Origin: Magnetococcales bacterium
GTDB lineage: Bacteria; Pseudomonadota; Magnetococcia; Magnetococcales; UBA8363
DNA: 36,186 nucleotides
Direction: 5' to 3'
Assembly: GCA_015660855.1 (NCBI GenBank)
Contig: JACSDG010000010.1
Location: forward strand, 1-36,186
Under the pieces are notes generated by a model, which did not search any database, was not told the origin of the DNA, and saw only the letters and a list, made by a program, of their open reading frames with translations. Positions within the stretch are counted from its first letter, which is position 1, and each line of letters opens with the position of its first letter. The position numbers were made by a program, and so were the translations under genes. Of this stretch, positions 1 through 36,186 are shown one piece after another.

Positions 1-98
1 CAAAATCAAAGTCAAAATCAAAGTCAAAAGAAAAACCTTGTGGGCTGCTGCCTCCAAACCTCCGCCGGGGGGGATGATCCCCCCCGGACCCCCACAAT
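1..98 (-). repeat. Dispersed hairpin repeat, left copy (R1)
   Basis: This is the reverse complement of the repeat at the right end of the window (36075-36179), including the purine-rich tail of alternating TCAAAA/TCAAAG. A perfect inverted repeat of seven G and seven C lies at 67-85. The second hairpin (about 38-60) is decayed compared with the right copy. Read on the minus strand, the copy follows the phosphohexomutase gene and ends in a T-run, so it may terminate that transcript. The copy may continue beyond the window edge. Confidence 0.8.
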
Positions 99-150
99 AC
101 TTTTAAAGAAGAAAAGGCGGCGGGGACTGAACGGCTACAATGTCAACAGA

Positions 151-1545
151 TTATTGCCAGGAGGGAAGTTTCACCCCCTCCGGTTCCAACAGGGCAGCAA
201 CCTGGCGGGCGATTTCATGCAAACGTGCCTCGCTGTTGGCTTCTATCCGGGCGACCAGTGCGGGCTGGGTATTGGACACGCGCAGCAGCCACCATCCACC
301 GGGACAACGGACACGAACGCCATCGACATCGGAAAATTCGGTTCCCTTTTTCTGTTCTCCTTTAAGGATGTGCGCCATGACCTGGAATTTTTTTTCGTCC
401 GGGCAGTCGATGCGCAGTTCGGGGGTGGCGTAAACCTCTGGCAGATCACTCAGGCGTTGGGCCAGGGTGGATGGGGATTCGGCGAGAATTTCGATGAGCC
501 GTACAGTGGCATAGAGGGCGTCATCGAAGCCAAGATAGCGGTCGGCGAAAAACAGATGCCCACTCATTTCGCCCGCCAGGGGGGCACCGGTTTCCTTCAT
601 TTTTGTTTTGATCAGGGAATGGCCGGTTTTCCACATCAAGGGAACCCCACCCGCTTGGGCTACGGCGTCAAACATCACTTGGGAGCATTTGGCATCGCCG
701 ATGATGGTGGCCCCGGGATGGGTGGCGAGGATTTGTCGGGCGAACAGGATCATCATTCGGTCTCCCCAGATGATGCGTCCCTGATGATCCAAGGCACCGA
801 TACGGTCGCCATCACCATCGTAGGCAATGCCCAGCTCGGCACCGGTTTCCTGCATGCGCTGGCGCAGTTGGTGCAAATTTTCCGGCAGGGTGGGATCGGG
901 GTGGTGATTGGGGAAACGGCCATCCACCTCGGCAAAAATGCACTCGCCTTCGATTCCGGGGAGTTGTTGCAGCAATTGGGGAGCGATGACGCCGCTGGCA
1001 CCGTTGCCGCAATCCAGGACCACCTTGACCGGGCGGCCAGGCTTGAAATCCTGGGTCAGGCGGGCCAGGTAGGTTGCAAGAATATCGGTTTGGCGGATGG
1101 ATCCCCCAGGGTGATCCTGGAACGCCGCTGCCATAAGGGCTTTTTTAAGATCTTGAATCTGGTCACCGTAAACGGATCGGTTGGCTTTGACCATTTTCAG
1201 GCCGTTATAGTCGGATGGATTGTGGCTTCCGGTAACCATGATGCCGGCGTCGGCCTTGAAATGGTGCATGGCGAAATAAAGCCCCGGACTGGGGACAAGG
1301 CCGACATCATTCACTTTGGCCCCCCCCTGGGCCAGACCGAGGGCCAGTTTTTCCGCCAGCCGGGGGGAGGAAAGGCGACCATCCCGTCCTATGGCTACTT
1401 CGGGCGGAGTTTGGGTGGCGATTTCCTCGCGCAGACGGCTGGCAAAGATGCGGCCAAGGTCAAATACCAGGGCTTCGGTCAATTCTTTCCCGGCGACGCC
1501 GCGGATGTCGTATTCACGAAAAATGTGCGGATTGATGGCATTCAT
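151..1545 (-). CDS. algC: Phosphomannomutase/phosphoglucomutase
   Basis: This cytoplasmic alpha-D-phosphohexomutase interconverts hexose 6-phosphates and 1-phosphates (mannose and/or glucose), supplying nucleotide-sugar synthesis. The 464-residue length is normal for the AlgC/ManB class. The N-terminus has the family motif FREYDIRG (9-16), followed by the phosphoserine loop TGSHNP with the catalytic Ser at 107, the Mg-binding DGDGDR at 243-248 and the sugar-binding GEMSGH at 325-330. The C-terminal phosphate-binding domain is present. The gene begins 3 bp after the ugd stop on the same strand, so the two are probably co-transcribed. A repeat-derived hairpin lies immediately downstream. Whether mannose or glucose phosphate is preferred cannot be told from the sequence, and the symbol is by class only. 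Confidence 0.93.
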   Translation of the reverse strand: MNAINPHIFREYDIRGVAGKELTEALVFDLGRIFASRLREEIATQTPPEVAIGRDGRLSSPRLAEKLALGLAQGGAKVNDVGLVPSPGLYFAMHHFKADAGIMVTGSHNPSDYNGLKMVKANRSVYGDQIQDLKKALMAAAFQDHPGGSIRQTDILATYLARLTQDFKPGRPVKVVLDCGNGASGVIAPQLLQQLPGIEGECIFAEVDGRFPNHHPDPTLPENLHQLRQRMQETGAELGIAYDGDGDRIGALDHQGRIIWGDRMMILFARQILATHPGATIIGDAKCSQVMFDAVAQAGGVPLMWKTGHSLIKTKMKETGAPLAGEMSGHLFFADRYLGFDDALYATVRLIEILAESPSTLAQRLSDLPEVYATPELRIDCPDEKKFQVMAHILKGEQKKGTEFSDVDGVRVRCPGGWWLLRVSNTQPALVARIEANSEARLHEIARQVAALLEPEGVKLPSWQ

Positions 1546-1548
1546 GGG

Positions 1549-2865
1549 TTAACGGCCTACGCAGATGTAGTGGAATCCCTGCTCTTTCATCAAGGCAGGC
1601 TCATAAATATTTCGCAGATCGCAAAAGACATGGCGTCCGTCGGGTTGCGGTTGCATCAGTGCCTTGACGCGGTCGAGTTGCAGATTGCGAAACTGGTTCC
1701 ATTCGGTGAGGATGACCACGGCATCGGCATTTTTGCAAGCTTCATAGGGGCCTTGGACCAGCTCGACGCCGGGGAGAAATCTGGCAGCTTCACGCATCCC
1801 TTCGGGATCGAAGGCGCGAATGATCGCCCCTTGACGCAACAGTTCCGGCAGGATGGTCAGGGCAGGGGCGTCACGCAGGTCATCGGTGTTGGGCTTGAAG
1901 GTGAGTCCCAGTACGGCCAGTTGCTTGCCGGATACATTTCCCGACAACGCACCGACAATTTTGCCCACCATACGCTCTTTTTGACGTTTGTTGGCCTCGA
2001 TGACCTCCTCAACGATTCCCACCGGCTGGCCATGTTCTCGTGCTGTTTTGGCCAGGGCCTGGGTGTCTTTGGGGAAACATGATCCACCGTAACCGGGTCC
2101 AGGTTGGAGGAATTGATTGCCGATTCGCCGGTCAAGCCCCATCCCTTTGGCGACATGGTGGACATCGGCCCCAACGGATTCACACAGGTTGGCCAATTGA
2201 TTGATGAAGGTTATTTTTGTCGCCAGGAAAGCGTTGGCGGCATATTTGGTCAGTTCGGCGGTGGCGATATTGGTAATCAGGATGGGGGTTTCGATCCGGT
2301 ACAGAGGGCGATACAGATTTTTGAGAACCTGTGCCGCCCGGTCCGATTCAACGCCGATCACGACCCTGTCGGGTTTCATGAAATCCTCAATGGCGGCCCC
2401 TTCGCGTAAAAATTCGGGGTTGGAGGCCATTTCAAAATCGGCGTTGGGATTTTCCTCGCGGATGATGTGTGCCACTTTCTGGCCGGTTCCCACGGGAACG
2501 GTGGATTTGGTGACCACTACGGTAAATTTGTCGATTCCGTGTGCCACATCGCGTGCGGCCTGAAAAACATATTGCAGATCGGCGGCACCATCGCCACGAC
2601 GTTCCGGGGTGCCAACGGCGATGAATACCACATCACTGATAGATACCGCCCCTGCCGTATCTGTCTGGAACAGCAACCGTCCCTCTTTGTGGTTGCGAGT
2701 GACCAACTCTTCGAGGCCGGCTTCAAAGATGGGAATTTCTCCCCGATTCAGCCGGTCTATTTTGGCGGAGTCCACATCCACGCAGATGACTTCGGCGCCA
2801 AACTCGGAAAAACAGGCCCCCGACACCAACCCTACGTAGCCTGTACCGATCATGGTGATGCGCAT
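1549..2865 (-). CDS. ugd: UDP-glucose 6-dehydrogenase
   Basis: This enzyme oxidises UDP-glucose twice with NAD+ to UDP-glucuronate, a precursor for acidic surface polysaccharides or lipid A sugars. The 438 residues show the full three-domain UDP-glucose/GDP-mannose dehydrogenase layout. The Rossmann motif GTGYVG is at 7-12, the conserved STVPVGT at 121-127, EFLREG at 151-156, Lys/Asn of the ELTKYAANAF helix near 204-213, and the catalytic Cys263 in GGSCFPKD. The C-terminal UDP-binding domain contains GLTFKPNTDDLRDAP. It heads a two-gene minus-strand operon with the downstream phosphohexomutase. The start ATG at 2865 gives the canonical N-terminus MRITMIGTGYVG, though its ribosome site is weak (AAGAAAG). 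Confidence 0.96.
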   Translation of the reverse strand: MRITMIGTGYVGLVSGACFSEFGAEVICVDVDSAKIDRLNRGEIPIFEAGLEELVTRNHKEGRLLFQTDTAGAVSISDVVFIAVGTPERRGDGAADLQYVFQAARDVAHGIDKFTVVVTKSTVPVGTGQKVAHIIREENPNADFEMASNPEFLREGAAIEDFMKPDRVVIGVESDRAAQVLKNLYRPLYRIETPILITNIATAELTKYAANAFLATKITFINQLANLCESVGADVHHVAKGMGLDRRIGNQFLQPGPGYGGSCFPKDTQALAKTAREHGQPVGIVEEVIEANKRQKERMVGKIVGALSGNVSGKQLAVLGLTFKPNTDDLRDAPALTILPELLRQGAIIRAFDPEGMREAARFLPGVELVQGPYEACKNADAVVILTEWNQFRNLQLDRVKALMQPQPDGRHVFCDLRNIYEPALMKEQGFHYICVGR

Positions 2866-3021
2866 GGTTTCGCTTTCTTAAACTAAAGGTACGACGTTTC
2901 AAGACCGATCTCGGGATCCCATCCTGGAATCCCGGTGGCCAGGGGTCGATTTCGCAACAGGAGTCGCGGCTTGATCCTGCAAGGTTGGCCCCAATCATCT
3001 CCAGGCTCGGTATCGACTGTT

Positions 3022-3414
3022 CTAGTTGTTTCTTGCCCCCTGATTGACCCAGTCACGCAGGATCGCGATTTCACACGTCGTCAGTCGTTTGCGGTTGTGG
3101 GGCATGCGGATGCCGGCCCGACCTTCCACCAGGACGTTGATGTTGCTGACCATGGAGTTGCCAGGGACCACGATGGGTCCGAAACGGGTCCCTTTCATCA
3201 GCCCCTCATAGGTTTCCAGGTTGAGGCCACTGTAGGTGACCCCTGGGCCGTTGCCCGAGTGGCATTCCAAACAGCGCATCTGCAAAACAGGGCGAACGTC
3301 TTCGTTGAAGCTGACCTGCCCACGGTTTTCGGCATTGACCGTCCCTGCGGTTGCGAGAGACATTCCCAGAAGAATCCATGCGCCAAGCATGGCCTTGCGT
3401 ACAATCGATGACAT
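3022..3414 (-). CDS. Exported single-haem cytochrome c-like protein
   Basis: This is a 130-residue protein with an N-terminal signal peptide (basic MSSIVRKAM, hydrophobic stretch 9-24, cleavage probably after TVNA at about 28). A single CxxCH haem site follows (Cys48, Cys51, His52) in a context resembling the planctomycete-type cytochrome C domain (SFNEDVRPVL...C.ECH). Met104 in IRMPHNRKRL is a plausible distal haem ligand, and the ending ILRDWVNQGA is typical of these domains. It probably sits in the periplasm and may carry electrons, but no partner oxidase or dehydrogenase is adjacent. It is on the same strand as ugd, 156 bp upstream, with no obvious functional link. An AGGGGA ribosome site precedes the ATG. 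Confidence 0.85.
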   Translation of the reverse strand: MSSIVRKAMLGAWILLGMSLATAGTVNAENRGQVSFNEDVRPVLQMRCLECHSGNGPGVTYSGLNLETYEGLMKGTRFGPIVVPGNSMVSNINVLVEGRAGIRMPHNRKRLTTCEIAILRDWVNQGARNN

Positions 3415-3816
3415 TGCAGCATCCCCTATGTAAAGAAATTTTCGACCCCAACATGTTACCGGGTCTGTGAATCATACCCTTGACTGATCGCAATCGCCAA
3501 TAGTTTAACTGGGTTCGATGACGCATTCAGATCGCCAGTTTGGGAAAACGGGTTGCCGAAGGCAGACTGAAATTCTTGTTTTTATTAACACGAAATTGAA
3601 GGTATGACAATGCGGCCAAGCCATGAGGAAAAAAAATTGTCTTGAGGTAAAAGGGTCGTCGGGGCTTTGTCGCGGTCCTTCAAGGGGGGTAGGTAAACCG
3701 TTGCTGAACTCTTTCGACTGTTTTTTGTTGGTTGGCAAAATGGCTCGACAGGTTTAGATTCGGCGTGGTGGTTTGTTTGATCCCGGCGTTGTACTCTTTT
3801 TTGCGGGCAGGTACTT
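3415..3816. other. Intergenic region between cytochrome gene and carA
   Basis: This 402-bp divergent intergenic stretch holds promoters for both flanking genes. A minus-strand open frame at 3505-3738 encodes 77 residues without recognisable domain or convincing ribosome site, and I do not call it. Apart from the carA promoter candidate at 3732-3760, I see no other structure. Confidence 0.5.
3732..3760 (+). promoter_or_regulatory. Candidate sigma-70 promoter for carAB
   Basis: TTGGCA at 3732-3737 and TAGATT at 3755-3760 are separated by 17 bp, close to the housekeeping consensus. They would give a leader of about 50 nt before the carA ATG. No ArgR or PurR operator was recognised. Confidence 0.5.
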
Positions 3817-4977
3817 ATGATTCATGGTGTAGACAGGGCGGTTCTGGTGCTGGATGATGGTATGCGTTTCGATGGCATTGCCTGTGGTGCCGCCGGCGAG
3901 GCGGTGGGGGAAGTGTGCTTCAATACCTCCATGAGCGGCTATCAGGAAATCATGAGCGATCCCTCCTATGCCGGGCAAATTGTCACCATGACGGCAACCC
4001 AGATCGGCAATGTGGGTATCAATCCCGAGGATATGGAATCGCGTCGCCCCTGGCTTAGGGGGTTTGTTATTCGTGAATCCTCGCGTATTCCCTCCAGTTG
4101 GCGCGCCAAGGAGAATCTTTCCGGTTTTCTGGCGCGCTACGGCATTCCTGCCATCGAAGGGATTGATACTCGCCATCTTGTGGGCCGGCTGCGTGAGCAC
4201 GGCTCTAGGCGCGGCGTGTTGTCTACCACCGATTTTGACACGGTTTCATTGCTGGCCAAGGCCAGGGCGTGGCCAGGGCTTGCGGGAATGGATCTGACCG
4301 GGGAGGTGACCTGCGAAAGTGACTATCGTTGGCGGGAGGGATTGTCGGAGTGGAAAAAAGGCGTCTGGTATCCCTGGAGCGGTTCTCCGAAGGAGGGTGT
4401 GGCTCCCTGCCGGGTGGCGGTGCTGGATTTTGGCGTCAAGTATAACATTTTGCGCAATCTGGTATCGGCCGGGTGTGAGCTTGAGGTTTGGCCGGCGCAG
4501 GTGGAGGTTGAGCGACTCCTTGGGAGTGCCCCTGATGGCTTTTTTCTTTCCAATGGACCGGGCGACCCCCAGGCGGTCGGGCACGGTGTGCGCCTGATCG
4601 AAAAAATTTTACAAACCGGTCGTCCCGTATTCGGGATTTGTCTCGGGCACCAGATGCTTGCCCTGGCTTTGGGGGCGAGTACTACCAAAATGAAGTTTGG
4701 CCATCGTGGCGGCAACCACCCGGTCAAAAACATGAAAACCGGTCTGGTTGAAATCACGTCACAAAATCACGGTTTTGTTGTGGCACGCGCCTCGCTGCCC
4801 GATGCGGTGACGGTAACCCATGAATCCCTGTTCGATGGCAGTGTGGAGGGTATTGCCCACAAAAAACTGCCGGTTTTTTCGGTGCAATATCATCCCGAGG
4901 CCAGCCCCGGTCCTCATGATGCCCATTATCTGTTCGATGATTTTGTGACGATGATGCGTCACGTCAACCATTCATGA
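3817..4977 (+). CDS. carA: Carbamoyl-phosphate synthase small (glutaminase) subunit
   Basis: This subunit hydrolyses glutamine and channels ammonia to CarB for carbamoyl phosphate, used in pyrimidine and arginine synthesis. The 386-residue length is normal. The N-terminal CPSase_sm domain (about 1-140) includes [17 protein letters not shown]. The class I glutamine amidotransferase domain (about 197-380) has the nucleophile Cys275 in GICLGHQ and the His359/Glu361 pair in [10 protein letters not shown]. It is followed 13 bp later by carB. A promoter candidate lies at 3732-3760. The ribosome site is weak (GCAGG). Confidence 0.97.
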
Positions 4978-4990
4978 CAAGGTGACGGCC

Positions 4991-7900
4991 ATGCCCAGAC
5001 GCGACGACATCAAAAAGATTTTCATCATCGGTGCCGGGCCGATCATTATCGGCCAGGCCTGCGAGTTTGATTATTCCGGAGCGCAGGCTTGCAAGGCTCT
5101 GCGTGAGGAAGGGTTTTACGTTATCCTGGTCAACTCCAATCCGGCCACCATCATGACCGATCCGGACCTGGCGCATCGTACCTACGTTGAACCGCTGACG
5201 GTGGAAGTGCTTGCCCGCATCATCGAGCAGGAAAGGCCGGATGCCTTGTTGCCGACCATGGGCGGTCAGACGGCGTTGAATCTGGCGATGAAGCTGGCGG
5301 AACTGGGGGTGTTGGAAAAATTCGGTGTCGAATTGATCGGCGCTTCCCGTGAGGCCATTGCCAAGGCGGAAGATCGGGAATTATTCAAAAAGGCCATGAC
5401 CAGTATAGGTTTGGACATGGCGCGCAGCGGCTTTGCCCATAACTGGGACGATGCCCTGGCGATTGGGCGGCAGATTAATTTTCCGTTGATCATCCGTCCC
5501 AGTTACACCCTGGGCGGCACCGGGGGTGGGGTGGCCTACAACCCGGAGGAGTACGAAACCATCGTGCGCAGGGGGCTTGCCGCTTCTCCCACCGCCGAAG
5601 TTCTTATCGAGGAATCCCTGATCGGCTGGAAAGAGTTTGAAATGGAGGTCGTCCGGGATCGGGACGACAACGCCATCATCGTCTGCTCCATCGAAAACAT
5701 CGATCCCATGGGGATCCATACCGGGGACTCCATCACTGTGGCTCCGGCACTGACATTGACCGACAAGGAATATCAGGAATTACGCGATGCCTCCATTGCC
5801 ATCCTGCGTGAGGTGGGTGTGGATACGGGTGGCTCCAATGTTCAGTTTGCCATCAATCCTGATAATGGTCGCATGATCGTCATCGAAATGAATCCACGGG
5901 TGTCGCGTTCGTCGGCCCTGGCCTCCAAGGCGACCGGATTTCCCATCGCCAAGGTGGCGGCCAAACTGGCGGTGGGTTACACACTGCCGGAAATCATGAA
6001 CGATATTACCCGTGTTACCCCTGCCTCTTTTGAGCCTTCCATCGACTATGTCGTGACCAAGATTCCCCGCTTCACCTTTGAAAAATTTCCCCAGGCCGAA
6101 CCTTTGTTGACGACACAGATGAAATCGGTGGGCGAGGCCATGGCCATCGGTCGCACCTTCAAGGAATCCATTCACAAGGCCCTGCGCTCCATGGAGACCG
6201 GCCTGGACGGATTCGATCCCATCTTTGCCTCTCAGCCTTATGAGTCCCAGGGCGAACGGGATGCCGCCCTGGAACGCCAACTTCGTTTTGCCGGGCCTGA
6301 CCGGATCCTTCTGGTGGCCGATGCTTTTCGGTATGGCCGTTCTTTGGCCTGGATCAACAAGGTAACCGCCATCGATCCCTGGTTTCTCGACCAGATCCAG
6401 CAGATTGTTGAAAAGGAAAGGTTGTTGTACGGCTCCCATCCCCAGGATCTGTCGCGTGAGGCGTGGTTGGAGTTGAAACGAACGGGCTTTTCCGATGCAA
6501 CCCTGGCCCGCATCATGAATTCGGACGAAACCACTGTCAGGGCCATGCGGCTGCGTCAAGGGGTCAAGCCGGTCTATAAAAGGGTGGATACCTGTGCCGC
6601 TGAATTTGCTTCCCAAACCGCCTACCTGTATTCCACCTATGAATCACAATGCGAAGCGGCCCCCGGCGACAGACGCAAGATTATGATCCTTGGCGGTGGG
6701 CCGAATCGCATCGGTCAGGGGATTGAGTTTGATTATTGTTGTGTCCATGCCTCTTTTGCCCTGAAGGAGGCGGGGTTTGAGACCATCATGGTTAACTGTA
6801 ATCCGGAAACCGTTTCCACCGACTATGACACCTCCGACCGGCTCTATTTCGAGCCTTTGACTTTTGAGGATGTGCTCAACATTGTCGAAGTTGAACGGCC
6901 CGAGGGGATCATCGTACAGTTGGGGGGACAGACGCCTCTTAAACTGGCCAAACCTTTGGCGGCGGCGGGTGCTCCGATCATCGGCACCAGCCCGGATGCC
7001 ATCGATCAGGCGGAGGATCGGGAAAGGTTCCAGGTTTTGTTGGGAGAAATTGGGCTTAGACAGCCCGAAAACGCCATTGCCCGTTCCGAGTCGGAGGCGA
7101 TGGCCATTGCGGCATCGGTGGGGTATCCCATCGTGGTGCGTCCGTCCTATGTCCTGGGGGGACGCGCCATGGAGATTGTTTATGCCGCCAACGATCTTGA
7201 ACGCTACATGCGTACCGCCGTTCGGGCTTCACCGGATCATCCGGTGTTGTTGGACCATTTTCTCAAAGATGCCATCGAAATTGATGTTGATTGTGTCGCC
7301 GATGGCGAAAATGTCCTGGTGGGTGGGGTCATGGAACATATCGAGGAAGCGGGAATCCATTCCGGCGATTCCGCCTGCTCCCTCCCGCCCTATTCCATCG
7401 GCCAGGATCTTATCGATGAAATGAAACGTCAAACCGTGCTTTTGGCCAAAGCTCTTAAAGTCGTTGGTTTGATGAACGTGCAGTTTGCCATTTGCCAGGG
7501 AGCGGTCTATATTTTGGAGGTCAACCCGCGGGCCTCCAGGACGGTCCCGTTTGTTTCCAAGGCGACGGGTGTGCCTTTGGCCAAGGTGGGCGCGCGCGTT
7601 ATGGCAGGGGAGATGCTGTCTGCCCTTGGTTTGGGCAAAGAGCCTCGTTTCAGCCACATGGCGGTCAAGGAAGCGGTTTTTCCTTTTGAAAAATTTCCGG
7701 GCGTGGACACGGTTTTGGGACCGGAAATGAAATCCACCGGCGAGGTGATGGGATTGGCCGATTCTTTTGCCCTGGCGTTTGCCAAGGCTCAGGAGAGTGC
7801 CGGGACGATTCTTCCAAGACCTGGGATGAACCAGCGGGGGATGGCGTGCATTTCGGTCAAGGATGAGGATAAAAGGGCGGTTTTGCAGCCGGCGCACCGA

Positions 7901-8242
7901 TTGGTGGAGATGGGATTTACCATTTGTGCCACCGAGGGGACGGCACTTTATTTGCGGAAGGAGGGGCTGCCTGTCGTCCAGATCAACAAAGTCAACCAGG
8001 GTCGTCCGGATATTGTGGATATGATGAAAAACGGCGACATTTTGTTGGTGTTCAACACGACACAAGGGAAGCAGGCTCTTGCCGATTCACTGTCCATGCG
8101 TCGGAGTGCCTTGTTGGGCCGCATACCCTATTTTACCACCATTGCTGGGATGAGGGCGGCGGTGGCGGCCATGGCGGCCATTCGGGAATCGGGTTTTCGT
8201 TGCAAGGCACTCCAGGATTACCACCAGGAAATCCAACACTAA
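4991..8242 (+). CDS. carB: Carbamoyl-phosphate synthase large subunit
   Basis: This is the synthetase subunit, making carbamoyl phosphate from bicarbonate, ammonia and two ATP. At 1083 residues it has the two homologous halves expected: first ATP-grasp unit from about 1 to 400 ([13 protein letters not shown] at the N-terminus, [10 protein letters not shown]), the oligomerisation region, then the second unit beginning about 555 ([19 protein letters not shown], and SYVLGGRAM). An MGS-like allosteric domain occupies roughly the last 140 residues. An in-frame GTG at 4982 exists, but the ATG at 4991 is preferred because AAGGTGA lies 6 bp before it and the protein then begins MPRRDDIKK, as in the family. 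It forms the carAB unit, with greA 70 bp downstream. Confidence 0.97.
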
Positions 8243-8312
8243 TAAATGATACCGTCCATTGGCCATTCCGGTCTTTCGGTATTGATCAACAACAGTTAAG
8301 GGTGGGTTTACC

Positions 8313-8789
8313 ATGTCCCAAAGGATTCCCATGACCGTGCGCGGTGCCGAAAAACTCAGAGAAGAGTTGAAACGGCTCAAGTCGGTCGAACGGCCTCGCA
8401 TCGTGGAAGCCATTTCGGTGGCACGCGAGCACGGTGATTTGTCTGAAAACGCGGAGTACCATGCCGCCAAGGAGCAGCAATCCTTCAACGAAGGGCGGAT
8501 TACCGAACTGGAAACCCGGTTGGCCCAGGCGGAGGTTATTGATCCCACCAAAATTCAATCCCACAAGGTGGTCTTTGGTGCCACGGTTACGGTTACCGAC
8601 ATGGAGGCCGGGGAGGAAGCGACCTATCAGATCGTCGGGGTTGATGAAGCCAACCTGGATCAGGGGATGATTTCCATCACCAGTCCGATGGCGCGAGGCA
8701 TGATTGGCAAGGAGGAGGGGGATCGGATCCAGGTGAATGCTCCGGGTGGAATACGCCGGTTTGAAATCGTTGAAATTCACTATCGCTGA
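8313..8789 (+). CDS. greA: Transcription elongation factor GreA
   Basis: GreA enters the secondary channel of RNA polymerase and stimulates cleavage of backtracked RNA. The 158-residue length is exact for the family. The N-terminal coiled coil (about 5-75) carries the acidic tip in [11 protein letters not shown], and the C-terminal FKBP-like domain includes the ending typical of GreA ([11 protein letters not shown]). A strong ribosome site (AAGGGTGG) precedes the ATG. Location after carB is a common proteobacterial arrangement, and rlmE follows after 11 bp. Confidence 0.96.
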
Positions 8790-8800
8790 TCCCAGGCCCT

Positions 8801-9457
8801 ATGGCCAAGCGTCGTCCTTCCAGTGGTCGTTGGCTGCGTGAACATCACACCGATCCTTTTGTTCTCAGGGCTAGGCGTGAGGGTTATCGGTCGCGTGCGG
8901 CCTTCAAGCTGCTGGAAATTGCCAGCTATCCTTTTGGTGGAACTCCGGGGCGATTGCTGGGTCCGGGGATGACGGTGGTGGACCTTGGGTCTGCCCCAGG
9001 GGGTTGGAGTCAGGTGGCGGCGGAGATGGTGGGTGGTCAGGGTCGGGTGGTGGCCATGGATCTTTTGGCCATGCCGCCGCTGGAGGGGGTGATTTTTATC
9101 CAGGGGGATTTTCTTGGGGAGGTGGGGCTGCGAAGTCTGGGCGAGGCCATTCAGCCACGGCGGACGGTGGATGTGGTGTTGTCCGACATGGCCCCCAACA
9201 TGACAGGGATCGCTTTGGCGGACCAGACTCGTGGGGAATCGCTGGCCGAGGCGGCCCATGAATTTGCCTGTCAGACTTTGGAGTTGGGTGGCACATTGGT
9301 GGTCAAACTTTTTCATGGACCGGGATTTCACGAAACGGTACGGCGTGCCCGGATGGATTTTACACGGGTCAAGGTGATCAAACCCCAGGCCAGTCGTGAT
9401 CGGAGTGCCGAACAGTATCTTGTGGGGGTGGGATTTCGCGGAGTTTCGTCTTCCTGA
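8801..9457 (+). CDS. rlmE: 23S rRNA (uridine-2'-O-)-methyltransferase RlmE/FtsJ
   Basis: This SAM-dependent enzyme methylates the 2'-OH of a uridine in the 23S rRNA A-loop (U2552 in E. coli). The 218 residues contain the SAM-binding DLGSAPGGWSQVA (61-73). The K-D-K-E catalytic tetrad typical of RrmJ is complete: Lys36 (RAAFKLLEI), Asp129 (LSDMAPN), Lys169 (LVVKLFHG) and Glu204 (SAEQYLVG). It lies 11 bp after greA, so it is probably read from the same transcript. A hairpin repeat begins 3 bp past the stop and may end that transcript. Confidence 0.96.
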   Translation: MAKRRPSSGRWLREHHTDPFVLRARREGYRSRAAFKLLEIASYPFGGTPGRLLGPGMTVVDLGSAPGGWSQVAAEMVGGQGRVVAMDLLAMPPLEGVIFIQGDFLGEVGLRSLGEAIQPRRTVDVVLSDMAPNMTGIALADQTRGESLAEAAHEFACQTLELGGTLVVKLFHGPGFHETVRRARMDFTRVKVIKPQASRDRSAEQYLVGVGFRGVSSS

Positions 9458-9459
9458 AA

Positions 9460-9624
9460 GTTTGGCAAAAATTTTTGCGGGGGTCCGGGGGGGATCATCC
9501 CCCCCGGCGGGGTTTGGGGCAGCGCCCCAAGGTTTTGATTTTGAATTAAAACAAAAAAGCTTTATTGCCTATGGGGGTTTGGGGGCGAAGCCCCCAAGGT
9601 TTTTGCTTGCAGGGCATGATGTTC
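9460..9624 (+). repeat. Dispersed triple-hairpin repeat (R2)
   Basis: This is a full-length copy of about 165 bp, nearly identical to the one at 12921-13083. It contains three successive inverted repeats: G7/C7 with a central ATCAT, TTGGGGC/GCCCCAA with loop AGC, and TTGGGGGC/GCCCCCAA with loop GAA. An A/T-rich spacer containing AAAAAAGCTTT lies between the second and third. It fills the gap between rlmE and guaB. Confidence 0.9.
9579..9604 (+). terminator. Repeat-borne intrinsic terminator after rlmE
   Basis: An 8-bp perfect stem TTGGGGGC/GCCCCCAA with a GAA loop (9579-9597) is followed by GG and five T. It is the third hairpin of repeat R2 and is correctly oriented to end the carAB-greA-rlmE transcript. 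Confidence 0.6.
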
Positions 9625-9696
9625 TCCCTTTGACGGGTGGTGTTTGCTGTGGGAAAGTGCCGGACAGCTTTGAGTTTCTGTCAAGTCCAGCGATGA

Positions 9697-12746
<3,050 letters not shown>

Positions 12747-12831
12747 TGGTCGATTGGCAACGGCCTTGATCCTCATTTCGGCTACGGATTGCGCGTGGAG
12801 ACCGAAAAACTATTAAAAAGAAAGAAGGGGT

Positions 12832-12857
12832 CTGGGGAATTCTTTCCCCAGGGTTTT
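12832..12857 (+). terminator. Intrinsic terminator after guaA
   Basis: CTGGGGAA/TTCCCCAG forms a perfect 8-bp stem with a TTCT loop (12832-12851), followed by GGTTTT. Its downstream tail (TAAAAAAGCTTTCATGCC) matches the spacer of the dispersed repeat, so it is a variant half-unit of that family serving as the guaBA terminator. Confidence 0.65.
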
Positions 12858-12920
12858 GACTTTAAATAAAAAAGCTTTCATGCCCCGTTTTTGACTTTTT
12901 TTATGTATCGGAAAAACAAA

Positions 12921-13083
12921 GTTTGGCAAAAATTTTTGTGGGGGTCCGGGGGGGATCATCCCCCCCGGCGGGGTTTGGGGCAGCGCCCCAAGGTTTTGTT
13001 TTTAAATTTAAACAAAAAGCTTCATGCCTATGGGGGTTTGGGGGCGAAGCCCCCAAGGTTTTTGCCCGCAGGGCATCATGTTC
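12921..13083 (+). repeat. Dispersed triple-hairpin repeat (R3)
   Basis: This is a second full copy, co-oriented with and nearly identical to the copy at 9460-9624, with the same three hairpins and spacer. The third hairpin (13038-13056) is followed by GG and a five-T run. Together with R2 it brackets guaBA as direct repeats. Confidence 0.9.
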
Positions 13084-13143
13084 TTGTTGTGGCCGAAACG
13101 AGGGTCAAGGCCATGGGGAACTCTGAAAAAAAGATGGGTCAGT

Positions 13144-13746
13144 ATGAAAATTTGGGATCAACAGTCTATCCAATTCTTCCTCATGTTTTTTGTTCCTGGT
13201 TTTATCTCGATCAAAATCTATGATTTGTTGATTCCAGGTGAACGGAGAGATTTTACCAAGGCTATTCCAGAAGCTATCAGCTATTCTGCTTTAAATTTTG
13301 CATTTTTATATCCAATTTGGTTTTTTCTCCCGGATCATTTCCAAGATCGTTATCCGAACATATATCCTTGTTTTGTTTTTCTTGCGCTTTTCTTGGCTCC
13401 TGTGGTATGGCCAGTATTGTGGGTGTGGATTTCAAAGAAAGGTTTTTCCTCAGGATTTATTCGTAGCCCAATTCCAACATCCTGGGACTATATTTTTGGC
13501 AAGAGAGAGGCGTACTGGATCATTGTTCACCTTACTGACGGAAGAAGGGTTGGAGGGCGATACGACAGTCAATCATTTTCCACATCATATCCTGACGAAC
13601 CGCAGATCTATTTAGAAGAAGTATGGAAACTTGATGATGAAGGTGCATTTGTGGAAAAGGTCAAGAGCAGTCGGGGCATTGTTATCCTAGGAAAGGATAT
13701 TCTATCTGTTGAGTTTTTTGCGAATGGGGATGAGGAAAATGAGTGA
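13144..13746 (+). CDS. DUF6338-like membrane protein
   Basis: The function of this 200-residue protein is unknown. The N-terminus, with an FVPGFI segment followed by a YDLLIPGERRDF-like stretch, resembles DUF6338 by recollection. Three hydrophobic segments (about 8-25, 48-65 and 72-95) suggest an inner-membrane anchor. The C-terminal half is soluble and includes YWIIVHLTDGRRVGGRY and ends with ILGKDILSVEF. The longer frame from 13024 runs through repeat R3, so the ATG at 13144, which gives MKIWDQQSIQFF, is preferred. It overlaps the next small gene by 8 bp, so the two should be translated together. The gene is visibly AT-richer than guaA or the TS operon, consistent with recent acquisition. 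Confidence 0.7.
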   Translation: MKIWDQQSIQFFLMFFVPGFISIKIYDLLIPGERRDFTKAIPEAISYSALNFAFLYPIWFFLPDHFQDRYPNIYPCFVFLALFLAPVVWPVLWVWISKKGFSSGFIRSPIPTSWDYIFGKREAYWIIVHLTDGRRVGGRYDSQSFSTSYPDEPQIYLEEVWKLDDEGAFVEKVKSSRGIVILGKDILSVEFFANGDEENE

Positions 13747-13936
13747 CAGAACTAAATTTATTAAGGAAGGGTATCAGCCCAATGTAAGTTTAGGAGTCCA
13801 ACCAACAAAAAGTACGCTAAATCCGGCCAAACCTCCAAAAGGTGGATCAGGCGTACCCCAAAAAAGTGGATCAGGCGTACCTCCAAAAAGTTCTGGGTCA
13901 GGGTCTTTGGGAGGAAGCGGGCAAGTGAAAAACTGA
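13739..13936 (+). CDS. Small Gly/Ser/Pro-rich protein coupled to DUF6338-like gene
   Basis: This 65-residue protein has no recognised domain. It begins MSDRTKFIKEGYQPNVS, then becomes low-complexity, with repeated K-x-GSGVP units and a glycine/serine end. The 48-bp stretch encoding the repeats is two near-identical 24-bp units. GAGGAAA lies directly before the ATG at 13739, which overlaps the end of the upstream gene. Composition predicts disorder, with no signal peptide or membrane segment. A role as linker or partner to the membrane protein is inferred only from the overlap. Confidence 0.65.
   Translation: MSDRTKFIKEGYQPNVSLGVQPTKSTLNPAKPPKGGSGVPQKSGSGVPPKSSGSGSLGGSGQVKN
13842..13889 (+). 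repeat. Two 24-bp tandem repeats in small gene
   Basis: Units 13842-13865 and 13866-13889 share GTGGATCAGGCGTACC and differ at one or two bases near their ends. They encode the GSGVP repeats and could change in number by slippage without shifting frame, because 24 is a multiple of 3. Confidence 0.8.
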
Positions 13937-13977
13937 TGTTTATATGAATCGGTGCATGGCAGGTAGCTACTCCCTCT

Positions 13978-14020
13978 CCCAATTTATTGTGGGGGTTAAG
14001 GGGGGGATCACTCTCCCCGA
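13978..14020 (+). repeat. Decayed dispersed-repeat fragment (R4)
   Basis: CAATTTATTGTGGGGGTTAA followed by a G-run and a short C-run resembles the 5' part of the full repeats, but the C arm is eroded. It shares the GGGGTTAAGGGGGG variant with the fragment at 29730-29785. It lies behind the DUF6338 gene pair in the same orientation. Confidence 0.6.
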
Positions 14021-14033
14021 TGTCAAGATGGGG

Positions 14034-14062
14034 TTGCCGTGTTGATTTTTTGTAGCTACAAT
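14034..14062 (+). promoter_or_regulatory. Promoter with operator-like palindrome for brnTA
   Basis: TTGCCG (14034-14039) and TACAAT (14057-14062) are spaced by 17 bp. A perfect 12-bp palindrome TTGTAGCTACAA (14050-14061) overlaps the -10 box, as expected of an autorepressor site for the BrnA antitoxin. The predicted transcript start, about 14069, is next to the brnT ATG at 14070, which has no ribosome site, so the mRNA may be leaderless. Confidence 0.55.
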
Positions 14063-14069
14063 AAATCTC

Positions 14070-14366
14070 ATGGAAATTGAATTCGACCCAGCCAAAGATG
14101 TGGTAAATCTGAAGAAGCACGGAGAATCTTTGAGGCTGGCGAAATATCTTGACTGGGGGTCGTCCATATTTGCACCGGACCGTCGGCGTGACTACGGTGA
14201 GCTTCGCATGATCGGTTACGCGCCATTTGAAGATGGGAGATTGTATTGCGTTGTTTTTGTGGATCGAAACAATGTCCGAAGAATTGTCAGTTTGCGCAAA
14301 GCGAACAGCCGGGAGGTTAGAGACTATGTCAACGCCAGAGCGATCGATATATATCCCAACTTCTGA
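14070..14366 (+). CDS. brnT: BrnT-family ribonuclease toxin
   Basis: This 98-residue protein has the BrnT signature at its start (EFDPAKDVVNLKKHG, then a leucine/alanine helix) and the core DYGELRMIGYAPFEDGRLYCVVF followed by RRIVSLRKAN and REVRDY. In studied systems, BrnT is a RelE-fold RNase that halts translation and is neutralised by BrnA. The order toxin then antitoxin, and the 41-bp overlap with brnA, fit this class. It lies in the accessory patch between guaA and the TS operon. No ribosome site is seen; see the promoter entry for possible leaderless translation. Confidence 0.9.
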   Translation: MEIEFDPAKDVVNLKKHGESLRLAKYLDWGSSIFAPDRRRDYGELRMIGYAPFEDGRLYCVVFVDRNNVRRIVSLRKANSREVRDYVNARAIDIYPNF

Positions 14367-14601
14367 AGAGGATGCGATCATTGCACGTGGTATTGCCGCA
14401 GACCTGGATACATATGAACCAACCACCGAGGAGATCATGGCCATGCGTCCGGTTCGTGGCAGGCCCGTCTCTTTCGATAAGAAAATTTTGTTATCGGTGA
14501 GGTATTCCCCGGAGGTTGTCGATTTTTTTCGATCCACGGGGGCAGGATGGCAAACTCGAATGGATGAGGCCCTTAAAGAATGGGTCGCTTTGCACAGGTG
14601 A
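14326..14601 (+). CDS. brnA: BrnA-family antitoxin
   Basis: This 91-residue protein is an antitoxin with an N-terminal acidic arm (TSEEDAIIARGIAADLDTYEPT) and a C-terminal ribbon-helix-helix-like region: RGRPVSFDKKILLSVRYSPEVVDFF followed by a helix ending GWQTRMDEALKEWV. BrnA binds BrnT and represses the operon. The ATG at 14326 lies within brnT and is supported by GGGAGG 7-9 bp upstream; an in-frame ATG further upstream (14227) is inside the toxin coding region and not needed. Confidence 0.88.
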   Translation: MSTPERSIYIPTSEEDAIIARGIAADLDTYEPTTEEIMAMRPVRGRPVSFDKKILLSVRYSPEVVDFFRSTGAGWQTRMDEALKEWVALHR

Positions 14602-14726
14602 TGGGTAACTGTTCAGTTCCCTTCCTTTCTCTGCCTCCAAGGTTTTTCTTTAAGGTGTTGTTTTTTTATTTTTTTCCCTTTTGATCTTACGCCCTCCTTT
14701 GAATCGCACTTGGGATCCGCCGCGCG
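14602..14726. other. Promoter-containing gap with repeat scrap
   Basis: This 125-bp gap between brnA and the TS-like gene holds a short sequence CTCCAAGGTTTTTCTTT (near 14635) that matches the tail of the right-end repeat. No complete hairpin remains. A T-rich tract follows. No clear promoter boxes were identified. Confidence 0.4.
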
Positions 14727-16214
14727 ATGGAATTCATCCCCCTCTACTACAAGGAAAAACTGGACGTTATCAATCTTCACGGTGACGTGGGGGTGGTGTC
14801 GTTATGGTCGCCGTTGAAGACGGTCAAAAAACATTTTTCAGCGGCCAATGTCGATCTCAATCCCCAGACCTCCCGAATCGCTGTGTTCGGGACATTGTAT
14901 GGGGATGGGTTGCCTGAATTGTTGCGAAACCTTTTGTATAATCCCCAGTTGCATTACCTCGCGCTGTTCGGGGTCGATTTGGGACGCTCACGGGATGGGT
15001 TGCTGGGATTTTTTCAACGTGGATTGGAACTGACCACCTGCCTCGGTACGCCCGTCCACCAAATTATCGGAACCCTGCAAAAGATGGATGGCGAAGTTCA
15101 ACCCCAAACTTTTCAGCATCGCCCGACCATTTTTGATTTGGGTACTCCGTCAGATCCTGATGCAATGAAAAAGATTTATGATTTTTTTGCCCAACTCCCC
15201 CCCCGGAAGGCCACTTTCCAGGAACGAATGTCTGTTCCCCTGCCGACATTGGCCGTGACCCGCTTTCCCGCAGACCCACGCAGCCACACCATCCTGGCCC
15301 ACACCCCCATGGAAGCCTGGAAAGAATTGATTTTTCGACTGTTTCGCTTTGGTCATCGGGTTAACCTTGGCCAAGGTAAGGAACGTATTGAATTGCAAAC
15401 GGTCAAAATAACTCTGCTTTCGCCAGTGGAAGAATCCGAGGCGGTATTGCAAGATCACGGTTTTTCCCTGGGGCAATTTTCAAGTTATCAAGAAAATATT
15501 TTAAAATCGAACCTGCCGCCAGACCAACACTATGGCTATGGCCATCGTCTGCGCAGCTATTTTGGTGATGTATCGGCCAACGGTTGCGCCGATACCCTCA
15601 AAAAAGCCATTGAAATGCTTAAGGATAATCCCGAATCCCGACATGTCTATATTTCCCTTTGGGATACCTCCCGCGATCTTCTCTCGCCAAACAAAGGTCA
15701 CCCCTGTTTGGTGTCCTTGTTTTTTCGCCGATTTGATAACCTTCTTACCCTGACGGCCTCCTTCAGGACCCATAATGCCCTGCGCGCCTGGCCTGAGAAT
15801 GTTTACGGACTCATCGCCATTCAACGGTATGTTTCTGAAAGAACAGGGATTAATCCAGGGGCCATTACTGTCTTTAGTCATTCCATCAGCATCGATCCCC
15901 AGGGCAATGGTTTGGAACGAGCCAAGACAGTCTGTGATTTTCGGCACCAGGAACGAAAGACGCATACATCCTTTAATCCCGATCCCCACGGTGATTTTTT
16001 GATTTCGGTGGACGAGGAGAAAAAAATGATTGTGGTGGATCATCGCTTTGAAGGACAACACCTCCATCGCTATGCTGGACACAGTGCCGAAGAATTGGAA
16101 CGCCAACTGGTCACCGACAGGGCCGTTTCCGATGTGGCGCACGCCCTGTATCTGGGGCGGGAACTCGGTCGGGCCGAAACCCGGCTTAAAAAAATGCAAC
16201 GTCACCCCGACTGA
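14727..16214 (+). CDS. Thymidylate-synthase-like protein with MtrA-like N-terminal domain
   Basis: This is a 495-residue two-domain protein. Residues about 15-120 (VVSLWSP, AVFGTLYG, LLRNLLYNPQLHYLALFGVDL, IIGT) resemble the MtrA/DUF4346-type domain known with archaeal-style thymidylate synthases. Residues about 195-395 follow thymidylate synthase: YGYGHRLRSYF, then LKDNPESRHVYISLWDTS, then the nucleophile Cys327 in GHPCLVSL, phosphate-binding Arg347 in SFRTHN, and Asn358 in WPENVYGL, aligned with the TS Asn that reads the base. The usual PCH histidine is Leu, and the RSxD Asp is Asn350. A 100-residue C-terminal extension follows. It may methylate or hydroxymethylate dUMP or a related nucleotide; the substrate is unknown. 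It starts a four-gene operon ending in dcd. No good ribosome site precedes the ATG. Confidence 0.75.
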   Translation: MEFIPLYYKEKLDVINLHGDVGVVSLWSPLKTVKKHFSAANVDLNPQTSRIAVFGTLYGDGLPELLRNLLYNPQLHYLALFGVDLGRSRDGLLGFFQRGLELTTCLGTPVHQIIGTLQKMDGEVQPQTFQHRPTIFDLGTPSDPDAMKKIYDFFAQLPPRKATFQERMSVPLPTLAVTRFPADPRSHTILAHTPMEAWKELIFRLFRFGHRVNLGQGKERIELQTVKITLLSPVEESEAVLQDHGFSLGQFSSYQENILKSNLPPDQHYGYGHRLRSYFGDVSANGCADTLKKAIEMLKDNPESRHVYISLWDTSRDLLSPNKGHPCLVSLFFRRFDNLLTLTASFRTHNALRAWPENVYGLIAIQRYVSERTGINPGAITVFSHSISIDPQGNGLERAKTVCDFRHQERKTHTSFNPDPHGDFLISVDEEKKMIVVDHRFEGQHLHRYAGHSAEELERQLVTDRAVSDVAHALYLGRELGRAETRLKKMQRHPD

Positions 16215-16223
16215 GGCGCGACC

Positions 16224-16928
16224 ATGTTTGTTTTTCTGGATATTGGTTTCACTCTCATGGGGGGGCCTTCCTTGGGACCGGCGGGCCGATTGATCGAACA
16301 ATTTTCTCTGCCCCCTGACGCGAAAACCTTATTGAATCATCTGTTGTTTGGCACCCACCTGAAAACTCCCGAAGATTTGGCGCAGCAGCTTGCCCAACAT
16401 TATGGCCTGGAAAAAACGAGCACCCTCCCGTTCATCGAAGAAGTATGGCACAAACAGGCCAGTGAGGCTTTTCCGCTTCCGGGGGCCAAGATCGCTTTGC
16501 AACGATTACACGAGGCCCGTATCCCTTTTGGTTTTATCAGCAACATATGGGCACCGTTTCTTGAGGGATTTATCCGTTTGTTTCCAACAGAGTATCGACA
16601 ATGCCCGGTTTTTGCGTCTTTTCAGGTGGGATTTGTTAAGCCCGATCCCGAATTGTATCTTACCGCTTTGCGCCAAACCGGCATGGATCCGCAACAAACG
16701 GTCATGATCGGCGATACCTACGCAGCCGACATTGCCCCGGCGCAGCACCTGGGGATGAAAACTATCTGGATTCTTACCCGACCTGACAAGGAACGCGCCG
16801 ACCTGGTCAAATTGCTGAACAAAGAAAAACGGGGACCCGATCAAACTTTGGCAAGCATCGAACATTTCCATCCCGAGCAACTGACGACATTGTTCCAAAC
16901 AGAAAACTTGACAGAAAGAAAATTATGA
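16224..16928 (+). CDS. HAD-superfamily hydrolase in TS-like operon
   Basis: This 234-residue haloacid-dehalogenase-fold protein has motif I FLDIGFTL with nucleophile Asp6 (second position Gly rather than Asp), motif II Ser106 in FISN, motif III Lys139 in GFVKPDP, and motif IV MIGDTYAADI with Asp164 and Asp169. An alpha-helical cap lies at about 15-85. DxG forms occur in known HAD families, but the lost general acid could mean a slower or different reaction. It begins 9 bp after the TS-like gene and overlaps the next gene by 4 bp (ATGA). A nucleotide or sugar phosphatase role is inferred from context only. Confidence 0.82.
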   Translation: MFVFLDIGFTLMGGPSLGPAGRLIEQFSLPPDAKTLLNHLLFGTHLKTPEDLAQQLAQHYGLEKTSTLPFIEEVWHKQASEAFPLPGAKIALQRLHEARIPFGFISNIWAPFLEGFIRLFPTEYRQCPVFASFQVGFVKPDPELYLTALRQTGMDPQQTVMIGDTYAADIAPAQHLGMKTIWILTRPDKERADLVKLLNKEKRGPDQTLASIEHFHPEQLTTLFQTENLTERKL

Positions 16929-17578
16929 AAATTACCCGAATTCAAACCATCTCGGAACATGAACTGCTTGACCGTCTGGCAACAACCCGTCTGCGAGGTC
17001 ATGGCCAGCCTGTGATCTATGAAAACGCCCGATTGGAGCTGGTTCGCCAGGTCGATCCCAAAACTTTGTTTCCCGCGCAACGTTATGTCCTCAAGGAAGA
17101 TTATCAAACTGTACTTGATATTTATCAAAATTTTCAAGTTCAGGGGATCGATGTGTTTGGCCTGGAAGGGGGGCTTAATTTTTGGATGGCCAATCCCGAT
17201 TTTCCCTCCGGTGAAGAAGGTCCCATCCCCTTTACCCCCCCCATTGTGGAAATGTCCCTGGAACCGGACGGGAGAACCATACCTTTGATCAACGATGGCA
17301 TGCACCGTATTTTTACCGCCATGAAACTGGGCCGGGCCATCAATATCATCCTTGCCCATCATGTTCCACACAAGTATCCCTATTATGCCTATGCCTTGGC
17401 CAAGGGATGGGACGAGGTCGTCGAATTGGAGCAATTGCCTGATTCCTTCGTCAAAAAGACCTATCGGGATCCGGAAAACTACAAGGCATTGTTTCGTGAT
17501 TTTAACGCCGTCTTTGACGGCATCCAAAAACAACGTAAAAAAACCAACCCGGCGACGTTGCAACCGGAATCGGCATGA
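16925..17578 (+). CDS. ParB/sulfiredoxin-fold-like protein, function unknown
   Basis: In this 217-residue protein the best clue is LINDGMHRIFTAMKLG (121-136), close to the DGxHRxxAxxxxG signature of the ParB/sulfiredoxin superfamily, whose members bind nucleotides (ParB hydrolyses CTP; a serine kinase also has this fold). Before it lies a conserved-looking PFTPPIVEMSLEPDG. The N-terminal third (about 1-75) and C-terminal basic tail are not recognised. It lacks a helix-turn-helix, so it is not a partition protein. Overlap with the HAD gene and a 34-bp gap before dcd make it part of the operon. A nucleotide kinase or CTP-dependent switch is possible, but the evidence is only fold-level. Confidence 0.7.
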   Translation: MKITRIQTISEHELLDRLATTRLRGHGQPVIYENARLELVRQVDPKTLFPAQRYVLKEDYQTVLDIYQNFQVQGIDVFGLEGGLNFWMANPDFPSGEEGPIPFTPPIVEMSLEPDGRTIPLINDGMHRIFTAMKLGRAINIILAHHVPHKYPYYAYALAKGWDEVVELEQLPDSFVKKTYRDPENYKALFRDFNAVFDGIQKQRKKTNPATLQPESA

Positions 17579-17612
17579 ATCGCCACTGAACTCTTAAAAA
17601 AAGGAAAAATCT

Positions 17613-18212
17613 GTGCGGTTATCCGATCAGGACATTCTTATAGCCATCGACCAGGGCCGAATCGTCATCGATCCCTTTCCCCCCGATCCTTGTTTTGGAT
17701 CGTTCTCGGTGGATGTCAGTTTGAGCAATGTGTTTCAAACCTTTCGCCACGTTAAGATTCCCTTCTTGAATCTTTCAGATTCGGAAAGTCTGTATGGCGT
17801 GACCGAAGCGTGTATGGAAAAACTGGTCATTGCCGAACACGAACACTATTTTCTCCACCCTGGGGAGTTTGCCCTGGGAATGACCCGTGAACGCATCAAG
17901 ATTGCCGATGATCTTGTCGGCTGGCTGGATGGACGCAGCAGTCTGGCCCGTGTCGGCCTGATGGTCCACATTACCGCCCATTCCATCGATCCCGGTTGGG
18001 ATGGCCACATCACCTTTGAGTTTTTCAATGCCGGTCGTCTCCCCCTGGCACTCAATCCCGGACTTCGCATCGGTGCCATTTCCTTTGAAACCCTTTCTTC
18101 CAAAACCACGCGCCCCTACGGCAGTAAAAAGGGGGCCAAATATTTTCGCCAGGAAACCCCTCTCTCCAGCCGTATCCACCAGGAACTCAAAGAACCTGCC
18201 CCCAATAAGTAA
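17613..18212 (+). CDS. dcd: dCTP deaminase
   Basis: This enzyme deaminates dCTP to dUTP, the usual Gram-negative source of dUMP for thymidylate synthesis. The 199 residues align along their length with E. coli Dcd: MRLSDQDI start, LHPGEFALG, LVGWLDGRSSLARVGLMVH (GRSSLAR at 107-113), IDPGWDGHITFEFFNAG with the catalytic Glu136, and C-terminal YGSKKGAKYF. It retains the mono-functional arrangement. The start is GTG at 17613 with an AAGGAAAA ribosome site. It is the fourth gene of the TS-like operon, which makes functional sense if that protein consumes dUMP. A hairpin at 18238-18265 ends the operon. Confidence 0.94.
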   Translation: MRLSDQDILIAIDQGRIVIDPFPPDPCFGSFSVDVSLSNVFQTFRHVKIPFLNLSDSESLYGVTEACMEKLVIAEHEHYFLHPGEFALGMTRERIKIADDLVGWLDGRSSLARVGLMVHITAHSIDPGWDGHITFEFFNAGRLPLALNPGLRIGAISFETLSSKTTRPYGSKKGAKYFRQETPLSSRIHQELKEPAPNK

Positions 18213-18237
18213 AAAAAATTCCAAACCTACTCTTCAC

Positions 18238-18265
18238 AGGAAACAAGGACGTTGTCTTGTTTCCT
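18238..18265 (+). terminator. Hairpin ending the TS-like/dcd operon
   Basis: A perfect 10-bp inverted repeat AGGAAACAAG/CTTGTTTCCT (18238-18247, 18256-18265) with an 8-nt loop lies 25 bp after dcd. It has only a weak T-tract afterwards (TTCC), so it is either a weak terminator or an mRNA end-stabiliser. Confidence 0.5.
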
Positions 18266-18381
18266 TTCCAGTCCTATCATGGTTGGAGACGGTGACTGAG
18301 CATGGGGGTTGATTTTTGATGATCCAGCAGCCACCCCAGACCGACGCATTCTGTCCGACCCCAGAAAAATGAGCCGATTCC

Positions 18382-19659
18382 ATGTCCTTAAGCCAGGATT
18401 TCCTGTCATCGCTGACCCTCCTCTATGTCGAGGATGACCCGGATATCCGGATACAGATGGTCAAGTTTCTTTCCCGTCGCATCCAACACCTGTTGATCGC
18501 TGAAAACGGTCGTGAAGGTTTGGATCTGTTCCAGGCCAAAAATCCTGATATTGTCGTTACCGACATCATGATGCCCGAAATGGACGGGTTGCAAATGGCC
18601 AAAGCCATCCGCGAAAAAGATCGCAACATCCCCATCGTCGTCATGACTGCCCACAACGATGATGAATATTTCATCTTTTCCATTGACCTGGGGATCGACC
18701 GCTATGTCCTTAAACCCACCAACCCCCGATTTTTGATCGAGGCGGTGGAAAAATGTGCCCAACTTCTTTTCAGCAAACGCCAGCAGGAAGAAGCCAACCG
18801 CTATGTCCGTTTTCTTCTCGATGCCCAACCCAACCTTCTCATGGTTATTACCGATGATTACGTCGAATATGTCAATCAAGCCTTTCTTGATTTTCTTGGA
18901 TTTTCTTCCATCGTCCATTTCAGGGAGGTTGTAGATAACGCCGGTGATCTGATTTTTAACGCCCAGGGCGATTCCATCAACGAAGAAGGCAACTGGCTCA
19001 TCTTGTTGATGGAAACCCCGGAAAAATATTCCATCATCTATTTGAAAAACCAACAATCGGAAGCTTTGGTTCCATTCGCCCTGAAAATCAATTCGTTACC
19101 CGAACAAAATCGGCATTTGTTTTCCTTTATCGACATTACCCACATCGAAAACGAAAAACGTCAATTGGAAACCCAGGCTTTTACCGACGCCCTTACCGGG
19201 GTGTGTAACCGGGCTAGGTTGCAGGGGGTGTTGGAGGCGGAACTGCATCGTGCGCGGCGGCATAACCTTTCCATCTCCATCATCCTCGGTGATATTGATC
19301 ATTTTAAAAAAATCAACGACACCCATGGCCATCAGGTTGGCGATGATGTTTTGAAAAAATTTGCCAAGGTGATGCGGGAAAATGTTCGCGTCGAAGATGT
19401 CGTTGCCCGTTGGGGTGGTGAAGAATTCATGATTGTCTCTCCCCTCAATGATGCCAACGCCACCTGTAAACTGGCGGAAAAACTGCGACGCCTCATCGAA
19501 ACAGAAACTTTTTCCAAGGCGGGACAGGTTACTTGCAGCTTTGGTGTTGCCCAGGCCCGGCGGGAAGATTCCATACGCACGCTGACCGAACGGGCCGACA
19601 AAGCTTTGTATCAGGCAAAAACCAAGGGACGCAACCGTGTGGAAACAGACGGGCTTTGA
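18382..19659 (+). CDS. Response regulator diguanylate cyclase (REC-PAS-like-GGDEF)
   Basis: The 425 residues begin with a receiver domain (about 10-125): acid pocket Glu17/Asp18/Asp19, phospho-acceptor Asp61 in TDIMMPEMDG, Thr89 and Lys111. A PAS-like segment follows (about 140-255). The C-terminal GGDEF domain (about 265-425) has the active-site GGEEF (345-349) and the inhibitory I-site RVED five residues before it. It should make cyclic di-GMP from GTP upon phosphorylation, with product feedback inhibition. No cognate kinase gene is adjacent; the GAF histidine kinase at 30961-32277 is a distant candidate. It is monocistronic. Confidence 0.94.
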   Translation: MSLSQDFLSSLTLLYVEDDPDIRIQMVKFLSRRIQHLLIAENGREGLDLFQAKNPDIVVTDIMMPEMDGLQMAKAIREKDRNIPIVVMTAHNDDEYFIFSIDLGIDRYVLKPTNPRFLIEAVEKCAQLLFSKRQQEEANRYVRFLLDAQPNLLMVITDDYVEYVNQAFLDFLGFSSIVHFREVVDNAGDLIFNAQGDSINEEGNWLILLMETPEKYSIIYLKNQQSEALVPFALKINSLPEQNRHLFSFIDITHIENEKRQLETQAFTDALTGVCNRARLQGVLEAELHRARRHNLSISIILGDIDHFKKINDTHGHQVGDDVLKKFAKVMRENVRVEDVVARWGGEEFMIVSPLNDANATCKLAEKLRRLIETETFSKAGQVTCSFGVAQARREDSIRTLTERADKALYQAKTKGRNRVETDGL

Positions 19660-19716
19660 TTTTTCTAGTTTTCGCGGTAGGCCGGATGCTTCTGCACCCG
19701 ACCAGGGATGAAAACC

Positions 19717-19956
19717 TTATAGGCCATGCTTCAAGTCCATGCTGGATTTTACATCCTTCCATGGAATACCCTGTTCGTCACCTTCTTTAAATTCTCGGTA
19801 AAGCTGTTGGGCCTCAGTCGCATCCTGTTGGTCTTCCCACTCCTCCAGGAAGCGGTTCAATGCCTCTTGCACCAATTCTTTGAGGGGACGACCCGTTGAT
19901 TCGGATACCACTTGAAGCATATCCACCATGTCGGTGGAAAGTTCTATGGCCAGCAT
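19717..19956 (-). CDS. RelB/CopG-like antitoxin, apparently orphan
   Basis: This 79-residue protein starts with a ribbon-helix-helix-like segment (MLAIELSTDMVDMLQVVSESTGRPLKE is the relevant region, 1-27), then an acidic helix with a run of Glu/Asp/Gln and a C-terminal RelB-like ending (GIPWKDVKSSMDL). The usual partner, a RelE/ParE toxin, would follow on the minus strand, but the next gene there is the opposite-strand diguanylate cyclase and only 57 bp separate them. A GAGG ribosome site precedes the ATG. It could neutralise a toxin elsewhere or be a remnant. Confidence 0.72.
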   Translation of the reverse strand: MLAIELSTDMVDMLQVVSESTGRPLKELVQEALNRFLEEWEDQQDATEAQQLYREFKEGDEQGIPWKDVKSSMDLKHGL

Positions 19957-20100
19957 GGTTTAGCCTCTTGGGTTGGCGTGAGTTTTGGGCAACTGTACCA
20001 CTTCAGCCTTCGGGGTGCCATTGAGTGCGGTAGCGATTTGGGCCCGATATGCGGTCGGCGGCAAGCCGATGTCCCCAGATTTCTTACGGAGGGGGGAGTT

Positions 20101-20160
20101 CATTGCCTTTGGTGGGCTTGGGGGCGAAGCTCCCAAGGTTTTGGTTTTTGCCTGCGGGTC
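20101..20160 (+). repeat. Partial dispersed repeat (R5)
   Basis: CATTGCCTTTGGTGGGCTTG and following bases match the 3' hairpin of the full repeats. The stem TTGGGGGC/GCTCCCAA (20118-20136) has one mismatch, followed by GGTTTT and GGTTTTT. Unlike most copies, it is opposite in orientation to the neighbouring minus-strand genes. Confidence 0.7.
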
Positions 20161-20288
20161 TACTGGGAATGGCTGATTAAGGACCACACCACCAGCCAAC
20201 CCCCTGCGACCGCCACGGAGGTCATGACAATGTTGGTGATGATTTTTTGGCGTTGGAGGCATTTCAGGGGCGTTTTGCACTTGAACAT
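20160..20288 (-). CDS. Small single-pass membrane protein
   Basis: This short frame of 42 codons has a basic, cysteine-containing start (MFKCKTPLKCLQRQK) and one strongly hydrophobic segment (about 17-36, IITNIVMTSVAVAGGWLVVW). A good ribosome site CGGAG lies 6 bp upstream of the ATG. It is on the same strand as lpxK, 211 bp downstream of it. Function is unknown. Its stop falls at the repeat edge, so its C-terminus might have been altered by the repeat. Confidence 0.45.
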   Translation of the reverse strand: MFKCKTPLKCLQRQKIITNIVMTSVAVAGGWLVVWSLISHSQ

Positions 20289-20499
20289 GGGTGCTCCGCA
20301 AGCGTTCAGGTTGGTGTTTTTCGTTTGATTGGGCGGTATCACTCTGGAATTTTTTCTACCGCAGGGGGGAGAATCGCGTCTTTCCCCAGCTCCAAGACAA
20401 ACCCAGGGCGCAAGTGTAGAATGACACGGCAGGCATGAGCAAGCGTTCATGAATATTTTTGCCGAAGAAAAATCTTCGTGAGCAAATTCTATTCCAATT

Positions 20500-21600
20500 C
20501 TATTTTGCCTTGGTTGCAATGCTGTCCAGGCACGCTTCGAGCCAGGGGGGAAAGTATGGAAAATGAATGCCGATGGCCAGAACGAAGAGAGGCAGGGTGG
20601 TGGCGTTATGGGGGATTTTGACCGAATCTTTTTGGGTGGTGACCAGGGCGGTCGCACGAAGGGTCCGGGCCAAGGTTTCCAATTGTTCCATCTGTGAAGG
20701 GGTGTAAACGTGATGATCGGGAAAAATTTTCAGGTCAACGGGTTTCAACAGCAAATGTTCCAGGGTGGTGCGAAAACTCTCGGGATGGGCTATTCCACAA
20801 AAAGCCAATGTTTTCTGGTGTTGCATGGCACTCAGGGGTAGCGTACTGCTGTCGGTTGCGTTAATCCAATATTTTGGTTGATGATGACACGGGGCGACAG
20901 GCATTCCAGGGGCGTGGCGGTGGATCACTGCGGTTGCCATGGTGAGATCCGCCCCGATTTCTGCACGGGTGAAGATGACGGCGTGTGCCCGACCAAGGGC
21001 ATGGCAGGATTCCCGAAGTGTGCCACCTGGAAGAATATGGCCGTTGCCCCAGGGGTGTTGGGCATCGAGCAACAAAAGATCAAGATCGCGATACACCTGC
21101 AAATGTTGAAAACCATCGTCCATGAGAATCAACCGGCAACCCATGTGTCGGGTGGCGTAATGAATGAGATGGCGGCGTTTGGGGCCGGTGAGTACGACGG
21201 CATCGGCAAGTTCATGGGCCAATAAAACCGCTTCATCGGCGGCTTCCGGGGCACGCAGAATGTGACCCTTGCCATCGGAAACCAGGGTGATGGGTGCGCG
21301 TGATTGCTGCCGGTATCCCCGACTGACGATGGCCAGGGGGATGCCACGGTCGAGAAAAAATCGCCCCAACCAGGCGACCATGGGGGTTTTCCCTGTGCCG
21401 CCGGCGGTCAGGTTGCCGACGCTGATGACCGGACAATCGGCGTGCCATTGGGTCAATAAACCCTGCTGATAGGCTTTGGCCCGACCGGCCTGAATCAGCC
21501 CATACCCCCGCCCTACGGTGCCGAGGATTTTCAGTCCTCCCTGTTCCATCCAACCGGCAGGTTTGCGGTGTCCCTCAAGCAGGGGGAGCAGTCGGCGCAT
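20500..21600 (-). CDS. lpxK: Tetraacyldisaccharide 4'-kinase
   Basis: This inner-membrane-associated kinase phosphorylates the lipid A disaccharide at 4'. The 366 residues carry the P-loop SVGNLTAGGTGKTP (60-73), LVSDGKGHIL, the LpxK motif MDDGFQHLQVYRDLDLLLLDAQ region, and IPG-like GNGHILPGGTLRE. A longer frame reaches 21669, but the ATG at 21600 gives the normal N-terminus MRRLLPLLEG and has GAGGA upstream. It overlaps the end of waaA by 26 bp, so the two are translationally linked. The adjacency of waaA and lpxK is common in alphaproteobacteria. Confidence 0.95.
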   Translation of the reverse strand: MRRLLPLLEGHRKPAGWMEQGGLKILGTVGRGYGLIQAGRAKAYQQGLLTQWHADCPVISVGNLTAGGTGKTPMVAWLGRFFLDRGIPLAIVSRGYRQQSRAPITLVSDGKGHILRAPEAADEAVLLAHELADAVVLTGPKRRHLIHYATRHMGCRLILMDDGFQHLQVYRDLDLLLLDAQHPWGNGHILPGGTLRESCHALGRAHAVIFTRAEIGADLTMATAVIHRHAPGMPVAPCHHQPKYWINATDSSTLPLSAMQHQKTLAFCGIAHPESFRTTLEHLLLKPVDLKIFPDHHVYTPSQMEQLETLARTLRATALVTTQKDSVKIPHNATTLPLFVLAIGIHFPYFPPWLEACLDSIATKAK

Positions 21601-22873
21601 ACCCCTGTTCCTCAAGAATGGCATGGATTTCCTGCATGGTTCGTGATAAGGCTCCGGCATTGGTCTCAACCACCTGACGCGCCGCCTGTCCCATGTTTTT
21701 CAAGGTGTCCGGCTCCGCCAGCAAGCGGGCAAACGCCTGGAAAAGATCCTCTTCGTTTTGCACCAGAAAGGCCGCTTCCGCCTCCAACAGCAAGCGAGAA
21801 ACATCCTTGAAATTAAAAGTGTGGGGTCCAAAGGCGGTGGGCAATTCCCAGGCCGCCGCTTCCAGCATATTTTGGCCACCATGGGCCACCAGGCTGCCTC
21901 CCATGTAGACCAGACGGGAAATGCCATAGATGCGTGTCAGCCAGCCTACTTGGTCCACAAGTAAAACCTTGTTTTCCCACAGACCATGGGATTGAGAAAT
22001 GGGTTGAACATCCCATCCATGGTTTTTAATGAGCGTCGTCACCTGACCCGCCCGTTCGGGATGGCGCGGGACGACGATCAAACGCAATTGGGGATGATTT
22101 TCCCGAAGTCGCCGATAGACCCGAAGAATGGTTTCTTCTTCACCAGGATGGGTGCTGGCAGCGAGCATGACGGGATCCCTGGTGCGACCGATTTTTTGTT
22201 CCATTTCCGCCATGGCTGCGGCAGAAGGACGTATCAGAGCCTGGTCATATTTAATGTTGCCGGAGACCCGGATGCGTCCCTTGGTGGCACCGATGGTTTC
22301 GATGCGTTGGGCATCCATTGCCGATTGCATGACAAACAGGCGTACCGGGGCCAACAGACGGCGCATGAAAAATCTGGCTTTTTTATAGTTTTTAAACGAT
22401 CCCGGTGAAATTCGTCCGTTGACGATCACCACCGGCACTTGCCTCTCTGCGGCGGATGCAAACAAACTCGGCCACAGTTCGGTTTCCATGATGATCATCA
22501 TTGTGGGTCGAATTCGCTCCATGACACGTCGGGTGACCCAGGGAAGGTCCACCGGAAGGTGAAAAATATAGGCCACCCCGGTTAATTTTTCCCGGGCCAT
22601 CTGGCGACCGGTTTTGGTGACGGTGGAAAGTACCAGTTCAAAATCGGGATTTTTTTGCCGCAGTGCTCCCACAAGTCCCTGGGCTGCCAGGGTTTCACCT
22701 ACGCTGACCGCATGGATCCAGATGCGCGGTGTGGCGTCGCGCTGTTTCACACCCAAGCCAAAACGTTCCAAAACTGTGCCGCGATATTTGGGCGTGGTAA
22801 AATACCGCCAGATCCAATAAGGCAGGGTTAGCAGAATTGCGCTGAAAAGTGACAGAGAATAAAGATGAATCAT
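21575..22873 (-). CDS. waaA: 3-deoxy-D-manno-octulosonic acid (Kdo) transferase
   Basis: WaaA adds Kdo from CMP-Kdo to the lipid A precursor at the inner membrane. The 432 residues start with a hydrophobic anchor (about 5-25), followed by the GT30-type WIHAVSVGE with catalytic Glu60, ETELWPSL, the C-terminal SRLVYMGGSLVAHGGQN region and a final HxxN-like helix. It is divergent from glyQ, sharing a 122-bp intergenic region. The lpxK gene follows, overlapping. Mono- or bifunctionality cannot be told from the sequence. Confidence 0.95.
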   Translation of the reverse strand: MIHLYSLSLFSAILLTLPYWIWRYFTTPKYRGTVLERFGLGVKQRDATPRIWIHAVSVGETLAAQGLVGALRQKNPDFELVLSTVTKTGRQMAREKLTGVAYIFHLPVDLPWVTRRVMERIRPTMMIIMETELWPSLFASAAERQVPVVIVNGRISPGSFKNYKKARFFMRRLLAPVRLFVMQSAMDAQRIETIGATKGRIRVSGNIKYDQALIRPSAAAMAEMEQKIGRTRDPVMLAASTHPGEEETILRVYRRLRENHPQLRLIVVPRHPERAGQVTTLIKNHGWDVQPISQSHGLWENKVLLVDQVGWLTRIYGISRLVYMGGSLVAHGGQNMLEAAAWELPTAFGPHTFNFKDVSRLLLEAEAAFLVQNEEDLFQAFARLLAEPDTLKNMGQAARQVVETNAGALSRTMQEIHAILEEQGYAPTAPPA

Positions 22874-22995
22874 TGGATTTTAGTGGGGTTCCATGGTAAG
22901 GGCAGAACAGGTGACTTCGTGCAGGGTGCCGCTTGACATGATTCTTGTCCAGCGTGATCATTCAAGGCTGTCAAAAAAAATATCGGAGTGGTGAC

Positions 22996-23874
22996 GTGAC
23001 CTTTCAGGAATTGATTTTCGCGCTGCAACACTATTGGGCGAAACAAGGGTGTGTGGTGGTGCAGCCCATGGATATGGAGGTGGGGGCCGGGACTTTCCAT
23101 CCCAGCACTTTCCTCAGAGTCCTGGGACCGGAACCATGGAGCACCGCCTATGTGCAACCCTCGCGCCGCCCCAGCGATGGACGGTATGGGCAAAACCCCA
23201 ACCGGTTGCAGCATTATTATCAGTTTCAGGTCATTCTTAAACCCTCTCCCCCCGACATTCAGGATCTCTACCTCAATTCCCTGGTCGCCATCGGCATCAA
23301 TCCCAGCCACCACGACATACGCTTCGTCGAGGACGATTGGGAAAGCCCGACCCTGGGAGCCTGGGGTTTGGGTTGGGAGGTGTGGCTGGATGGCATGGAA
23401 GTGACCCAGTTTACCTATTTCCAACAGGTGGGAGGGATCGATCTGGATCCCGTCTCCGGGGAGATCACCTACGGCCTGGAGCGGTTGGCCATGTACATCC
23501 AGGGGCGGGACAATGTTTTTGATCTTCAATGGTCCGGGGCCATCCGCTATGGGGATGTGTTTCACCAGAACGAAGTTGAATATTCCCATTTTAACTTTGA
23601 ACGGGCCGATACCGGGATGTTGTTCCAGCTTTTTTCCATGCACGAAAAAGAGGCTCTGTCCTTGGCGGAAGCCCGGTTGCCACTCCCCGCCTATGACCAA
23701 GTGATCAAATGTTCCCACTCTTTCAATCTTTTGGATGCCCGTGGTGCCATCAGCGTCACCGAAAGGGCCGGGTATATCGGGAGGGTCCGAAATCTGGCGC
23801 GAACGGTGGCTGAGGCTTACGTTGCCCAAAGGGAAGCTTTGGGGTATCCCCTGTTGCATCGACACGAGACCTGA
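22996..23874 (+). CDS. glyQ: Glycyl-tRNA synthetase alpha subunit
   Basis: This is the catalytic subunit of the bacterial alpha2beta2 GlyRS, with the class II fold. The start GTG at 22996 yields [19 protein letters not shown] as the expected N-terminus and has GGAG 8 bp upstream; a longer frame from 22945 adds an unlikely extension. The 292-residue length is normal. Motifs include [42 protein letters not shown] and [20 protein letters not shown]. It is followed by glyS after 24 bp. Confidence 0.97.
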
Positions 23875-23898
23875 CTTTCGATAAAAAAGGATTGCACG

Positions 23899-26079
23899 GT
23901 GACGGAATTTTTGTGGGAAATCGGTTGTGAAGAGATTCCAGCGGCCATGTTGGCCCAGGGAATCCGGTTTTTTGCTGAGGCGATGGAAAACCAGTTGCAG
24001 GAGGCTGGTTTACACCAGCCTGGGTCAACCCGGATCGAGTGTCAGGGTACTCCCAGACGTTTGATGGTATCGGTGCTCCAGATGGCCAGCCGTCAGGCCG
24101 ATCGTGTCGAGGAAATGCGCGGACCGCCGGTGGATCGCGCCTTCGATGCTCAGGGCCGACCTTCCAAAGCCGCCGAGGGGTTTGCCCGAAGCTGTGGGGT
24201 TACGGTGCCGGAATTAAAACGATTGGAAACCCCCAAGGGGGCCTACCTGTGCCATACCATTCAGCGACCGGGACAAGGGGCGGGGCTGTTGCTGCCGGGC
24301 ATCATGACCCGGATTCTGGAAGAGTTTCCCTGGCCCAAAACCCAACGCTGGGGTGGTGGTCGCATGCGGTTTGTCCGCCCGATCAATTGGATGGTGGCCC
24401 TGTTGGATGGAGAAGTGCTCGATTTTGCCACGGTGGATGGACTTAAAACGGGGCGGTTGACCCAGGGACACCGGTTCATGGCCCGTGGTCCTTTTGCCGT
24501 TTCTGGAGTTGAGGACTATCGTAAAATCATGGTTCAGGGGCGGGTGATCCTGGAGATGGGCGAGCGGCAGCGCATCATCGCCGAAGGGGTGCGGCGTCTG
24601 GCGGCAGATGTGGGGGGGCGGGCGGTGATGCCAGCGGCGTTGCTGGCGGAAAATGCCAATCTTACCGAATGGCCGCTACCCCTGCTGGGACGCTTTGATC
24701 CGGCTTATCTGGCCATCCCCCCGGAGGTGCTCACCACCTCCATGAAAAACCATCAAAAATATTTTCCCATCGAAGATGCCCACGGGGTACTTATGTCCTG
24801 TTTCATCGCCATATCCAACAGTGAGGTGCCCGACCCTGCCCTTGTGGTCCGGGGATATGAGCGGGTGTTGCGCGCCCGCCTGGAAGATGCCGCCTTTTAT
24901 TGGGGCGAAGACAGCAAACATTCCCTGGAAAGCCGGCTGGAAATGTTAAAGAAGGTGGTGTTCCAGGCCAAGCTGGGGAGCCTTTACGATAAAACCATGC
25001 GGGTGGAGCGTTTGGCTGTTTTTTTGGTAGAGAAGGGTCAACCCAGGGGAGATATTGGCCATTCTATAGCACAAAATTTTGGGTGGGAATCCACTGCAAT
25101 CCAAAGTCCCGGATTCAGGGTGAACAAGGGAGAGGTAACTCTTGGGGCCAGGCTCTGCAAATGCGATCTGGTTTCCGGCATGGTGGGGCAATTCCCCGAA
25201 CTTCAAGGGATCATGGGGGGGTATTATGCCCAACATTCAAGCGCACCAGCGTCCGTGGTTCAAGCCATCCGCGAACACTACCGTCCCCAGGGGGCTGCCG
25301 ACAGCCTTCCCGAAAGCCTGGAAGGTCGGTTGATCTCCATGGCCGACAAGCTCGATACCCTGGTCGGATGTTTCGGTATCGGGCTGGCTCCCACCGGGGC
25401 CAAGGATCCGTTTGCCCTCCGTCGTGCCGCTTTGGGGGTGATTCGTATTCTCCTGGACGATGGCAGGTTGCGTTATTCGTTGGTTGAACTTTTAGAGTTC
25501 ACTTTTGATAACTTTAAAAATGTCGTGTTGGAAAACAGCAAGCGGCAAACGGTGGACAGTCTTGTAGCTTTCTTTTTTGGACGCTTGAAAAGTCATCTGA
25601 AAACCGACGGTTTCGACCACGATCTCATCGACGCTGTCCAGGACTTGGTGCACGGGAAAGATCTCCATGATGTGGGACAACGCGTCGGTGCCCTGGATAA
25701 ATTCAGGGAATTGCCGTCGTATGGGGCACTGGTGGCCGCCAATAAACGCATTGCCAATATTCTGCAAAAAGCGGGAGAAGATTGGCGTAACCATACCCTG
25801 GATACCAAGGCGTGTACCGACGAGGCCGAAGGAACACTCCTTGGGCATCTGGATGGGGTTGACTTGGTGGTCAAAGACGCCGTGGCACGCGGGGCTTACG
25901 GCGAAGCCCTCGACCATCTGGCCCGGCTGCGCCCGGCAATCGACGCCTTTTTCGATCAGGTACTGGTCATGGATCCCGATCCCTTCAAGCGTCTGAACCG
26001 CCTGGCACTGCTATCCCGGGTTCGGGATGTCTTCCAGAGGGTGGCCGACGTCAGCCGTTTGTCGGCACCGGAAGCTTGA
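23899..26079 (+). CDS. glyS: Glycyl-tRNA synthetase beta subunit
   Basis: This is the beta subunit required for tRNA(Gly) recognition and aminoacylation. The 726 residues are slightly longer than the common 690. The N-terminus (TEFLWEIGCEEIPA) and the motifs GPPVDRAFD, MKNHQKYFPI, DAAFYWGEDSK, KCDLVSGMVGQFPELQG and GAKDPFALRRAALG are all present. The C-terminal part (about 590-726) resembles the DALR anticodon-binding region. It starts at GTG 23899 with AAGGA upstream and pairs with glyQ. Confidence 0.96.
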   Translation: MTEFLWEIGCEEIPAAMLAQGIRFFAEAMENQLQEAGLHQPGSTRIECQGTPRRLMVSVLQMASRQADRVEEMRGPPVDRAFDAQGRPSKAAEGFARSCGVTVPELKRLETPKGAYLCHTIQRPGQGAGLLLPGIMTRILEEFPWPKTQRWGGGRMRFVRPINWMVALLDGEVLDFATVDGLKTGRLTQGHRFMARGPFAVSGVEDYRKIMVQGRVILEMGERQRIIAEGVRRLAADVGGRAVMPAALLAENANLTEWPLPLLGRFDPAYLAIPPEVLTTSMKNHQKYFPIEDAHGVLMSCFIAISNSEVPDPALVVRGYERVLRARLEDAAFYWGEDSKHSLESRLEMLKKVVFQAKLGSLYDKTMRVERLAVFLVEKGQPRGDIGHSIAQNFGWESTAIQSPGFRVNKGEVTLGARLCKCDLVSGMVGQFPELQGIMGGYYAQHSSAPASVVQAIREHYRPQGAADSLPESLEGRLISMADKLDTLVGCFGIGLAPTGAKDPFALRRAALGVIRILLDDGRLRYSLVELLEFTFDNFKNVVLENSKRQTVDSLVAFFFGRLKSHLKTDGFDHDLIDAVQDLVHGKDLHDVGQRVGALDKFRELPSYGALVAANKRIANILQKAGEDWRNHTLDTKACTDEAEGTLLGHLDGVDLVVKDAVARGAYGEALDHLARLRPAIDAFFDQVLVMDPDPFKRLNRLALLSRVRDVFQRVADVSRLSAPEA

Positions 26080-26101
26080 CAGTTTGGCCCCATGGTGGGA
26101 G

Positions 26102-26124
26102 GGCCGGGGGAGAATCCGGCCTTT
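26102..26124 (+). terminator. Possible terminator after glyQS
   Basis: GGCCGG (26102-26107) and CCGGCC (26116-26121) form a 6-bp G/C stem with an 8-nt loop, followed by TTT. It lies 22 bp after the glyS stop. The T-tract is short, so this is only moderately convincing. Confidence 0.45.
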
Positions 26125-26132
26125 CCGTCGGC

Positions 26133-26324
26133 TCAACTGGGAAAAGTCAAAATCCCGTAATAATAATCAACATAACGCTTCAACCGATTGAGGGCGTTGC
26201 TGTTGAGTGCCCGTAGATCGGTCAAATCCCTGACACCGCTGTGGCTTCTGACGATGGCAAAGACATTGGGGTTTTTTTTGAGAAAATCAATTTTCTCTTG
26301 AATTTCATGAAGTTCCAAAGACAT
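26133..26324 (-). CDS. Small conserved-looking protein, unknown
   Basis: This 63-residue protein starts MSLELHEIQEKIDFLKKNP, then FAIVRSHSGVRDLTDLRALN and a C-terminal tyrosine-rich helix (LKRYVDYYYGIL). No family recognised. The ATG at 26324 is chosen because GAGGAG lies 6 bp upstream; an in-frame ATG at 26363 would add 13 residues. It lies 69 bp downstream of the nucleotidase gene on the same strand and might be in that operon. Confidence 0.6.
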   Translation of the reverse strand: MSLELHEIQEKIDFLKKNPNVFAIVRSHSGVRDLTDLRALNSNALNRLKRYVDYYYGILTFPS

Positions 26325-26393
26325 TGTTCGCTCCTCTGCGTGCTTGGGATTCATTAGTTGCATTATAGTAACTCAAAGATTATGCCAAGTCAG

Positions 26394-27074
26394 TCACGGC
26401 GGCATGATTTCACGAAAATCAATGATAGACGGAAATCGTTGAGAAAAACGTGGCGGTTGCTGAGAATTGGGGAAAGCCATATGGATAGGAAAGGCGATTC
26501 CCTGGGATTGGGAGGTGGCAAGGATGGATTCCATATCGTCGGCCAGGAGGGTTTCTTCGGGGCGCAGGCCGGTTATTTTTTTCAGGGACTGCCAGAATCC
26601 TGGCGTTTCTTTGGGGTGGCCAAGGTCATGGCTACAAAAGATGGTATCGATCCAGGCATCGAGTCCTGTTTTTTTAAACTTTAGAGCGACGGCATAGGGA
26701 TGGGCGTTGGTGACGAGGATCACCGGTCGCCGCTGGGTTTTCAGTTTGTCCAAAAACGGAACGACGTGGGGGCGAATGGCGATCAGATGCGCCGCACGAT
26801 CTTTCAGGCGCGGGATATCCATTTCCAGGGTGCGGGACCAATGGTCCAGGTCATACCAAGCCAGGGTTCCTTCGCAGGATTTGTAGACGGCAAGGATTTC
26901 GGCACGGGCATCCGCAAACGGGATGCCTTTTTTTTCGGCGTAAGCCTGGGGGACGGTTTGGCGAAAGAACACATCGTCGAAATGGAGATCCAGGAGCGTC
27001 CCGTCCATATCCAGGAGCACGGTTTTAATGGTTTGCCAGGGGAGTGGCAAAACGGGATGGGACGGTTGGTTCAT
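26394..27074 (-). CDS. yrfG: HAD hydrolase, GMP/IMP nucleotidase (YrfG) type
   Basis: This 226-residue protein matches E. coli YrfG over its length: TVLLDMDGTLLDLHFD (Asp22/Asp24 of HAD motif I), a cap region with LAWYDLDHWSRTLEMDI, motif II LVTNAHP, Lys in HPKETPGFW, and LLADDMESIL as motif IV. YrfG dephosphorylates GMP and IMP. The ATG at 27074 overlaps the argJ stop (ATGA). A much longer upstream frame runs through argJ and is a shadow. Its role with argJ is not obvious; co-transcription is likely. Confidence 0.88.
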   Translation of the reverse strand: MNQPSHPVLPLPWQTIKTVLLDMDGTLLDLHFDDVFFRQTVPQAYAEKKGIPFADARAEILAVYKSCEGTLAWYDLDHWSRTLEMDIPRLKDRAAHLIAIRPHVVPFLDKLKTQRRPVILVTNAHPYAVALKFKKTGLDAWIDTIFCSHDLGHPKETPGFWQSLKKITGLRPEETLLADDMESILATSQSQGIAFPIHMAFPNSQQPPRFSQRFPSIIDFREIMPP

Positions 27075-28291
27075 GACCGATAGTCGGCATTGATGGAGAT
27101 GTATTCGTGGGTCAGATCGCAGGTCCATACGGTGTCCCGCTCTTGGCCCGAGCCTAGGTCGATGCGGATGGTGATCTCTTTTTGGGCCATTACGGCGGCT
27201 CCCTGGGCTTCCTGGTAGTCGGGTGCCCGGACACCACCGGCGACAATGGGCACCTGGTCGAGGAAAATGGCAATTCGGTCCACCTGGAGCGGTACCCCCG
27301 AATAGCCTACGGCGGCAAGGATGCGACCCCAATTGGGATCGGAACCGGCAAAGGCGGTTTTCACCAGGGGGCTTTTGGCAACGGTGGCGGCGACGGTGCG
27401 GGCATGGGCCTGGGAAGAGGCTCCGGTGACCTCGATGGTGACAAATTTGGTTGCCCCTTCGCCATCGGCGACAATCATGCGTGCCAGTTGACCACACACC
27501 GATTCCAGAGCGGTGGCGAAGGCGGTCATGGCGGTGGAATTGCCGGGATGCAGGGTGACGGCCCCTTTCCCGGAGGCAAAGGCAAGGACGGTATCGTTGG
27601 TGGAGGTATCACCATCAACGATGGCGCGGTTGAAAGTTTGGTTGACGGCATGGCGCAGATGTTGTTGCAACACTTCTTTGGACAAGGTTGCGTCGGTAAA
27701 AACGAAGCTTAACATGGTGGCCATGTTGGGGTGGATCATCCCGGCCCCTTTGGCGATGCCGACCATGTGGACCGGTTGGCCATCCACCAGGAACCGTTCC
27801 CGGGCCAGTTTGGGATGGGCATCGGTGGTCATGATGGCTTGGGCCGCTTGCAGCCATGGACGTTGGCTGGAAAGATCCTGGACAAGTTTTGGTAGGGCCG
27901 CCAGGGGGCGTTCCACGGGAAAATGTTCACCGATGACGCCGGTGGAAGCGATAAAAACGGTATCTTCGGGAACGGCCAGCAGTCGGGCGGCGGCCTGGGT
28001 CAGGGTGCGGGCCGCCTGCATCCCCTGGGGGCCATTGGCGACGTTGGCATTGCCGGAATTGACGATCAGGGCTTGTGCCTGGCCCTGGGGCAGGCGTTCC
28101 CGGCAGAGGACAACCGGTGCCGCAACCACTTGGTTTTGGGTAAAAACTCCGGCTACCGTCGTTCCAGGATCCATGGCGACCAACAGCAGATCGGTGCGGT
28201 GATGCGGTTTGATCCCACAGGGACAGGTGGCAAAACGAAACCCGGGCGTATTCCAAGGGTCGGGGCCGGGGGGGGGGGCTTCGGTGGTCAT
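27071..28291 (-). CDS. argJ: Glutamate N-acetyltransferase/amino-acid acetyltransferase
   Basis: ArgJ transfers the acetyl group from N-acetylornithine to glutamate and, in bifunctional forms, also acetylates glutamate from acetyl-CoA. The 406 residues include NSGNANVANG (78-87), the self-cleavage site KGAGMIHPNMATMLSF with nucleophile Thr192, VDGDTSTNDT, the GATKFVTIEVTGA region and SDPNWGRILAAVGYSG. The start at 28291 (MTTEAPPPGP) has AAAGG upstream and fits better than 28360, which adds 23 unusual residues. The N-terminus carries two cysteines in TCPCGIK. Divergent from the 28549 gene. Confidence 0.95.
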   Translation of the reverse strand: MTTEAPPPGPDPWNTPGFRFATCPCGIKPHHRTDLLLVAMDPGTTVAGVFTQNQVVAAPVVLCRERLPQGQAQALIVNSGNANVANGPQGMQAARTLTQAAARLLAVPEDTVFIASTGVIGEHFPVERPLAALPKLVQDLSSQRPWLQAAQAIMTTDAHPKLARERFLVDGQPVHMVGIAKGAGMIHPNMATMLSFVFTDATLSKEVLQQHLRHAVNQTFNRAIVDGDTSTNDTVLAFASGKGAVTLHPGNSTAMTAFATALESVCGQLARMIVADGEGATKFVTIEVTGASSQAHARTVAATVAKSPLVKTAFAGSDPNWGRILAAVGYSGVPLQVDRIAIFLDQVPIVAGGVRAPDYQEAQGAAVMAQKEITIRIDLGSGQERDTVWTCDLTHEYISINADYRS

Positions 28292-28472
28292 GGCACAAAA
28301 CCTTTCTTTGTGCTGGATTTCGTTGTGGCTGTGTGAAATCCATGGATCTCCAGGTTGCATTAAATCGCCGTTACCATAAACGATACCGTGGGATGACGCC
28401 AGATAGATTATTGGATGTCAAACGATAAAATAAAAAATGGAGCTAGGGGATCCGAGGGTTTGTCACAATAAT

Positions 28473-28488
28473 TGGCACTATTTTTGAA
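28473..28488 (+). promoter_or_regulatory. Imperfect sigma-54-like promoter
   Basis: TGGCAC (28473-28478), five bases, then TTGAA (28484-28488) resembles the -24/-12 sigma-54 consensus with correct spacing, but the -12 GC is GA, which usually weakens or kills activity. It lies 60 bp upstream of the 28549 gene. Confidence 0.25.
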
Positions 28489-28502
28489 GGCAGTCCTGTG
28501 GA

Positions 28503-28521
28503 GTGGCCAGGAGGAGGCCAC
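28503..28521 (+). promoter_or_regulatory. Hairpin presenting a Shine-Dalgarno-like loop
   Basis: GTGGCC (28503-28508) and GGCCAC (28516-28521) form a perfect stem with the loop AGGAGGA. The loop is a strong ribosome-binding sequence but lies 33 bp before the ATG at 28549, so it is too far to serve that start directly. Confidence 0.35.
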
Positions 28522-28548
28522 AGATCGCTAACGATGAAGGATACACAC

Positions 28549-28755
28549 ATGGGACAAAGTCTTGGAAATCGAGTGAACCGGTTGTCTTGGTTGGGTGATA
28601 TGGAACCGGAATACGAGGAGATGCTGGAGTGGATGTTGCTGGTGGAGGAGGTGGAGAAAAAACCGTCCGAACCCAGATTGCCGATGCATTGGGCGTTGGT
28701 TCCCAAAAACCTGTTGGCGGTGGCAAACGTTCGGACAGGCGTTGCGTGCCACTGA
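28549..28755 (+). CDS. Small acidic protein, unknown
   Basis: This is a 68-residue protein with start MGQSLGNRVNRLSWLGDMEP, an acidic helix (EYEEMLEWMLLVEEVEKK) and a hydrophobic tail. No family recognised. AAGGA lies 7 bp before the ATG at 28549; in-frame ATG 28534 is also possible. It is followed 85 bp later by a second unknown gene and then mutT on the same strand. Confidence 0.5.
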   Translation: MGQSLGNRVNRLSWLGDMEPEYEEMLEWMLLVEEVEKKPSEPRLPMHWALVPKNLLAVANVRTGVACH

Positions 28756-28840
28756 CGATTCGGGTGACAATAGGTCCAAGACGTGGTGTTTGAAGCCTCC
28801 TGGATCCGGAGGCAGGCACCATGGGAAAGGACTGTTGAAA

Positions 28841-29299
28841 ATGTCGCGACAAGCGGTGAAGCCGCAACCATCCTCTTTTGCTGACCGGGTGAACGGGGCG
28901 TTCGATGGTTTGGTCAGAATCGACGATGCTCGTAGGCTGGCTGTTGAGATTGAGGCGTTGGGTTCGTGGTATCTCAATGAGCCGGCGCAGGGAGACCGGT
29001 CCGAATGGGTGGATGGTGGTCGGGCGCGTAGACACCTTGAGGGTTTGCTTGAGGAAATTCTCAGGGAAGAAAAAGGCGTTTGGACCACCATGGTCTATGT
29101 GCAGTCCAGGGAAAATCCGGAGTTGATCAAGGTGTTCCATCCGCGCAGGGCCGGTTGTGGTTGTGGCGGGGGTGGGGGCATCGTCCCGTGGTGGATATTG
29201 TCGCGTGTGGTGCCGGAGTCGGTGCCGGGCTGGGGTCAGGCGTCCTGTGAAGTCGTGCCGCAGGGAAAAAAAGGTTGGCTCGGGAAATTGTTTCCATGA
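28841..29299 (+). CDS. Unknown protein with CGCGGGGG motif
   Basis: This 152-residue protein has a helical middle (RARRHLEGLLEEILREEKGVWTTMVYV), then FHPRRAGCGCGGGGGIVPWWIL with two cysteines at 106 and 108 and a run of glycines, and an end GKKGWLGKLFP. No known domain recognised. Cysteines could bind a metal or be modified; this is inference. The ATG at 28841 has AAGGA about 10 bp upstream. The gene ends 10 bp before mutT and is likely co-transcribed with it. Confidence 0.6.
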   Translation: MSRQAVKPQPSSFADRVNGAFDGLVRIDDARRLAVEIEALGSWYLNEPAQGDRSEWVDGGRARRHLEGLLEEILREEKGVWTTMVYVQSRENPELIKVFHPRRAGCGCGGGGGIVPWWILSRVVPESVPGWGQASCEVVPQGKKGWLGKLFP

Positions 29300-29309
29300 G
29301 TTTGGCTTT

Positions 29310-29708
29310 ATGATTCGGCCTGTTATAACGGTTGCAGCGGCCTGGATTCAGGATGATGCCGGGCGGACCTTGCTCAGTCAGCGTCGTCCTGGAGACAGTT
29401 TCCCTTTGCACTGGGAATTTCCCGGGGGCAAGTTACAGCCGGGAGAGACGCCGGAGGTGGCTCTGGTCCGGGAGCTTCAGGAAGAACTGGGCATCACCGT
29501 GTTGGATCCTCAACCCTGGTGTTTTGTTTCCCACGATTATAAATCTTTCCATTTGCTCATGTTGGTCTATCATTGTACCCGCTTTATCAACGAGCCCCAA
29601 GCCCTTGAGGTCAACTGTTTTGGCTGGTTTGATCTGGAGGCGATGACCCGACTCAAATTTCCCCCGGCCGATCTTCCCCTTCTGGAGCGTATGCGGGCAC
29701 TTGTTTGA
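29310..29708 (+). CDS. mutT: MutT-type NUDIX pyrophosphohydrolase
   Basis: This 132-residue protein has a canonical Nudix box at 40-62: G-x5-E-x7-REL-x-EELGI, as in GKLQPGETPEVALVRELQEE. The N-terminus VAAAWIQDDAGRTLLSQRRPG and the WEFPGGK motif match MutT, which removes 8-oxo-dGTP. A longer frame from 29157 extends into the upstream gene and is not used. Neighbourhood with argJ is common in proteobacteria, here in divergent form. Confidence 0.93.
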   Translation: MIRPVITVAAAWIQDDAGRTLLSQRRPGDSFPLHWEFPGGKLQPGETPEVALVRELQEELGITVLDPQPWCFVSHDYKSFHLLMLVYHCTRFINEPQALEVNCFGWFDLEAMTRLKFPPADLPLLERMRALV

Positions 29709-29729
29709 CGCATCGAAAAGCTAAAGTTT

Positions 29730-29785
29730 AACAAAATTATTGTTGGGGTTAAGGGGGGGGTATCTCCTCGGCAGAGGTTTTTGCC
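29730..29785 (+). repeat. Decayed dispersed-repeat fragment (R6)
   Basis: AACAAAATTATTGTTGGGGT, a G-run and then CTCCTCGGCAGAGGTTTTTGCCC match parts of the full repeat, with the internal hairpins eroded. It follows mutT in the same orientation. It shares the GGGGTTAAGGGGGG variant with the copy at 13978. Confidence 0.65.
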
Positions 29786-29899
29786 CATGTTCGGGAGTGA
29801 CGAAAAAACGTTATCGAGAACCTGAAAACCATGGGGGAAAAGCGGATTTTAATGTAAGCTGAAGGCTCTTTGTAAAGAATTCACACAGAGTCTGGAACC

Positions 29900-30970
29900 A
29901 TGGAAACGACCAACGCCATAGACCAAACCGTTCAACAACAGCTTGAAGCGCAGCTCAAGGAACTATTGGATGAAGAACCGGAAACCAAGCGGTTTCCCGC
30001 TCCCAATGTTGCCCTGGGTGAGGAGTTGGGCAAAGCGGCAGAGATAAAAAAGCAGGCCAAAAAATTGATGGCCAATGCCCTGGATGATGCTCGGATGGGA
30101 CGACAGATTTCCATGAAACCTATCCATGAAATCACCCAGAGAATGATGGAGTCCATGTTGAACAACGACGATGCTTTATTGAATCTGAGCTTGATCAAGC
30201 GTCGGGACGACTATCTTTTTCAGCATTCCGTCAACGTCGGCGTTTTTTTGATGGCTGTTGCCCGTTCGCTCGATTTTGAAGAAAACGTCGTGATCGCGGT
30301 TGGCATAGGGGGGTTGATGCACGATATTGGTATGGTGCGAATTCCCGAGGATATCTACAATAAGCCGACAAAATTGACCGATTATGAACTCCGTCAAGTG
30401 CAAAAACATGTTGAATTGGGACATCGGTTGTTGGTCCGCACCCCTGGGGTGCCTGAAATTGCGCTGGTTATTGCCGGATCGCATCATTCTCGCCAAGACG
30501 GTTCTGGATACACTCTGAACCATGTTTCTGAAAGGTACACTCAGTTTCAGCAATTATCTGCCATCATTGACATTTATGACGCCATGACCTCGCATCGGCC
30601 TTACCGTCGTCCCTGGACGGCGACCAACGCCCTTAAAAAAATTCATGAGATGTCCGGCAAACGGCAGTTGGATTCCTCCATGGTCCAATCTTTTATTCAC
30701 CGCATCGGTATTTATCCCGTTGGTTCGGTGATCCGACTGGAAAACCAGCTTGTGGGGGTCGTTACCCAAACCAACTGGTCAAGTTTGCTCTATCCCAAGG
30801 TTCGTTTGTTGGCGGATCAGCGGGATGGCAAAAAAATTGAATCCCGAGATGTGGATTTGCTGGAGTGGAAAGACAAGGGGCAGGGCTACACCATTGTCGC
30901 CAGTGGACATCCTGACGATTGGGGCATTGATCTCATGGAGGTTCTACCGCATGGCGAGGCCTACGGTTGA
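29900..30970 (+). CDS. HD-GYP-like cyclic-di-GMP phosphodiesterase, degenerate GYP
   Basis: The 356 residues contain an N-terminal coil-like region (about 1-90) and an HD-GYP-type domain (about 95-255). Metal ligands appear intact: His109 (FQHSVN), His141/Asp142 (LMHDIGM), His170 and His195/196. The domain reads HHSRQDGSGYTL, so the signature GYP is GYT (203-205). IDIYDAMTSHRPYRRP is retained. The C-terminal region (about 265-356) with YPVGSVIRLENQLVGVV is a common addition in these proteins. It probably hydrolyses cyclic di-GMP, though the GYP change may affect GGDEF-protein contacts. No receiver domain. Its stop overlaps the kinase gene's end by 10 bp, tail to tail. Confidence 0.85.
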   Translation: METTNAIDQTVQQQLEAQLKELLDEEPETKRFPAPNVALGEELGKAAEIKKQAKKLMANALDDARMGRQISMKPIHEITQRMMESMLNNDDALLNLSLIKRRDDYLFQHSVNVGVFLMAVARSLDFEENVVIAVGIGGLMHDIGMVRIPEDIYNKPTKLTDYELRQVQKHVELGHRLLVRTPGVPEIALVIAGSHHSRQDGSGYTLNHVSERYTQFQQLSAIIDIYDAMTSHRPYRRPWTATNALKKIHEMSGKRQLDSSMVQSFIHRIGIYPVGSVIRLENQLVGVVTQTNWSSLLYPKVRLLADQRDGKKIESRDVDLLEWKDKGQGYTIVASGHPDDWGIDLMEVLPHGEAYG

Positions 30971-32277
30971 GACGATGGCAGACGGATGGTTATGGTTGTC
31001 CCTTCCGCTTCGGTGCTTGACATGGTGATGGACCCTTTCAATGTCTCAGCGATCAATCTGGCCGAGTAGGTCCCAAGGCCGGTGCCAAGTTTTTTTCCCG
31101 AGGTGACAAATTTTTCAAAAAACCGGGTTCGAATTTGCGGGTCTACGGGTTGGGGGTTGTGAATTTCGATGCAAGCGTGGGGGGGGGTGATGGTCATTGT
31201 CACTTTGATTTCCTGGCCGGGTTTGGACGCTTCCACGGCATTTTTTATCAAATTGGCCATCATGGAGTAGGCCAGCAATTCCTCACCCAGAAATAAAAAC
31301 TGATCTCCCTTCTCCAAGGGTCGGCCATGGAGGAGGATGGCGACATTGGCTTGGCTTCTCTTGATCTGTTGGGTAAGTTCCCGGAGGATTGTGTGGATTA
31401 CGGGAACCAGATCGATTTTTTCCTGTTTCAGTTCGTAGGTTTTCTGTTCCATTTGGAACAGGTAGAGGGAAAGATTGATCATGTGCAGAGAGCGATAACC
31501 GCTTTCGAGGATGATCCTTAAAAAGTTTCTCATTTCCTCATCCAGATCCGGACGTTCGAGGAGCATATCGGCAAAACTGACAATTCCCGCCAGGGGGGTT
31601 TTTAAATCATGGCGGGTAATGTGTTCCACCGAGGCCCGCAGGCGGTCGGCCTCTAGCAATTCTCCGTGTTGCCGGGCGAGTTGCCGGGCGTCTGCCTCGG
31701 CTTTGGCCTTGGCGGCTTTAAGTTGCTGTTCCTGGTCGAAGCGGATGATGGCACTGGTGAGGGTGCTGGTGATGGCGCGCAGGAAAGTCAGTTCCTGATC
31801 GTTGAAACGATGATCGGGCAAAGGATAAAGGTTCAGAACTCCCAGGATTCGTTCTTCGGTACGCAGTGGGATGCAGCAATCCCCGTGTTCCTGAAGGTCT
31901 GACGGGCGGATTTCGTGGCGGTCGCCCATCTTGTGGGAGTTGATGATTTGCCGTGAAAGGGCGGCTTGGCCGCAAAGACATTGTCCCAGCTTGACGCTTT
32001 GACATTGTGCAACATGGTCGGGACTCAGGTTGATGTGGGCGGTCAGTTTAAGGTGATTGGATTTTTCGTCCCATAAAAAAATGGCCCCTTTGTTTTGAAT
32101 TGGCAGCCAGGGGGCCGCAGTGAGGACGAAGATGACCTCATCAAGGTATTCTTCCAGGGACAGGGGTTCCAGGGACAGTTGCAATAGCCTGTTGATGATC
32201 ACATTGACCTGTTGCACCGTCATGGTGGTGTCGGAAGTTTCACCGTGGATCGATGGTTGTTCGCTGGTCTTGGTCAT
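30961..32277 (-). CDS. GAF-domain sensor histidine kinase
   Basis: The 438 residues begin with a GAF domain (about 28-180) having a cysteine-rich core (CQSVKLGQCLCG and GDCCIPL). A coiled-coil linker (about 180-218) leads to the dimerisation/phosphoacceptor helix with His223 in RHDLKTPLAG. The HATPase_c domain has the N-box Asn346 (ANLIKNAVEA) and the G-box GTGLGTYSARL (398-408). It has no transmembrane segment, so it senses an intracellular signal. No response regulator is adjacent. AAGGA lies directly before the ATG. Its stop overlaps that of the HD-GYP-like gene, tail to tail, by 10 bp. Confidence 0.93.
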   Translation of the reverse strand: MTKTSEQPSIHGETSDTTMTVQQVNVIINRLLQLSLEPLSLEEYLDEVIFVLTAAPWLPIQNKGAIFLWDEKSNHLKLTAHINLSPDHVAQCQSVKLGQCLCGQAALSRQIINSHKMGDRHEIRPSDLQEHGDCCIPLRTEERILGVLNLYPLPDHRFNDQELTFLRAITSTLTSAIIRFDQEQQLKAAKAKAEADARQLARQHGELLEADRLRASVEHITRHDLKTPLAGIVSFADMLLERPDLDEEMRNFLRIILESGYRSLHMINLSLYLFQMEQKTYELKQEKIDLVPVIHTILRELTQQIKRSQANVAILLHGRPLEKGDQFLFLGEELLAYSMMANLIKNAVEASKPGQEIKVTMTITPPHACIEIHNPQPVDPQIRTRFFEKFVTSGKKLGTGLGTYSARLIAETLKGSITMSSTEAEGTTITIRLPSSQP

Positions 32278-32489
32278 GACTTCCTTGATGAACGTTCGTG
32301 CTTGTTTTTACTAAAAAATCCGTCTTTTGGTTCAATTCCAGCCCAGGTCCGATGGAAAGGGAGGGGGCGGCAGCAATGATGGATTATAGGTGAGACGGGG
32401 TTCCAGGTATAGTTCCCGTCCCTGGCTGCGGGGATCGGATCTCCAATTACGACCCCGTTTAACTACACCATCGAAAGGCGACTGCCATA

Positions 32490-33122
32490 ATGATGAAATT
32501 CTATAATGAACGGGTTCTACCCTGGGCCATCAACCGAGTTATGGCCAGAGAAATTTTTTCTGTCGAACGTGCCAAAATGGTTCCCATGGCCGCAGGTACT
32601 GTTTTAGAAATCGGCGTTGGGTCTGGATTCAATATGCCGTACTATTCACCGCACGTAAAACGGTTGTTCTGCCTGGAACCATCGGAAAGGCTTAAGAAAA
32701 TTTCTTTGGATAAAGTATCGCTGACCCCATTTCCCGTTACTTTTGTCGGTCTTACCGCAGAACATATTCCTCTTGATGACCAATCAGTGGACACGGTGGT
32801 CTCTACTTGGACACTCTGTACCGTCCCAGATGTAAATAAAGCCCTTGCTGAAATTTTCCGGCTTTTAAAACCCGATGGCAGGTTTCTTTTTATCGAGCAC
32901 GGCTGCTCACCAGATCGTTTGATTCAAAGTATCCAGAGTACTTTGAATCCGCTATGGAAGCGGATCGGCGGTGGCTGCAATCTGAATCGTCCGATGGATA
33001 AGCTGATTGAACAGGCTGGTTTTAGAATAAGTCATCGCGAAAACGGGTACATGGATGGTGCTGGTCCCTTGATCTTTTTATTTAGAGGAACAGCCAAAAA
33101 ATGCGCACCCAAGGATGTGTAG
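32490..33122 (+). CDS. Class I SAM-dependent methyltransferase
   Basis: This 210-residue protein has motif I VLEIGVGSGFNMPYY (38-52), acidic CLEPSE as motif II, and DTVVSTWTLCTVPDV as the post-motif. Length and pattern resemble UbiE-like methyltransferases acting on lipids or small molecules (the family includes phosphatidylethanolamine methylation enzymes), but the substrate cannot be told. The ATG at 32490 is followed by a second ATG (32493). A long leader separates it from the kinase gene. No partner gene is evident. Confidence 0.8.
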   Translation: MMKFYNERVLPWAINRVMAREIFSVERAKMVPMAAGTVLEIGVGSGFNMPYYSPHVKRLFCLEPSERLKKISLDKVSLTPFPVTFVGLTAEHIPLDDQSVDTVVSTWTLCTVPDVNKALAEIFRLLKPDGRFLFIEHGCSPDRLIQSIQSTLNPLWKRIGGGCNLNRPMDKLIEQAGFRISHRENGYMDGAGPLIFLFRGTAKKCAPKDV

Positions 33123-33180
33123 GGGTAGCCAAAACAGGTAAAAGATGCTTAACGATTAACAATCACCTAAATGGCCAACC

Positions 33181-33255
33181 ATGAACCTGACCGAACTGAA
33201 AAAGACTGTCGCCGACGCCACGATTATTTTTCCCATTAGTGTCGAGCCGCAATGA
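33181..33255 (+). pseudogene. Very short frame resembling a Rho-like N-terminus
   Basis: A 24-codon frame begins MNLTELKKTVADATIIFPIS and ends at a TGA. The first residues resemble the start of transcription terminator Rho, but the similarity is only about eight residues and may be chance. It could be a fragment or a leader peptide. No firm claim. Confidence 0.2.
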
Positions 33256-33295
33256 GCCATTTCATTGGACTGGATGTTTTTACGAGGTGTGCCTA

Positions 33296-33493
33296 ATGTC
33301 AAAGACGCCTTCCAAGGTGGCCCGAGAGATTTTGGATCAAGTTACCAAAGCCAGACAAATTCTGGATGAATTGGGCGTTGCCACCATCGATGATCGGGGC
33401 GGATTTAAAGATGCCACAGCCATTCGTTCCCGTTTAAATGCGGCAAAAGCCCACATCATGCGAGCCATCGAAAAAGCGCAGTCCATCAAGTAA
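33296..33493 (+). CDS. Small helical protein, unknown
   Basis: This is a 65-residue protein, MSKTPSKVAREILDQVTKAR then a loop with DDRGGFKDATAIRSRLN and a C-terminal helix AKAHIMRAIEKAQ. The sequence looks like a helix-turn-helix bundle. No family recognised. GAGGTG lies 7 bp upstream of the ATG; a longer frame from 33239 is disfavoured. Confidence 0.55.
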   Translation: MSKTPSKVAREILDQVTKARQILDELGVATIDDRGGFKDATAIRSRLNAAKAHIMRAIEKAQSIK

Positions 33494-33655
33494 GAGGCCG
33501 TGGTTGTCGTGATGTCGTTGCGGAAAAGCAAGGCGATGTGGAAGGAATTGTGTTACAATGTGCGGGCGGTGGTGATGTGATTATTTTGTTGTCAGGAATG
33601 GAGCCGCCGTGTGCGGTAAATTTTTTTGTGTCGGCGTCAATGTCCGAGGGAAAAC

Positions 33656-35407
33656 ATGTCTGCGACCGTTTGCAACATGCCGCCCGTATTGGCGGTTATC
33701 CAGGCCCCGGGGGGGGATGATGTCCTTGCCAACCAGGCCCTGCATCCCTTGCTGGGTCATCCGCTCCTGGCATGGTCCATCTGCGCCGGCCTGGATGCCA
33801 GGCGTGTCACTTCCGTAGTCGTGGTTACCGACAGCGACGTTATTGCCAATACCGCCAGGCAATACGGTGCCGATGTCCTGTTTCCATTTCCGGAGGAGCT
33901 GACGTGGCAACGGGTAAAAAATGCTGCGACCCTCGCCCGTGCCGTCAGGGAATGGGAGAAGATTCACAAGGTTTGCTTTGATGTGGTGGTGGAATTGCCG
34001 TTGCTTGCCCCTTTGCGGGACGGGGGGGATGTGGATTTGGCCTTGGAAACAATGTCTCTTCCTGGTGTGGATGCGGTGGCAAGCGTTGCAGAATCCCTCC
34101 CTTCTCCGGTCGGGGTTGTCATGGCGGTGGACGGGGGGCTGTTGTCTGGTGATCCGACGGCGGCGTTGGCGCAGCTTTGGGGTCAGGGGCCGTCTTCGCA
34201 TGGGCGTGTTGTGTTGGAGGGTGCCCTCTTTGCCATGCGCCGCCATGTGATCGTGGAACAAAATCGACGTTTTGGCCCCAATACCCACGCGCTGATACTT
34301 CCCCCACAACGTTGCTTATCTCTGCGAGGGGTGCAAGATGGTCTGCTGGCCGAAAGCCTTTTGCGTGACGGTCACAGCGGTAATCGACCGGCGAAAAAAG
34401 AAACGGTGACGGTGGAGCGACATGTCCGGGGGGGGCGGCCTTTGGTTTTGGTCTCGGTTAACATGTCATTTCTGCCGCAGATGCGGGCAGAAATGGTCGC
34501 GGTTGTCGATTGCATCTTCGCCTACGGTGCCGACCGTCAAACCATCGTGGAAATCCTTCCCGATGTCGATGCCTGGCTGGTCTCGCCGGTGCCCCCTTAT
34601 CTTATCGACGGCGATTTGCTTGAACTTGCACCCCGTCTTAAAATTTTGGCCACCCCTTCCACCGGCAGCAATCATATCGACCGGGTCTGGTGTCAGCAAA
34701 AAGGTTTGCATGTCGCCTGTTTGAAAGATACCCCTGTGGTCAACACCATCTATGCCTCTTCGGAATTTACCTGGGGGTTGATCATGACGGTGGTTCGCAG
34801 GGTACACATGGCCATCGCCCGGGTGCGCCAAAATTATTGGCGGGATGTTGAAAACGAATTGCGTACCGTCGAATTTCATGGCAAAACTATGGGTATCATC
34901 GGTTTTGGTCGGATCGGCGGCAATGTGGCGCGCTATGCCAACGCTTTTCGCATGAATATTGTCGCCTTTGATCCGTACAAAACCATTCGTGAAGATTTTG
35001 TTCGCCAATTGGACTCTGCCAGGGAGGTTCTGCAACAGGCCGACTGTGTATTGATCAGCGTTCATCTTGACGATGCCACCCGTGGCATGGTAACGGCGGA
35101 ATGGTTTGCCGCCATGAAACCGGGGGCCGTCTTTATCAACATTTCCCGTGGGGAAATCATCGATGAAGCGGCATTGCTGGAATTTTTGCATAACGGTCAT
35201 TTGTCGGGGGCTGCCCTTGATGTCATTTCCGATGAATACTTGAGCGACAAACGCCAGCATCCGGTGTTGCGTTATGCCCGTGCCCACGAAAACCTGGTGG
35301 TGACGCCGCATATCGCTGGACTGACTGTGGATTCGGAGTATAAGGCGGCAAAATTCGCCTTCGATGCCATCCTTCAGGCGTTGCAGATGGAGAACGGCCT
35401 TTCATGA
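33656..35407 (+). CDS. Fusion: degenerate cytidylyltransferase-like domain + D-2-hydroxyacid dehydrogenase
   Basis: The 583 residues form two modules. Residues about 10-245 follow the acylneuraminate/Kdo cytidylyltransferase fold, but the nucleotide-binding loop expected as ARGGSK reads QAPGGDD (16-22). [19 protein letters not shown] and [10 protein letters not shown] are retained. Residues about 262-583 are a D-2-hydroxyacid dehydrogenase: Rossmann GFGRIGG (416-422), catalytic Arg498 (ISRGEIIDE), His552 (TPHIAG), and a candidate Glu527. The N-terminal module may be a non-catalytic binding domain. The ATG at 33656 has GAGGG upstream; a longer frame from 33626 is possible. Translation is coupled to the following glycosyltransferase (ATGA overlap). 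It probably acts on a sugar acid for surface glycans. Confidence 0.82.
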
Positions 35408-36072
35408 CCGAAAAACTCGATTATTTGCCCGATATTTCCGTCATTGTTTCCTGTTATAATCAGGGCCACTGGTTGGAGCGGTGTGTTCGCAGCGTCAGCC
35501 ATCAGAGTGGATTGAAACCCGAAGAATTTGAAATATTGGTGGTGGACGACGGCAGTTCCGACCATACCGGCGAAGTCCTTGCCAATCTGGGTGTGTTGCG
35601 TAATCTGCGGGCCATTGTCCATGAGCACAATCAGGGGTTGCCCCATTCCCTCAACCATGCCATCCACAACGCCCGGGGTCGCTATATCGTGCGGGTGGAT
35701 GCCGATGATTATGTGCAGCGCAGTTTTTTGTACATCATGAAACTGTTTCTTGATTTTAACCGTAACTACCAGGCGGTGGCCTGTGATTTTTTGAAGGTCA
35801 ACCAGCAGGAACAGGTGATCGGTCGCTTCAATTGCTTTGAGGAAGAGATTGCCTGCGGTATTATGTTTCGCAAAGAGTGTTTGTTTGAGGTCGGGCTGTA
35901 CAACGAATCTTTCCGGATGCGTGAAGGTCATGAATTGCGCAAACGTTTTGAACGCAAATATCGGATTGGCCGGTTGGAATTTCCTTTCTATCGCTATCGG
36001 ATGCACGAAACTAATCGTACCAAGGATGAGAAAACGGTGAGTCATTATGACAAAGAATTAGGCAAAGTATGA
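35404..36072 (+). CDS. Family 2 glycosyltransferase
   Basis: This 222-residue GT-A fold enzyme has [18 protein letters not shown] at the start, VVDDGSSD (47-53) for nucleotide binding, and the DADD motif (99-102) for metal. A transferase-like region follows with [20 protein letters not shown] and [14 protein letters not shown]. It is shorter than most GT2 enzymes, so it may act on a limited acceptor. ATG 35404 overlaps the stop of the fusion gene. A strong terminator (36130-36155) follows. It likely contributes to extracellular or capsular polysaccharide, but the sugar is unknown. Confidence 0.88.
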
Positions 36073-36074
36073 CC

Positions 36075-36179
36075 GTTTGGCAAAAATTATTGTGGGGGTC
36101 CGGGGGGGATCATCCCCCCCGGCGGAGGTTTGGAGGCGGAGCCTCCAAGGTTTTTCTTTTGACTTTGATTTTGATTTTA
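36075..36179 (+). repeat. Dispersed hairpin repeat, right copy (R7)
   Basis: It begins GTTTGGCAAAAATTATTGTG, carries the G7/C7 hairpin and a second hairpin TTGGAGGC/GCCTCCAA, and ends in the purine-poor tail GACTTTGATTTTGATTTTAC. It is the inverse of the left-end copy. It lacks the third hairpin of R2 and R3, so this is a shorter subtype. Confidence 0.85.
36130..36155 (+). terminator. Intrinsic terminator after glycosyltransferase gene
   Basis: An 8-bp perfect stem TTGGAGGC/GCCTCCAA with a GGA loop (36130-36148) is followed by GG and five T, then CTTTT. It is part of repeat R7. Confidence 0.7.
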
Positions 36180-36186
36180 CTGCCCC

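Follow-up and report, generated by a model that had tools for sequence, protein, structure and literature searches.

The four-gene operon described here, from a Magnetococcales bacterium (assembly GCA_015660855.1, contig JACSDG010000010.1; the whole stretch analysed, 36,186 nucleotides, is called the window), is probably, judging from sequence, the thymidylate synthase system of its host. It would consist of a thymidylate synthase (TS) fusion protein and a Parb-CE protein that together work without FolA, with a HAD-like hydrolase and a dCTP deaminase (Dcd) as accessories. Two de novo routes to dTMP have been described, ThyA and ThyX (PMC9931769), and the fusion plus Parb-CE looks like a previously uncharacterised way of making thymidylate that replaces both of them in several phyla. 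The pair is best read as combining the ThyA fold with a folate economy like that of ThyX. No paper describing the system was found in the open literature on DUF4346, ParB-CE and TS with MtrA. If the reading is correct, Magnetococcales, Acidobacteriota, sulfate reducers and giant sulfur bacteria have solved an essential step in a third way. That would explain genomes that seemingly lack any thymidylate synthase and FolA, suggest a likely function for two orphan domains, Parb-CE and DUF4346, and bear on the working of the still poorly characterised archaeal-type TS enzymes.

The four genes are tightly packed on the plus strand, with gaps of 9, -4 and 34 bp in the window sequence, and all of the open reading frames were confirmed (Table 1). 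Family scans agree with the assignments made in an earlier, sequence-only reading (TS-like fusion, HAD, ParB-like and dCTP deaminase); for Dcd, the TIGR02274 match reaches 186 bits against an equivalog cut-off of 92.8. The hairpin that the same reading placed at the operon end is a real and perfect 10-bp inverted repeat (arms AGGAAACAAG and CTTGTTTCCT, 8 nt between them, 26 nt past the last stop), but the terminator label is unproven, because no T-run follows the repeat and it is absent from the terminator-scan list. The gene order recurs in other genomes: TS-HAD-Parb-CE is seen throughout Magnetococcales, with or without Dcd, and Acidobacteriota have it lacking Dcd, arguing that the arrangement is more than chance. 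A defence system was considered and rejected, since PADLOC gave no meaningful match for the four window proteins.

Table 1. The operon, its protein domains and motifs, and the downstream repeat (window positions)
Feature	Position	Strand	Details
MtrA-like / TS / DUF4346 fusion	14727..16214	+	495 aa; Pfam PF00303 and PF14251 above cut-off
N-terminal MtrA-like domain, residues 1-195	14727..15311	+	profile of relatives against MtrA structures
TS core, residues about 195-388, with C327, R347, N358, Y271, R305	15309..15890	+	residues invariant in 45/45; TS fold
Catalytic-cysteine codon, C327	15705..15707	+	HMMER alignment to L. casei TS
C-terminal pterin-binding DUF4346, residues 419-491	15981..16199	+	PF14251, E=5e-18
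HAD-like hydrolase	16224..16928	+	234 aa; Pfam HAD_2; accessory
Parb-CE protein, ParB/sulfiredoxin/SerK fold	16925..17578	+	217 aa; PF24392, E=6e-29
NDGMHR motif of Parb-CE, residues 123-128	17291..17308	+	presumed phosphate-binding site
dCTP deaminase (Dcd)	17613..18212	+	199 aa; GTG start; TIGR02274, E=4e-55
10-bp inverted repeat after the operon	18238..18265	+	exact repeat and fold; candidate transcript end without T-run

One body of evidence is the distribution of thymidylate synthases, which was surveyed by family-by-family searches of 48 Magnetococcales genomes and 32 fusion-carrying genomes of other groups. The fusion occurs in 25 of the 48 and ThyX in 19, never together (Fisher p=8e-10 over all 48 genomes, uncorrected for shared ancestry); the four genomes with neither are only 65-76% complete. 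When only genomes with completeness of 90% or more and contamination of 5% or less are counted, 27 remain, of which 16 carry the fusion with Parb-CE and 11 carry ThyX alone. The two enzymes alternate even within a single genus (g7, with ThyX in G023, G039 and G043). Ordinary ThyA was not found in any of the 48 genomes, where the PF00303 matches are the fusion itself, and the window's own genome has no match to PF02511 (ThyX). Because most of these genomes are incomplete metagenome assemblies, single gene absences are weak, and the case rests on the overall pattern.

Parb-CE follows the fusion closely. It is present in 24 of the 25 Magnetococcales fusion genomes (the exception is 57% complete), in several of them unlinked to the TS gene, whereas no match was found in the 19 genomes with ThyX. 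Among the 32 fusion genomes of other groups, Parb-CE was found in 29, ThyX in one (G090, together with the fusion) and canonical ThyA with FolA in one. The three without a detected Parb-CE are G071, whose TS contig ends inside the HAD gene, G085 and G091. The last of these, a Parvularcula, is the genome with canonical ThyA and FolA, and so its distant fusion (28% identity) may do something else. A search of 14 control genomes, methanogens included, found no Parb-CE. The sequence-only reading had set as a counter-case that the TS-like protein might be a sole, ordinary thymidylate synthase with passenger genes beside it. It does appear to be the sole synthase, and the behaviour of HAD and Dcd is indeed that of accessories. 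However, the fusion is not an ordinary TS, given the absence of FolA and its two added domains, and Parb-CE is no passenger, because it accompanies the fusion even where the two genes lie apart; it is proposed to be an obligate partner.

ThyA and FolA form a coupled pair, whereas ThyX genomes often lack FolA (PMC9931769). A search that covered FolA, but not FolM-like dihydrofolate reductases, gave no match in the 48 Magnetococcales genomes and a single one in all 80, in the canonical-ThyA genome. Since the ThyX-bearing relatives also lack FolA, its absence in Magnetococcales reflects ancestry as well as mechanism. The fusion carriers differ from ThyA genomes in having no FolA (save the Parvularcula). 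By this indirect test, and by the Asn at the position of Asp169 (below), the use of folate as hydride donor, a feature of ThyA, appears not to extend to the fusion. With ThyX (PF02511) the fusion shares a genomic role, as seen in their mutual replacement in Magnetococcales, and an occurrence without FolA; the folds are unrelated, and nearly all fusion carriers lack ThyX.

The fusion consists of an MtrA-like domain, a TS core and a pterin-binding DUF4346 domain, in that order. The match to Thymidylat_synt (PF00303) is only about 33 bits (E=4e-8); the same scan matched PterinBD-DUF4346 (PF14251). By score the closest TS family is that of methanogens (TIGR03283; E=8e-29 for the window protein and E=1e-30 for L101), but at 100.5 bits the window protein falls below the equivalog cut-off of 174.55. 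It differs further from the methanogen enzymes in being joined to MtrA-like and DUF4346 domains and in having a Parb-CE partner. The TS fold of the core is predicted by an AlphaFold model searched with Foldseek, and five active-site residues are invariant in all 45 fusion proteins. Like ThyA (PF00303, EC 2.1.1.45), the fusion has the catalytic Cys (C327, which aligns with Cys146 of the E. coli enzyme and Cys198 of the L. casei enzyme), the phosphate-binding Arg residues, the base-recognising Asn and the equivalent of Tyr94. N358 corresponds to L. casei Asn229, the residue that tells uracil- from cytosine-specific enzymes, and is Asn in 45 of 45. The alignment to L. casei TS is not confident around E. 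coli His207/Tyr209. One departure from ThyA is that the equivalent of E. coli Asp169, which is critical for hydride-transfer orientation (PMC6400193), is Asn in 44 of the 45 proteins.

These results bear on what the operon makes. The sequence-only reading had preferred a modified pyrimidine deoxynucleotide, to be used in DNA modification or as a cofactor or signal, with a self-contained dTMP route as its alternative. TS-fold enzymes do make such products in phages and antibiotic pathways (PMC5175136), and HAD and Parb-CE are unusual partners. Yet the exclusion of ThyX, with no other TS in sight, would leave the cells without a source of dTMP; Asn358 is the uracil-type residue throughout; and the neighbouring genes, in a non-exhaustive annotation, showed no recurrent DNA-modification gene. 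We therefore regard a modified nucleotide as very improbable, and favour the self-contained dTMP route, with the fusion replacing ThyX genome by genome.

In the favoured dTMP route, the fusion would bind dUMP, and Cys327 would attack C6 as in ThyA. The donor of the one-carbon unit would be a reduced pterin, and CH2-H4folate formed by serine hydroxymethyltransferase (SHMT) is the probable one. The pterin, in contrast to that of ThyA, would not be oxidised to dihydrofolate, so that no FolA would be needed and another source would provide the reducing equivalents, or else a methyl group already formed. Parb-CE, a sulfiredoxin/SerK-like protein, would act as the obligate second component. In its boldest form, which is less likely than not, the model is a third chemistry of thymidylate formation: a ThyA-fold enzyme, in bacteria of several phyla and in some of their phages, might keep its folate reduced and need a ParB/sulfiredoxin-type phosphotransferase, for instance by way of a phosphorylated 5-hydroxymethyl-dUMP or of direct methyl transfer.

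The phosphotransferase idea stems from the predicted structure of Parb-CE. The PF24392 match is secure (101 bits against a Pfam cut-off of 23), and a fold search was required because a sequence search against the PDB gave nothing useful. The best fold matches of the model (pLDDT 90.7) are sulfiredoxins, and the free serine kinase SerK is also matched, weakly (5x0b, E=0.047). Parb-CE shares with the ParB/sulfiredoxin/SerK superfamily the predicted fold and the HR motif, and is probably nucleotide-binding; D124, G125, H127 and R128 are invariant in 29 relatives. Its DGMHR motif differs in lacking the catalytic Cys of the sulfiredoxin CHR motif, with Met or Ile there in the 29 relatives, and it is tied to thymidylate synthesis, whereas thymidylate goes unmentioned in a 2025 survey of the ParB-CTPase fold (PMC12704722).

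In one specific form, which we consider unlikely, the fusion would resemble the pyrimidine hydroxymethylases of phages and antibiotic pathways, which use water in place of hydride, and would make 5-hydroxymethyl-dUMP, and Parb-CE would phosphorylate the hydroxymethyl group before reduction to methyl. The invariant DGxHR and the fold of Parb-CE, nearest to ATP-binding sulfiredoxin and matching a serine kinase, are consistent with this two-step route, although phosphotransfer by Parb-CE is only putative. The CMP hydroxymethylase MilA is among the closest fold matches of the fusion, though its scores nearly equal those of ordinary TS. Pyrimidine hydroxymethylases release tetrahydrofolate and need no dihydrofolate reductase (PMC5175136), so the missing FolA fits their chemistry, as does the Asn in place of Asp169, and an enzyme acting on dUMP would retain Asn at position 358. 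T4 dCMP hydroxymethylase, which like MilA shares the TS fold, has instead a base-recognising Asp179, and its water-activating Asp145 (PMC6400193) is replaced by Gly324 in the window fusion. The operon also contains no reductase for the last step.

Direct methyl transfer, in which a methyl-pterin or methyl-corrinoid bound to the MtrA-like and DUF4346 domains would pass its methyl group to the Cys-activated dUMP carbanion, would need no reductant, in line with the absence of FolA. MtrA is the methyl carrier of methyl-H4MPT:CoM methyltransferase, and both domains flanking the TS core match MtrA models such as NF002128. A profile of 18 N-terminal-domain relatives matches the MtrA structures 8q3v (E=1.2e-5) and 5laa (E=1.5e-4), and 16 of the 18 match an NCBIfam MtrA model, while the window domain as a single sequence gave no MtrA match. 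For the DUF4346 domain there are further matches to the C-terminal regions of NF002128 and TIGR00284. The fusion is unlike MtrA in carrying a TS domain between the two parts, and the GH-motif His of MtrA, its axial cobalt ligand, has no counterpart in the one alignment to 8q3v, which casts some doubt on corrinoid binding. The role of Parb-CE would also be left unexplained, and we think direct transfer rather improbable.

The favoured dTMP route is consistent with the company that the genes keep. Dcd supplies dUTP and so dUMP; in other lineages dCMP deaminase would supply the dUMP. SHMT, dCMP deaminase, HAD, Parb-CE and TS cluster in Desulfofundulus thermobenzoicus, SHMT, a deaminase, HAD and Parb-CE in Desulfocucumis palustris, and Parb-CE, dCMP deaminase and TS in other lineages. 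The HAD orthologue usually adjoins Parb-CE, even when TS is located elsewhere. Its motif I reads DxG rather than DxD, and 17 relatives all have D6, G8, K139 and D164. It would be an optional helper, perhaps a nucleotide phosphatase. The clustering of the fusion with enzymes that supply dUMP and CH2-H4folate speaks against the view that cells live by thymidine salvage while the fusion has no part in dTMP supply, which we find barely credible. Many carriers are metagenome assemblies; yet a search that covered thymidine kinase, but not thymidine transporters or other nucleoside kinases, gave a strong match in only one of 65 genomes, and cultured sulfate reducers are among the carriers. Weak partial PF00265 matches (E 1.8e-4 to 8e-4, in frames of 346-450 aa) were not accepted as thymidine kinases.

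Carriers of the fusion include Magnetococcales, Acidobacteriota, giant sulfur bacteria and sulfate reducers, some of the last in culture. An origin from phages or plasmids was rejected, because tblastn of the fusion against 50,697 phage records and of Parb-CE against 72,556 plasmids gave no match, and only three IMG/VR contigs carry either gene. One phage has the fusion beside an adenosylcobalamin-dependent ribonucleotide reductase and a cobalamin adenosyltransferase, and another has Parb-CE near a dCMP deaminase.

The four-gene operon proposed in the sequence-only reading has both the positions and the spacing claimed for it, and the 10-bp hairpin noted at its end is present but lacks a T-run. 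The host genome, a Magnetococcales MAG, is 4.5 Mb in size and 97.8% complete. Genes for a toxin-antitoxin pair lie directly 5' of the operon.

Coordinates of the operon and its flanking features in the window
Feature	Position	Strand	Match
BrnT and BrnA genes	14070-14601	+	BrnT toxin (PF04365), BrnA antitoxin (PF14384)
Gene 1 (TS fusion)	14727-16214	+	Thymidylat_synt and PterinBD-DUF4346
Gene 2	16224-16928	+	HAD hydrolase
Gene 3	16925-17578	+	Parb-CE
Gene 4	17613-18212	+	dCTP deaminase (Dcd)
Hairpin	18238-18265		

Among 48 Magnetococcales genomes, 25 encode the fusion and 19 encode ThyX, and none encodes both; completeness is 65-76% for the four that have neither. All PF00303 matches in these 48 genomes fall within the fusion. 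Of the 25 genomes with the fusion, 24 also have Parb-CE (PF24392), as against none of the 19 with ThyX; in one more genome, G001, the sole match is weaker and embedded in a larger protein. Fisher p-values for the fusion/ThyX/Parb-CE split take no account of shared ancestry. When only the 27 better genomes are considered (completeness at least 90%, contamination at most 5%), 16 have the fusion plus Parb-CE and 11 have ThyX only, with no exceptions. Since the fusion and ThyX alternate inside one genus, g7, the pattern does not trace to just one split in the tree.

A scan of genome contigs for the fusion yielded 52 loci, and the taxa include Acidobacteriota (Bryobacterales), Thiotrichaceae, Thermodesulfobacteriota, Bacillota (Desulfofundulus thermobenzoicus DSM 14055 and Desulfocucumis palustris NAW-5) and others. 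Of 32 fusion genomes outside Magnetococcales, 29 have Parb-CE, one has ThyX and one has canonical ThyA. Because these genomes were picked by the presence of the fusion and not of Parb-CE, the figure of 29 in 32 is an independent test of the link between the two. Dihydrofolate reductase (FolA) was found in one of 80 genomes tested, a Parvularcula genome that also has canonical ThyA, and a convincing thymidine kinase in one of 65. ThyA and FolA are reported to form a coupled unit, and FolA to be often missing from ThyX carriers (PMC9931769). Thus, the fusion combines a ThyA fold with a ThyX-like folate economy.

A profile built from the first 195 residues of 18 fusion relatives matches structures of MtrA (8q3v, E=1.2e-5) as well as models of its family, the TS core occupies the middle of the protein (residues about 195-388), and the C-terminal DUF4346 also matches the C-terminal parts of the MtrA model NF002128 and TIGR00284. 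On these matches, the protein reads as a TS domain between two MtrA-associated domains. Its AlphaFold model (mean pLDDT 85.9) matches TS-fold structures, including the CMP hydroxymethylase MilA; domain placement is uncertain because pTM is only 0.54. The catalytic Cys327 and Arg347, Asn358, Tyr271 and Arg305 show no variation among 45 relatives, and 44 of them have Asn at the position of E. coli Asp169. Asp169 is reported to be critical for binding of the cofactor and for hydride-transfer orientation (PMC6400193).

The role of the fusion is probably dTMP formation. The best-supported reading is that it would convert dUMP to dTMP with a pterin C1 donor, would leave the pterin unoxidised, and would require Parb-CE as a partner. 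Three sub-routes are candidates: reduction by an external donor, passage through a phosphorylated 5-hydroxymethyl-dUMP intermediate, or direct transfer of the methyl group. No mention of DUF4346, or of TS together with MtrA, was found in openly accessible literature, and a survey of the ParB fold mentions neither PF24392 nor thymidylate (PMC12704722). As their Pfam names (PterinBD-DUF4346 and Parb-CE) attest, the domains have been analysed before, so an earlier description beyond that literature is possible.

The structural model of Parb-CE is confident (pLDDT 90.7), with its best match to sulfiredoxin (E=7e-4) and weaker ones to free serine kinase and to ParB with bound CDP. Residues D124, G125, H127 and R128 of its NDGMHR motif are invariant in 29 proteins; where sulfiredoxin has its cysteine, Parb-CE has Met or Ile. 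An enzymatic or nucleotide-binding role is predicted to be more likely than DNA binding. At two loci, L205:2051-5164 (G000:C20) and L206:1482-4469 (G026:C21), proteins of about 1000 aa have a calcineurin-like phosphoesterase at the N-terminus and a Parb-CE domain at the C-terminus. Each adjoins a stand-alone Parb-CE match, their similarity to PADLOC PDC-S60 is weak, and they are possibly a conflict system re-using the domain.

The gene order is conserved as TS-HAD-Parb-CE, with or without Dcd, in Magnetococcales and as TS-HAD-Parb-CE in Acidobacteriota. The order in Desulfofundulus is SHMT, dCMP deaminase, HAD, Parb-CE, TS; Desulfocucumis groups SHMT, deaminase, HAD and Parb-CE, with TS at a separate place; further lineages have Parb-CE, dCMP deaminase, TS; and Parb-CE adjoins Dcd in a Thiotrichaceae MAG. 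Enzymes that supply dUMP (Dcd or dCMP deaminase) and CH2-H4folate (SHMT) are thus repeatedly encoded next to the system. Of 45 fusion genomes searched, 23 have a HAD orthologue, and no ThyX genome has one; it adjoins Parb-CE in nearly all 23 (the exception is G081) even when TS is elsewhere, and its absence from the remaining fusion genomes makes HAD accessory. Motif I of the window HAD is an invariant DxG in place of the usual DxD acid/base pair, suggesting that its reaction may differ from ordinary phosphate hydrolysis. Distances for TS and Parb-CE correlate across 26 loci (r=0.90), which shared ancestry alone could explain. At L071:4385-6568 (also G036:C167), the fusion and HAD form a single 728-aa open frame with no intervening stop, possibly a gene fusion or a stop codon lost in assembly. 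Genome G026 has two TS fusion copies (C21 and C61), each adjoining Parb-CE, and neither locus has a HAD or Dcd match. A calcineurin-like phosphoesterase gene lies immediately 5' of the fusion in Desulfocucumis (L096:6046-7980).

Phage thymidylate synthases are usually accompanied by DNA-precursor genes. On one viral contig with a terminase (L215:5001-10405), the genes after the fusion encode an adenosylcobalamin-dependent ribonucleotide reductase (TIGR02505, E=4e-98, slightly under the family cut-off) and a cobalamin adenosyltransferase. On another, also with a terminase (L216:1080-5591), Parb-CE is near a dCMP deaminase and an orotate phosphoribosyltransferase-like gene. A DNA methylase is also near the fusion on the L215 contig, and L217:5001-5582 is a second phage contig bearing Parb-CE.
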